Shown: piece after piece, positions 1 to 64,000 of the stretch
Position numbering within the stretch: the first letter of the stretch is position 1
Layout: every line of letters starts with the position of its first letter
Assembly (NCBI RefSeq): GCF_000479045.1
Contig: NZ_KI518200.1
Location: forward strand, 1-64,000
Length of the DNA: 64,000 nucleotides
From: Cetobacterium somerae ATCC BAA-474
GTDB lineage: Bacteria; Fusobacteriota; Fusobacteriia; Fusobacteriales; Fusobacteriaceae
Direction: 5' to 3'
Notes under the pieces: model-generated
Databases searched by the model: none
The model's input: only the letters and a program-made list of their open reading frames with translations
Told to the model about the DNA's origin: nothing
Program-made: the position numbers and the translations under genes

Positions 1-38
1 TTTTCCTTCGTCTGCGGTGTTTCCCGCTGACAAAAAAT
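1..38 (-). other. Structured 5' leader of a transcript leaving the window
   Basis: Just downstream of the promoter at 39-67 the minus strand can fold GUC-A-GCGG / CCGC-A-GAC around a GAAACA loop (plus positions about 10-31). The gene it leads into lies outside the window. A ribosomal-protein or stable-RNA leader is possible, but that is a guess; only the hairpin and its position after a promoter are seen. Confidence 0.4.
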
Positions 39-67
39 ATAGTATCATAAAATAAAAAGTTCGTCAA
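39..67 (-). promoter_or_regulatory. Sigma-70-type promoter firing out of the window
   Basis: On the minus strand TTGACG (62-67) and TACTAT (39-44) are separated by exactly 17 bases. Transcription would start near position 32 and leave the window at base 1. The promoter lies directly after the terminator of the pilus operon, so it belongs to the next transcription unit. Confidence 0.7.
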
Positions 68-80
68 TAACTTTTTTTAA

Positions 81-115
81 AAAAAATACACATTTTTTTC
101 AAATGTGTATTTTTT
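81..115 (-). terminator. Intrinsic terminator of the pilus operon
   Basis: A perfect 15-bp inverted repeat (81-95 and 101-115) with a 5-base loop is flanked by A and T runs. It lies 7 bases past the stop codon of the chaperone gene and closes that operon. Confidence 0.85.
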
Positions 116-121
116 ATTTAA

Positions 122-871
122 TTATAAAGTATCTGTTACTTTTTTATCAATAACTTTATCTTGTGAATCATATATAGTTACTCTAACTTTTTTTCCTTTC
201 AATTTTTCAATTTTCATTGAACTTTCTATTTTTGATTTCCCAGTTCTTTCTGTTCTTCCAAATTGTGAATCAATAGTATCACTTATAGTTCCTCCTGCTC
301 CAAGAATTTCTATTTTTTGTTTTAATAATTCCGAGCTATTTCCCTTAGAGTTTGAATCTGCTGTTATTTTTAAATTTGAAGTTTTTGAATTATAAGAAAT
401 TTGCAAATTAGAAATATTTGTCCCTCTTTTTATCTCTCCGTAATATCCATATATACTAATTCCAACTTCTGTTATCATTTTTATTTGAGCGTCTACTTTA
501 CCTTCATTTTTATTCAATGACTCTTTCAAAGGAATTTCTTTAAACACAACATAACTTTTATATTCTCCAGCTTCCATTCCTACTTCAGGCTTTACTCTAA
601 ATCTTACCACTTGTTTGCTACCTGGTTTGATAGCGACCATTTTAGGATATAACTTTATATGATTATTTAAACTATATTTTTCATATCCAGGAGCACTTTC
701 TAAAAAACTTTCTAATCTCATTGGACTTGTTGTGTTATTTATTAAAGTTATTTCGTTGGTGTTTATCTTATCTAATCCTATTTCAAACCTTGTTGGAGCT
801 ACACTAAAATTAAAAGAATAGCTTGTCAACATTACTAAAAAAAACATAATTCCTAATATAAATTTTTTCAT
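122..871 (-). CDS. Periplasmic pilus chaperone, PapD-like
   Basis: Predicted periplasmic chaperone of a chaperone-usher pathway, holding pilus subunits until the usher takes them. A signal peptide (about residues 1-20, MKKFILGIMFF...) is followed by a PapD N-domain-like immunoglobulin fold: VAPTRFEI, ITLINNT, then LYPKMVAIKPGSKQVVRF, which resembles the chaperone segment containing the conserved proline/arginine strand. At 249 aa it has the usual size. The ATG at 871 is chosen because GGAGTGAG lies 7 bases upstream; an in-frame GTG at 883 would overlap the previous stop codon as GTGA and add four residues. It is the last gene of the operon and follows the MORN-repeat gene by 8 bases. The C-terminal half is divergent. 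The function is inferred from fold-type motifs plus the neighbouring usher. Confidence 0.78.
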   Translation of the reverse strand: MKKFILGIMFFLVMLTSYSFNFSVAPTRFEIGLDKINTNEITLINNTTSPMRLESFLESAPGYEKYSLNNHIKLYPKMVAIKPGSKQVVRFRVKPEVGMEAGEYKSYVVFKEIPLKESLNKNEGKVDAQIKMITEVGISIYGYYGEIKRGTNISNLQISYNSKTSNLKITADSNSKGNSSELLKQKIEILGAGGTISDTIDSQFGRTERTGKSKIESSMKIEKLKGKKVRVTIYDSQDKVIDKKVTDTL

Positions 872-879
872 TTTTTTAC

Positions 880-1788
880 TCACTCCATTTCACTTAATAT
901 TTTATCATATTTTTCATATTTTAAACTTCTATTAAATTTCTTAAATCTATCTACAATAGAATCTTTTAACTCTTTATCTTTTTTCAATACGCTTCCATTA
1001 CTATCAACTTCATTTCCTTGTATAAATCTAGACTTTTGAGCTACTAAACCTGCTTTATCATAAATTATAATTTCACCATCTTTTAAACCATTTTTATAAT
1101 TTACAACAGTTTTTATATCTCCTGTTTTATAAAAAAACTTCCAAACTCCTTCTCTCTTATTATTTTTATAAGTGCCCTCTAACATTTGTGCACCATCTGC
1201 TCCAAATATTTTTATTCCACCATCTATTTTTCCATATTTAAAATTTGTTAATGTTTCTAATATTTCACCTTTATAGAAAAATACAGCTTCACCTTCTAAA
1301 AGTCCATTATAGTATTCTACTTTTGTCAGCAATTCACCAACTGGTGAATATTTTACAACTTTACCATGTAAAATCCCATCCTCTAAATTTTCATAACCTT
1401 CCATATTTTTATTTTCATAAAAATATGTCCATTGACCGTTCGGTTTATCATAATTATACTTCAGAATTCCCTTAGTATCTCCATTCAAGTATTTTAATGT
1501 CCAAACCCCATGTTTAATACCATTTATATATTTTCCTTCATATACAAATCTTTCATTTTTATCTTGAACAAATCCTTGAAAAAATCCATTTTTTATTCCA
1601 TTTTCATATTGTTCTTTTATCCCTTCACCTATTAACTCTCCTGTAAAAGGAGAGGTTTCATTTACCAAATAAACTATCTGGTTTCTTAATGACTTTTTAT
1701 TTATATTCTCTTTCCTTAAACTGGAAAAGGTCAGATTATATAGTACAATATAAGTGATTAAAAAATTTATAACCCATCTTTTCTTCAA
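880..1788 (-). CDS. MORN/YwqK-type repeat protein in a pilus operon
   Basis: 302-aa protein with an N-terminal hydrophobic segment (about residues 7-22, signal peptide or anchor) followed by some eight imperfect repeats of the form G-x-Y-x-N-G-x-x-x-G-x-W/F (for example GKYINGIKHGVWTLKYLNGD and GTYKNNKREGVWKFFYKTGD). These are typical of MORN/YwqK-family proteins, which are abundant in Fusobacteria. The start is TTG at 1788, preceded by GGAGAGAGAGAGG; no better in-frame start is visible. It sits between usher (15-base gap) and chaperone, so it probably acts in the envelope with the pilus, perhaps as an accessory or surface-exposed factor. No enzymatic motif is seen and the role is unknown. 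In other bacteria YwqK proteins are sometimes called antitoxins, which this context does not support. Confidence 0.75.
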   Translation of the reverse strand: MKKRWVINFLITYIVLYNLTFSSLRKENINKKSLRNQIVYLVNETSPFTGELIGEGIKEQYENGIKNGFFQGFVQDKNERFVYEGKYINGIKHGVWTLKYLNGDTKGILKYNYDKPNGQWTYFYENKNMEGYENLEDGILHGKVVKYSPVGELLTKVEYYNGLLEGEAVFFYKGEILETLTNFKYGKIDGGIKIFGADGAQMLEGTYKNNKREGVWKFFYKTGDIKTVVNYKNGLKDGEIIIYDKAGLVAQKSRFIQGNEVDSNGSVLKKDKELKDSIVDRFKKFNRSLKYEKYDKILSEME

Positions 1789-1803
1789 CCTCTCTCTCTC
1801 CTT

Positions 1804-4419
1804 TTAAAAATTATTTAAAATATCATCTAAATCATACCCAGTATCACTTTCATCATTTTGATCTTCATTAGATACAGATTCATTCTCTTCACTAATAGAT
1901 TTATTCACAATAACGTCATAACCTTCGAAATATTCCCCTTCATCCTCATGAATAAGTTTAATATCTACCTCTAAGTAATCTTTTATAAATTTTATATCAT
2001 CACTACCTAAATAGTTAAACTTCATTTTATATTTTCCAGGTAATACATTTTCAAAGAAAAACATTCCATCAAACTCCGGATCTATCTCTTTATATAGTTC
2101 ACCATTTTTTTCTAAGGCTATATTAGTCATACTTAGTATTCTTATTAATTCTTGTGATGAAATATTTTCTCCTGGAATGATATTTCCTGTTACCATTGAT
2201 ACTGCTTGAACCCCTATATCATATCTTGTTCCTATTGATGCTCTTGTTTGAACTTTTTTCTTATCTATAACTTGAGTTAACATTGGATCAATACTTTTTC
2301 TATCTACCTCTACTTTATAATTCTCAAGAGGAAGTAATCCAGGTACAATATACTCTCCATTCAAATCAGAAACTACTTTTTTACCATCAACAACTACTGT
2401 TACATCTGGTAACACAGTTTCTTCAACATCATACTTTCCATTATCATTAGAATCTATATAAACTTTCCCATAAATCCACGAGTTATCAACTTGTCTATCT
2501 CCCACATCTCTTTTTAAATTAGATATATCAAATGTTTTTTCTATGGTTATCCCTGTGTTTAATTCTCCATTTTCTTTTCTAGATACAGGAAGTTCCACAT
2601 AAATATTTTTATCTAAATACATAGTAAAATCTATTGAAAATCTGCTTTTTTTCTCTTCATTATACAAAAGTTCTGTTCCTAAAACATATTCCATTCCTGT
2701 AGAAAAAAACTCTCTTCTTCTTCCTAATACCTTTAAAGAATAGTCTGTTTTCAAGTCTTCATTCTTTTCTATATTAGCCTGTAAAATCATTGTAAATCCA
2801 GACATTCCACCATAGCTCACTCCAGGATTTATAGAATAACTTTTTTTGCTCGTTTCTTTTTGGGTCATTTCCGCATCTAGAAATAATGAAAAGTTTCTAA
2901 TACTTCTGTTTTCCAAACTTATATAATATCCTTTTTCTCTAGTTTTTTCATTAGTTTTTAGTTCCTCTTGATATCCTAATCCTATTCTTGTTGTAATAAA
3001 GTCTCTAGAAATTCCAAAAGAGTTATATTCTATTGTATTATTCTCTTCACTTATATAAGGAGAGTATTTAAAATGCTTTATATTTAAACTATAATCTTTT
3101 ATTTTTTGATTTATTCTAATTTCATAACTATTTTCTTGATTTTCTGTTTCATAAAAATTTTGAAAATTGATTACCATTGGATAACTATTAGATAATCCAA
3201 TTTTATATATAATCTCATTTTTTAATATACTATATTTTCTATTTTTTTCAGATTCTAACTCTAATACTCCTATACCTAAAGTCAAATTCTTAGTAACTCC
3301 ATAATTTATTTCATTTACACTTTGACTTCTTCCATTATTTTTTTCTTGTCCAAATTGTATATTATAATCCCACTCATTTTCACCAAGTAAATTTGAATCT
3401 CCAACTGTATATACTTTTCTTGTTTCTATTTGGCCATTTTTATAATAAATTTTTAATGAATAGTCTCCTCCATAATTTCGATCTCTCACTTCAAATACAA
3501 AGTTCTTTTCTATAGGTCTTTGATAATCTAATAATACTCCACTTTGATATAATTCAATTACATCTGCTCCTTGAGCTTCACCTTTTATCGTTGTTATATT
3601 TCCAACAGTAGAACTATACGTATTTTTTTCACCAAAACTAAACCCTTCAACCATTCCATTTATATTCAAAAAATCTGGTGTTTTTATATAAAACTCTCCT
3701 AAAATCACATCGTTTTTTTTATAAACATCATTATAAGTTAAATTATAATTTTTCATAGAACTTTCTGGCTCTAAATTATAGTTCAAATATAAATCTCCAT
3801 ATAAAAATTGAGTTCCATACTCTAAGTTAAGCTGATTTTCTTTACTTTCCAAATCTATTTTTGAATAATTTACTTTTATCAACCCTGGAGCTAATATCCT
3901 TTTCTCTGGTCTTATTATATTAAACTCTTCATCCTCTTTTTTTTCATTTAATCTAAGCCTCTCAACCTTACCTTTCTCTCTTATTTCAAAAGGCAATATA
4001 AACTCTGGATTTAAAGTTAACTTCAAGTCCTGACTTGACCAATTAGATTCTTTAAATTTAAAATCATTTTCTAATACTTTTAATTCCACATAAATATCAT
4101 CATCAATTACAAAGTTTTTTCCTGATTTTATCTCAACTTTATATTTTTCATTATCCACTTGGAACTGTACAGTTTTTCTTTTTAAATTAACATCAACTGA
4201 GTAAATCTCTAAAAAATAAAATAGTCCTTTTATAGGTATATATATTTGATCATTTTCAAAGTCATATCTAGCCATAAAAAAATCATCTTTTAATGATTTA
4301 CTTTTTATTTCAATGTATGCTTCATCTAGACCTACATCTTCTTGTGCAAATAAATTAGCTGAAGAAAACTGAAAAAAAATAGCTACCAATCCTACATAAG
4401 CTATTTTTATTATTTTCAT
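1804..4419 (-). CDS. Outer-membrane usher-like protein
   Basis: 871 aa with signal peptide (residues 1-25, ending ...FAQ). A small N-terminal domain (about 30-135) is followed by a long alternating hydrophobic/polar region typical of an outer-membrane beta-barrel (about 185-650). Inside it a plug-like segment contains ADVIELYQSGVLLDYQ and NYGGDYSLKIYYKNGQ, matching the usher pattern 'VELYRNGxLI...G.ndl.v'. After the barrel, residues about 660-740 resemble an SdrD-B/carboxypeptidase-regulatory domain (YIDSNDNGKYDVEETVLPDV, SDLNGEYIVPGL). The C-terminus is acidic and asparagine-rich. The start codon overlaps the stop of the upstream gene by one base (TAATG). It probably exports pilus subunits delivered by the chaperone at 122-871. 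Strong divergence from FimD/PapC makes an alternative-clade usher likely; the barrel is inferred from sequence pattern only. Confidence 0.75.
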   Translation of the reverse strand: MKIIKIAYVGLVAIFFQFSSANLFAQEDVGLDEAYIEIKSKSLKDDFFMARYDFENDQIYIPIKGLFYFLEIYSVDVNLKRKTVQFQVDNEKYKVEIKSGKNFVIDDDIYVELKVLENDFKFKESNWSSQDLKLTLNPEFILPFEIREKGKVERLRLNEKKEDEEFNIIRPEKRILAPGLIKVNYSKIDLESKENQLNLEYGTQFLYGDLYLNYNLEPESSMKNYNLTYNDVYKKNDVILGEFYIKTPDFLNINGMVEGFSFGEKNTYSSTVGNITTIKGEAQGADVIELYQSGVLLDYQRPIEKNFVFEVRDRNYGGDYSLKIYYKNGQIETRKVYTVGDSNLLGENEWDYNIQFGQEKNNGRSQSVNEINYGVTKNLTLGIGVLELESEKNRKYSILKNEIIYKIGLSNSYPMVINFQNFYETENQENSYEIRINQKIKDYSLNIKHFKYSPYISEENNTIEYNSFGISRDFITTRIGLGYQEELKTNEKTREKGYYISLENRSIRNFSLFLDAEMTQKETSKKSYSINPGVSYGGMSGFTMILQANIEKNEDLKTDYSLKVLGRRREFFSTGMEYVLGTELLYNEEKKSRFSIDFTMYLDKNIYVELPVSRKENGELNTGITIEKTFDISNLKRDVGDRQVDNSWIYGKVYIDSNDNGKYDVEETVLPDVTVVVDGKKVVSDLNGEYIVPGLLPLENYKVEVDRKSIDPMLTQVIDKKKVQTRASIGTRYDIGVQAVSMVTGNIIPGENISSQELIRILSMTNIALEKNGELYKEIDPEFDGMFFFENVLPGKYKMKFNYLGSDDIKFIKDYLEVDIKLIHEDEGEYFEGYDVIVNKSISEENESVSNEDQNDESDTGYDLDDILNNF

Positions 4420-5258
4420 TAGTTATACCTTACCTTTATTTTTAAATCTCCACTATACTTACCTGGTACTGCTTTTTTAGTATCTCTAACCTGTCCAAAA
4501 AAAGTTACTTTTTTTTCACCTCTTTCAGATAACCTTGTAGAATATTCTTCATTTCCTGTAGAATATAAGTCCGGACTTGATATCTCAACCTTTATACTAC
4601 CTTTCCCCATTTTATTAAACATTTCAACTTCTCTTGGGTAGTTAATTATTACATTCCTATTCGGCTCTCCCTCTATGTTTAAATATCCATGATTTCCATG
4701 TGACGAAGATAGCATCTGCCCTTGTACTCCTATTCCTAAGTCCATTGGAGTTGTTGAAATTTTTAACGTCTTTACTATATCTAACTCCATTCTTACCTCT
4801 ATCATAATTCTATCATAGCTAGAGCTATTTTTTCTTTTCCCTTTTAAGATTAATATAATCGGATACGATGTATATTTCCCACTTAATCTCGAGCTATTTC
4901 TCACTCCTACAACAGTTCTTACTCTTAAATTACAATTACCATTAAACCCTAAAATAACTTTATTATTCGTATCTATAGTTGCATCCAATGGCTCTATCCA
5001 CATTTGCTTTATCTTTATTCGCGGTTCTAACATATGACCCTTCTTAAAAAAATCATTTCCAAAACTTTCAAATTCATAAATTAATTTGTCATAACCACCT
5101 AATCCTGTTATCTTAAAATTATTCGTTAAATAATCTATATTTTGATATCCCTCTCCTACAACTTCTCTTTTTTCAACTAGTCGTGACGTATCTGATTTCA
5201 TATCTCCAAAAATTACTAAACGAAAAATTAATAGAAAAAACAACAAAACTTTTTTCAA
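4419..5258 (-). CDS. Putative fimbrial subunit (DUF4402-like)
   Basis: 279-aa exported protein with a signal peptide (about 1-18). The C-terminal half resembles DUF4402/pilin-like subunits: a P-M-D-L-G-I-G segment, a glycine-rich turn, NRNVIINYP, and the closing VPGKYSGDLKIKVRYN, which matches the 'aG.Y.G.l.v.v.Y' end of such subunits. The start is TTG at 5258 with GGGAGA eight bases upstream. It lies immediately before the usher (one-base overlap), where pilus subunits are commonly encoded. No other subunit gene is present, so it may be the single pilin or a tip adhesin. The N-terminal half (about 30-150) is unrecognised. Assignment rests on the C-terminal pattern and context. Confidence 0.6.
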   Translation of the reverse strand: MKKVLLFFLLIFRLVIFGDMKSDTSRLVEKREVVGEGYQNIDYLTNNFKITGLGGYDKLIYEFESFGNDFFKKGHMLEPRIKIKQMWIEPLDATIDTNNKVILGFNGNCNLRVRTVVGVRNSSRLSGKYTSYPIILILKGKRKNSSSYDRIMIEVRMELDIVKTLKISTTPMDLGIGVQGQMLSSSHGNHGYLNIEGEPNRNVIINYPREVEMFNKMGKGSIKVEISSPDLYSTGNEEYSTRLSERGEKKVTFFGQVRDTKKAVPGKYSGDLKIKVRYN

Positions 5259-5274
5259 AATATATCATCTCCCA

Positions 5275-6741
5275 TTATTTCAGCAATATATTTGATTTCC
5301 CATTTTCTACAGCAATTTTTTCTCTATGTATCAATGGAATATACGGTATATTTTTAGATATTAAAAAAACAATTTTATCATATATTTTATCTCTATTTTC
5401 CTTTTCTTCTTCATCTTTTAAAATCTCTAAAAATGGTAAAGATGCATTATACATATCTTGATCACCTATATCATGCACCATTACTTTTCCCAAATTATAA
5501 ATTAAATACTTTTCATCAAAAAGAACACTATATATAGCTATTTCATAATCTTGATTTTCTAACTTCATTAAGTAAGCCTCTTGTTGGTACGGCACTACTT
5601 CTACTAAAACCCCTTTTAATTCTAATTGTTTTTTCAAACTATTAGCAATTTTTATAGAAATATCGTCATTTAAAACAGTTATCTCTATTTTTTTATTTTT
5701 TACACTACTTTTATTTAAATCATCAATTGAAAAACTACTTTTTCTTACAATAGATAACTTTGACTCAAACAAACTTTCTGGAAAGAATGTACTTACAGAT
5801 TTTTCTTTAAAAATATTTTTCAAAATTTCATCCTTATCGATAGCACTTTCTATAACTTGTCTATTTTTTTTATCTGTAAAAATTTTATTTTTATTTCCAA
5901 ATATTATTGCAACTGTATCCAACTCTTTTGTCTTTTTTAATATTGCATTCTTATCAATAAGTCCTTCTTTTTGAAGTTCTTCTATTTGTTTTGGACTCAA
6001 ATCTAAAACAACATCAACATCCTCATTAAAATATAAAAGTGCTCTTTTTCTATCACTTATCTCTGATAAAATCTCTATTTTAAAAGGACCTGGATTTTTC
6101 TTAAAATATTTATCATTCTTAGATAAAATAACCTCTTTACTTGTTATTTTATCCAATTTATATGGCCCAGTTCCATAAATAATTCCATTTTCATACTTAG
6201 TTATTGAACACATATAATAAGTCAACATTGATAAAAAAAGATTATTTTTTCCTCTTAACTTTATCTCTATTGTATTTATATCTATAATTTTTATATTTTG
6301 AATATCATTAAAAAAATCTTTAAAAACACCACTTTTTAACATCCTCTCAAAAGATTCTTTTACATCTTTTGCTGACATTTTATCCCCATTTTGAAAATAA
6401 ACATCTTCTCTTAACTTAAGTTCTAAAACTCTGTCATCTTTCCATTCCCATTTTTCAACTAAATTTGGAACAACTTCACCTTTTTCATTATAATTAAATA
6501 ATGTATCATAAAGATAGTCTACAACTCTCATTGAATACTGATCCTTCATTAAAATAGGATCTACAGTTGCTATTTTAACTGCTTGCACTATTTTTATTTC
6601 ATCATTATTACTATTAATTATATTATCTTTATTTAAATCACTATACTCATTAAATGGTATCTCTTCTAAATAAGTTTCCACTTCTCCAAAAGTTAAGGTT
6701 ATTGTCAGAGTAAATAAAATTAAGCATAAATATCTTTTCAA
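5275..6741 (-). CDS. Orphan SBP_bac_5 (peptide/nickel-type) binding protein
   Basis: 488 aa, family of periplasmic oligopeptide/dipeptide/nickel-binding proteins. A signal peptide without lipobox (about 1-19) is followed by the family signatures DYLYDTLFNYNEKGEVVPNL, VYFQNGDKMSAKDVKESFER and GTGPYKLDK. No ABC permease or ATPase gene is nearby, so transport is unlikely to be its local job. It sits 17 bases after a receptor that itself carries solute-binding modules, so presenting a ligand to that receptor is a reasonable inference. Start is TTG at 6741 with AGAGGTGA upstream. It lacks the Cys that anchors many such proteins in the membrane, so a soluble periplasmic protein is expected. The ligand is unknown. 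Confidence 0.82.
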   Translation of the reverse strand: MKRYLCLILFTLTITLTFGEVETYLEEIPFNEYSDLNKDNIINSNNDEIKIVQAVKIATVDPILMKDQYSMRVVDYLYDTLFNYNEKGEVVPNLVEKWEWKDDRVLELKLREDVYFQNGDKMSAKDVKESFERMLKSGVFKDFFNDIQNIKIIDINTIEIKLRGKNNLFLSMLTYYMCSITKYENGIIYGTGPYKLDKITSKEVILSKNDKYFKKNPGPFKIEILSEISDRKRALLYFNEDVDVVLDLSPKQIEELQKEGLIDKNAILKKTKELDTVAIIFGNKNKIFTDKKNRQVIESAIDKDEILKNIFKEKSVSTFFPESLFESKLSIVRKSSFSIDDLNKSSVKNKKIEITVLNDDISIKIANSLKKQLELKGVLVEVVPYQQEAYLMKLENQDYEIAIYSVLFDEKYLIYNLGKVMVHDIGDQDMYNASLPFLEILKDEEEKENRDKIYDKIVFLISKNIPYIPLIHREKIAVENGKSNILLK

Positions 6742-6758
6742 ATTTTCACCTCTTAATA

Positions 6759-8867
6759 TTATTTATTATTTTTTATTGCAGAATAGAATTCTGTTGCTAA
6801 ATCTAACGACTCTTTATTTTCTTCATAAATCTTTTCAAATTCTTTATTATTTGCTACAAAAATATCAACTAGTTCTGGATCAAAACTTTTTCCTTTCTCA
6901 TTTTCAATCATTGTTAAGGCTTCTAAATGAGACAGTGCACCTCTATGGAATTTCTTTTGTCTCAATGCATCATACACATCAACAACAGCTACAATTCTCG
7001 CTTCTAGCGGAATATTCTCTCCTTTCAATCCTAAAGGATAACCACTTCCATCCCATTTTTCATGGTGATATCTAACTATATTTTCAGCTACTTTTCCTAG
7101 TTTTAATTTTTTTACTAGATCATACCCTATATTTACATGTTCTTTCACTTTATTAAATTCATCTTTAGTTAATTTAGATGGTTTTTTCAAAATTTCTGAT
7201 GGAATTGCAACTTTTCCTATATCATGCAAAGAAGAAAATCTTTTAATATTCTCTCTTGATTCTGTAGGAACATTTGCCTTTTCAGATAAAAGGGTTGAAT
7301 ACATCCCTAGTCTTTTCACATGATCTCCTGTATCTTCATCATTTAGTTGATTTGCCATCTCTAAAACTTCGATTAATGAAAAACTTAATTCTTCAGCTTT
7401 TTTTCTATTTTTTTCAGATTTAACTATTAATATTATTAAAATAAATATAAATATTACTACTGGTATTGATATTTTTAAAATTAATTTATAATTTTGAGTA
7501 ACTATAGAATTTTTTAACAAATTATTATCTATAACTGTTTTATCAACAGTGAAACTTTCTAATATTGTTTCTATTAAATTTGATAACTCTTTTTGTTCTT
7601 TTGAAATTCCAAAACTAACTCCAAAAGAATCATTTAATATTCCAGCTACTTTAATTTTATCATCTAAAAAATTATTACTTATTACTCCCGTCAATATATT
7701 AAAATAACCTACTAAATATTCACCATCTTGACTTAATAACTTTTCTAATCCCTCTTCATAACTTTCAACTTCTATTATCTGACTATTTTTTAGTATATTT
7801 TTTAAATAAGTATAGCTATAATCCCCTTTTAATACTAATATTTTAGCTTTATCTAAATCTGAAATATTTTGTATAAACCCATCAGATTTTCTATTTGCCA
7901 CTGATAATTTCATTTCATAGTATGGTTTTGTATAATTAATTTTACTTTTACCTTCACTATTTTCAATGGCTATTCCTTCCATATCATATTCTCCATTTTT
8001 TATAAAAACAAATGGCACCCCTATTATTTGCTCTAACTCTTTAGTTATATTAACTGTTAATCCTTGGTAAATACCCTTTTGTTCATAGTAAAAAGGTAAC
8101 ATAAATTTATCTTTTCCTAATTTCACTTTTATAGTTTTATAGCTTTCCTTTACTTTTTCATAACTTGGTGTATCTTTTAGTAAATACTTATAAAATTCTA
8201 TTCTATTTTTTGATAATAATTTTTGAAAACTATCTCCTTCTATAGTGTCCATAGTTTCCTCTATCTCTTTATGAATATTTTTCAAATTTTTCTTAATTGC
8301 TATTTGTTCGTTATATCTAATATTCTCTAAAAGTTTATAATTTGTTTCTCCTGAATTTTTATCATACCAATCTTGTGCTATAAAAGCATCAACTTCTCCC
8401 TCTGAAAGTTTTTCTAATCCTTCGTCTAAGTTTTTCACTTCGATTTTTTCTAGATTTAAGTTGTTGTATCTTTCTTTAAACTCTTTTAATCCATGTTGAT
8501 TTGGAATATATGCTACTTTCAAATTTTTTACATTTCCTAAGTTGGAAAGTGTGGAATTTTTATTAACAACAACTCCTACTCTATATATCATTGGAGTATC
8601 AAAATAATCATACACTCTCTTCCCATCAAGAGTTTCAATCGTTCTTAGTACAACGTCACTATCTTCACCATCTAAATTTATACTTATATTTTTATTTTTT
8701 AATACATCTGCAAAAATATCTATATAAACTCCTTGATATTCACCTTTCTCTAAATCTTTATACAAATACATATCTGTTGTATTTGATGGTATTGTTATAT
8801 TAATGTTATCTTTTGAAAAAATACTACAACTTACTAACATTAAATATAATAATATTATTTTTTTCAT
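6759..8867 (-). CDS. Two SBP_bac_3 sensor modules + TM + HD-GYP phosphodiesterase
   Basis: 702-aa membrane receptor. The signal sequence ends in LVSC (Cys14, a possible lipobox). Two tandem SBP_bac_3-like periplasmic modules follow (about 20-230 and 246-450), then one transmembrane helix (about 461-482) and a cytoplasmic HD-GYP domain (about 505-680). The HD-GYP domain shows H516, the H548-D549 pair in LHDIGK, H577, HH601-602 and the GYP at 609-611 in WDGSGYPLGL, so it looks catalytically complete for c-di-GMP hydrolysis. The ATG at 8867 is chosen because GGAGG lies five A residues upstream; the frame stays open 16 codons further into the leader without a ribosome site. The c-di-GMP-I riboswitch immediately upstream suggests that its own substrate controls its expression. 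First gene of the pilus operon. Confidence 0.92.
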   Translation of the reverse strand: MKKIILLYLMLVSCSIFSKDNINITIPSNTTDMYLYKDLEKGEYQGVYIDIFADVLKNKNISINLDGEDSDVVLRTIETLDGKRVYDYFDTPMIYRVGVVVNKNSTLSNLGNVKNLKVAYIPNQHGLKEFKERYNNLNLEKIEVKNLDEGLEKLSEGEVDAFIAQDWYDKNSGETNYKLLENIRYNEQIAIKKNLKNIHKEIEETMDTIEGDSFQKLLSKNRIEFYKYLLKDTPSYEKVKESYKTIKVKLGKDKFMLPFYYEQKGIYQGLTVNITKELEQIIGVPFVFIKNGEYDMEGIAIENSEGKSKINYTKPYYEMKLSVANRKSDGFIQNISDLDKAKILVLKGDYSYTYLKNILKNSQIIEVESYEEGLEKLLSQDGEYLVGYFNILTGVISNNFLDDKIKVAGILNDSFGVSFGISKEQKELSNLIETILESFTVDKTVIDNNLLKNSIVTQNYKLILKISIPVVIFIFILIILIVKSEKNRKKAEELSFSLIEVLEMANQLNDEDTGDHVKRLGMYSTLLSEKANVPTESRENIKRFSSLHDIGKVAIPSEILKKPSKLTKDEFNKVKEHVNIGYDLVKKLKLGKVAENIVRYHHEKWDGSGYPLGLKGENIPLEARIVAVVDVYDALRQKKFHRGALSHLEALTMIENEKGKSFDPELVDIFVANNKEFEKIYEENKESLDLATEFYSAIKNNK

Positions 8868-8893
8868 TTTTTCCTCCATAAATAATTTTTTGC

Positions 8894-8929
8894 AAAAAAA
8901 AACTGCAATAATCACAAAGACTACTGCAG
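8894..8929 (-). terminator. Riboswitch expression-platform terminator
   Basis: Minus-strand hairpin: arms 8919-8929 and 8903-8913 (11 bp, two G-U pairs), loop 8914-8918, then nine U residues (8894-8902). The 5' arm overlaps the 3' edge of the c-di-GMP aptamer, as in transcription-controlling riboswitches. The U run ends 27 bases before the start codon at 8867. Confidence 0.9.
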
Positions 8930-8992
8930 CTGGCTGCCATTTTAAAGACCCTATAGCTTTGCGTCATAGGGTTTCCCCTACTTTGCCTTATA
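8921..8992 (-). promoter_or_regulatory. c-di-GMP-I (GEMM) riboswitch aptamer
   Basis: Minus-strand RNA reads AAGGCAAAG, then TAGGG-GAAA-CCCTA (P2 with GAAA tetraloop), GACGCAAAGC, GGGUCUUUAAAA and GGCAGCC. These are the conserved elements of the GEMM-I class in order. It lies between a consensus promoter and an intrinsic terminator, upstream of the HD-GYP gene. The class recognises cyclic di-GMP; the sequence does not settle whether binding turns expression on or off. Confidence 0.93.
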
Positions 8993-9010
8993 AATAAAGA
9001 TTTCTCTTTA

Positions 9011-9039
9011 ATTATAATCAATCAAAACATTAAAGTCAA
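9011..9039 (-). promoter_or_regulatory. Promoter of the c-di-GMP/pilus operon
   Basis: Minus strand TTGACT (9034-9039), 17-base spacer, TATAAT (9011-9016). The expected start near 9004 lies about 12 bases before the riboswitch aptamer. It is located just after the guaB stop codon. Confidence 0.88.
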
Positions 9040-9049
9040 CTTTTTATAT

Positions 9050-10507
9050 CTATTTAGAATAGTTTGGAGCCTCTTTAGTTATAATAATATCGTGTGGATG
9101 ACTCTCTTTTAATCCTGCTCCTGTAATTTTTACAAATTTTCCATGAACTTTTAAATCTTCAATTGTTGATGTTCCACAATATCCCATTCCAGCTCTCACT
9201 CCTCCACAAAGTTGGAAAACAACATCTTTCAAACTTCCCTTATACGAAACTCTTCCCTCTATTCCTTCAGGAACTAATTTTTTAGCATCATTTTGGAAAT
9301 ATCTATCTTTCGATCCTCTTTTCATTGCTGCCATTGAACCCATTCCTACATATACTTTATATCTTCTTCCCTCATATATCATCTCTTCTCCAGGGGCTTC
9401 AGTTGTTCCTGCTAATAATCCTCCTAACATTACACAATCTGCTCCTGCCGCTAAAGCTTTTACCATGTCTCCAGATAGTTTTATTCCACCATCTGCTATA
9501 ACACCAATCCCTCTTGTTTTACAAACTTCATATACATCATTAACTGCTGATAATTGAGGAACACCTACTCCAGCTACAACTCTCGTTGTACAAATAGATC
9601 CTGGTCCTACTCCTACTTTAACAGCATTTACTCCAGCTTCTATTAAATCTAAAGCTGCTTCTGCAGTTACTATATTTCCACCAATTATGTTTAACTTAGG
9701 AAAATTTTCTCTAATCTCTTTTATTTTTTCCATAACACCTTTTGAATGACCATGTGCTGAATCTACAGTTATTATATCTACACCAGCTTCTACTAGAGCT
9801 TTTACTCTTTCTAAAGTATCTGCTCCAACACCAACTGCTCCACCAACTCTTAATCTTCCTTGAGAATCTTTACATGCAAATGGATACTCTACTAAATTAT
9901 CAATATCTTTTATTGTTATTAGTCCTTTTAACTTTCCATTTTCGTCAACTATTGGTAATTTCTCTATTCTATTTTCTAATAATATATCTTTTGCTTCTTC
10001 TAATGTTGTTCCAACAGGTGCTGTTACTAAATTTTCTTTTGTCATTATGTCACTTACTAATTGATCCATATCTTTTCTATACTTCAAATCTCTATTTGTT
10101 ATGATACCAATCAATGACCCATCTTCTTCAATTACTGGTAATCCTGATATTTTATATCTTCTCATTATCTCTTCAGCATGCCATACTGTAGAATCTTTAG
10201 TTAAAGTTACTGGATTTTTTATCATTCCGCTTTCATTTCTTTTTACTCTGTCTACTTCAGCAGCTTGATCTTCTATACTCATATTTTTATGTATAAATCC
10301 AATTCCACCTTGTCTTGCTAAAGCTATTGCTAAGTCTCCTTCTGTTACTGTATCCATCGCTGCACTTAAAACTGGAATATTCAATTCGATATCCTTTGTA
10401 AGTCTTGTTTTTAAACTCACTTCATGCGGTAATACCTCTGATCTCGCTGGAACTAATAGCACGTCATCAAAAGTTATTGCTTCTTTTATTATTTTTCCAT
10501 TCATCAT
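9050..10507 (-). CDS. guaB: IMP dehydrogenase
   Basis: Cytosolic enzyme oxidising IMP to XMP with NAD+, the first step toward GMP. 485 aa, full length. TFDDVLLVPARSE opens the TIM barrel; two CBS domains (about 95-205) are inserted in it (SGLPVIEEDGSLIGIITNRD, KLPIVDENGKLKGLITIKD). The catalytic loop GVGPGSICTTR carries the active Cys near residue 303, and the flap region follows. It lies downstream of the purine operon but after a hairpin, so it may be partly read through from purD; no good promoter is seen in the 80-base gap. The start is the first of two adjacent ATG codons, preceded by GGAGG and AGGA. The gene fits the purine context, turning the pathway product toward guanine nucleotides. 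Confidence 0.97.
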   Translation of the reverse strand: MMNGKIIKEAITFDDVLLVPARSEVLPHEVSLKTRLTKDIELNIPVLSAAMDTVTEGDLAIALARQGGIGFIHKNMSIEDQAAEVDRVKRNESGMIKNPVTLTKDSTVWHAEEIMRRYKISGLPVIEEDGSLIGIITNRDLKYRKDMDQLVSDIMTKENLVTAPVGTTLEEAKDILLENRIEKLPIVDENGKLKGLITIKDIDNLVEYPFACKDSQGRLRVGGAVGVGADTLERVKALVEAGVDIITVDSAHGHSKGVMEKIKEIRENFPKLNIIGGNIVTAEAALDLIEAGVNAVKVGVGPGSICTTRVVAGVGVPQLSAVNDVYEVCKTRGIGVIADGGIKLSGDMVKALAAGADCVMLGGLLAGTTEAPGEEMIYEGRRYKVYVGMGSMAAMKRGSKDRYFQNDAKKLVPEGIEGRVSYKGSLKDVVFQLCGGVRAGMGYCGTSTIEDLKVHGKFVKITGAGLKESHPHDIIITKEAPNYSK

Positions 10508-10547
10508 TTTCCTACTGCCTCCAATTATAATTTTCCAATTTTTAAAT

Positions 10548-10585
10548 AAAGACCTGCACTTTTTTTTAGTACTGTGCAGGTCTTT
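10548..10585 (-). terminator. Terminator after purD (bidirectional-type hairpin)
   Basis: Perfect 12-bp inverted repeat (10548-10559 and 10574-10585), loop 14 bases rich in T. The trailing U run is short on the minus strand (UUUAUUU) and longer on the plus strand. It lies between the end of purD and guaB and probably dampens, rather than blocks, read-through into guaB. Confidence 0.7.
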
Positions 10586-10587
10586 TT

Positions 10588-11838
10588 TTATTTATTTTCG
10601 TTATTATAGCACATTTTTGAGCCTATGTCATTTCTAAAAAATAATTTTTTACAATTTATTTTTTTCACATCTAAATAAGCATTCTTTTTTGCTTCTTCCA
10701 AGGTATTTCCATAAGCTACCACAGATAATACTCTTCCACCATTTGTTTCAATTTTGCCATGAACTTTTCTAGTTCCCATATGAAATACTACAGATTCTAA
10801 ATCCTTTGGTATTTCTATTTCACTTCCTATTGTTGATGATTTTGGATAATTTTCTGAAGCCATTACCACTGCTACTGTATATCTATCATCCCACTCTAAG
10901 TCTACATCTTTATTTTCCATTAAATCCAATATTGCTTTAACAAAATCTGACTTTAATCTTGGAAGAATCCCCTCAGCTTCGGGATCTCCAAATCTAGCGT
11001 TAAACTCTATCGTCTTTACACCATCTTTTGTTAACATTATTCCACCAAAAAGAAATCCTTTAAATGAAATTCCATCTTTTGCCATTCCTTTAGCCATTGG
11101 TTTTAATATTTTTTCTAAAGTTTCATCTATTACATTCGAATCAATTTTATCTACTGGTGAGTAAACTCCCATTCCACCAGTATTTGGCCCTTCATCATTA
11201 TCATAAGCTCTTTTATGATCTTGGGCTATTTCTAATGGAATTACTGTCTCGCCATTTGTTAAAGCGATTATAGAAAATTCAAACCCATCTAAGTACTCTT
11301 CTATTACAACCTTATTATTCGGGATACTAAAAGCTACTTCTAATGCTTCAATTGCCTCTGACATTAAAAATGCAACAGTTACACCTTTTCCTGCTTTTAA
11401 TCCATCCTCTTTTATAACTATTGGAGTACCTTTTTCTTCTACATACTTTACTGCTAATTCCAAGTCAGTAAATGTTTCATAATCTCCAGTAGGTACACCA
11501 TATTTTTTCATAAGTTTTTTAGCAAACTCTTTACTTGATTCAATTTTTGCAGCTTCTTTTGTAGGACCAAAGATTTTTAATCCTCTTCTTTCAAATTCAT
11601 TTACAATTCCTAAAGCAAGAACATTTTCCGGTCCCACAATTGTCAAATCTATTTTATTTTTTTGAGCAAAATCTGCTAACTCTTCTATTTTTTCTTCTGG
11701 GATATTAATCAATGTACCTAAGCTTTCCATACCAATATTCCCAGGGGCTATAAATATTTCTTTAACTAAATCACTTTCTTTTACTTTCCATGCAATTGCA
11801 TGTTCTCTTCCACCTTTTCCAACTATAAGAACTTTCAT
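10588..11838 (-). CDS. purD: Phosphoribosylamine-glycine ligase
   Basis: Second step of de novo purine synthesis: joins glycine to phosphoribosylamine with ATP, giving GAR. 416 aa, usual length. The N-terminal MKVLIVGKGGREHAIAWK is diagnostic. An ATP-grasp domain follows (KEDGLKAGKGVTVA; GPNTGGMGVYSP; FNARFGDPEAEG with metal/ATP ligands). ATG at 11838 is chosen because GGAGG stands five bases upstream; the frame is open four codons further without support. The C-terminus ends in a short basic/asparagine-rich tail after the usual end. Last gene of the pur operon, 14 bases after purH, followed by a terminator. Confidence 0.97.
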   Translation of the reverse strand: MKVLIVGKGGREHAIAWKVKESDLVKEIFIAPGNIGMESLGTLINIPEEKIEELADFAQKNKIDLTIVGPENVLALGIVNEFERRGLKIFGPTKEAAKIESSKEFAKKLMKKYGVPTGDYETFTDLELAVKYVEEKGTPIVIKEDGLKAGKGVTVAFLMSEAIEALEVAFSIPNNKVVIEEYLDGFEFSIIALTNGETVIPLEIAQDHKRAYDNDEGPNTGGMGVYSPVDKIDSNVIDETLEKILKPMAKGMAKDGISFKGFLFGGIMLTKDGVKTIEFNARFGDPEAEGILPRLKSDFVKAILDLMENKDVDLEWDDRYTVAVVMASENYPKSSTIGSEIEIPKDLESVVFHMGTRKVHGKIETNGGRVLSVVAYGNTLEEAKKNAYLDVKKINCKKLFFRNDIGSKMCYNNENK

Positions 11839-11852
11839 AAACTCCTCCAAAA

Positions 11853-13382
11853 TTAATGTTTAAAGTGCCTAACTCCTGTAAATACCATAGCTATTCCATG
11901 CTTATTACACGCCTCTATTGAAAGGGTATCTTTTATTGATCCTCCTGGTTGAATTATAGCTGTAATTCCAAATTTAGCAGCTAACTCTACTGTATCGTCC
12001 ATTGGGAAAAACGCATCAGAAGCTAAAACCGCTCCTTCACACTTTTTGTGTCCCTGCTCTAAAGCTATTTTAGCAGCACCCACTCTATTCATTTGTCCTG
12101 CCCCTATTCCTATAGTCTGGTTATCTTTTCCCACAACAATCGCATTAGACTTTACATGTTTTACAACATTCCAAGTAAATATCAATGCTTCTATCTCTTC
12201 ATCTGTTGGTTTTCTTTCAGTTACACATATAAGTTCATCTTTAGATACTTTCATCTCATCAAACTCTTGAATTAGTGCTCCATCCATAACAGATGTTACT
12301 TTCATTTTATTTAAAATTTCACTTTCCATATCAATTTGTAATACTCTTATATTTTTCTTTTGAGTAATAATATCTAAAGCTTCTTTTTCAAAACTTGGAG
12401 CTATTATAATTTCTAAAAATAATTTCGATAAATCTTCTGCAACCATTTTTGTTATACATGAATTGCTTACAACAATTCCTCCGAAAATCGATGTTTTATC
12501 AGCTTCATAAGCTTTTTTCCAAGCTTCATTTATATTTTTTCCACTTCCTACACCACATGGATTCATATGCTTAACTGCAACTACAGTTGGTTCTTTAAAC
12601 TCTTTCAATATTTCTAATGCTGCATTAGCATCTTGGATATTATTATATGATAACTCTTTCCCGTGTAATTGTTTGGCATTTCCCATAGAGTATCCTGCAA
12701 AGCTTTTTTTGTAAAACCCAGCTTTTTGATGTGGATTCTCTCCATATCTTAAGTCTTGTACTTTTTCATAAGTTACAGTTATTGTTTCTGGGAATTTTTC
12801 TTCCACTTTATTTGTTAAATACTCTGCAATTAAAGTATCGTATGATGACGTATGTCTAAATACTTTTGCTGCTAATCTCTCTCTCGTTTCTAATAAGGTA
12901 TCTCCAGCTTCTTTTAGCTCACAAACCACTGCTTTATAATCCTTTGGATCAACTATTACTGTAACTGATTTGTAATTTTTAGCTGCTGATCTTAGCATAC
13001 TTGGCCCACCTATATCTATATTTTCAATTAACTCTTCATGAGTTACATTTTTTTTAGCTAATGTTTCTTTAAATGGATATAAATTTACAACTACCATATC
13101 TATTAAATCTATTTTATTATCTTCTAAAGCTTTTAAATGATTTTTATTATCTCTAACACACAATAATGCTCCATGAACATTTGGATGTAATGTTTTTACT
13201 CTTCCATCCATAATTTCTGGAAAACTTGTAATATCCGATATACTTAATGTCTTTATCCCCGCTTCATCTAATGTTTTCTTTGTCCCACCTGTAGAAATTA
13301 TTTCATATCCTAACTCTACTAACTCTTTAGTTAATTCTACTATTCCTGTTTTATCAGATACACTTATTAACGCACGTTTCAT
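11853..13382 (-). CDS. purH: Bifunctional AICAR transformylase / IMP cyclohydrolase
   Basis: Catalyses the last two steps to IMP. 509 aa. The N-terminal MGS-like cyclohydrolase domain (about 1-145; ALISVSDKTGI, HPNVHGALL) is followed by the AICARFT domain with the KHMNPCGVGSG motif and the closing GGSIKD...MVFTGVRHFKH. No residue is obviously missing. It lies five bases after purN. Formyl-tetrahydrofolate is the expected one-carbon donor, as for purN next to it. Confidence 0.98.
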   Translation of the reverse strand: MKRALISVSDKTGIVELTKELVELGYEIISTGGTKKTLDEAGIKTLSISDITSFPEIMDGRVKTLHPNVHGALLCVRDNKNHLKALEDNKIDLIDMVVVNLYPFKETLAKKNVTHEELIENIDIGGPSMLRSAAKNYKSVTVIVDPKDYKAVVCELKEAGDTLLETRERLAAKVFRHTSSYDTLIAEYLTNKVEEKFPETITVTYEKVQDLRYGENPHQKAGFYKKSFAGYSMGNAKQLHGKELSYNNIQDANAALEILKEFKEPTVVAVKHMNPCGVGSGKNINEAWKKAYEADKTSIFGGIVVSNSCITKMVAEDLSKLFLEIIIAPSFEKEALDIITQKKNIRVLQIDMESEILNKMKVTSVMDGALIQEFDEMKVSKDELICVTERKPTDEEIEALIFTWNVVKHVKSNAIVVGKDNQTIGIGAGQMNRVGAAKIALEQGHKKCEGAVLASDAFFPMDDTVELAAKFGITAIIQPGGSIKDTLSIEACNKHGIAMVFTGVRHFKH

Positions 13383-13387
13383 CTATA

Positions 13388-13963
13388 TTATTCTCCCTTT
13401 TTAAATAACTTTGTTAAAATCATAGGATAAATTCTATGTTCTATTTCATGTATTTTATTTTTAAGATCCTCTAATCCCCATTGAGGGTCTATTTTTAATC
13501 TTTCTTGATATATTATCTCCCCTGTATCAACTCCACTATCCACATAATGAATAGTCACTCCTGTTTTACTTGCTCTAGCTTTGTATGCATCTCCAATACC
13601 ATCTTTTCCTGGAAATTCAGGTAAATAAGCTGGATGGATATTTATTATTTTATTAAAATATTCCTCCAATAATATTGGCGATATTATCCTCATATATCCC
13701 GCTAAAACTATATATTCTATCTCAGATTTTTTTAATATATCTATAATCTTCTCTTCAAATTCCATTTTTGTGTTATACTCTTTTGGATTAATAAAATAAT
13801 ATGGTATCCCTAACGACTTTGCTCTTTCTATAGCGTATGCACTCTCTTTATCAACAATTAGAACTTTAACTTCGTATCCTTTTCCCTCTCCTGACTTTTG
13901 AGCTTCAACTATCCTCTGAAAATTCCCACCATTTCCAGAAGCAAAAACAGCAATTTTTACCAT
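13388..13963 (-). CDS. purN: GAR transformylase (formyl-THF dependent)
   Basis: Transfers a formyl group from 10-formyl-tetrahydrofolate to GAR. 191 aa, the usual size. [11 protein letters not shown] forms the phosphate-binding loop; the catalytic Asn-His pair lies in [12 protein letters not shown] (about 106-108), and the catalytic Asp in [12 protein letters not shown]. Start overlaps the end of purM by seven bases. Presence of PurN rather than PurT means the pathway depends on folate, not formate, at this step. Confidence 0.96.
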
Positions 13964-14982
13964 TTTATTTCTACTCCTACTTTTCTATTAACTTCCCCTA
14001 ATATCATTGGCTTTTCTTGTAACCCCTCTAATTTTTCAACTAATTTATCTAAATTTTCTTTAGATACAACAAATATGAATCCAACTCCCATGTTGAATAC
14101 ATTAAACATCTCTTTTTTAGGAATATTTCCTTTTTCTTCTAAAAATTTAAATACTTGAAGCTCATTTATATTTTTAGAATCAATTTCTACTCCCATCCCC
14201 TCAGGTATAATTCTAGGTATATTCTCATAGAATCCGCCACCTGTAACATGGCACATTCCTTTTATATCTATATTTTTTAAAACTTCTTTTACTGTTTTTA
14301 CATATATCTTTGTTGGTGTTAACAACTCTTCCCCTAAAGAGTTTTCAAATCCCTCATATATTTTTTTCAAATCTAAATTTGCATCTTTTATTATTTTTCT
14401 AACTAAAGAAAAACCGTTTGAATGAACTCCACTAGATGATATTCCTACAAGAACATCCCCTTCTTTTATGTCCTTTCCAGTTATTAAATCTTTTTTCTCT
14501 ACAGCTCCAACTGTAAATCCAGCTATATCATAATGCCCTTCACTATACATTCCAGGCATCTCTGCTGTCTCTCCCCCTATTAATGCACATTCTGCCTTAA
14601 CACATCCATCAGCTACACCTTTTACTATAGCTTCAATTTGTTCTGGATAGTTTTTCCCAACAGCTATATAATCTAAAAAATATAATGGCATTGCACCTTG
14701 AACTAAAACATCATTTACACACATAGCCACAACATCTTGACCTATTGTATCGTGTTTATCCATTTCAAATGCTAGCATTAATTTTGTTCCAACACCGTCT
14801 GTTCCACTAACTAAAACTGGTTCTTTCATTCCAAGTTCTGATAAATCAAACATTCCACCAAATGCTCCTAAACTATTCATTGCCCCTTTTACTTTAGTTC
14901 TTTCAACATGACTTTTAATTCTTCTAACTGATTCATATCCAGCTTCTAAGCTAACTCCAGCTTCCATATATTTATTGCTCAC
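13957..14982 (-). CDS. purM: AIR synthetase
   Basis: ATP-dependent ring closure of FGAM to AIR. 341 aa. Motifs: [44 protein letters not shown] and [13 protein letters not shown], all characteristic of PurM. Cytosolic homodimer in known family members. Lies between purF and purN; ends inside the purN start region (seven-base overlap), suggesting translational coupling. Confidence 0.97.
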
Positions 14983-14994
14983 TTTTATCGACCC

Positions 14995-16392
14995 CTATTT
15001 CTTTAAATTTTCTAATAAACTAAACATACTAGTTGGATATTTTCCAGTAAAACATGCTAGACATATATTTTTTCCTAATCCTTCTATCATTCCATCATTT
15101 GATAAAAATGCTAAAGAATCTGCTCCAATGTATTCTCCTAATTCTTTTGGTGATAATCTTGTACTTATCAATTCATTATATGTAGAGGTATCCACTCCAT
15201 AAAAACATGGACTTATTATTGGAGATGATGCTATTCTCATATGAACCTCTTTTGCTCCTGCATCCTTTAATAATTTTATTATATGTTTAGATGTTGTTCC
15301 TCTTACTATCGAGTCGTCTACAAGTACAACTCTCTTATCTTTAACAACAGCTTCCATAGCTGAAAGTTTCATCTTTACTCCACGTTCTCTTTGGTGCTGA
15401 TTTGGCTTTATAAATGTTCTACCCACATATCTATTCTTTACAAGTCCCATTTCATAAGGAATTCCCGAGAAATCTGAGTATCCCATTGCTGAAGATAAAG
15501 ATGAATCTGGTACTCCTATAACTATATCTGCTTCAACTGGACTTTCTTTCGCAAGTATTGCTCCACAGTTTCTTCTACTTGTATGAACATTCAAACCATT
15601 TATACTACTATCTGGTCTTGAAAAATATATGTATTCCATAGAACACATTTTATCTTGAGTACAGTCTGTATATTGAAACGACTCTATTTCATCTTTAGAA
15701 ACTTTTAAAACTTCTCCTGGCTTTAACCCTCTTATGTAATCAGCTCCTACTATTTCAAAAGCTGAACTTTCAGAACTAAACACATATCCATCTTCTAATT
15801 TCCCCATCGATAAAGGCCTAAATCCATTTTTATCTCTAATTACAAAAAGATTTTCATTATTCATTATAAGGAATGAAAAAGCTCCTTCTAATTTAGGTAA
15901 TGCTTTAAGTATTTTTTCATGAAAATCCCCAACTTCTCTCTGAATTAAGTGTCCTATTATTTCACTATCTGATGTTGTATGAAAAATACTTCCCATTGCT
16001 TCTAATTGCATTTTTAATTCTTTTGCATTTACTATATTTCCATTGTGAGCAATTACAAAGTCTCCAGTGTGAGAACGAACTAATATAGGTTGAACATTTT
16101 CAATTCCTCCTCCACCTGTTGTTGAGTATCTAACATGACCAATAGACATATTTCCAGGAAGTTTAGCTATTCTTTCTGTATTAAAAACTTCAGTTACTAA
16201 TCCTTCTCCTTTTTCTCTAATGATACTTTCTCCATCAGAGGAAGCTATTCCAGCTCCCTCTTGACCCCTATGTTGTAATGAATGTAGCCCATAATATGTT
16301 AGTTGCGCTGCATCCTCTACATTAAATACTCCAAACACTCCACACTCTTCATTTATTTTTCCACTTAAAAAATACTCTATCTCTTTTATCAT
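14995..16392 (-). CDS. purF: Glutamine PRPP amidotransferase
   Basis: Committed step of purine synthesis: PRPP plus glutamine to phosphoribosylamine. 465 aa. The nucleophile is Cys17 in EECGVFGVF, after a 16-residue propeptide that must be removed. The glutaminase domain shows LQHRGQEGAG and AHNGNIVNA; the phosphoribosyltransferase domain shows VVLVDDSIVRGTTS. Four cysteines in CSMEYIYFSRPDS, SPCFYGVD and NICLACFTGK match the [4Fe-4S] ligands of Bacillus-type PurF, so it is predicted to be an oxygen-sensitive iron-sulfur enzyme, fitting an anaerobe. Start ATG at 16392 follows GGGGT. Confidence 0.97.
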   Translation of the reverse strand: MIKEIEYFLSGKINEECGVFGVFNVEDAAQLTYYGLHSLQHRGQEGAGIASSDGESIIREKGEGLVTEVFNTERIAKLPGNMSIGHVRYSTTGGGGIENVQPILVRSHTGDFVIAHNGNIVNAKELKMQLEAMGSIFHTTSDSEIIGHLIQREVGDFHEKILKALPKLEGAFSFLIMNNENLFVIRDKNGFRPLSMGKLEDGYVFSSESSAFEIVGADYIRGLKPGEVLKVSKDEIESFQYTDCTQDKMCSMEYIYFSRPDSSINGLNVHTSRRNCGAILAKESPVEADIVIGVPDSSLSSAMGYSDFSGIPYEMGLVKNRYVGRTFIKPNQHQRERGVKMKLSAMEAVVKDKRVVLVDDSIVRGTTSKHIIKLLKDAGAKEVHMRIASSPIISPCFYGVDTSTYNELISTRLSPKELGEYIGADSLAFLSNDGMIEGLGKNICLACFTGKYPTSMFSLLENLKK

Positions 16393-16394
16393 TT

Positions 16395-17117
16395 TTACCC
16401 CACTATTTTATTTAGTCTTGCTAAAACTTCTTGATAAGCTTCTTCGATATCTCCTAAATCTCTTCTAAATCTATCTTTATCCAATTTTTTTCTAGTTTCT
16501 TTATCCCATAGTCTACAACAATCTGGTGATATCTCATCTGCTAGGATAATATTCCCTTCGTTATCTTTTCCAAACTCTATTTTAAAATCCACTAACTCAA
16601 TCCCTACTTTATCAAATAAATCTTTCAATAACTCATTGATCTTTTTAGTTTGAGAATAAATATTTTCTAACTCATCTTTTGTAGCAAGTCCTAAAGCAAC
16701 CGCATGATAATCATTTATCATAGGATCACCTAGCTCATCTTTTTTATAACATATTTCAAATATTGGGTTTTCTAAAATTTGTCCCTCTTCCATCTTAAAA
16801 AGTTTTGCAGTAGATCCTGCTAGAGTATTTCTAACAATTACTTCTAGTGGAATAATCTCTACTTTTTTACAAAGTTGAGCTCTTTCTGATAAATTTTCTA
16901 CCAAATGAGTTTCTACACCGTTTTTCTTTAAATAATCATATATTAATGTTGTAATTTGACTATTTAATATTCCTTTATTGTGTATTTGACCTTTTTTTAA
17001 ATTATTAAAAGCTGTTGCATCATCTTTATAATAAATAATAACTTCGTTAGGATTCTCTGTTTTGTATACTTTCTTTGCTTTTCCCTCATATAATTTATTT
17101 GCTTCTACTAATAACAT
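16395..17117 (-). CDS. purC: SAICAR synthetase
   Basis: Joins CAIR and aspartate with ATP to form SAICAR. 240 aa, normal length. [11 protein letters not shown] at the N-terminus, [11 protein letters not shown] and [14 protein letters not shown] (substrate-binding, with the usual SPD) are family signatures. Two bases separate it from purF, 24 from purL. The next enzyme, PurB, is not encoded in the window. Confidence 0.97.
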
Positions 17118-17141
17118 TTGGTCACTCTCCCATTTTAATAT

Positions 17142-20100
17142 TTATTTTTTAAAATAATTAACTCCATTAGTAAAAATATCTTGCATCTTATTTCCATCTA
17201 TATTTTTTAATAGTCCATCCTCATATCTTTCTGAATGTCCCATCTTCCCTAGTATTTTTCCACATTTAGAAACAATCCCTTCTATTGCATATGTTGACCC
17301 ATTTAAATTATGATTTTTATCCATTGTCACTTGATTATTTTCATCGCAATATTGTGTTATTACCTGTCCATTTTCAAATAACTCTTTTGCGAAATCTTCA
17401 CTTACTACAAATTTTCCCTCTCCATGAGACATTGGTATATTATGAGTTTCTCCTACAGTAAATGAGCTCATCCATGGAGAATTATTTGAAACAATTTTTG
17501 TGCTAACTACTCTTGATACATGTCTGTTTATATCATTTCTAAATAATGTTGGTGAGTCTTTAGTTACACTATCTACATTTCCATAAGGTAATAACCCTGA
17601 TTTTATAAGAGCTTGGAATCCATTACATATTCCTAGTACCAATCCATCATTTTCTAAGAACTTTTCCATACTCTCTTTTATCTTTTTATTTTGTAAAATA
17701 TTTGCTATAAACTTTCCAGAACCATCTGGCTCATCCCCTGCACTAAAACCTCCAGGAATCATAAATATTTGAGCTGATTTTATTTTTTCAGATAAGGTAT
17801 CTATACTTTCTTTTATCTCTTCAACACCTAAGTTATTGAATACATATATTTCAACCTCTGCTCCAGCTCTTTCAAAAGCCTTTTTAGTATCATATTCGCA
17901 ATTAGTACCTGGAAATACTGTTATTAAAACTTTTGGTTTATCATAAAGTTTTTTAGCTTTAAACTCTTTTTTAGTAATATATTCTTTTTCGATTACTTCT
18001 CCAATTGTTTCTGCTGTATATGGATATATTTTACTGTATCTCTTTTCCCATATATTTATTAAAGAGTCTATTTCAAACTTTTCTTTATTTAATTCAATAA
18101 CTTTCTCATCAATTGTTGTTCCTAAAAGAATTCCATAATCTAATTCTTTTGCTGATTCTACTATTATATCCCCTGGCATTAAATTAAATAGATTTTCTTT
18201 TGTTTCAATTTTAGCTCCGATTTTATTTCCAAAAGACATCTTTATAACAGCTTCTGCTATTCCACCAAACTTTATTGTTGATGCTGATATTACTTCTTTT
18301 GATTTTATTGAATTTTCTAATAGCTCAAAGTTTTCTTTTAATCTTTTATAATTTGGTAAATCACCAAAAAGTCTTTCACTTTTTATTAGATATATTTTAT
18401 TTCCTGCTTCTTTAAATTCAGACGATATTATATTTTTTACACTCTCTGTTGTTACTGCGAAAGATATCAAAGTTGGAGGTACATCTAAGTCTTTAAAAGT
18501 TCCACTCATACTATCTTTTCCACCTATCGCTGGAGTTTCAAATTCAAGTTGTGCTTCAATTCCTCCTAATAATGCAGCAAAAGGTTTCCCCCATCTTGTT
18601 GAATCTTTTCCTAATTTTTCAAAATATTCTTGGAAAGATAATCTTGCTTTTTTATAACTTCCACCTAATGCAACAATTTTTGCTAAAGATTCTATTACTG
18701 CATATTGAGCTCCCAAATATGGAGAATATTCCGATATTAGTGGGTTATAACCATAAGTCATTATTGAACAAGTATTTGTAAATTTATCTGTTGGAAGCTT
18801 TTGAACACTTCCCTCTGATTCGGTTAATTGATACTTTCCTCCATATGGCATAAGAACTGTGCTTCTTCCTATTGAAGCATCAAACATCTCTACCATTCCC
18901 CTTTGAGAAGCTACGTTCATATCCTGTAAAACTTTTTCTACTTTTTCTTTTATATCCGTTACTTTATTTTCTAAAAATGGATTTTCTATTTCTGTAGATA
19001 CAACTTTTACATCTTGAATTTGTCTAACACCATTTGTATCTAAAAAATCTCTTGAAATATCTACAAGTGTTTCATTTTTATATTTTATTACTAATCTTTC
19101 TTCCTCTGTTACTACAGCAACCAATGCCGATTCTAAGTTTTCTTCTTTAACTAATCTTTGAAACTTCTCCACATCTTTTGCCTCTACTACTACAGCCATT
19201 CTTTCTTGAGATTCTGATATAGCTAATTCAGTTCCATTAAGTCCTAAATATTTCACTGGTACTGTATCTAAATTTATCTCTACTCCCCTTGCAATCTCTC
19301 CAATAGCAACGCTAACTCCTCCTGCTCCAAAATCATTTGATTTTTTTATAAGTTTTGTTACTTCTGGGTTTCTAAATAACCTTTGGATTCTTCTCTCTAC
19401 AGGGGCATTACCTTTTTGAACTTCTGACGAACATTTAGTTAATGACGTTTCATTATGTTCCTTAGATGATCCAGTCGCTCCTCCTACACCATCTCTACCA
19501 GTTTTTCCTCCAAGTAAAATTACTGCATCACCTGGAACAGGGCTTTCTCTTCTTACATACTCTTTTTTTACTGCTCCAACAACTGCTCCAACTTCCATTC
19601 TTTTAGCTTTATACCCATTATGATAAATCTCTTTTACAAAAGTAGTTGTTAGTCCTATCTGATTTCCATATGAAGAATATCCATGTGCTGCTCCTTTAGA
19701 TATTTTTTCTTGTGGTAATTTATTTGCTAACGTTTCTTCTATACTTTCAGTTATATCTCCTGCTCCTGTAACTCTCATAGCTTGATAAACATATGCTCTT
19801 CCTGACAATGGATCTCTTATAGCTCCACCTACACAAGTGCTTGCTCCTCCAAATGGTTCAATTTCTGTTGGATGATTGTGAGTTTCATTTTTAAACATCA
19901 GTAACCATTTCTCTAACTTGCCATCAACATCTACCTCTATCTCGATGCTACATGCATTTATCTCTTCTGATTCCTCTAAATCATCTAATTTACCTATTGA
20001 TTTTATATATCTTCCACCAATTGTTGCCATATCCATTAAAGTTAAAGGTTTTTCTTCTCTACCTAATTTCGCTCTCATATCTATATATTTTTCAAAAGCA

Positions 20101-20831
20101 TCCTGAATATTTTTTGTTAAATCTCCACATTCAATTTTTATATTTTTTAAATATGTTTCAAAAGTTGTATGTCTACAATGATCAGACCAATAAGTATCTA
20201 AAACTTTTATCTCTGTCTCTTTTGGATCTCTTTTCTCTTCATCTCTAAAATAATTTTGAATATGTTTTAGGTCTTCAAGAGTCATAGCTAGTCCATGCTC
20301 TAATAAAAAACTTTCTAGTTCTTCTGAATTTTTATTTATAAATCCTACATAAGTTGGCACTGGTTCTATATCAACATTTTCCTCTAGTGTCAAAACATTT
20401 AATTTTTTTTCTCTAGTTTCAATAGGATTTATTAAGTAATCTTTTATTTTATCAAAACTTTTTATCTCTCCATGAAAAATTAAAAGTTTACCACTTTTTA
20501 TTTGAACACCAGCTTTATTATTTAATAACATTAAGCATTGCTCTGCAGAATCAGCTCTTTGATCATATTGTCCTGGTAAAAATTCCATTGCTAAATATTT
20601 TTTTCCATCTAATTCAACTTCTTCATAAACGTCATCTGTTACTGGTTCAGATAAAACTTTATTTTTTAAAAGATTTAAATCCTCTTCTGTGCAGTTAAAA
20701 ATATCATATACGTTATATAAATCTATTTTATTTATCTTATCCTCTTTTAAGTTTTCTAAAAGCTCACTCTTTAGTCCTAAACTCTCTACTTGAAATCCAT
20801 CCTTTTTCTTAACAAATACTCTTTTATTCAT
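17142..20831 (-). CDS. purL: FGAM synthase, single-chain large type
   Basis: Converts FGAR and glutamine to FGAM. At 1229 aa it is the fused form in which synthase and glutaminase share one chain, so separate PurQ and PurS are not needed. The N-terminal PurS-like region leads to YWSDHCRHTTFETYL and the two ATP-binding/AIRS-like repeats (FKNETHNHPTEIEPFGGA, GGKTGRDGVGGATGS; AIGGKDSMSGTF). A class-I glutaminase lies in the last 260 residues (PGGFSAGDEPDGSGK, LGICNGFQALI with the nucleophilic Cys, and a C-terminal GHSERYEDG carrying the His-Glu pair). ATG at 20831 follows GGGAGG. Longest gene of the pur operon. Confidence 0.97.
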   Translation of the reverse strand: MNKRVFVKKKDGFQVESLGLKSELLENLKEDKINKIDLYNVYDIFNCTEEDLNLLKNKVLSEPVTDDVYEEVELDGKKYLAMEFLPGQYDQRADSAEQCLMLLNNKAGVQIKSGKLLIFHGEIKSFDKIKDYLINPIETREKKLNVLTLEENVDIEPVPTYVGFINKNSEELESFLLEHGLAMTLEDLKHIQNYFRDEEKRDPKETEIKVLDTYWSDHCRHTTFETYLKNIKIECGDLTKNIQDAFEKYIDMRAKLGREEKPLTLMDMATIGGRYIKSIGKLDDLEESEEINACSIEIEVDVDGKLEKWLLMFKNETHNHPTEIEPFGGASTCVGGAIRDPLSGRAYVYQAMRVTGAGDITESIEETLANKLPQEKISKGAAHGYSSYGNQIGLTTTFVKEIYHNGYKAKRMEVGAVVGAVKKEYVRRESPVPGDAVILLGGKTGRDGVGGATGSSKEHNETSLTKCSSEVQKGNAPVERRIQRLFRNPEVTKLIKKSNDFGAGGVSVAIGEIARGVEINLDTVPVKYLGLNGTELAISESQERMAVVVEAKDVEKFQRLVKEENLESALVAVVTEEERLVIKYKNETLVDISRDFLDTNGVRQIQDVKVVSTEIENPFLENKVTDIKEKVEKVLQDMNVASQRGMVEMFDASIGRSTVLMPYGGKYQLTESEGSVQKLPTDKFTNTCSIMTYGYNPLISEYSPYLGAQYAVIESLAKIVALGGSYKKARLSFQEYFEKLGKDSTRWGKPFAALLGGIEAQLEFETPAIGGKDSMSGTFKDLDVPPTLISFAVTTESVKNIISSEFKEAGNKIYLIKSERLFGDLPNYKRLKENFELLENSIKSKEVISASTIKFGGIAEAVIKMSFGNKIGAKIETKENLFNLMPGDIIVESAKELDYGILLGTTIDEKVIELNKEKFEIDSLINIWEKRYSKIYPYTAETIGEVIEKEYITKKEFKAKKLYDKPKVLITVFPGTNCEYDTKKAFERAGAEVEIYVFNNLGVEEIKESIDTLSEKIKSAQIFMIPGGFSAGDEPDGSGKFIANILQNKKIKESMEKFLENDGLVLGICNGFQALIKSGLLPYGNVDSVTKDSPTLFRNDINRHVSRVVSTKIVSNNSPWMSSFTVGETHNIPMSHGEGKFVVSEDFAKELFENGQVITQYCDENNQVTMDKNHNLNGSTYAIEGIVSKCGKILGKMGHSERYEDGLLKNIDGNKMQDIFTNGVNYFKK

Positions 20832-20840
20832 TATTCCTCC

Positions 20841-21932
20841 CTAAAATGAATCAGCTTTTAAAATTAGCTCTTCTAGATTTTCACCACAATAGTTTATATG
20901 GCCCATTTTTCTATTTTTTTTCCATTCTGACTTTCCATATATGTGAACATTCATATTATGTTCTTTTTTAATTTTTTTTACTTTCTCCTGATCTTCACCC
21001 ATTATATTTAACATCACTACTTTTGTTAAAAGTTTTACTTCAGGTAGTTTCTCTCCTAAAATCCCCATTAAATGAATATCAAATTGAGAATAATTACATG
21101 CATCCATTGTATAATGTGCACTATTATGTGGTCTTGGAGCCATTTCATTAAAATAAATTTCATTCTCTTTAATAAAAAATTCTATTCCTAATGGTCCATA
21201 TATATTTAATTTTTTTATAATTTCCTGAGATGTTTTTTCCACTTTTTCTAAAATATCTTTCGATACCCTTGCAGGAACTATAGTTTTATTTAAAATTCCA
21301 TTTTTATGGATATTTTCTCCAATTGGAAAACTTACTATATCTCTATTTATTCCTCTAACAACTAAGCATGAAACTTCTTTATCAAATCTAATCATCTCTT
21401 CTAAAATATACTCTACATTTTCATTCCAATTAATACTTTTTAAATCTTTCTCTTCTAATAATTTCCATTGTCCTTTTCCATCATATCCCCCTGAACAAGT
21501 TTTTAAAATAGATGGATATCCAATTTCATCAATAGCTTTCTTTAATTCTTCTAAATTTTTAACACCTTTAAATTTTGCAGTTTTAACTCCAATTTGTTTT
21601 ACTGCCTCTTTCTCTCTAACTCTATGTTGACTTAAATACAGTGGTCTCTTTCCTTGAGGAATATTGCCATCATTTTCTTTTAAATAGTCTACTATTTCAC
21701 TTGGTACATTTTCAAACTCGTATGTTATCACATCAGTAATTTCACATAGCTTTTTTAAACTCTCTTTGTTGTTATATTCAGCTTCAATATGCTCATCAGC
21801 ACTAAATCTTCCGCATGAATCTGGATTAGGATCTAAAATTATTGTTCTACAGTTTAATTTTTTTCCTGAATCACATAGCATCTTAGCTAGTTGTCCTCCA
21901 CCTAAAATTCCGACTCTTCTAGATTTTTTCAT
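20841..21932 (-). CDS. purK: N5-carboxyaminoimidazole ribonucleotide synthetase
   Basis: ATP- and bicarbonate-dependent conversion of AIR to N5-CAIR. 363 aa ATP-grasp protein with [16 protein letters not shown] at the N-terminus, [14 protein letters not shown] (ATP lid) and [15 protein letters not shown] (metal and ATP ligands). Its start overlaps the end of purE by 14 bases, so the two are probably translationally coupled. The PurK/PurE pair is the ATP-using bacterial route to CAIR. Confidence 0.97.
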
Positions 21933-22386
21933 CTAAAATCATCCTTTCCATATTTTTTCTATACTCGACAATTTTTTCTGCTAACCTTTCATCCTTTAAA
22001 GCTAATATCTTTACAGCTAATAATGCGGCATTTTTAGCTCCTCCTATTGCTACAGTTGCTACAGGAACACCTCCTGGCATCTGAACAATTGATAAAAGTG
22101 AATCTATTCCTTTTAAAGTTTTACTTTCAATAGGTACTCCAATAACTGGTAAGTCAGTTAAACTAGCAACCATACCAGGTAAATGTGCTGCTCCTCCCGC
22201 TCCTGCTACTATAACTTCTAGCCCTCTTTTTTTAGCTTCTTTCGCATAGTCAAACATTAAATTAGGAGTCCTGTGTGCTGAAACTATTTTTATCTCATGC
22301 TCAACTCCAAAATCTTTTAAAACATTTACACATTCATTCATAGTTGGTAAATCAGATTTACTTCCCATTATTACACCTATTTTCAC
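21919..22386 (-). CDS. purE: N5-CAIR mutase (class I PurE)
   Basis: Moves the carboxyl group of N5-CAIR to give CAIR. 155 aa. [12 protein letters not shown] and [13 protein letters not shown] with the catalytic His, followed by [15 protein letters not shown], define class I PurE, the PurK-dependent type. Start codon is GTG at 22386, with GGGAGG eight bases upstream. First gene of the operon, directly downstream of a terminator-bearing leader with a guanine riboswitch. Confidence 0.97.
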
Positions 22387-22411
22387 TCTTTATCCTCCCT
22401 AAAGTTAAAAA

Positions 22412-22467
22412 TAAAAAACGCACATTACTAAAAAGGTTACAACTATCCCTTTTTAATAATCTGCGTT
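22412..22467 (-). terminator. Second leader terminator in front of purE
   Basis: Minus-strand hairpin with 20-base arms (22448-22467 and 22417-22436; one mismatch, one G-U pair), 11-base loop, then UUUUAUUUUU-type tail. It lies 26 bases before the purE GTG. The 5' arm is the last seven codons of the leader frame 22443-22544, and the frame's stop codon lies in the loop, so translation of that frame could melt the hairpin. Confidence 0.85.
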
Positions 22468-22544
22468 TTTACACACTTATTCCATTTGTTAGTTTTTTTA
22501 TTTTTTATCTTTTCTTTTCTCTGTTTTCTCGTTATTATTAACAC
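22443..22544 (-). CDS. Putative 33-codon leader peptide of the pur operon
   Basis: Frame starts with GTG at 22544, with AAGGGGAG eight bases upstream, and ends in TAG (22443-22445). The predicted peptide is lysine/asparagine/isoleucine-rich (14 of 33 residues Lys), with one Trp and one Cys. No homologue is recognised. Its final codons coincide with the 5' arm of the purE-proximal terminator. TTGAC...GTCAA flanks the ribosome site and could fold over it. Lysine richness is also what an A-rich untranslated leader would give by chance, so reality of the peptide is uncertain; it is recorded for its position and ribosome site. Confidence 0.4.
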   Translation of the reverse strand: MLIITRKQRKEKIKNKKTNKWNKCVKTQIIKKG

Positions 22545-22589
22545 TTGATTGACTCCCCTTTATTTTTTGGGTCAACAAAAAAAGTCTAT

Positions 22590-22618
22590 AAAAAAAGGAA
22601 ATTACAATAGTAATTCCC
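22590..22618 (-). terminator. Guanine-riboswitch terminator
   Basis: Minus-strand hairpin: arms 22610-22618 and 22597-22605 (9 bp with one G-U pair), loop 22606-22609, then seven U residues (22590-22596). The segment CUUGUAG just before it (22618-22624) can pair with the 3' strand of aptamer P1 (22670-22676), giving a competing antiterminator. Confidence 0.85.
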
Positions 22619-22669
22619 TACAAGATCAAATTTAAAATATATCAAAAAAACATACATTTAAAATTTATC

Positions 22670-22735
22670 CTTGTAGTCTGCCAATTTACGGTGGCAGGTA
22701 GAGACTCGTTGACCTTATTTCAACTATTATACAAG
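22670..22735 (-). promoter_or_regulatory. Purine riboswitch aptamer, guanine type
   Basis: Three-way junction on the minus strand: P1 CUUGUA/UACAAG (22730-22735 with 22670-22675), P2 GUUGA/UCAAC, J2/3 with UCUACC, P3 CUGCCA/UGGCAG with a CCGUAAA loop, and J3/1 GACUA. The C in GACUA is the residue that selects guanine or hypoxanthine rather than adenine. It lies downstream of the promoter and upstream of a terminator, so ligand-stabilised P1 should favour termination and shut down purE-D. Confidence 0.95.
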
Positions 22736-22773
22736 TTTTATTTATTTTGTTTTTTAATACTTTTCCTATTTCA

Positions 22774-22802
22774 ATACTAACACACTGTTCTATTTTTTTC
22801 AA
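22774..22802 (-). promoter_or_regulatory. Promoter of the pur operon
   Basis: Minus strand TTGAAA (22797-22802), 17-base spacer, TAGTAT (22774-22779). Expected start near 22767, about 30 bases before the riboswitch. It follows the terminator of the efflux operon. Confidence 0.7.
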
Positions 22803-22813
22803 CTATTATTTTT

Positions 22814-22850
22814 TTTATAAAAAAATTTCCCTGAGTTAATACTCAGGGAA
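22814..22850 (-). terminator. Terminator of the RND efflux operon
   Basis: Perfect 10-bp inverted repeat (22827-22836 and 22841-22850), four-base loop, followed on the minus strand by AUUUUUUUAU. It begins 13 bases past the RND stop codon. Confidence 0.92.
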
Positions 22851-22862
22851 TCCTTATTTTTC

Positions 22863-25800
22863 TTATACTTTTTGCTTCTTTAACTTTTTCTTCATTCTAT
22901 CAATAAAGTCTTCAACCATAATGTATAGAACTGGAATTACTACTAGTGTTAGCAGTGTTGAGAATGATAAACCAAATATAACAGCTATAGACATTCCTGA
23001 ATATAACTCTGCTCCCTCTCCAAATCCTAAAGCAAGAGGAATCATACCACATACTGTTGTCATTGTAGTCATCAAAATTGGTCTAAGTCTTGTTTTACAC
23101 GATTCTCTTACAGCATCATTAAGTTCATATCCTCTTTCTCTTAAAATCTTAATAAAGTCAATAAGAACTATGGCGTTATTAACAACGGTTCCTGCTAGCA
23201 TTATTATTCCAATCATTACCATCATGTCAAATGGAGAGTTTGTGATTAATAATCCTCCATAAACACCAATCATTGCTAACGGTACTGATGCTAATATAAT
23301 CCCTGGAAGTAAGAAGTTTTCAAACTGTGATGCCAGAATAGCGTATATTAAGAATATTGAGATTCCAAGAGCCATTCCCATTTGAACAATTGCTTCGTTA
23401 AACAATTGCGACATTCCACCCCATGAATAAGAAACACCTTTTGGCGGGTTAGTTGCTTCAAATGCATCTACGATTTCACTTTGAACTTTACTTAATCCTA
23501 TTCCACCGTCATTTGCTGAAACTGATGCATAGAATATCTTATCTGTTTTAGTTACTTCTGATGCTCCCTCTGCCATAACAATATCCGCTACATCTGATAC
23601 TTTTACAAATTTACCATCTGCTCCTCTAACATTTAACTCCTCTAAAGTTGAAACCTTAGTTCTTGAATCTTTTGGTAATCTTATTAAAACATCAATCTCT
23701 TCTGTTCCTGTTTTTACAGATAGTGTTTGTCCAGTTGCTCTATTTCCTCCAAGGAAAGAGTAACTTATTGTTCTACCTATATCAAATGGACTAATTCCAT
23801 GTGCTCTTAATTTATCTCTGTTTAAGACAACTCTAGCTTCTACATTTCCTGGTTCTATACTTGATGTAATATCTATAATACCAGGATTTTGACTAATTTT
23901 ATCTTGTACTTGTTTTGCTATATTTTCAGCAACATCTAATGAATCAGAAGATATTCTAAATTCAACGTCTCTATTTCCACCTGCTGATTGATAATCATCT
24001 TTTAAGTTAAACTTAATTCCAGGTATTTTTTCTAATTCAGGTCTTAAATTATCCATTACTTGGAATATTGATACATCTCTATCAGTCTTTGGCCCTATAT
24101 CAACGTTTACAATACCTACTCCTGTTTTTACAAGAGAGATATATGTTTTTGTTAAAGGATTATTTTTTACTACTTCAACTGCTTGCTCTGTAATCTCTTC
24201 TGCTCTTTCAACAGAAAGTCCTTTTTCTAGTTCTAAAACAACAGAATATCTACCATAATCTTGTTTTGGTATAAACTCTGTTCTTGTTAACATTGGTCCT
24301 ATTATCATCATAACCATAAATGTTAAAAATGCTAATGCAACTGTTTTCTTTCTATTTGTAATTGCCCACTCTATTATTTTTTCATATCCACTTTTTACTT
24401 TTCCAAATATCTTACCCTCTTTAGTAATATCAGCATTAGCTTTTAAAAATCTACTTGCTACCATTGGCATTAGAGTTAATGATACTATTAAAGCGGCAAC
24501 GTTAGAGAATATTATTGATAATGACATATCTCTAAATATCTCTCTTGCAATACCAGGAATAAACAATACTGGAATAAATACAACCATTGTTGTTAATGCT
24601 GATGCTAATATTGCTACAGCAACTTCCGATGCTCCATCTTCTGACGCTTCCATTACTGGTTTTTTTAATTCCGTTATATGTCTATAGATATTATCTATAA
24701 CAACAACTGAGTTGTCCGTTAGCATTCCTACTCCAATAGATAATCCCATTAGAGAGATAACGTTTATCGTTACTCCTAAAAGAGATAAGAAAGCGAATGT
24801 AAATATAATAGCTATTGGTAATGCTAATGATATCAGCATTGTAGCTCTAATATTTTTTAAGAATACTAAAAGTACTATTGTCGCTAGAACAAGTCCTGTA
24901 ATCGCATTTCCTTTTACTCCTGAAATCGATGAATTAATATTTTCAGAGTAATCCATTACTGTTGTTACTTCTACACCTTTAGGAAAGTATGGCTTCATCT
25001 CTTCTAATGCTATCTTTGCATTATCTGTAATCGATAAGATATTTCCATCTGTAGACTTTTCAATAACTAACATTACCGATGGTTTTCCATTAAGTTTAGT
25101 TATCTCACTTTGATCTTCAGTAGTTAGTACTACATTAGCAATATCTTTTAATCTAAGAGTTTTACCGTTACTTCTTAAAATCATATTTTCAAATTCATCT
25201 AAGTAGTTAAATTCTCCCATAAATCTGGCAACAACATCTTTTCCTCCAGTTTTAATAACTCCTAAAGGAACATTTATTGATGATGTTTTTATTAAATCAT
25301 ACAACTCATTCGGTGTTAAATTATATGATGCTAATTTATCTGTATCAAATTGAATTTGAATCTGTTTATCTGGAGATCCTAATGTATCAACACTTCCAAC
25401 CCCTCCAATTCTTTCAAATCTTGGAGTCATGAACTCATTTACAAATGTTGTCAATTCTAAGAAATTTGGACCTGATACGTTTAGCATCATCGCAGTATTT
25501 CCTGAACCTGCTAACTTTTTCTGTGTCGTAGGTTTTGATGCATCATCTGGTAACTCTCCTGATATAGCATCAATCTCTCTTTGAACATCTCCTCTTTTTA
25601 AATCTATGTTTACACCATAATCAAACTCTATACTTACAACTGATCTTTCAAATGATGATGTAGATGTTATCTTTTTAATTCCATCAACACCTGATAGTGA
25701 GTCTTCTATTTTTTTAGTAATCTGACTGTTTACATCTTCTGGAACAGCTCCATTCCAAGTTGTAGTAATTACAACCATTGGAATATTCATATTAGGAAGT

Positions 25801-25907
25801 AGTTCTGATTTCATTGATAGCATCGAAACAATTCCTAAGAATACCATCGAGACCATTACCATTACTGTTGCAACGGGCCTACGTATAGCAATACCTGCTA
25901 ATGACAT
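22863..25907 (-). CDS. RND multidrug efflux transporter, HAE1/AcrB type
   Basis: 1014-aa inner-membrane proton antiporter, pump of a tripartite drug efflux complex. It shows the internally duplicated RND plan: TM1 near residues 10-30, periplasmic loop to about 330, a helix bundle with SIGVGMLTDNSVVVIDNI in TM4, a second large periplasmic loop, and TM8-12 ending in a basic tail (MKKKLKKQKV). The TM4 proton-relay site has Asp-Asn rather than the Asp-Asp of AcrB, a variant common in AcrB-like pumps outside Proteobacteria. It lies 22 bases after the adaptor gene. Substrates cannot be told from sequence. Confidence 0.95.
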   Translation of the reverse strand: MSLAGIAIRRPVATVMVMVSMVFLGIVSMLSMKSELLPNMNIPMVVITTTWNGAVPEDVNSQITKKIEDSLSGVDGIKKITSTSSFERSVVSIEFDYGVNIDLKRGDVQREIDAISGELPDDASKPTTQKKLAGSGNTAMMLNVSGPNFLELTTFVNEFMTPRFERIGGVGSVDTLGSPDKQIQIQFDTDKLASYNLTPNELYDLIKTSSINVPLGVIKTGGKDVVARFMGEFNYLDEFENMILRSNGKTLRLKDIANVVLTTEDQSEITKLNGKPSVMLVIEKSTDGNILSITDNAKIALEEMKPYFPKGVEVTTVMDYSENINSSISGVKGNAITGLVLATIVLLVFLKNIRATMLISLALPIAIIFTFAFLSLLGVTINVISLMGLSIGVGMLTDNSVVVIDNIYRHITELKKPVMEASEDGASEVAVAILASALTTMVVFIPVLFIPGIAREIFRDMSLSIIFSNVAALIVSLTLMPMVASRFLKANADITKEGKIFGKVKSGYEKIIEWAITNRKKTVALAFLTFMVMMIIGPMLTRTEFIPKQDYGRYSVVLELEKGLSVERAEEITEQAVEVVKNNPLTKTYISLVKTGVGIVNVDIGPKTDRDVSIFQVMDNLRPELEKIPGIKFNLKDDYQSAGGNRDVEFRISSDSLDVAENIAKQVQDKISQNPGIIDITSSIEPGNVEARVVLNRDKLRAHGISPFDIGRTISYSFLGGNRATGQTLSVKTGTEEIDVLIRLPKDSRTKVSTLEELNVRGADGKFVKVSDVADIVMAEGASEVTKTDKIFYASVSANDGGIGLSKVQSEIVDAFEATNPPKGVSYSWGGMSQLFNEAIVQMGMALGISIFLIYAILASQFENFLLPGIILASVPLAMIGVYGGLLITNSPFDMMVMIGIIMLAGTVVNNAIVLIDFIKILRERGYELNDAVRESCKTRLRPILMTTMTTVCGMIPLALGFGEGAELYSGMSIAVIFGLSFSTLLTLVVIPVLYIMVEDFIDRMKKKLKKQKV

Positions 25908-25929
25908 ATATCTTTCACCTCTTTAATTT

Positions 25930-26961
25930 CTATTTTGTTTCGTTATTTATTGTAATTTCATCTCCATCAGCTAATCCGAATATACCATCAGATACTACTA
26001 AATCTCCTGGTTTTAACTCTTCTGATATAACCTCAATATTTGGTTTTATTGTAGCTCCTGTTGTAACCTCTACTCTCTTTGCTTTTCCATCTTCTATTTT
26101 ATAAACATAACTTAATAAGTCTCTTATAAATACTGCTTGTTGCGGTACAATAAGTCCTTCTCTTTTTTCAGTTGGAATTACAACTTTTGTGTACATTCCA
26201 TCTTTTAACTCTTTTGTTTTGTTATCAATAGATATTTTTACTGGAAACTTCTTTGTTTCTGCATCTGCTATTGGATTTATAGATTTAATTTTTCCATCAA
26301 ACTCTTTTCCACCTAAATCAGAAACCATTAAAGTCACTGGTGATCCCTCGTTTAATGTACTTAACCAGTAACCTGGGAAATCAACAGTTATTTCCATTAT
26401 ATTCTCATCTACTACTGTGAATACAGTTGAATTAGCTTCTACTACATTTCCAGACTTTAAGTTTAAGTTTCCTACTAACCCTGTTAACTCAGATTTTCTA
26501 GTTAATTTATCGTAGTTTGATTTTTTAGCTGTATAATCTGCTAATGCATTTGTATATGCATCTCTATAATTTAAAAACTCTAACTGAGATATCATCTGTT
26601 TCTCATAAAGCTTATTAAATTTTTCAAAATTATTTTTTGTTGATTGTAAATTAGCTTTTGCTGCATCATAATTTGACTCAGCTTTTGCATCTGTAAATTT
26701 TACTATTACTTCACCTTTTTTAACAAAATCTCCATTTTTCTTTAATACTGTTGATACAGTTCCTTGTGTGTCTAATGTATGGTTTACTTTTTCTTGAGGT
26801 ACAATTGTTCCATCAGTTGTATATATATCTGAAACTTGTTCCTTTTTAACTTGTGATGCCACTACTGGCTTTTTTGGTTTTTCTACTACTGCTTCTTCTT
26901 TTTTCCCACAAGCAGTCATCAAGATAGCTGCCGCTGTTAATATGAATAATCCCTTTTTCAT
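25930..26961 (-). CDS. Efflux periplasmic adaptor lipoprotein (MFP)
   Basis: 343 aa. Lipoprotein signal with lipobox LMTAC (Cys18), so anchored in the inner membrane. A lipoyl/barrel-sandwich half (DTQGTVSTVLKKNGDFVKKG) is followed by a coiled-coil hairpin (about 90-155), the second half of the lipoyl domain (LNLKSGNVVEANSTVF), and a beta-barrel/membrane-proximal domain. It connects the RND pump to the TolC-type channel. Order TetR-TolC-MFP-RND, all within 30 bases of each other, supports one complex. Confidence 0.94.
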   Translation of the reverse strand: MKKGLFILTAAAILMTACGKKEEAVVEKPKKPVVASQVKKEQVSDIYTTDGTIVPQEKVNHTLDTQGTVSTVLKKNGDFVKKGEVIVKFTDAKAESNYDAAKANLQSTKNNFEKFNKLYEKQMISQLEFLNYRDAYTNALADYTAKKSNYDKLTRKSELTGLVGNLNLKSGNVVEANSTVFTVVDENIMEITVDFPGYWLSTLNEGSPVTLMVSDLGGKEFDGKIKSINPIADAETKKFPVKISIDNKTKELKDGMYTKVVIPTEKREGLIVPQQAVFIRDLLSYVYKIEDGKAKRVEVTTGATIKPNIEVISEELKPGDLVVSDGIFGLADGDEITINNETK

Positions 26962-26976
26962 CTTTCCTCCTAAATA

Positions 26977-35489: not shown

Positions 35490-35499
35490 TTTTTCCCCT

Positions 35500-36723
35500 T
35501 TATATGTTCCCTAAAATTGTTTTAGATATATACTTTTCATCAAATATTTTTTTAGCAACTCTTTTAATATCATTTAAGTTTACATCTTCAATCTCTTTTA
35601 TTACAGTTTCAATATCTCTTACATAACCATAAACTAAATATGATCCTGCCATTCTTGTCATTTTACCTTTGCTACTCTCTAAACCAAAAGTTACCATACT
35701 TAAGAATTGATTTTTTGCTCTTTGAAGCTCTTTTTCAGTAATCCCATTCTCTTTTAATTCTTTTAATTCTTCCTCTATTAAAGAGATTACTTCTTTATAA
35801 TCTTCATGCGTAGTTCCTGCGTATACAGTGAATAATCCACCTTCATCAAAATTAGATGTATAAGAATAAACTGAATATGCTAATCCTCTTTCTTCCCTAA
35901 TTTTTTGAAAAAGTCTAGAACTCATATTTCCACCTAAAACATTTGATATTACAGATGCTTCAACTCTGTCTTTATCAGTGCTTGATGTTCCTAAAGTATT
36001 TATACACAAATGAACTTGGTTTGTTTCTTGAACTATTATCTTTTCTCCTGAATTTATAACCATGTCTCCATTATAAACTCTTTTTGTACTTCTATCTTTT
36101 AACTGTCCAATACCTTCATTTAATTGTTTAAATATTTTTTCCTCTTCAATATTTCCTGCTGCTGCAACAACTATATTTTCAGGTTTATACATATCATAGA
36201 AATATTTTAATATTTTTTCTCTGTCTATTCCTTTTAAACTTTCTATTGTTCCAGCTACTTTTTGGCTTTGTGCACCAGTTATAGCAAATCCAAGATTTTC
36301 TTCATGTACAACTTCCTCTGGGATATCTTCATACATTCTTATCTCTTCTATTATTACATTTCTTTCTTTTTCAATATTTTCATCTGTAAATGTAGAATTT
36401 AAAAACATATCATTTAAAATATCGATTCCAATTTCTAATGTATTTGAAGTCATTTGAATATAGTATGCTGTTTTTTCAACACTTGTATACGCATTTATCA
36501 TTCCGCCTTGATCATCAATCTCTTCTGATATCTCTTTTGCAGAACGATTAGTTGTTCCTTTAAATAATAAATGCTCTATAAAATGAGAGATTCCTTCTTC
36601 GCCAGGCAACTCATTTTTTACACCAGCTCTTACAAAAAAACCTAAGCTAGCTGTATTTATACTTTTTATATCTTCCATTAATAACGTTATACCATTATCT
36701 AACCTCTTAGTAGTTATGCTCAT
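35500..36723 (-). CDS. M16-family zinc protease
   Basis: 407 aa. The inverted zinc motif HxxEH is present as HFIEHLLFKGT, with the third ligand Glu about 75 residues later (NVIIEEIRMYEDIPEE). NAYTSVEKTAYYI and a second, inactive-type domain with SRLFQKIREERGLAYSVYSY follow. This matches the processing-peptidase/PqqL-like M16B group, usually cytosolic in Gram-positive-like relatives; no signal peptide is seen. ATG at 36723 is chosen (GGAGG four bases upstream); the frame stays open 24 codons back into lptG without a ribosome site. Confidence 0.92.
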   Translation of the reverse strand: MSITTKRLDNGITLLMEDIKSINTASLGFFVRAGVKNELPGEEGISHFIEHLLFKGTTNRSAKEISEEIDDQGGMINAYTSVEKTAYYIQMTSNTLEIGIDILNDMFLNSTFTDENIEKERNVIIEEIRMYEDIPEEVVHEENLGFAITGAQSQKVAGTIESLKGIDREKILKYFYDMYKPENIVVAAAGNIEEEKIFKQLNEGIGQLKDRSTKRVYNGDMVINSGEKIIVQETNQVHLCINTLGTSSTDKDRVEASVISNVLGGNMSSRLFQKIREERGLAYSVYSYTSNFDEGGLFTVYAGTTHEDYKEVISLIEEELKELKENGITEKELQRAKNQFLSMVTFGLESSKGKMTRMAGSYLVYGYVRDIETVIKEIEDVNLNDIKRVAKKIFDEKYISKTILGNI

Positions 36724-36731
36724 TTTCCTCC

Positions 36732-37811
36732 TTAATATTCTGCTTCCTTCATAAAGTAAATTCCTAAACATAAAAATATCACATTTGGGATCCAACCGCT
36801 TATAAATGGATTTAATAATCCATTAACACTTAAAGCTTCAAAAGATGCTTGCACTATATAGTATGAATATCCTAATCCAACACTTAAAGCAATACTTATT
36901 GCTGAAGCTCCTCTTACATATCTACTTCCTAAAGCTAATCCTAAAAATGATACTATAAAGCTTGCAAAAGGAAAAGAATATCTTTTTCCTAAAACAGACA
37001 GTGGTTCTTTTATATCTCCACCTGTTATCCTAATATCTCTAATTGATTTTGCTATTTCAGCATTTGTCAATTCATCTGGATCTCCTTGAATTGTTATAAA
37101 ATCTGATGGTCCTTTATCCAAAGTTTCATTAGAGTATACTTTATAACTTTTTTGAGTTTTATTAACAAAGTTATTTACAACAGCATCTTTCAGTACCCAT
37201 TGGTTTTTATTTAAATCAAACTCACCACTTTTTGCTGTTATTATTTCTTCTATTTTTTCAAAATCTTTATTTAATTTTATTATCTCTAAAAGAGTTCCTG
37301 TATTTCCTATTCTATCTACTTGTTTTATATAATAAACAAGATTATCTTCTGTTCTTAAAAATGCATTATTTTTAGTTGTTGGTAATACTCTTTCTGATAT
37401 TTTCCTTCCAGCTCTTAAGGCTCTACTTTTTGCTAAAGCCATTGGATGAATACGATTCATTACTTGGAATACTATCAAAGATATTAAAAATGATATTATT
37501 ATAGGATATCTTACTATTCTTCTAAAACTTATTCCTGAAGTTTTCAAAGATATAATTTCTAAATTTGAAGCCATTCTATTGATACACATTAACGAACCTA
37601 AAAGTACTGCTAGAGGAGTCACCTCTATAAATATTTTAGGTAATAAATATAATATATATGTTGCCGATTCTGAAACACTCATTCTTCCAGCTGTTATATA
37701 TCTTATTATTTTAAAAAGTTGACTTAATATAAAAATATTTATAAACGCAATTAAACTTAATAAAAATGATTTTATGAAGTTCTTACTTATATAGATATCT
37801 AATTTTTTCAT
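36732..37811 (-). CDS. lptG: LPS export permease LptG
   Basis: 359-aa YjgP/YjgQ-family protein: three N-terminal transmembrane helices, a periplasmic jellyroll domain (about 130-255), three C-terminal helices. LLPKIFIEVTPLAVLLGSLM and LEIISLKTSGISFRRI are family signatures. It works with LptF and the ATPase LptB (47069-47794) to pull LPS out of the inner membrane. It overlaps lptF by four bases (ATGA). The paralogue with the later position and the GASAISIALSVGLGY end is taken as LptG; F/G assignment is tentative. Confidence 0.9.
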   Translation of the reverse strand: MKKLDIYISKNFIKSFLLSLIAFINIFILSQLFKIIRYITAGRMSVSESATYILYLLPKIFIEVTPLAVLLGSLMCINRMASNLEIISLKTSGISFRRIVRYPIIISFLISLIVFQVMNRIHPMALAKSRALRAGRKISERVLPTTKNNAFLRTEDNLVYYIKQVDRIGNTGTLLEIIKLNKDFEKIEEIITAKSGEFDLNKNQWVLKDAVVNNFVNKTQKSYKVYSNETLDKGPSDFITIQGDPDELTNAEIAKSIRDIRITGGDIKEPLSVLGKRYSFPFASFIVSFLGLALGSRYVRGASAISIALSVGLGYSYYIVQASFEALSVNGLLNPFISGWIPNVIFLCLGIYFMKEAEY

Positions 37812-38887
37812 TTAGCACCACCTGCTTTTCTTTTATATAGTAGAGCTGTTCCACCAACTAATAATAAATTTGGTAGCCAAACTCCCATATATGGTGATAC
37901 TACACCTTTATTTGCCATTACCATTCCTACATTAAGAAATACAATATAGGTAAATATAACTCCTAAACTTACTCCGAAACTAGCTCCTTTTCCACTTCTA
38001 TGATGGCCAATTGATAAAAGAACTCCTAAAATAGCTAATACAACAGTTGACAATGGAATTGCTATCTTTCTATTAATCTCAACTAAATATGGAATTTTTT
38101 CTTGATATGTTTTTCCTTTTAAATTTTTTAAAAGAGTTGTTATTCCCATAGCTTCAATATCTTTTACTTCTATATTAACCTCTTGAAAATATGAACTTAA
38201 AGGTATTTTCTTCTGCTTAAATTCTCCCTCTAATTTTATTGTTCCATCTGGATTGAAAGTATAAAACTTAGAATCTTCTAATACCATATTTACATTTTTC
38301 CAGTACGCTTTATCTCCTAATAAAATTGTAGGAAAATTATTTTTATCTTCTTTTTGGAAAATCAAAACATTTTCAGCTTCATTAGTTTTTCTGTCAATCT
38401 TTTCAATGTATAAGCTATATTCATCGACTTCATCAATTAATATTCTCTCTTTTAGTTGAAATACTGGATTTTCATATGCTATTTTCATTGTTATTTCTTC
38501 TAATTTACTAAAAGATCTAGGAATAATACTTTCTTGTAGGAAAAATATAAAAACAGTTATTATTGAAGCCAATATTACTATTGGCTTCAATATATCTTTT
38601 AAGGACATTCCTATAGAACTCATTGCTGTAGCTTCACTTGTTCTTGTAAATTTAGAAAAAGTTATCATAACTCCTAAAAATACACCCATTGGTATTGTTT
38701 GTGATAAAATTGGAGGTAGATAAAATGACAATATTCTTAATACATCAATTAATGAGATTCCTTTTACAATTATATTTTCCATAAGAGACACAATAATCTC
38801 TATTAAGAAAATAAATGTAAATAGTGATACTCCAAATATTATTGGCATCTTCACATCTTCCAATATATATTTTTCAATTATTTTCAT
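37808..38887 (-). CDS. lptF: LPS export permease LptF
   Basis: 359 aa, the second YjgP/YjgQ-type permease, with the same layout of three helices, periplasmic beta domain and three helices. LPPILSQTIPMGVFLGVMIT and EATAMSSIGMSLKDILKPIV are the equivalents of the LptG motifs. Adjacent lptF-lptG is the usual arrangement. The ribosome site is AGGAGAG. Together with LptB and the OstA-type protein of this operon it forms a nearly complete Lpt inner-membrane complex; LptD and LptE are not in the window. Confidence 0.9.
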   Translation of the reverse strand: MKIIEKYILEDVKMPIIFGVSLFTFIFLIEIIVSLMENIIVKGISLIDVLRILSFYLPPILSQTIPMGVFLGVMITFSKFTRTSEATAMSSIGMSLKDILKPIVILASIITVFIFFLQESIIPRSFSKLEEITMKIAYENPVFQLKERILIDEVDEYSLYIEKIDRKTNEAENVLIFQKEDKNNFPTILLGDKAYWKNVNMVLEDSKFYTFNPDGTIKLEGEFKQKKIPLSSYFQEVNIEVKDIEAMGITTLLKNLKGKTYQEKIPYLVEINRKIAIPLSTVVLAILGVLLSIGHHRSGKGASFGVSLGVIFTYIVFLNVGMVMANKGVVSPYMGVWLPNLLLVGGTALLYKRKAGGAK

Positions 38888-38896
38888 TTTTCTCTC

Positions 38897-39430
38897 CTAA
38901 AACATTTTATTAAAGTACTTTTCAACTAGTTCTTTTCCTTTTATATAGTTTAATTCTGATTTTAATTCTTTTGGTAAATATTCCTCAATATAATGAGATT
39001 TCTCTAAAAATACTGCATTAGTCTTACTGTCAATTCCATACTTTTTTAAAACTGTATATTTTTGAGCAGCAAAATTAAAAATAAATAAAATTATTAATGA
39101 AATTATAAGTCCTTTTACTAATCCAAAAGCTCCACCTAATCCTCTAGATAAGAACCCTTTATTTTGATTTTTTAAAATAATTCCTATAAAAAACATTAAA
39201 ATAGCAATAGCAAAGTATGAAGCTATAAATACACCTATATACGTCAATAAGTAGTTACTTTCATTGTTATTCATAGCTAATTTCTCTATTACAATTGGAG
39301 TAAATTTTTGAGCTATAATAAAATCAATGAAAATTCCAAAGATTGAGAAGAATTGTAGTAAAAATCCATCTTTTAATCCTTCAATCACTGCAAATATAAG
39401 TATTACTGCTATTAAAATATCTAAGTACAT
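38897..39430 (-). CDS. CvpA-family membrane protein
   Basis: 177 aa with four predicted transmembrane segments (about 3-20, 27-45, 64-86, 100-122). The opening LDILIAVILIFAVIEGLKDG and the GLGGAFGLVKGLI segment are typical of the CvpA family, named for colicin V production and linked to envelope stress in other bacteria. The biochemical role is unknown. It lies between the rRNA methyltransferase and lptF genes with short gaps (17 and 9 bases). Confidence 0.85.
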   Translation of the reverse strand: MYLDILIAVILIFAVIEGLKDGFLLQFFSIFGIFIDFIIAQKFTPIVIEKLAMNNNESNYLLTYIGVFIASYFAIAILMFFIGIILKNQNKGFLSRGLGGAFGLVKGLIISLIILFIFNFAAQKYTVLKKYGIDSKTNAVFLEKSHYIEEYLPKELKSELNYIKGKELVEKYFNKMF

Positions 39431-39447
39431 AATTATTCCCCCTTAAA

Positions 39448-40632
39448 TTAATTATTTACTACTCTAACCCATAAAGCTTTTAAGTATAATGTTTCTGGAA
39501 CATGTAAAATCCATGGATGATCTTCTGGTTGATAATTTACTCCTATAACTTGTAATAATTTTCCATTCTTTGAAGCTGCCATTCTTGTTACTTCTATTAA
39601 ATCTTGAAGACTCATATGATAAGCACAAGTTATTATTCCTACTATTCCACCATCTTCAATTAACTTGAAACTTTCATCACATAAACTGAAGAACATATCT
39701 CTTCCTCTATGAATATCAATCTTCTTCTTTATTAATGATGGTGGATCTAATGTTATTACATCAAACTTTTCTCCTCTATTAGCTAAGATTTTTAACATTA
39801 AAAATGCATCTCCCTCAGCTGTTTCAAAATCATTTGTAAACTCATTTAATTCATAGTTTTCTTTACACAGCTCTAATGCGTGAGGTTCTTTATCAATTGC
39901 TATAACTTTTTTACATCCTTCTTTTAATGCTGCAACTGAAAACCCACCACTACTAGAGAATACATCTAGAAATCTTGTATTTTCATTTAAAAATGGTCTT
40001 ATAAACTTTCTAGAGTCTCTTTGATCTAGGAAAAATCCTGTTTTTTGACCATCTATAATATCTACGTAATATTTTAATCCATTATCTTCCATTACGATTC
40101 TTTCTGGAATCTCACCATATATTATTCCAGTTTGTTGCTCTACACCTTCATGAGTTCTATTTTCAACATCACTTCTTTCATATATTCCTTTTGGTTTCAT
40201 AACTTTTTTTATAGCATTTATTATTTCTTGTCTAAAAGCTACTTCTAATCCTGAATTTCTAAATTGTACAGATACATATTTATCAAATTTATCAATTATT
40301 AATCCTGGTATTCCATCTGCTTCAGAATAAAAAGCTCTAACACAATTAGTTTCTGCTAAAAGATGTTTTCTCTTTTCATAAGCTCTTTTTATTTTTTCTA
40401 AAATTAATGTTTTATCAACTGCTATATCCTTTGTTGTTAAAACTCTAACAAACGCATTTGTTGCCTCTGCTACATATCCTTTTGCCACAAGCTCTCCATC
40501 CGTTATACAAACCTCAACTATATCTCCATTAGAAACATTTCCTAAAATATCCTGTATCTCATCTTTAAATACATTTGGATAAAAATTCCTAATTTTCTTT
40601 TCTTTTCCTGATTCTAATATTACTTTTGCCAT
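39448..40632 (-). CDS. RlmI-like rRNA cytosine-C5 methyltransferase
   Basis: 394 aa. An N-terminal PUA-like RNA-binding domain (about 1-75) precedes a central EEHEE-type region and a class I SAM-dependent methyltransferase domain: DVFSSSGGFSVAALKEG (SAM loop), VIAIDKEPHALELC, and LDPPSLIKKK as the catalytic DPP motif. In E. coli RlmI modifies 23S rRNA at m5C1962; the target here is inferred. 11 bases downstream of alr. Confidence 0.9.
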   Translation of the reverse strand: MAKVILESGKEKKIRNFYPNVFKDEIQDILGNVSNGDIVEVCITDGELVAKGYVAEATNAFVRVLTTKDIAVDKTLILEKIKRAYEKRKHLLAETNCVRAFYSEADGIPGLIIDKFDKYVSVQFRNSGLEVAFRQEIINAIKKVMKPKGIYERSDVENRTHEGVEQQTGIIYGEIPERIVMEDNGLKYYVDIIDGQKTGFFLDQRDSRKFIRPFLNENTRFLDVFSSSGGFSVAALKEGCKKVIAIDKEPHALELCKENYELNEFTNDFETAEGDAFLMLKILANRGEKFDVITLDPPSLIKKKIDIHRGRDMFFSLCDESFKLIEDGGIVGIITCAYHMSLQDLIEVTRMAASKNGKLLQVIGVNYQPEDHPWILHVPETLYLKALWVRVVNN

Positions 40633-40643
40633 TAAACTCTCCT

Positions 40644-41753
40644 TTATAATTTTCCTATTAGGCTATTCACTAAGTAAGGCTTTCCATGTTTCAAATAAAC
40701 TCTACTAACCCTTCTACTTAGTCCAGTAAATAACTCGTAAATAGAAGATCCAACCATTATTGATTTGTCAAAAATGTCCTCTCCCATTACAGTTACTTCA
40801 TCTCCTGCTTTTACTCTACCTTTTAGCTCATCTGGTATTCTTACCATAAGCATATCCATACAAACCTTACCTACTATTTTACAAGGAACTCCATGAATTT
40901 CAATTGTTCCCTTATTTGAAAGCTCTCTTCTGAAACCATCTGCATATCCAACTGTTATTGTTGCAATTAAATCATTTTTATATCCTTTACCTACTCTTCC
41001 ATAAGATATATCTATATCCTCTTTTAGTTCTTTTAAAAAAAGTATTCTACTTTTTAAAGTAAAAACTCTTTTTAAATTTTCTATAACTCCCTCTCCATAA
41101 ACACCATACATAATTATTCCAGCTCTAACTAAATTACTTTGAGGAATTTCAGAAAACTTTAATATCCCTCCACTATTAAGAATATGGATATATTTTATCT
41201 CTTCTAACTTTTCAAAATCTCTAAATTTTTCTAACTGCTTTTTTGTATAGCTTATTGATTCTTCATCTGATTCATCTGATACTGATAAATGTGAATAAAC
41301 TCCAACTACTTCTATATTTTTTTCCTTACATATGTCTATAGCTGCTTTTCCTTCCTCTACTGTAAATCCAACTCTACCCATTCCTGTATCTACTTTTATA
41401 TGTACTTTTAACGAAAGTCCCTTTTCATTAATATATTTTATTTGAGAAAGATCAGTCAAAGTAACTTGTAGATTTTTTTTCTCTGCTTCTTCTAACTCTT
41501 CGTTAAAAATTCCTGCTAAGATTAAAATCTCATCATCAATGTCGTTATTCCTTAGTTCTATCCCTTCTTCTAGAGATGAAACTCCAAATATTTTTACCCC
41601 CATTTTTGAAAGTTCTTTTGCTATTGTGACTGCTCCCATTCCATAGGCATCTGCTTTTATAATGGCCATTATGTCTCTGTCATGAGATAGTTCTTTTATT
41701 TTTTTTATATTATATTCTAAGTTATCTAGATCTATCTCTGCCCACGTTCTCAT
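40644..41753 (-). CDS. alr: Alanine racemase
   Basis: PLP enzyme supplying D-alanine for peptidoglycan. 369 aa. The PLP lysine is in MAIIKADAYGMGA; RAGIIMYGVYGEG is the substrate-side motif and the C-terminal domain has the catalytic Tyr region ATITVGYADGFRR. ATG at 41753 is chosen because GGAGG lies six bases upstream. A hairpin lies in the 57-base gap after secF, the largest gap in the long operon. Confidence 0.96.
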   Translation of the reverse strand: MRTWAEIDLDNLEYNIKKIKELSHDRDIMAIIKADAYGMGAVTIAKELSKMGVKIFGVSSLEEGIELRNNDIDDEILILAGIFNEELEEAEKKNLQVTLTDLSQIKYINEKGLSLKVHIKVDTGMGRVGFTVEEGKAAIDICKEKNIEVVGVYSHLSVSDESDEESISYTKKQLEKFRDFEKLEEIKYIHILNSGGILKFSEIPQSNLVRAGIIMYGVYGEGVIENLKRVFTLKSRILFLKELKEDIDISYGRVGKGYKNDLIATITVGYADGFRRELSNKGTIEIHGVPCKIVGKVCMDMLMVRIPDELKGRVKAGDEVTVMGEDIFDKSIMVGSSIYELFTGLSRRVSRVYLKHGKPYLVNSLIGKL

Positions 41754-41782
41754 TTTTTCCTCCAACTCTTATTAAGTAGATT

Positions 41783-41805
41783 AAGCCACCTTTTTCAGGT
41801 GGCTT
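41783..41805. terminator. Hairpin between secF and alr
   Basis: Eight-bp GC-rich stem (41783-41790, 41798-41805) with a seven-base loop. On the plus strand it ends in six T residues; on the minus strand, the direction of transcription, the tail is the weak UUAAUCUACUU. It may attenuate rather than end transcription, or act as an mRNA stabiliser. Confidence 0.55.
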
Positions 41806-41810
41806 TTTTG

Positions 41811-42749
41811 TTATACTACAATTTTTTCTTCAGGATGTGAATTATCATCATCGTCATCTTTTTTAGGTTCATACTTATCGTCTCTTTTCTTTTCAAAAAG
41901 ATACACTAAAGGTGTTGAAATATATATTGATGAGTAAGTTCCCACTCCAATTCCCACTAAAAGTGTTGTTGTAAATGTTCTTAAACTATCTCCACCAAAA
42001 ACTAATATTGCAACTAATGCTAATAATGTTGTAACTGAAGTATTAATTGATCTTACTAAAACTTGATTTAAACTTTTATTTAATACTTCTCCAAAAGTTA
42101 AATCTGATTTTTTTCTTAAACTCTCTCTGATTCTATCATATATTATGATTGTATCGTTAATAGAGTATCCTAATATTGTTAGAATAGCTGCTATAAACGG
42201 TGTATCAACCTCATACCCTAACAATGCTATAACTCCTAAAGCTGCAGTAACATCGTGTAATAATGTTAAAATTCCAGCTATTGCAAATTTAAATTCATAT
42301 CTCATTGTTATGTATAAAACTATTAATAATCCACCTATTGTAAGAGCATAGATTGCTGATGTTTTTAATTCTTCACCTATTGTTGCTCCTACTTTTTCAG
42401 CTCTTTCTAATTTATAATCTCCTAATGTTTGAAGATTTGTTAATAACTTCTCTGTTTCTTTATCACTCATTTCAGCAGTTCTAATAATAACATTATTATC
42501 TGCTTGAGAAACTTGGACTTTTCTTGCAGTTGACGAAAGTTGTGGAATCTCAACTGCTAACTCATCTAGCTCTTTATTTATATCTGTTAATGTTATATTA
42601 TTAGTATAATTTAGCTGAATTAAACTTCCACCTGTAAAATCTATTCCATAGTTCAACCCTTTTACTAAAAACATTCCTAGGAATATTATAAAAGATATTG
42701 TTGATAATGTTATCCATTTTTTACTGTGCTTTATTACCTCAATATACAT
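41811..42749 (-). CDS. secF: Protein translocase subunit SecF
   Basis: 312 aa inner-membrane protein with six transmembrane helices. The N-terminal GLNYGIDFTGGSLIQL, the central LHDVTAALGVIALLG and the GYSINDTIIIYDRIRES motif are characteristic. It forms the SecDF complex that uses proton motive force to pull exported proteins out of SecYEG. The C-terminus has an acidic Asp-run. Four bases follow the secD stop codon. Confidence 0.96.
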   Translation of the reverse strand: MYIEVIKHSKKWITLSTISFIIFLGMFLVKGLNYGIDFTGGSLIQLNYTNNITLTDINKELDELAVEIPQLSSTARKVQVSQADNNVIIRTAEMSDKETEKLLTNLQTLGDYKLERAEKVGATIGEELKTSAIYALTIGGLLIVLYITMRYEFKFAIAGILTLLHDVTAALGVIALLGYEVDTPFIAAILTILGYSINDTIIIYDRIRESLRKKSDLTFGEVLNKSLNQVLVRSINTSVTTLLALVAILVFGGDSLRTFTTTLLVGIGVGTYSSIYISTPLVYLFEKKRDDKYEPKKDDDDDNSHPEEKIVV

Positions 42750-42753
42750 TTAC

Positions 42754-43974
42754 TTACCCCCTTTTCACACCGAAGAACTCTGTTCTTTTTATTTTAAATA
42801 AATCCACTGTTGTTGTTAACAGAACCTTTGTTATGAAAATTGCTGTAAGCATTGACGCCACAGTTCCAATTGTTAAAGTTACTGCAAATCCTTTTACAGT
42901 TCCTGTTCCAAACATAAATAACACTAAAGCTGTTAATAATGTCGTAACGTTAGAATCTATAATCGAAGCTATTCCTTTACTAAATCCAAGCTTTATTGCA
43001 CCATTAATTGTGCTTCCTAATTTCAATTCATCTTTTATTCTTTCAAAGATGATTACATTGGCATCAACTGCCATACCTGCAGATAATATCATACCCGCTA
43101 TTCCTGGCAATGTTAATGTTGCATCAATAAAGTTCAGCATTGCAAACATTACAAGTCCAAAACTTAATAATGCTAAATCTGCTACAAATCCAGGTAGTCT
43201 ATACATAATTAACATAAATGTTGCAATTAATCCAACTGCTACCATAGCTGCAGTTTTACTCTGAGCTATTGATTCATCTCCTAAAGATGCTCCAACAATT
43301 CTCGTTTCAATTATTTCAGCTTTAACTGGTAATGCTCCTGCATTTAATAATGTTGCTGTTTTTTTAGCTTCATCTGGAGTGTAACTTCCTGTTATAACTC
43401 CATTTCCACTTGGAATTTCACTATTAATCGATGGTGCTGTTTGAACTTCTCCATCAAGTGTTATAGCTAATCTTTTTCCAATATTTTCTCTAGTTATTCT
43501 AGCAAACTCTTTTGCCCCCTCTATATTCATTTCAAATTGAATTTGAGGTCTTCCTAGATTATCGTATGAAACTTCTGCTTTTTTTAGTGCTCCACCTGTT
43601 AATAGTGTTTCACCTAAAGAACCGTCATCATTCATTATTTTAAACTCTAACAATGCTGTTTTTCCAATCATCTTTACTGCATCATCTGAGTTTGTAATTC
43701 CTGGTAATTCTATAATAACTCTATCCATTCCTGCTCTTTGTACAACTGATTCTGCTACTCCAAGACCATTTATTCTTCTGTCTAAAACTTCTATCAGCCT
43801 GTTCATAGCATCATCATCTAGCTCTGTACCATTTTCTGGTTGAGCTTGTAAAACTACATAAACCCCACCTTTTAAGTCTAGTCCTAGTTTTGTTGGTTTC
43901 ATAACTGCTAACCACCAAGAACACACTAGTATAACTAATACAAAAAATAATTTTGTCATCCCCTTAAAATTCAT
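42754..43974 (-). CDS. secD: Protein translocase subunit SecD
   Basis: 406 aa. The first transmembrane helix (about 7-24) is followed by GLDLKGGVYVVLQ and the periplasmic P1 domain, which is much shorter than the E. coli one (615 aa total there). Five further helices hold DANVIIFERIKDEL and the SNVTTLLTALVLFMFG segment. ATG at 43974 is chosen because GGAGG lies five bases upstream; an in-frame GTG exists four codons earlier. Coupled to secF downstream. Confidence 0.96.
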   Translation of the reverse strand: MNFKGMTKLFFVLVILVCSWWLAVMKPTKLGLDLKGGVYVVLQAQPENGTELDDDAMNRLIEVLDRRINGLGVAESVVQRAGMDRVIIELPGITNSDDAVKMIGKTALLEFKIMNDDGSLGETLLTGGALKKAEVSYDNLGRPQIQFEMNIEGAKEFARITRENIGKRLAITLDGEVQTAPSINSEIPSGNGVITGSYTPDEAKKTATLLNAGALPVKAEIIETRIVGASLGDESIAQSKTAAMVAVGLIATFMLIMYRLPGFVADLALLSFGLVMFAMLNFIDATLTLPGIAGMILSAGMAVDANVIIFERIKDELKLGSTINGAIKLGFSKGIASIIDSNVTTLLTALVLFMFGTGTVKGFAVTLTIGTVASMLTAIFITKVLLTTTVDLFKIKRTEFFGVKRG

Positions 43975-43990
43975 GCTAGCCTCCACTTAG

Positions 43991-44410
43991 TTATTTTTTC
44001 ATGTCTAAGAAAGTCTGTAGTATAATAGCTGCTGCTACCTTATCAACTACTTTTCTTTTTTCTTTGGCTCCCCTTAGATTTGTTTCGTTTAACATTCTAT
44101 CTGCTGAAACAGTGGAAAGTCTTTCGTCTATCTCAAAAAACTCTAATCCTTCAATAGACTTATTTAGTTTCTCCATAAATTCTCTTACTTTTTCTGCTTG
44201 ACGTTTTTCTGTTCCATCTAAACTTTTAGGTATTCCTATAACTATCGATTTAGTATTTTCTTGTCTACACAGCTCAGCAATTCTTTTTACAGCTTTAGTC
44301 TTTCTTCTATCAATTACTTCTAAGGGAGTGGCAACCATTCCCATTAAATCCGATTTTGCCACTCCTATTCTTACATCTCCTACATCTAAAGAAAGATATC
44401 TTTTATACAT
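43991..44410 (-). CDS. ruvX: RuvX/YqgF Holliday-junction resolvase-like nuclease
   Basis: 139 aa, full-length YqgF fold. LSLDVGDVRIGVAKSD carries the first catalytic Asp; VIGIPKSLDGTE and EIDERLSTVSADRM follow; the C-terminal VDKVAAAIILQTFLD has the last Asp. Known members process 16S rRNA ends or DNA junctions. Genes alaS-ruvX neighbour each other in many genomes, as here (16-base gap). Confidence 0.93.
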   Translation of the reverse strand: MYKRYLSLDVGDVRIGVAKSDLMGMVATPLEVIDRRKTKAVKRIAELCRQENTKSIVIGIPKSLDGTEKRQAEKVREFMEKLNKSIEGLEFFEIDERLSTVSADRMLNETNLRGAKEKRKVVDKVAAAIILQTFLDMKK

Positions 44411-44426
44411 AATTATCTTCCTCCAA

Positions 44427-47033
44427 TTATAATGATTTTGCTAAAATCTCCTTTACAGCAGAAAGTGCTTCCTTAACTTTTGCTCCATTCTTTCCTCCAG
44501 CTTGTGCAAAGTCAGGTCTTCCTCCACCATTTCCTTCAGCTATCTTAGCAGCCTCTCTTACTAAGTCTCCAGCTTTAACTTTTCCAATTAAATCTTTTGT
44601 AACTCCAATAGCAAATATTGCTTTCTCGTTATCTGATCCTAATGCAATAACACAACTTCCTAATTTATCTTTTGCTTTATCTACAATCTCTCTTAACGAA
44701 TCTGCCTCTTTATCTTTAAAGTCTTTTACTAAAACCTTAACTCCATTTATTTCTTCAATCTCATCAAATAATGAGTTTGCTTCAAATGATGCTACTTTAG
44801 CTTTTAAAGTTTCAACTTCTTTTGATAACTCTCTTGTTTCTTCAACTACTTTTTCTGATCTTTCTTCAATTTTATGTAAATCAGTTTTTAAGTTTTTAGC
44901 AACTCTTTTCATAGTTTTTTCCATCTCTAAAACTGCTAAGTATGCTTTATAGCTAGTTTGAGCTTCTATTCTTCTAACTCCAGCTGCAACTCCAGCTTCT
45001 GAAACAATTTTAAAGATTCCTATTTTTCCAATATTACTTATGTGAGTTCCTCCACAAAGCTCCATTGAGTAATCTCCGATTGAAACAACTCTTACTTCAT
45101 CTCCATATTTATCTCCAAATAGAGCTGTTGCTCCTTTTGCTTTTGCATCATCCATAGACATTACTTCAGCATTTACAGATGTAGCCATAAATATTCTTTC
45201 ATTTACTGCTTTTTCAACTTTTTCAATTTCTTCTGCTGTTAAAGCTTCATAGTGATTAAAGTCAAATCTCAATCTTTCTGCTCCACATGATGATCCTGCT
45301 TGCTGTACATGTGTCCCTAATATATCTTTTAAAGCTTGATGTAATAAGTGAGTTGCTGTATGATTCTTTGCAATCTCTTCTCTTCTAACTGGATCTACAG
45401 TTAAATTTAATAATGTACCTTCTACTAATTCATCTAGTCCACTTTCAATTTCAACTATATGAGTGTAAATTTCTTTTTGTTTTTGAACATCTAGTACTTT
45501 TGCTACTAAATTTTCTCCTTCTATAATACCTTGGTCAGCCTCTTGTCCTCCAGATTCTGCATAGAATGGTGTCTGATCAAAAATAAGAGCATACTTTCCA
45601 TTTTCTAATTCTCTTGCACTTAAAAGAGTTGCAGGAGTCATTAAGTCACAGTATCCTGTAAACTCTGTTTTTCCATGTTTATCATAGAACTCCTCTATAA
45701 AGCTATCTTGTCCTTTTTCCATAACAACTGCTCTTGCTGATCTAGCCTTCTCTCTTTGCTCTTCCATTTTCTCTAAGAACTCATCTTTTGAAACTTCAAT
45801 TCCATTTTCTTCACAAATCTCTTCTGTTAATTCATAAGGGAATCCATATGTATCATAAAGTTTAAATGTTACATCTCCTGATAATTTTGTTTCACCTTTT
45901 GATTTTGCCATCTCTATTTCGTTCATAACTAATTGCATACCTTGATCTAAAGTATTTGAGAATTTCTCTTCCTCAATCTTTACAACCTTTTTAATATGCT
46001 CTATATTTTTTCTTAATTCTGGATATGCTTCTTCCATGATTTCTACAACTTTATCTACCATCTCATACATAAATAGCTCTTTTCTTCCAAGAAGTCTTCC
46101 ATGTCTTACTGCTCTTCTTAAGATTCTTCTTAGAATATATCCTCTTCCTTCATTAGATGGTATAACTCCATCATTAACTAAGAAAGTAACTGCTCTTGCA
46201 TGATCTGTTATTACTTTTAATGAGAAATCTTTTTCAGGTTCTGTTCCATACTTTGTATTTGTAAGTCTTCCAGCTTCTTCAACAATTGGAAATAATAAGT
46301 CTGTTTCAAAGTTATTTGATTTTCCTTGTACCATTGCTGCTACTCTTTCAAGTCCAGCTCCTGTATCAATATTTTTCTTTGGAAGTGGTTGTAATGATCC
46401 ATCTTCCATTCTATTCCACTCAGTGAAAACTAGATTCCAGATTTCAATAAATCTATTATCTGTTCCTTCATCTCCTAATTTAGAGTTTTCATCTCCCCCA
46501 TAAGCTGGTCCTAAATCTACGTGAATTTCTGAACATGGTCCACATGAACCTGTTGGTCCTGCTGCCCACCAGTTTTCAGACTCTCCCATTCTTACGATTC
46601 TTTCTTTTGGGAAATTACATTTTTCAACCCAAATTTTTTCTGCTTCATCATCTGTAGTAAATACTGAAACCCATAATTTATCCTTATCTAATTTTAAAAC
46701 TTCTGTTATAAATTCCCATGACCAAATTATTGCTTCTTCTCTAAAATAATCTCCAAAAGAGAAGTTTCCTAACATTTCAAAAAAAGTGTGGTGTCTAGCT
46801 GTTCTTCCAACATTTTCTAAGTCATTAGTTCTTATACATTTTTGGTAAGTTGTTACTCTTGGTGTTGGAGCCTCTTTTTGTCCTAAAAAGTATGGCTTAA
46901 ACGGAACCATTCCAGCAACTGTTAATAAAAGAGTTGGATCATCTGGAATAAGTGACGCACTTTCAAAGTGCTTATGATTTTTCTTTTCGAAAAATTCTAT
47001 AAATTTGCTTCTAATTTCGTTACCTGTTAACAT
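44427..47033 (-). CDS. alaS: Alanyl-tRNA synthetase
   Basis: 868 aa, full length. The class II core (HHTFFEMLGNFSFGDYF motif, NLVFTEWNRMEDGSLQPLP, GAGLERVA) is followed by the editing domain with the zinc-type HTATHLLHQAL and CGGTHISNIG motifs. The C-terminal DHHA1 domain ends with GGGRPDFAQAGG. Nothing unusual in the active site. The start at 47033 has GGAGG upstream. Located between lptB and ruvX. Confidence 0.98.
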   Translation of the reverse strand: MLTGNEIRSKFIEFFEKKNHKHFESASLIPDDPTLLLTVAGMVPFKPYFLGQKEAPTPRVTTYQKCIRTNDLENVGRTARHHTFFEMLGNFSFGDYFREEAIIWSWEFITEVLKLDKDKLWVSVFTTDDEAEKIWVEKCNFPKERIVRMGESENWWAAGPTGSCGPCSEIHVDLGPAYGGDENSKLGDEGTDNRFIEIWNLVFTEWNRMEDGSLQPLPKKNIDTGAGLERVAAMVQGKSNNFETDLLFPIVEEAGRLTNTKYGTEPEKDFSLKVITDHARAVTFLVNDGVIPSNEGRGYILRRILRRAVRHGRLLGRKELFMYEMVDKVVEIMEEAYPELRKNIEHIKKVVKIEEEKFSNTLDQGMQLVMNEIEMAKSKGETKLSGDVTFKLYDTYGFPYELTEEICEENGIEVSKDEFLEKMEEQREKARSARAVVMEKGQDSFIEEFYDKHGKTEFTGYCDLMTPATLLSARELENGKYALIFDQTPFYAESGGQEADQGIIEGENLVAKVLDVQKQKEIYTHIVEIESGLDELVEGTLLNLTVDPVRREEIAKNHTATHLLHQALKDILGTHVQQAGSSCGAERLRFDFNHYEALTAEEIEKVEKAVNERIFMATSVNAEVMSMDDAKAKGATALFGDKYGDEVRVVSIGDYSMELCGGTHISNIGKIGIFKIVSEAGVAAGVRRIEAQTSYKAYLAVLEMEKTMKRVAKNLKTDLHKIEERSEKVVEETRELSKEVETLKAKVASFEANSLFDEIEEINGVKVLVKDFKDKEADSLREIVDKAKDKLGSCVIALGSDNEKAIFAIGVTKDLIGKVKAGDLVREAAKIAEGNGGGRPDFAQAGGKNGAKVKEALSAVKEILAKSL

Positions 47034-47068
47034 CTTCTTGTTTCCTCCACTATATTTTTAAAATTTAT

Positions 47069-47794
47069 TTAATCTAATTTAAAGTTTTCTCCTAAATATA
47101 CTTTCTTCGCCATTGGATTAGAAGCTATTTCTTCAGGAGTTCCACTTATCAATACTTTTCCGTTAGCCATTATATATGCTTTCTCAGTTATAGACAACGT
47201 TTCTCTTACTGAGTGGTCTGTTATTAGTATTCCTAATCCTCTTTGTTTTAAGTATTTAATAATTTGTTGTATATCCTCTACAGCTATAGGATCAACTCCA
47301 GCAAATGGTTCATCTAGCAATATAAAATCTGGATCATTAGCTATTGTTCTTGCTATTTCAACTCTTCTTCTCTCTCCACCTGAAAGAGAATATCCCATCG
47401 ATTTCGCTACATGTGTTAACTTAAACTCTTCTAACAACTCTTGCATTTTTTTTATCTGCTCATTTTTGGGTAATCCTTTCATCTCCAATATAGCTAATAT
47501 ATTATCTTCAACAGAAAGATTTCTAAAAATTGATGGTTCTTGTGCAAGATATCCAATTCCCATATCTGCTCTTTTATACATTGGATATTCTGTTATATCT
47601 ACTTCATTAATAAAAACTTGACCCTTTTCAGGTTTAACTATTCCAGTTATCATGTAAAATGTTGTAGTTTTTCCCGCTCCGTTAGGTCCTAAAAGACCAA
47701 CAATTTCGCCTTTCTTTACTTCCAAACTCACATCTTTAACTACTTGTCTTTTTTTATAACTTTTACATAATCCTTGAGCAACTATACTTCTCAT
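47069..47794 (-). CDS. lptB: LPS export ATPase LptB
   Basis: 241-aa ABC ATPase. Walker A GPNGAGKTTTFY, signature YSLSGGERRRVEIAR, Walker B FILLDEPFAGVDP and the H-loop TDHSVRE are intact. High similarity to LptB (EVKKGEIVGLLGPNGAGKTT, MGIGYLAQEPSIFRNLSVEDN). It powers the LptFG permeases encoded 9 kb downstream in the same run of genes. Nine bases after the OstA-type gene. Confidence 0.96.
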   Translation of the reverse strand: MRSIVAQGLCKSYKKRQVVKDVSLEVKKGEIVGLLGPNGAGKTTTFYMITGIVKPEKGQVFINEVDITEYPMYKRADMGIGYLAQEPSIFRNLSVEDNILAILEMKGLPKNEQIKKMQELLEEFKLTHVAKSMGYSLSGGERRRVEIARTIANDPDFILLDEPFAGVDPIAVEDIQQIIKYLKQRGLGILITDHSVRETLSITEKAYIMANGKVLISGTPEEIASNPMAKKVYLGENFKLD

Positions 47795-47803
47795 AGATTC
47801 TCC

Positions 47804-50560
47804 TTATTTTTTTAAGATTTTATTATATCCTGAATTTATTTGATTTGCATTTGTTACACTTTTCTTCTCATTTACTTTATAATCTACAAATACATTTCCT
47901 CTAGCTTTTACTTTATTAGTTTTTGTATTATAATCTGCTTCATCAGATGTTATTACAGATTCACCATCATCAACAACAACATTTCCTCTTAACTCAATTA
48001 TATTATCTTTATTTTTTATTTTAGCTTTTGTTGATGTTGCATTTAAAGTTTTATCTTTATCTTTTCTAACAATAACTACTTTTCCCACTAAATCAACAAT
48101 CTCTGTGTTTAGATTTCCTGTCATCATATTTGATGTAACTGTTGTTATTGTCCCATCTTTATCTTTTAATACTGCTTTGGTATTATCTTTTCCAAAAACT
48201 AATTTCTTTTCTGGTTGTATCTCTAAATAGTCTGAATAAAGCGTTGTTCCCTCTTTTTCAATCACTGCATTTTTTCTAATCTCAACTCTTTGAATTTGAT
48301 TTTTACCTTGAGCATCTTTTTTAAAGTATGCTCTTACAAAATCTCCTTTAAAGTTTACAGGCACCCCATCTTGATAAATTCTTCCAGAAACATTTCCTAT
48401 AAAATCTAAATTCATATTATCTAAAGTTCCATCTACACGATCTCCTTTAAACTCTTCATTCAATTTTGATTTTATTAATACATTATTACCTGTTAAGTGG
48501 CTTGTTTTTTTATCTAAAGTTCCACTACTACCAAATATATCATAATCATCATATTTTATTTCAAAAGCTTTTGGAGATTTTGCTATTTCTGTATTTTTAT
48601 TGTACTCTAATTGATCTCCTTTTAAAGTCGTTTTTTCGTCTTTAATTTCTGCATTCTTTTCTAAAACAAAATTCCCTTGAGAAGTAAAGTACTTTATTAT
48701 ATCACTTTTTAATGTATTCTTCACATCTTTTCCATTAAATTTTTCACCAGTGAATACTTTTTTATCAGTTTCGTACACTCCGTTATACATTTTTCCAGAA
48801 CTTTTTTTAACAGTGTCTTCAAATATAATCTCACCTGGTATGTATATTTTTTGATCTTTTATCTGATAATCTGCTGAATTAGCATTAGCTATTATATCTC
48901 CACTTTTTAAAACTAGCTTGTCTTTTACTTTTACAAACTCGTTTTCTTTAAATTCACCACTTGTTGTTATTATTTTAGTCTCACCTTTTTTATCAAAAGC
49001 TACTAAATCTTTCTCAACTAAACCTACTCCTGTTTTCTGATTGAAATCTAAGTTTACACCTTCAACAATATTATCTGTACTTACATACTTAAATTGACCA
49101 AAAGATTTGAATACCTCAGTTGTTAAATTATATTCTCCTTTTAATCCTTCAAAAGTATCCTTTTCCTTTTTTCTTTTTAAAATATATTTATCTGGTAAAT
49201 ACACAAACCCTTTTTTTCCTAAATAATCTATTTTTTGACTTTCAAAAATATAGTTATTATCTTCAAAGTAGGCATCTCCATCAACTAAATAACTATCCTC
49301 TTGTCTATCAAAATCAACTCTATTTCCTGAAGCATATTGATTTTCTACATTGTTTTTTATGCTTCCTTTTAATACATAGCCTTTACCCGTAATTTTATTG
49401 TAAAAGAAATTCTCTCCTTTACTATTATATTTTTCACTAAAATATGTATATCCATCTTTTAAATATAACTCACCAGTTTCTGTTAAATAGATTAGATTTT
49501 TTGTTAAAATTTTATTCTCTGGACTTGTATATTCTACATTTTTATCACTAATCAACTCTAATTCTTTTGTATCTGTTGCATATATTGCCATATCTGTTAT
49601 AAGCTTTCCACCATTTTTATCACTACCTTGAACATTACCTTTTAAAACAAATTTTCTAGTTACTTTATTATATACTCCATCATCACCTTTAAAAGAGTAT
49701 GTTCCATTAGTTCCTGATATTTTTCCATTAAAATTAATACTATCTCCACCATCTGAAGTAATACTTTCCATATCTATTTTATAACCATCAGCTAATACAT
49801 AAACATTTTTGCTTATTTTAAAAGATTCTGTTTTGTCATTTAATATTAAATCATCTCCGTATAATTTAATACCATTATAATCTAACATAAACGAGTTCGA
49901 AGTAGTTAAAACATTTGTTTTAGTGTCATATTTTAAACCTTTAAAATTCCCACTTAATATTCCTGATCCACTTCCAAAATTTGACCCTGACAAAAATGAA
50001 TTTCCCTCTATATTTATGACCTTATCTTTGTCATTATATTTTGCATTTTCAGCTGATAGTGTCATATTTTTAGTTTTAAATTTTACATCTCCTGATAAAA
50101 CTACATTTTCCATCTTAGTATCACTTTTAAAATTTTTCCCTGATACCTCAATCCCCTCAGCTTTATTAATTGCTGTAACACCTATTGTAGATTCTACCTC
50201 TCCGTTTTCTTTATTATACTTAGCTTCTTGGGTTTCAAACTCCCACCCATTTAAACTTTTCCCCAAAATGTTAGATTTTAACAATAAATTTTTCCCTGCA
50301 TCTAAAAAAGCATTGTCTCCAGTTAAAACCATTCCATCAATTATAGCTTTTGCTTTTTCAAAAGTTGTTTCATTAGTTTTTAAAAAATCTTTTTGTTTAT
50401 CAGCTTCGATATGATACCCATCAGTATCATAAATAGCTCCAGTAGTTTCCACTACCTCTTCTTTTTTTTCTATTTTCTTTTCATTACCGAAATAATTGAA
50501 ATATCCTAAAACCAATACTGCCACTATAATAACTCTATAGGCTATTTTCTTTTTATTCAT
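47804..50560 (-). CDS. Very long LptC/LptA (OstA)-type periplasmic protein
   Basis: 918 aa, against about 190 each for E. coli LptC and LptA. One N-terminal transmembrane helix (about 6-24) anchors it in the inner membrane. The rest is a long array of short beta-strand repeats of the OstA kind: 'l.gd.v.f....gl.l.g....y....' such as VVLSGDVKFKTKNMTLSAEN, VIEKEGTTLYSDYLEIQPEK and IELRGNVVVDDGESVITSDE. The N-terminal LptC-like part and multiple LptA-like units seem joined in a single chain, which could form a continuous LPS bridge across the periplasm. It lies directly upstream of lptB. Family assignment is secure at the level of OstA repeats; the bridge model is inferred from length. Confidence 0.85.
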   Translation of the reverse strand: MNKKKIAYRVIIVAVLVLGYFNYFGNEKKIEKKEEVVETTGAIYDTDGYHIEADKQKDFLKTNETTFEKAKAIIDGMVLTGDNAFLDAGKNLLLKSNILGKSLNGWEFETQEAKYNKENGEVESTIGVTAINKAEGIEVSGKNFKSDTKMENVVLSGDVKFKTKNMTLSAENAKYNDKDKVINIEGNSFLSGSNFGSGSGILSGNFKGLKYDTKTNVLTTSNSFMLDYNGIKLYGDDLILNDKTESFKISKNVYVLADGYKIDMESITSDGGDSINFNGKISGTNGTYSFKGDDGVYNKVTRKFVLKGNVQGSDKNGGKLITDMAIYATDTKELELISDKNVEYTSPENKILTKNLIYLTETGELYLKDGYTYFSEKYNSKGENFFYNKITGKGYVLKGSIKNNVENQYASGNRVDFDRQEDSYLVDGDAYFEDNNYIFESQKIDYLGKKGFVYLPDKYILKRKKEKDTFEGLKGEYNLTTEVFKSFGQFKYVSTDNIVEGVNLDFNQKTGVGLVEKDLVAFDKKGETKIITTSGEFKENEFVKVKDKLVLKSGDIIANANSADYQIKDQKIYIPGEIIFEDTVKKSSGKMYNGVYETDKKVFTGEKFNGKDVKNTLKSDIIKYFTSQGNFVLEKNAEIKDEKTTLKGDQLEYNKNTEIAKSPKAFEIKYDDYDIFGSSGTLDKKTSHLTGNNVLIKSKLNEEFKGDRVDGTLDNMNLDFIGNVSGRIYQDGVPVNFKGDFVRAYFKKDAQGKNQIQRVEIRKNAVIEKEGTTLYSDYLEIQPEKKLVFGKDNTKAVLKDKDGTITTVTSNMMTGNLNTEIVDLVGKVVIVRKDKDKTLNATSTKAKIKNKDNIIELRGNVVVDDGESVITSDEADYNTKTNKVKARGNVFVDYKVNEKKSVTNANQINSGYNKILKK

Positions 50561-50569
50561 ACCGCCCTC

Positions 50570-53194
50570 CTAGTTTAAAATACGTTTCAATTCATTTAAC
50601 TTTAAAAAGGCATCAAGTGGTGTCATTTTATCCAGTTCAGCCTCTCTTAAAAGACGTAATACTATTTTTTCCTCATTTTCTAGCTGTATAATATTTTCTT
50701 CTTCTTTTTTTATAGGTTCCTCTTTTATTTCAGGTTCAAATTCTCCAAATAATATTAATTGTTCTTTTTTTACTTTTCTTTCTATTATCATTTTTCTAGT
50801 TTCTAAAACTCTTAGCATCTCTTTTGCTCTATCTAGAATTTCTCTTGGTAACCCTGCTAATCTTGCAACTTCTATTCCATAAGATTTATCGGCTCCACCT
50901 TTTACAATCTCTCTTAAAAATAGAATCTCTTTTTCATCCTCTTTAACTTCGATTCTGAAGTTTGCAGATTTATTTAACTTTGATTCTAGTTGAGTTAATT
51001 CATGGTAGTGTGTTGCAAAAATTGTTTTAGCTTGAATATTATCATGAATATACTCTGTTATTGCTGTTGCAATTGAGATTCCATCAAATGTCGATGTTCC
51101 TCTTCCTATTTCATCTAATATAATAAAGGAATTTTTAGTAGAACTATTTACTATATTAGCAACTTCACTCATCTCTAACATAAATGTTGATTGTCCTGTA
51201 ACTAAATCGTCACTGGCTCCTATTCTTGTAAAAATTTTATCTACAATTCCTATTTTAGCATATTCTGCAGGAACATAACAACCCATATGTGCCATAATTA
51301 AAATTAATGCTACTTGCTTCATATATGTAGATTTTCCTGACATATTTGGTCCTGTTAAAATTATTAAGTTTTTATCATTATTTAAAACGATACTATTTTT
51401 AACAAAATTTTCTCTTCCTACTAATTGCTCTACAATAGGATGTCTTCCTCCTATTATTTCTATATCTCCCTCTGTTGTTATCTCGGGCTTTATGTAACTA
51501 TTTTTTGTTGCTATATGTGCAAAATTTGTTACAACATCTAAATACGACAATTTATACGCTAATTCATGAAGTATAGTTCTAAAGTTTTTTATTTTCTCAG
51601 AAATCTCTTTAAAAAGATGATATTCTAGATTCTCTATTTTATCTTTAGCATTTAGAACTTTTTCTTCATAAATTTTTAAATCTTCAACAATATATCTCTC
51701 TGCATTAGCTAGAGTTTGCTTTCTTATATAATCAGCAGGAACTAAGTGGATATTAGCTTTAGTTACTTCTATAAAATATCCAAACACTTTATTATATTTT
51801 ATTTTTAAACCTTTTATTCCTGTTCTTTCTCTTTCTCTATTTTCTATTTCTAAAATTGTATCTTTTCCATTATTTGATATATTATGTAGTTCATCTAACT
51901 CAGCGTTGTAGCCATCTTTTATCATTCCACCTTCTCTAATAGAAAATGGAACTTCCTCTTTTATACTACTTTCTATTAAGTTATAAATTTCAACTAATTC
52001 ATCTAAAGCTATCTCAAAAATAGGATTGCCCTTTAAAATTTTATATATCTCTAAGCTATTTAATATTGATTTTTTTAAAGCTACTAAATCTCTAGCATTT
52101 TCATTTCCTAAAACTAATTTTCCAATTATTCTTTCTATATCATATATATCTTTTAATTTTTCTCTTACTTCTTCTCTTAAAAGAACTCCTTTATAAAAAA
52201 ATTCGATGTCTTTCTGTCTTTCAAGAATTATCTCTTTTGAAGTTGAAGGATTTTTTAAAAAATGCTTTAATAATCTACTACCCATAGAACTTCTACAACT
52301 GTCTAAAATCCATTGTAAAGTCCCTAGAACACCATTTTCTCTATTTGATGCTACAACATCTAAATTTCTTTGTGTCGTAAGATTCAATTCCATTATGTTT
52401 TCGCTTCCTGTATAAATTATCTTATCTACAGGAATTTCATTTCCTTTTTGCAGCTCTAATACATATTCTAAAACCATTGCAGCAGCCTCAATAGCTCCAA
52501 CCTTATTATTCAAACCAAAACTATCTAAAGAGATAACTTTAAAATATTTTTTTAAAAACTCTTCACTTTTTTTTACTTTTAAATATGAACTAATATTTAT
52601 TTTATTTAATTGAGCAAATTGTTTTAATTCCTTTTCTAAATCTGTATATGAATTTTCATCTATTAAAACTTCTCTGGGAGATATTTTATTTATCTCTCCT
52701 AGTATTTTATACACATAATCTTCTGTTTTCTTTTTCTCACTAGCTACAAATTCTCCAGTTGTTATATCTATATATGTTAGTCCTATCGTTTCTTTTTTTA
52801 CAACAATTCCCATCAAATAATTATTACTTTTTTCATCTAAATATTCAGTATCTATTATTGTTCCAGGAGTTATTACTCTTACAACTTCTCTTTTTACAAT
52901 ACCTTTAGTTGCTTTTGGATCTTCTACTTGTTCACATATTGCTACTTTGTATCCTTTAGCTACAAGTTTACCTATATATCCAGCTGAAGAGTGATAGGGT
53001 ATTCCAGCCAATGGAACTTCTATTCCTTTTTCTTTATTTCTACTTGTTAATGTTAATCCAAGTTCTCTAGAAGCTATAACTGCATCTTCAAAAAACATCT
53101 CATAAAAATCTCCTAACCTAAAAAATAGGATATTATCTTGATTTTCTTTTTTTATCTCTTTATATTGACTCATTAATGGTGTATCTACTGACAA
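50570..53194 (-). CDS. mutS: DNA mismatch repair protein MutS
   Basis: 874 aa. The mismatch-binding motif is RLGDFYEMFFEDA (Phe-x-Glu) near the N-terminus; the ATPase has GPNMSGKSTYMKQ, SVFMLEMSE-type Walker B region and the ILDEIGRGTSTFDG signature, then FATHYHEL. The start is TTG at 53194 rather than the ATG seven codons later, because it retains the conserved TPLMSQY at the start of MutS proteins; AAAGGGA lies upstream. mutL is not in the window. Confidence 0.97.
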   Translation of the reverse strand: MSVDTPLMSQYKEIKKENQDNILFFRLGDFYEMFFEDAVIASRELGLTLTSRNKEKGIEVPLAGIPYHSSAGYIGKLVAKGYKVAICEQVEDPKATKGIVKREVVRVITPGTIIDTEYLDEKSNNYLMGIVVKKETIGLTYIDITTGEFVASEKKKTEDYVYKILGEINKISPREVLIDENSYTDLEKELKQFAQLNKINISSYLKVKKSEEFLKKYFKVISLDSFGLNNKVGAIEAAAMVLEYVLELQKGNEIPVDKIIYTGSENIMELNLTTQRNLDVVASNRENGVLGTLQWILDSCRSSMGSRLLKHFLKNPSTSKEIILERQKDIEFFYKGVLLREEVREKLKDIYDIERIIGKLVLGNENARDLVALKKSILNSLEIYKILKGNPIFEIALDELVEIYNLIESSIKEEVPFSIREGGMIKDGYNAELDELHNISNNGKDTILEIENRERERTGIKGLKIKYNKVFGYFIEVTKANIHLVPADYIRKQTLANAERYIVEDLKIYEEKVLNAKDKIENLEYHLFKEISEKIKNFRTILHELAYKLSYLDVVTNFAHIATKNSYIKPEITTEGDIEIIGGRHPIVEQLVGRENFVKNSIVLNNDKNLIILTGPNMSGKSTYMKQVALILIMAHMGCYVPAEYAKIGIVDKIFTRIGASDDLVTGQSTFMLEMSEVANIVNSSTKNSFIILDEIGRGTSTFDGISIATAITEYIHDNIQAKTIFATHYHELTQLESKLNKSANFRIEVKEDEKEILFLREIVKGGADKSYGIEVARLAGLPREILDRAKEMLRVLETRKMIIERKVKKEQLILFGEFEPEIKEEPIKKEEENIIQLENEEKIVLRLLREAELDKMTPLDAFLKLNELKRILN

Positions 53195-53208
53195 AAAATC
53201 ACGTCCCT

Positions 53209-54147
53209 TTATTTTAAATTTTCCTTAGCTCTTTCTAATAGTGCTATTAATTCGTCATAGCTTTCTATTTGATTTATCGCTCCCTTTAATGCTGCTCCAT
53301 TTCTTATTCCTTTTAAATACCAACAAAGGTGTTTTCTAAGCTCAAATAAAAACTTTTTATTTGGATTATCTAATTTCCCTTGAAGCGCATGTCTGATTGC
53401 CATATCTAATCTCATCTCTGGAGTAACTTCCGTTATAACATCTCCTGTTTCAAACTTTTCTCTAATCTGCTGTATTAACCATGGATTTCCACATATTCCT
53501 CTAGCTAACATTATTCCATCAACTCCTGAATGCTTAACTCTTTCATAAGCATCTTCTGCTGTGAATATATCTCCATTTCCAATGACCTCTATATTAACAC
53601 TTTCTTTCACTTCTTTTATAAGGTCCCAGTTTGCAGTTCCACTGTACATCTGCTCTCTTGTTCTCCCGTGAATTGTAATATGTTTACATCCAGCTTCTTC
53701 AGCTATTTTACCTACTAGTTTATGTTGCTTTAATCCTTTATAACCTACTCTAGTTTTTAAAGATAAATCTACATCTTCAGGTATAGCTTCTCTTATTTCA
53801 CATAAAATTCTTTTTATTTGATCAGGATCCTCTAATAAGGCTGCACCATATCCATTTTTTATAATCTTATTTACTGGACACCCTGCATTTACATCTATAT
53901 GCTTTACACCTAACTTTTCTGTTATATACTTTGCACTATAAACCATCTTTTCTACATCTTTACCAAAGATTTGAACAGCTTCACCATCTCTTATTCTTAA
54001 AATCTGATTTAAAGTCTTTTCATTTTCCATCTCTAACGCATTTATACTAACCATCTCTGTAAACATCAAATCTGGTTTATAATCATCTAAAATTCCTCTA
54101 AATGTATAATCTGTAACTCCTGCTAAAGGAGCAATATATATCTTCAT
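53209..54147 (-). CDS. dusB: tRNA-dihydrouridine synthase
   Basis: 312-aa FMN enzyme reducing uridine in tRNA. YIAPLAGVTDYTFRGIL, the active-site Cys in NAGCPVNKIIKNGYGAALL, TIHGRTREQMYSG and NGDIFTAEDA are DusB-type signatures. Known DusB proteins act at U17 or related D-loop positions; the exact site is inferred. It is the first gene of the long minus-strand run, with its own promoter about 35 bases upstream and GGAGG before the ATG. Confidence 0.95.
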   Translation of the reverse strand: MKIYIAPLAGVTDYTFRGILDDYKPDLMFTEMVSINALEMENEKTLNQILRIRDGEAVQIFGKDVEKMVYSAKYITEKLGVKHIDVNAGCPVNKIIKNGYGAALLEDPDQIKRILCEIREAIPEDVDLSLKTRVGYKGLKQHKLVGKIAEEAGCKHITIHGRTREQMYSGTANWDLIKEVKESVNIEVIGNGDIFTAEDAYERVKHSGVDGIMLARGICGNPWLIQQIREKFETGDVITEVTPEMRLDMAIRHALQGKLDNPNKKFLFELRKHLCWYLKGIRNGAALKGAINQIESYDELIALLERAKENLK

Positions 54148-54180
54148 TTTACCTCCAAAATTACACTTTACTATCTAAAA

Positions 54181-54209
54181 ATTTTACCATATTTTCAAGA
54201 GTTTTTCAA
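54181..54209 (-). promoter_or_regulatory. Promoter of the dusB-mutS-lpt-...-rodA operon
   Basis: Minus strand TTGAAA (54204-54209), 17-base spacer, TAAAAT (54181-54186). A second TATAAT lies further upstream (54262-54267) with a poor TTGGGG at the -35 place, so tandem promoters are possible. The remaining gap sequence between the two shows no gene. Confidence 0.7.
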
Positions 54210-54278
54210 TGTCAAATACCTCGTAGACGGACTCATTGTAACTCTATTTTATTACACTAAAATTATACCATAAAATTT

Positions 54279-54305
54279 AAAATACCCCAAAATTTGGGGT
54301 ATTTT
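54279..54305 (-). terminator. Terminator of tsaD
   Basis: Inverted repeat AAAATACCCC / GGGGTATTTT with an AT-only loop, starting at the tsaD stop codon. The minus-strand tail is UUUUAAAUUUUA. Confidence 0.75.
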
Positions 54306-55315
54306 TAATCTTTCATTATATCTAATGTTGCTTTTCCATTTAATGTTAAATCTGCAAAAATTGGTTCTTTTCCATATTTTAATTTATAATATGCTGCTTC
54401 AGCTATCATTGCTGCATTATCAGTACAATAAGTCATAGATGGATAGTTCACCTTTATCCCTATCTTACTTGCTCTTAAACTCAATTCACTTCTTAATAAA
54501 GAGTTTGCTGCAACTCCACCTGCTATTACAATTTGTTTAACTCCTTTATCTTGAGCAGCCTTTAATGTTTTCTTACAAAGTATATCTACTACCTTCTCTT
54601 GGAATGAAGCTGATAAATCTTCAGGTTTAAACTCTTCTCCCTTCATTCTGGCTTTATTTACAGCGTTTATAACTGATGTTTTAATTCCTGAAAAACTAAA
54701 ATCATATCCATCCACTTTAGGTTCTGGTATTTTTAAAGCCTCTTTATTACCCTTATAATAAAGCTTATCAACAATTGGTCCACCTGGATATCCGATCCCC
54801 ATAACTCTTGCAACTTTATCATAGCTTTCTCCAACTGCATCATCTAAAGTCGCTCCTAAATTTATAAAATTATGTTTTTCATCTATATATACTATATTTG
54901 TATGTCCTCCTGATACTACTAAAGCTATACACGGTAATTCTATATTATGTTCAATAAAATTCCCGTAAATGTGAGCTTTTATATGATGAACTGGAATTAA
55001 AGGAATATCGTGTCCATATGCCAATCCTTTTGCAAAAGATATTCCCACAAGTAAGGCTCCTATTAATCCAGGTGCATATGTTACAGCTATGTAATCTACA
55101 TCATCCATCGTTATTTTAGCTTCTTCTAAACTCTCTTCTAAAATTGTAGCTATATTTTTAATATGGTGTCTTGAAGCAATTTCAGGAACAACTCCTCCAT
55201 ATTCTTTATGTATATCTATTTGAGAAGAAATATTATTAGATAAAACTTCTTTCCCATCTTTTAAAACAGCTATCGATGTTTCATCGCAAGATGTTTCTAT
55301 TCCTAATATAATCAT
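54305..55315 (-). CDS. tsaD: tRNA t6A synthase catalytic subunit TsaD
   Basis: 336 aa, ASKHA-fold Kae1/YgjD protein that transfers threonylcarbamoyl to A37 of ANN-reading tRNAs. ILGIETSCDETSIAVL at the N-terminus, the metal motif HHIKAHIYGN, and GGVAANSLLR plus YCTDNAAMIA near the C-terminus are all conserved. Partners TsaB, TsaC and TsaE are not in the window. Single-gene unit between two terminators. GGAGAAATCA precedes the ATG. Confidence 0.97.
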   Translation of the reverse strand: MIILGIETSCDETSIAVLKDGKEVLSNNISSQIDIHKEYGGVVPEIASRHHIKNIATILEESLEEAKITMDDVDYIAVTYAPGLIGALLVGISFAKGLAYGHDIPLIPVHHIKAHIYGNFIEHNIELPCIALVVSGGHTNIVYIDEKHNFINLGATLDDAVGESYDKVARVMGIGYPGGPIVDKLYYKGNKEALKIPEPKVDGYDFSFSGIKTSVINAVNKARMKGEEFKPEDLSASFQEKVVDILCKKTLKAAQDKGVKQIVIAGGVAANSLLRSELSLRASKIGIKVNYPSMTYCTDNAAMIAEAAYYKLKYGKEPIFADLTLNGKATLDIMKD

Positions 55316-55342
55316 TGATTTCTCCTTTTATACTTTTCTTTA

Positions 55343-55348
55343 ATTATA
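55343..55348 (-). promoter_or_regulatory. Possible -10 box for tsaD
   Basis: Perfect TATAAT on the minus strand, about 28 bases before the tsaD start codon and just after the pflA terminator. The -35 position (ATATAT) does not match well, so support is limited to the -10 and the context. Confidence 0.4.
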
Positions 55349-55370
55349 TCATATTTTTTATTAAAATATA

Positions 55371-55408
55371 TAAAAAACTACCTTAGAACTTCTCTGTTCT
55401 AAGGTAGT
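55371..55408 (-). terminator. Terminator of the pflB-pflA operon
   Basis: Perfect 13-bp inverted repeat (55377-55389 and 55396-55408), six-base loop, then six U residues on the minus strand. It starts 11 bases past the pflA stop codon. Confidence 0.95.
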
Positions 55409-55418
55409 CAAAACTTTA

Positions 55419-56144
55419 CTATTTAACTGATAAACCTCTACTTTTAAATATATTCTTTGCATTTTCAAATCTCTCAGCCGAAAGCTGTTCAACTCCTTTT
55501 AAAGGATAATCCATTCCAATCTTTTGCCATTTATATTCACCTAAAGAGTGATATGGTAAAACTTCTACTTTTTCAAGATTATCAAAATCTTTTAGGTAAT
55601 CAGCTAATTTCCCTAATAATTCATCATTATCAGTGATTCCAGGTACGACAACATGTCTTACCCACATTGGTTTTCCAATCTCCTTTAAATACTTTGCAAA
55701 CTGAAGTGTTGGTTCTAATTCAACACCAGTTAACTCTTTATATTGTACTGGATCAATTGATTTTATATCTAGTAAAACAAGATCTGCGTACTCCAAAGCT
55801 TCTTTAACCTTATCATTAAATAAATACCCTGAAGTATCAATTGCTGTATGTATACCTTCTTGTTTACAAAGTCTCAATAGCTCCTTTACATATTCAGGTT
55901 GAGTTAACGGATCTCCACCGGTCACCGTTACTCCTCCTGTTTTAATAAAGTTTTTATATCTACAGATCTCTAAGAAAGTTTGTTCAGGAGTTTCCAAGAA
56001 TTTTGCATCCTCTCTTTTCCAAGTATCACAATTATGACAGTATTTACATCTTAAAGGACATCCTTGAGTAAACACTACATATCTAATACCTGGTCCATCT
56101 ACAGTTCCAAAACTCTCGTGTGAGTGAATAAATCCCTTTTTCAT
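55419..56144 (-). CDS. pflA: Pyruvate formate-lyase activating enzyme
   Basis: 241-aa radical-SAM enzyme. The cluster motif is CPLRCKYCHNCDTW; TGGDPLTQPEYV (GGE-like SAM motif) and LDIKSIDP follow. It has only the radical [4Fe-4S] cluster, no extra ferredoxin-type cysteines, as in PflA rather than glycerol-dehydratase activases. It installs the glycyl radical on PflB encoded 26 bases upstream. Confidence 0.96.
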   Translation of the reverse strand: MKKGFIHSHESFGTVDGPGIRYVVFTQGCPLRCKYCHNCDTWKREDAKFLETPEQTFLEICRYKNFIKTGGVTVTGGDPLTQPEYVKELLRLCKQEGIHTAIDTSGYLFNDKVKEALEYADLVLLDIKSIDPVQYKELTGVELEPTLQFAKYLKEIGKPMWVRHVVVPGITDNDELLGKLADYLKDFDNLEKVEVLPYHSLGEYKWQKIGMDYPLKGVEQLSAERFENAKNIFKSRGLSVK

Positions 56145-56170
56145 TTTCTTAGCACATCCTTTTTTAATTA

Positions 56171-58411
56171 TTACATATTTCCGTTAATTGTTCTTGATAT
56201 AACGTCTAATTGTTGCTCTTTTGTTAATCTTACAAAGTTAACTGCGTATCCAGATACTCTGATTGTTAATTGAGGGTATTTCTCAGGGTTAGCCATTGCA
56301 TCCTCTAATAACGCTCTATCAAATACGTTAACATTTAAGTGTTGTCCTCCATCAGCTGTGAAGTATCCATCCATTAATCCTACTAAGTTTTCTACTCTTT
56401 CTTCTCTAGATTTTCCTAAAGCTCCTGGAGTTATAGCAAATGTGTAAGAAATTCCATCTTCTGCATGGTGGAATGGTAACTTAGCTACTGAAGCAAGTGC
56501 TGCTACTGCTCCTCTTGTATCTCTTCCGTTCATTGGGTTAGCTCCTGGAGAGAATGGAGTTCCTGCTGGTCTTCCACAAGGAGTAGTTCCTGTTTTCTTT
56601 CCATAAACTACGTTTGAAGTTATCGTTAAGATTGATTGTGTAGCTTTTGAATTTCTGTAAGTCTCATGAGTTCTGATGTAGTTCATGAATTTCTCCATTA
56701 TTTCAACTGCTAACTTATCTGTATTATCATCGTTGTTTCCGAATGCTACGTATTCTCCTTCTCTTACGAAGTCAACAGCGATTCCTCTCTCGTCTCTGAT
56801 TACTCTTACTTTTGCATCTCTAATAGCTGCTAATGAGTCAGCAACGATTGATAATCCTGCAATTCCTGATGCTTGAGTTCTTAAAACTTCTACATCATGA
56901 AGAGCCATTTCAAATGCCTCATAAGAATATTTATCGTGCATGTAGTGGATAACTTTTAGAGCATTAATATATACTCCTGCTAACCATTTTAATACTAAGT
57001 CATATTTTTCCATTACTTCATCAAAATCTAAGTACTCAGAAGTGATTCCTTCGAATTTAGGTGCTACTTGTGCTCCTGATTTCTCATCTCTTCCACCGTT
57101 GATAGCATATAATAAAGCTTTTGGTAAGTTTACTCTAGCTCCGAAGAATTGCATTTGCTTTCCTATTTTCATTGGAGAAACACAACATGCGATTCCATAG
57201 TCGTCTCCTAGCTCAGGTCTCATTAAATCATCATTTTCGTATTGGATTGCTGATGTATCTATTGAAACTTTAGCACAGAAACTTTTCCAGTTTGCTGGAG
57301 ATTTTTGTGACCATAATACTGTTAAGTTTGGCTCTGGAGCTGGTCCTAAGTTGTAAAGAGTATTTAAATATCTGAACGCTGTTTTAGAAACTAAAGTTCT
57401 TCCATCTACTCCTTCTCCTCCTAAAGCTTCAGTTACCCAAGTTGGATCTCCTGAGAATAAATCATTGTACTCTGGAGTTCTTAAGAATCTGATAATTCTT
57501 AATTTTATGATAAATTGGTCGATTAAATCTTGAGCTTCGCTCTCTGTAATTAATCCTTTTGCTAAATCTTTCTCAATATAGATATCTAAGAATGTTGCAG
57601 TTCTTCCAACTGACATTGCTGCTCCATCTTGATCCTTTGTAGCTGCTAAGTATGCAAAGTATACCCATTGTACAGCTTCTTTTGCGTTTGTAGCTGGCTT
57701 AGTTACGTCAAATCCGTAAGAAGCACACATTTTAACAAATGCTTTTAACGCGTTAATTTGCTCTGTTATTTCTTCTCTTTTTCTGATGATTTCTTCAGTT
57801 AATTCTGGAGCTTCAGCTTTCTTTAATTCGAATTTTCTCTCTTCGATTAATCTATCTACTCCGTATAGAGCTACTCTTCTGTAGTCTCCGATTATTCTTC
57901 CTCTTCCGTAAGCATCTGGTAATCCAGTTACGATTCCTGATTTTCTTACAGCTTTCATATCATCTGTATATGCTGAGAAAACTCCTTCGTTGTGAGTTTT
58001 TCTGTATTTTGTAAAAATCTCTTTTGTTATTGGATCAATTTCATATCCATATGCATTTAAAGAGTTCTCAACCATTCTTAATCCACCTTTTGGATAGATT
58101 CCTCTCTTTAATGGTGCATCTGTTTGTAGTCCTACGATTGACTCGTTATCCTTTGAAATGTATCCAGGTCCATAAGTAGTTATTGATTGAGGAGTTCTAG
58201 TTTCTGCATCATAAACACCTCTTGCAATCTCTTCTTTGAACATTTCTGTTAACTTTGACCAAACAGCTTTTGTATTTTCAGTAGCTCCAACTAAGAATGA
58301 CTCATCCCCAGTGTATGGTGTGTAGTTGTTCTGAATGAAATCTCTAACATTGATTTCTTTCTTCCATAAGTTTCCTTTGAAATCTGACCAGTAAGATTGT
58401 AAGTTTTCCAT
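56171..58411 (-). CDS. pflB: Pyruvate formate-lyase
   Basis: 746-aa glycyl-radical enzyme that cleaves pyruvate with CoA to acetyl-CoA and formate, central to anaerobic fermentation. The adjacent catalytic cysteines are in [12 protein letters not shown] (near 405); the radical Gly is Gly721 in [27 protein letters not shown] is the conserved C-terminal segment. Full length. Codon choice seems more selective than in neighbours (frequent CTT/GTT and GCT), in line with high expression, and its promoter is a perfect consensus. Confidence 0.98.
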
Positions 58412-58501
58412 CTTTTTCCTCCTGAGTGGATTATAAATAATATATATTCCAATTATATTTTTCGTTTAAGCCCTGTTAAGCTCAACTTAATTTTCAAGGA
58501 G

Positions 58502-58530
58502 ATTATAGCACAAATAATAATTAGTGTCAA
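58502..58530 (-). promoter_or_regulatory. Promoter of the pfl operon (perfect consensus)
   Basis: Minus strand TTGACA (58525-58530), exactly 17 bases, TATAAT (58502-58507): both hexamers match the sigma-70 consensus fully. Start near 58495, leaving an 84-base untranslated leader before pflB. No Rex- or FNR-type palindrome was recognised. The stretch between this promoter and the plsC stop codon shows no convincing terminator. Confidence 0.92.
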
Positions 58531-58594
58531 ACTTTTCCCAAGTTTTTAACGATTAATTTTATACTTATTTAGTGGTTATTTTTTAATTTTTTTT

Positions 58595-59320
58595 CTACTC
58601 TATCTCTTTAACTACCAATTCTCGAACAATCTCACTAATGTTTTTGCTATTTTCTTGGTTTATTTTTCTCAAATCTATCGGTTTTCCTACAGTTAATCTA
58701 ACTTTTCTATTTGGCTTCATTAAAATACTTTTTCTATTTTGAACAAAAAAGGTTCCATCTATTGTTAACGGTAAAATAATTCCATTAGTTTCTGTAGCTA
58801 ATTTGAAGCTTCCTTTTTTGAAATTTCCTACTTCTCCTGTTAAAGTTCTTTCTCCTTCTGGAAATATTACAGTTGGATACCCTTGCTTTACTATTTCCAC
58901 TGCTTTTCTTATGCTTTTTATTCCCTCTCTTGGATTTGATCTATCTAAAAATATACAATTACTCATTTTCATCCACATTGAATAAAAAGGCCAGTTTTCC
59001 ATCTCTTTTTTAGCAACAAAGCCTACGGGAATACTTAAAGCTGTAACTATAACAGGTATATCTAAATTACTTGAATGATTTGCTACTACTACTATTCCAT
59101 CATCTAACTTCATTTTTTTGTATGCTGCCTCATCTAGATATACTACTTCTAAATTTATTTTAGCTGCCTTTACTATTCTTTCAGAAAGTTTTTTCAACTC
59201 TTTTCTTGCAGCAAATGGAGCTTTATCTTTAGACATCTTTTTTATCTTACTAGCTTTAAATAACGTTAAATACATAAAATTTAGTAGTGCTACTAATGTA
59301 ACTTTTAATAATGTTAACAT
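58595..59320 (-). CDS. plsC: 1-acyl-glycerol-3-phosphate acyltransferase
   Basis: 241 aa. An N-terminal membrane segment (about 2-18) is followed by the acyltransferase motifs NHSSNLD (the NHx4D catalytic pair), FLDRSNPREG, and FPEGERTLTGE, then IILPLTIDGTF. It makes phosphatidic acid at the inner membrane. It begins seven bases inside the end of recX, with GGGAGG as ribosome site, so translation is likely coupled. Confidence 0.93.
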   Translation of the reverse strand: MLTLLKVTLVALLNFMYLTLFKASKIKKMSKDKAPFAARKELKKLSERIVKAAKINLEVVYLDEAAYKKMKLDDGIVVVANHSSNLDIPVIVTALSIPVGFVAKKEMENWPFYSMWMKMSNCIFLDRSNPREGIKSIRKAVEIVKQGYPTVIFPEGERTLTGEVGNFKKGSFKLATETNGIILPLTIDGTFFVQNRKSILMKPNRKVRLTVGKPIDLRKINQENSKNISEIVRELVVKEIE

Positions 59321-59874
59321 TCTTCCTCCCTTTTTTTGATTATAACTCTTTTTATATCGCCATATGAAAACCCTTTTCTCATAAGAGAGGCTATTTTTTT
59401 TTGCTCCTCTTTTTCTCCTAGTTTATCCCAAGCTCTAGATAATTCTTCTAACTCATCCTCTTCTTCATAAAAACTTAGTGCTTCTTCTATAACTTCAGAA
59501 GTTATTCCTTTTAATTTCAAATCATATATTATTTTTTTCTTACCACATTTTTTAGTCTTTACATATGATATAGCAAATTCTTTATCATCAATATAACCAA
59601 CTTCTTCTAATCTTTTTATAACTTTTACTATTGGATTTTTTTCCCAATATTTTTGTAATAATTTATTATATATCTCTTTTTTAGTATAATCTCTTTTAGC
59701 TAAATAATAATATGAAGTAGAGAGAGCAGCTAACTCTAACACTTGTAAGTATTCCTCGTGAGATAGCTCCTCTCTCCTTTTTAAATCATATTTGTTTACT
59801 ATTTCGTTATTTAGACCTATACTCAATCCATTTTCAAAGAGATACTTATTCTTCAGTAATCTCTTCAGCTTCAA
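59314..59874 (-). CDS. recX: Recombination regulator RecX
   Basis: 186 aa, all-helical protein that modulates RecA filaments. The three-helix repeats are seen in [20 protein letters not shown] and [20 protein letters not shown], which are typical of RecX. The start is TTG at 59874, lying 29 bases inside the recA coding sequence with GGGAGA five bases before it; no good alternative start exists downstream. Long overlap and adjacency to recA support both identity and coupled translation. Confidence 0.9.
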
Positions 59875-60919
59875 CTTCTTCTCCCTCTGATGTATGTAGT
59901 ACTATTGTATTTTTTTCTAGAAGTTGGTTTATTTTCTCTTCAATTGCTGCTAATAATTCTGGCTCAGTTTCTAATCTAGCCTTTACATTTTCTTTTCCTT
60001 GACCTAGTCTAATATCACCAAAGCTGAACCAAGCTCCAGATTTTGCAACTATATCATTATCTAAGGCCATATCTAAAATTTCTCCTACTCTAGAAATCCC
60101 CTTACCATACATAATTTGGAATTTAGCTTCTTTAAATGGAGGAGCTACCTTATTTTTTGTAACTTTTACTACTGTTTCATTACCTATAACTTCTTCACCT
60201 TGTTTTACACTTCCAACTCTTTTAACTTCCATTCTTACTGAAGAATAGAATTTAAGAGCTTTTCCACCTGTTGTAGTTGTCTGAGGTCCAAAACTAAATC
60301 CACCAATTTTATCTCTAACTTGGTTTATAAATATCATTGTTGTTTTTGATTTATTTATAGAACCTGTTAATTTTCTTAAAGCTTTTGACATTAATCTAGC
60401 TTGAAGTCCCATTTGTTGGTCTGACATCTCTCCATCAATCTCTGCCTTTGGAACTAAAGCTGCTACAGAGTCAACAACTATAACATCAATTGCTCCTGAT
60501 CTAACTAACATATCTGCAATCTCTAACGCTTGCTCTCCAAAATCTGGCTGTGAAATTAATAACTCTTCTACGTCTACACCTAAAGCTTTTGCATATACTG
60601 GGTCTAGAGCATGTTCAGCATCTATAAATGCAGCTACTCCTCCCATTTTTTGTGCTTGAGCTACTATATGTAATGCTATTGTTGTTTTTCCTGAACTCTC
60701 TGCACCATATACTTCTATAATTCTTCCTCTAGGAACTCCTCCTAAACCAAGAGCTAAATCTAAATTTATACTTCCTGTTGGAATAACTTCAATATTCATA
60801 CCTTGATTTTCTCCAAGTTTCATTATTGATCCTTCTCCAAAATCTTTTCTTATCTGTTTTAATGCTGTTTCTAAAGCTTTTGACTTATCTGTTGTTGTAT
60901 CTACTGATTTTTTTGCCAT
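59846..60919 (-). CDS. recA: Recombinase RecA
   Basis: 357 aa. Walker A GAESSGKT (72-79), Walker [14 protein letters not shown], the L2-region [20 protein letters not shown] and the acidic C-terminus [11 protein letters not shown] are all present. ATG at 60919 is chosen (GGGAGG upstream); an in-frame TTG two codons earlier is less likely. It begins only six bases after the stop of a heptosyltransferase-type gene, so it appears to be transcribed with LPS-core genes. No GAAC-N4-GTTC LexA-type box was found near the start. Confidence 0.98.
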
Positions 60920-60925
60920 ATTCAA

Positions 60926-61924
60926 TTACCTCCCATTTTTTTCTATTGCTTCCATAACCATTTCTGCATTTAATTTTTTCATACAATTAAAATGTTTCTG
61001 TGGGCACACTTTATCTCCATGTAAACTGCACGGTGAACAGGGTTCATTTAAATAGATTAATACATTTTTTCCATCATACTCAAACATACCTGGGCTAGTT
61101 GGACCAAATATAACAAAAGTTGGGCATTTTACCCCTCTTGCTATATGAAATGGTCCAGAATCATTTGTAACTAAAAACCTAGCTTTAGAAAGTAGTGCTC
61201 CACTCTCTTTTAAAGTTAATTTTCCAGCTAAATTTATAGCAAACCCATCTGCAAGATTTTTAATCTCCTCACACATTTCATACTCATTACTTGACCCTAT
61301 TATAATTGGTTTCTTCCCATATTTATTATAAAGGAGTTTTGACAATTGTGCAAACCCTTCTTTAGTCCATTTTTTAGTTTCCTTTGAAGCTCCTGGGGCT
61401 ATCATTGGAACATTGTCATATTCTATACAAAGTGTTTCCAATTTTTCTAAATCTTTTTTTTCAAAACTAAAAGTTAAATCCTCACCATTGTACTCCAACC
61501 CTAGAACTTTAAAAGCACCAAAATAATTTTTAATAATTGTATCATCCACTTTATATTTTATTGCCTTGGTTTTAACTAAAATACTTTTTAATAAACTTCT
61601 TTTTTTATACGTATATGTTTTACTTCCAATTGTATTACTTATAACTTTTGATCTCACTTTAGCATGCAAATCAAATACATAATCATAATTATTTAATTTT
61701 AATTTTTTTCCAAATGCTATCATATTTTTTAAACCATCGTGCCTTTTTTTGTTAAATAAAATTAAATTATCTATATAAGGACATCCTGATATTGCATCTT
61801 TAAAATTTTCCATAACTAAAAAATCTATAATTATATCTGGATACTTTTTTTTCAGTTCCTTTAAAACAGGAGTAGTCAATATTACATCTCCTATAGAACT
61901 AAGTCTTATTATTAAAACTCTCAA
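60926..61924 (-). CDS. GT9-family LPS heptosyltransferase-type protein
   Basis: 332 aa. The GT9 pattern is clear: LIIRLSSIGDVILTTPVLKEL at the N-terminus is the acceptor-side loop, and MIAPGASKETKKW and TNDSGPFHIARGVKCPTFVIFGPT form the ADP-heptose site. The cysteine cluster CSPCSLHGDKVCPQKHFNC near the C-terminus is common in bacterial heptosyltransferases. Start is TTG at 61924, two bases from the upstream stop. Probably adds a heptose to the LPS core; the exact linkage is not predictable. Confidence 0.9.
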   Translation of the reverse strand: MRVLIIRLSSIGDVILTTPVLKELKKKYPDIIIDFLVMENFKDAISGCPYIDNLILFNKKRHDGLKNMIAFGKKLKLNNYDYVFDLHAKVRSKVISNTIGSKTYTYKKRSLLKSILVKTKAIKYKVDDTIIKNYFGAFKVLGLEYNGEDLTFSFEKKDLEKLETLCIEYDNVPMIAPGASKETKKWTKEGFAQLSKLLYNKYGKKPIIIGSSNEYEMCEEIKNLADGFAINLAGKLTLKESGALLSKARFLVTNDSGPFHIARGVKCPTFVIFGPTSPGMFEYDGKNVLIYLNEPCSPCSLHGDKVCPQKHFNCMKKLNAEMVMEAIEKNGR

Positions 61925-61925
61925 T

Positions 61926-62597
61926 TTATCTTTCCTTTCCTCGAATTGCTTTTTTCACTCTTCCAATCCAATGCAGGTAACTATTTAAACTTTTTGCTAA
62001 TTTATAACTTAGAGTATTTTTATCATAAATATCAATCTCTTTATGACAACTTTCTTCTAAATATATAAATTCGTATGCCTCCCCTGCTTTTCCATATTTA
62101 TTTTTCATTAATTTTGCATCTATTAAATAAATTTCATTATTTTCTACTATAAAGTTACTTAATTGAGAATCTCCATGTAAATAACCTCTAGCATGTATTT
62201 TTCTCAATTCTTTTTCTACTAGTTTTAAATTTTTTTGAGTTGCTGGTTTTCCAGATAAATACGAACTCACTAAAAATGAATCAACACATATTCCAAAAAT
62301 TTTTCTCTCCCAATACATTATAGGAACAGGTCCTTTAAAACCATTCTCTTTTATTTTTAAATAATTTTCATATTCTCGTTTACTTTCACTTCCCCTAATT
62401 AGGGAAGTTATTCTTTGCCATATACGATTATTCTTTTCTTTAGGAATTTTATAAACATATTTATTTCCATCAATATCAATTAATATAACCTTACTTCTAT
62501 CGTCATTTTTTAAATCTTTAATAACTTTAAATTCTTCTCTCTTAATTTTATTAACTAAATTAAAATCCGCTTCGCTATTACATAATATTTTTTCCAT
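61926..62597 (-). CDS. LPS core heptose kinase, RfaY/WaaY-like
   Basis: 223-aa small kinase-fold protein. VYKIPKEKNNRIW contains the ATP-binding Lys region; HARGYLHGDSQLSNFIV is the catalytic loop (His-Gly-Asp...Asn), and IYLIDAKLMK supplies the metal-binding Asp. This matches the WaaY/RfaY family, which phosphorylates core heptose. It is sandwiched between two GT9 genes with 0-1 base spacing, which supports a role in LPS core modification. Confidence 0.87.
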   Translation of the reverse strand: MEKILCNSEADFNLVNKIKREEFKVIKDLKNDDRSKVILIDIDGNKYVYKIPKEKNNRIWQRITSLIRGSESKREYENYLKIKENGFKGPVPIMYWERKIFGICVDSFLVSSYLSGKPATQKNLKLVEKELRKIHARGYLHGDSQLSNFIVENNEIYLIDAKLMKNKYGKAGEAYEFIYLEESCHKEIDIYDKNTLSYKLAKSLNSYLHWIGRVKKAIRGKER

Positions 62598-63610
62598 TAC
62601 ACCCTCTTCAAAATTTGTAGAATTTTTTCATAGACTTGTTTTGGTTTTATATCTAACATACATTTAAAATGACCTTTTGGACACTTATCTCCTCCGTGTA
62701 TTGCACACGGTCTACAAGAAAGATTTTCAATTTCTAAAACTTCACTATTTTTACTCCATGGAAAAAATCCAAACTCTTTCACAGTTGGGCCAAAAATTGC
62801 AAGAATTGAGGTTTTCTTAAAAGCTGACGCTATATGTATCGGTGATGAATCATTTGTTAAAACTACTTTAACTCTTTTTAAAACCTCTGCTAATTCTAAC
62901 AATGTTGTTTTTCCTCTTAAATCTAAAACACCTTGTTGAATATTTACATTTAAATACAACTCATCTTTACCACCAATAACAATAACTTTCTTACCATTTT
63001 CTACTAGCAAATCAATTACTTCATTAAAATATTCTAAAGGCCACTTTTTTGTAAACCACTTACTTCCAGGAGCTACTGCTATAATCTCTTGATTGTTAAA
63101 ATTATTTTCATTCCAAATCTTGTCAACTGCATCAATATCTTTTTTATTTGGATATAATTCTATTGGATATTTTTCTCTTGAATTAGATGGAACCTCTCCT
63201 ATAAATGACAATAATTTATCCACTTCATGTTTACTCTTATCATAACTTATTTTATCAGTGAATAAGCAAGATCCACTTGCTATATCGTAACCAACTCTCT
63301 TAGGAGATCTTGTCAACCACGCTAAAATAGAACTTCTTAAATATCTATGAGGTGTTAAGACCATGTTGAAATTTTCATATCTCAATCTTCTTCCTAAAGC
63401 TAATAGCCCTTTAACTCCTGAATGGCTTCCTCTTTTATCATATTCTATTATCTCAGTTACATTTGGATTATTTCTCAAAATAGTGGCACCAATAGGAGTA
63501 GTTACATAAGTAATTTTTGCTTCTGGGTATACCTCTTTTATTCTTTTTAATAACGGTGTTGATAAAACAATATCTCCTATAAAAGCTGTATGTATTACTA
63601 ATATTTTCAC
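62597..63610 (-). CDS. GT9-family LPS heptosyltransferase (WaaF-like)
   Basis: 337 aa. ILVIHTAFIGDIVLSTPLLK, VAPGSKWFTKKWPLEYF and TNDSSPIHIASAFKKTS are GT9 signatures; the C-terminal cluster CRPCAIHGGDKCPKGHFKC parallels that of the 60926-61924 gene. The start is GTG at 63610, with GGAGAGA (inside the end of the upstream gene) as ribosome site. It resembles heptosyltransferase II more than the other copy, but the acceptor is not known. Confidence 0.91.
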   Translation of the reverse strand: MKILVIHTAFIGDIVLSTPLLKRIKEVYPEAKITYVTTPIGATILRNNPNVTEIIEYDKRGSHSGVKGLLALGRRLRYENFNMVLTPHRYLRSSILAWLTRSPKRVGYDIASGSCLFTDKISYDKSKHEVDKLLSFIGEVPSNSREKYPIELYPNKKDIDAVDKIWNENNFNNQEIIAVAPGSKWFTKKWPLEYFNEVIDLLVENGKKVIVIGGKDELYLNVNIQQGVLDLRGKTTLLELAEVLKRVKVVLTNDSSPIHIASAFKKTSILAIFGPTVKEFGFFPWSKNSEVLEIENLSCRPCAIHGGDKCPKGHFKCMLDIKPKQVYEKILQILKRV

Positions 63611-63612
63611 GC

Positions 63613-64000: not shown

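Follow-up and report, generated by a model that had tools for sequence, protein, structure and literature searches.

Organization of the locus

The window analysed here, that is, the whole stretch of 64,000 nucleotides (G000:C145:1-64000), belongs to a 3.07 Mb genome of 172 contigs from Cetobacterium, a bacterium of the fish gut. Six co-directional genes, all on the minus strand and separated by gaps of 15–17 nt or overlapping by 1–4 nt, occupy the beginning of the contig. From the promoter onwards they encode an HD-GYP protein, a solute-binding protein, a two-domain subunit, an usher, a MORN protein and a chaperone. The features are as follows:

9011..9039, minus strand: sigma-70-type promoter, TTGACT-17-TATAAT, matching the consensus at 11/12 positions
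8922..8997, minus strand: c-di-GMP-I (GEMM-I) riboswitch aptamer (RF01051, 61.8 bits, E 1.1e-9)
8901..8931, minus strand: intrinsic terminator (expression platform), 13 pairs and then a T run
6759..8867, minus strand: membrane-anchored predicted HD-GYP c-di-GMP phosphodiesterase with a periplasmic SBP3-type sensor region (HD_5 2.6e-34, SBP_bac_3 1.3e-8)
5275..6741, minus strand: orphan family-5 solute-binding protein (SBP5), nickel/peptide type (SBP_bac_5)
4419..5258, minus strand: two-domain subunit, candidate tip adhesin, with C-terminal DUF4402 (at cut-off; AlphaFold2 pLDDT 87)
1804..4419, minus strand: outer-membrane usher of a divergent clade, FimD/PapC fold (AlphaFold2 pLDDT 78)
880..1788, minus strand: MORN_2-repeat secreted protein, conserved in the operon (MORN_2 below cut-off)
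122..883, minus strand: PapD-type periplasmic chaperone (PapD_N 27 bits, cut-off 23)
about 80..112, minus strand: AT-rich terminator-like hairpin closing the operon, read by eye (AATACACAT...ATGTGTATT, then a T run)

The promoter, GEMM-I aptamer and terminator that the initial annotation had placed ahead of six tightly spaced genes were thus confirmed. Within 9.3 kb, 68 promoter-like sites were counted where shuffled sequences gave an expectation of 60.6. Two of them scored 11/12, one at 9039-9011 and the other at 150-121, within the 3′ end of the chaperone gene, and no convincing internal promoter was found in the operon. Terminator-like sites numbered 4, with 1.2 expected. In two relatives (G009 and G006), an rRNA operon is the next feature downstream of the chaperone-usher operon, which is the likely reason why the contig begins at the operon end. 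Elsewhere in the window, a purine riboswitch was detected on the minus strand (22654-22754, 77.9 bits).

The HD-GYP protein and the orphan SBP5

The ORF of the first gene is open from a GTG at 8915, which falls within the terminator; the ATG at 8867, behind a GGAGG motif, is more likely to be the start and gives a protein of 702 aa. Its catalytic motifs (TGDHVKR, HDIGK and HHEKWDGSGYP) are complete, and the protein is predicted to hydrolyse c-di-GMP. The SBP3 domains suggest that this activity probably depends on a periplasmic ligand. The SBP3-GGDEF protein of contig C57 was considered as a sister sensor and discarded (BLASTP E of only 0.006).

The second gene, described in the initial annotation as an orphan substrate-binding protein, indeed encodes an SBP5, and inspection of its neighbourhood revealed no adjoining permease gene. 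Perhaps SBP5 presents a ligand to the HD-GYP sensor, as NspS does for MbaA of Vibrio cholerae, in which a periplasmic solute-binding protein is coupled to a membrane c-di-GMP receptor (PMC8967002); we put this forward tentatively, as one part that is compatible with our main explanation and that fits an adjacent orphan protein lacking a permease. Against it, SBP5 is kept beside the usher genes where the HD-GYP gene has been lost (L064, L066 and L070), thus it is not simply the partner of HD-GYP. It must have a further role, and an NspS-MbaA-like one cannot be its sole one.

A divergent usher and a candidate tip adhesin

The Pfam usher family PF00577 matched neither the window protein nor any of its 12 usher relatives, and found nothing across the whole genome. 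The only Pfam matches of the protein, of the SdrD_B/CarboxypepD_reg type, were below the cut-off, and a sequence profile search against PDB gave only SdrD-like repeats and was set aside. However, the 17 best Foldseek matches of its AlphaFold2 model were all to FimD/PapC (E 8.5e-23 to 4.8e-12), with SdrD as the next match (E 1.5e-8). Against FimD/PapC, Z ranged from 16.2 to 19.0. TM-scores ranged from 0.27 to 0.48 and the structure models were built from 10–12 sequences, two points that count against our main explanation. Homologues in G014 and G033 do match PF00577, one of them above the cut-off, which bridges the window clade to known ushers. The modelled fold agrees with that of an usher (a beta-barrel with plug, and periplasmic domains at the N and C termini), so the identity first proposed for this gene stands by fold, though PF00577 misses it.

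The model of the subunit found CsuE as its best Foldseek match (2.4e-9), followed by CfaB/CfaE, PapG and FimH, that is, two-domain tip adhesins, which makes it a candidate for a tip adhesin rather than for a rod pilin. The gene first labelled as a fimbrial-like subunit thus encodes a two-domain protein similar to tip adhesins. Among the pilins of relatives, one passed the cut-off of SCPU, the domain of pilins of the archaic Csu type, and others matched it weakly.

A dispersed riboswitch regulon

The genome holds nine GEMM-I copies, eight scored and one broken by an N run (L107). Three of them precede usher operons, namely the window operon and two others (on C125 and C10). Others lie ahead of DUF4402 pilins on C21, C43 and C57, an SBP3-GGDEF cyclase on C57, a 105-aa secreted protein on C125, and a small ORF on C80 whose counterpart in G009 is a MarR-type regulator. 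Other Cetobacterium genomes carry GEMM-I ahead of GGDEF-EAL proteins and an adhesin-sized ORF. In the seven riboswitch-bearing genomes scanned, every small DUF4402 pilin gene (13/13) has a same-strand GEMM-I no more than 1.2 kb upstream; any gene standing between the two is another small pilin-like gene.

No small pilin gene is present in the operon of the window or of the other Cetobacterium genomes. The window operon would thus supply platform and tip, and the rod subunits would come from the riboswitch-headed cassettes elsewhere. This corrects the initial description of a self-contained module, as each cassette of small DUF4402 pilins is set apart from the operon and has a GEMM-I of its own, and as further genes stand behind other riboswitches; the locus appears to be the assembly platform within a riboswitch regulon that is dispersed over the genome.

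The missing small pilin, together with the tip-adhesin-like shape of the two-domain subunit, could also mean that the usher merely displays this adhesin or secretes short polymers and that no pilus is formed, the small DUF4402 proteins serving otherwise. We consider this improbable, since the operon of other genera begins with a small subunit gene and is followed by pilin and chaperone cassettes, and since a relative's pilin matches SCPU.

Three further arrangements were observed. A stand-alone EAL-domain gene lies inside the GEMM-I-headed usher operon of C125 (L046:6803-7510), making it a second phosphodiesterase in a riboswitch-controlled usher operon. At L118:1004-4999, a GEMM-I with A at position 20 (see below) precedes a very long ORF (>1332 aa) that begins like an autotransporter and has no Pfam match. 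A MarR-type winged-helix regulator of 96 aa stands behind GEMM-I in Cetobacterium (L117:975-1265 and L048:7055-7345), and through it c-di-GMP may feed a transcription factor by way of RNA.

Conservation of the operon in relatives

Usher homologues were detected in 41 of 100 relatives, all within the same family. Usher relatives with a species or genus name came from Cetobacterium MAGs, Fusobacterium and other Fusobacteriaceae. The full order of riboswitch, HD-GYP, SBP5, adhesin, usher, MORN protein and chaperone recurs in 14 genomes. It is exact in seven Cetobacterium genomes (the window and L051-L056); in L061, L062, L063, L069, L080, L087 and L114, an extra gene for a small subunit follows the riboswitch, the last two loci being from F. 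mortiferum and a close relative. The order is conserved down to about 40% usher identity, which argues against chance. Two cases count against the association: in one genus (L059 and L060), GGDEF domains occur but no riboswitch could be detected with the HD-GYP operon, and F. mortiferum has a second copy of the operon without riboswitch or HD-GYP (L070, L071 and L093).

Platform operons without riboswitch and HD-GYP (L064-L066 and L070) indicate that the usher genes can be expressed on their own, and they would suit a reading in which HD-GYP and SBP5 are the main targets of the riboswitch, while the chaperone-usher genes have a promoter of their own and are juxtaposed passively. This seems unlikely to us given the gaps of 15–17 nt or overlaps, promoter-like matches no commoner than in shuffled sequences, the gene order held in 14 genomes, and the pilin cassettes elsewhere that carry their own GEMM-I. 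The riboswitch, the HD-GYP gene with its complete active site and the chaperone-usher genes are therefore best taken as a single conserved operon.

Loss of the c-di-GMP layer together with diguanylate cyclases

Among 61 Fusobacteriaceae genomes, GEMM-I was found in 37 of the 44 with GGDEF domains and in 0 of the 17 without (Fisher 6e-10, in a test that ignores the relatedness of the genomes). However, usher-bearing genomes without GGDEF occur in four genera (g1, g2, g7 and g13), and all four genera include riboswitch-positive members as well. Three of the GGDEF-less genomes (G029, G041 and G054) retain the usher operon (L064-L067) without an HD-GYP domain, and a purpose-built model found no riboswitch at these four loci. 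One copy in G054 has retained the sensor, aligning to residues 17-458, with the catalytic part gone. HD_5 was absent from all 10 scanned GGDEF-less genomes of the family. In G054, the usher gene at L067:8228-10854 is split into two frames, as is the chaperone gene, beside a truncated HD-GYP gene, and this copy is decaying.

Since the usher operon survives where cyclases, riboswitch and HD-GYP are lost, the c-di-GMP layer appears to be a module that can be taken away from a core of chaperone-usher genes. The co-loss lends weight to the loop of riboswitch and breakdown enzyme that had been proposed at the outset, and amounts to a rare natural test of the riboswitch ligand.

The leader as a putative ON switch

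The score of the window aptamer exceeds the Rfam gathering score of RF01051 (35 bits), and a chance match is ruled out by the E value of 1e-9, the nine genomic copies and the conserved sites. An alignment of 28 GEMM-I homologues was used to compare positions 20 and 92, which we take to be the sites separating the c-di-GMP type from the cGAMP type. The window aptamer has G at position 20 (GGCAAA) and C92 (...UGC) at window position 8926. A G20A change makes GEMM-I of the cGAMP rather than the c-di-GMP type (PMC6274999). As the window has G20 and all GGDEF domains in the genome have the canonical D (11/11 with GHxxGD or GQxxGD), cGAMP was rejected as the first choice of ligand.

An A at position 20 was present in 7/28 aligned fusobacterial sites (L045:222-297, L055:16233-16308, L061:2909-2985, L061:16086-16161, L062:14690-14765, L068:10713-10788 and L069:17246-17322). 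Even orthologous HD-GYP leaders differ there, with A in G005 and G in G003, and A20-type sites occur although the GGDEF domains of the genome itself are all canonical.

In the window leader, the terminator begins its 5′ arm at -4 relative to C92, so that the arm takes in C92 and the base of P3. A start at -4 or -5 is common to all seven HD-GYP leaders of Cetobacterium, and among 26 fusobacterial sites, 18 have a start between -5 and -1; the other 8/26 lack a strong C92-sequestering terminator, which counts against our explanation. The full leader folded at -31.5 kcal/mol and, with the P3 base enforced, at -28.4 kcal/mol, a cost of about 3 kcal/mol at which the terminator stem frays beside the U tract. 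Because its 5′ arm covers C92, the terminator is expected to compete with the ligand-bound aptamer, and the two are, judged by sequence, mutually exclusive. In pilM, a proven ON switch, the terminator sequesters the ligand-pairing cytidine C75 (PMC9262584). The initial annotation had named no direction for the switch; with C92 sequestered in the same manner, high c-di-GMP should turn the operon on, and we infer that the window riboswitch is a transcriptional ON switch.

An OFF switch, in which transcription is halted by c-di-GMP and a low level of the ligand induces pili and phosphodiesterase (a positive feedback on low c-di-GMP), has a precedent within the c-di-GMP-I class in Cd1 of C. difficile, but it is very unlikely here, since the Cd1 terminator lies downstream of the aptamer and coexists with it (PMC9262584), whereas the 5′ arm here includes the P3 base and C92, and no separate antiterminator was seen in the window leader.

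Related arrangements outside Fusobacteriota

A relative of the window usher (E 3e-61) was identified, with a chaperone, in Psychromonas sp. MB-3u-54, where three tandem GEMM-I (53-55 bits; L092:5961-6971) precede the chaperone/usher operon. Each is followed by a terminator-like hairpin, and all three have C at position 20. GEMM-I is thus associated with this usher clade in more than one phylum, by transfer or by independent recruitment. In Omnitrophota, four-gene clusters (L094:4796-10570 and L095:4808-10570) encode a 950-aa protein that shares the C-terminal part of the usher only, and these are possibly another hidden usher clade.

Proposed mechanism and comparison with known systems

We consider it probable that the window operon encodes a chaperone-usher pilus platform under RNA-level c-di-GMP ON control, with HD-GYP as a brake. 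Transcription would begin at the promoter, which looks constitutive. When c-di-GMP is scarce, the leader would fold into the terminator and RNA polymerase would stop; when it is plentiful, the ligand would pair with C92 and hold the aptamer, so that the full terminator could not form and the operon would be read. Chaperone, usher and tip adhesin would then be made, perhaps with some contribution of SBP5 and the MORN protein, and the riboswitch copies before small pilin genes elsewhere would turn on the rod subunits simultaneously. As the HD-GYP gene is on the same transcript as the ON switch, its phosphodiesterase, with a periplasmic sensor, should act as the operon's own negative feedback, degrading c-di-GMP in a probably ligand-dependent manner.

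A wider reading, which we offer as a possibility only, is that of a chaperone-usher clade of Fusobacteriaceae, hidden from present HMMs, with a dispersed regulon in which copies of a single c-di-GMP ON switch govern the platform, the alternative pilin cassettes, the cyclases and the phosphodiesterases. RNA might then set the make-up of the pilus, and variation at position 20 (G or A, and C in Psychromonas) might tune affinity or admit a second ligand.

To our knowledge, chaperone-usher pili have been described as being under protein regulators or phase switches. Here, c-di-GMP would instead be sensed directly by an RNA switch that governs both platform and pilins and comes with its own brake. 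Taken singly, GEMM-I, HD-GYP and chaperone-usher systems are already known. Lists of ushers or archaic systems cover Proteobacteria, Cyanobacteria and Deinococcus-Thermus, and in one of them Spirochaetes, but not Fusobacteria (PMC4654587; PMC4827864). Within the part of the non-subscription literature covered, queries combining Fusobacteria with c-di-GMP riboswitch, chaperone-usher or usher protein gave no report of the locus; titles and abstracts there contained neither the combination of c-di-GMP riboswitch and chaperone-usher system nor any paper on DUF4402. If our explanation is true, it widens the range of chaperone-usher pili to a phylum that counts important inhabitants of gut and mouth among its members, accounts for ushers missed by automatic annotation, and provides a compact natural c-di-GMP feedback circuit.

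The closest regulatory parallel is the pilM 3′,3′-cGAMP riboswitch of Geobacter metallireducens, a GEMM-Ib ON switch with the same GEMM-I fold, a terminator sequestering the ligand-pairing C, and control of pilus genes. The window leader differs from it in having G20, the c-di-GMP type, in controlling a chaperone-usher system rather than type IV pili, and in carrying a phosphodiesterase on the same transcript. Cd1 of C. difficile shares the aptamer class, but is an OFF switch, whereas the window leader is predicted to be ON. With NspS-MbaA, the polyamine/c-di-GMP receptor of V. cholerae, the locus shares a periplasmic solute-binding protein and a membrane c-di-GMP enzyme controlling surface structures; here, however, the sensor domains are fused to HD-GYP, and the extra SBP5 is from another family. 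With the archaic (sigma) Csu pili of Acinetobacter baumannii, it has in common the chaperone, the usher and the two-domain tip adhesin, along with the SCPU pilin match in one relative. In contrast to Csu, the window usher is missed by PF00577, the subunits are of the DUF4402 type, the system belongs to Fusobacteriota and would be under riboswitch control, and its pilins lie in separate cassettes.
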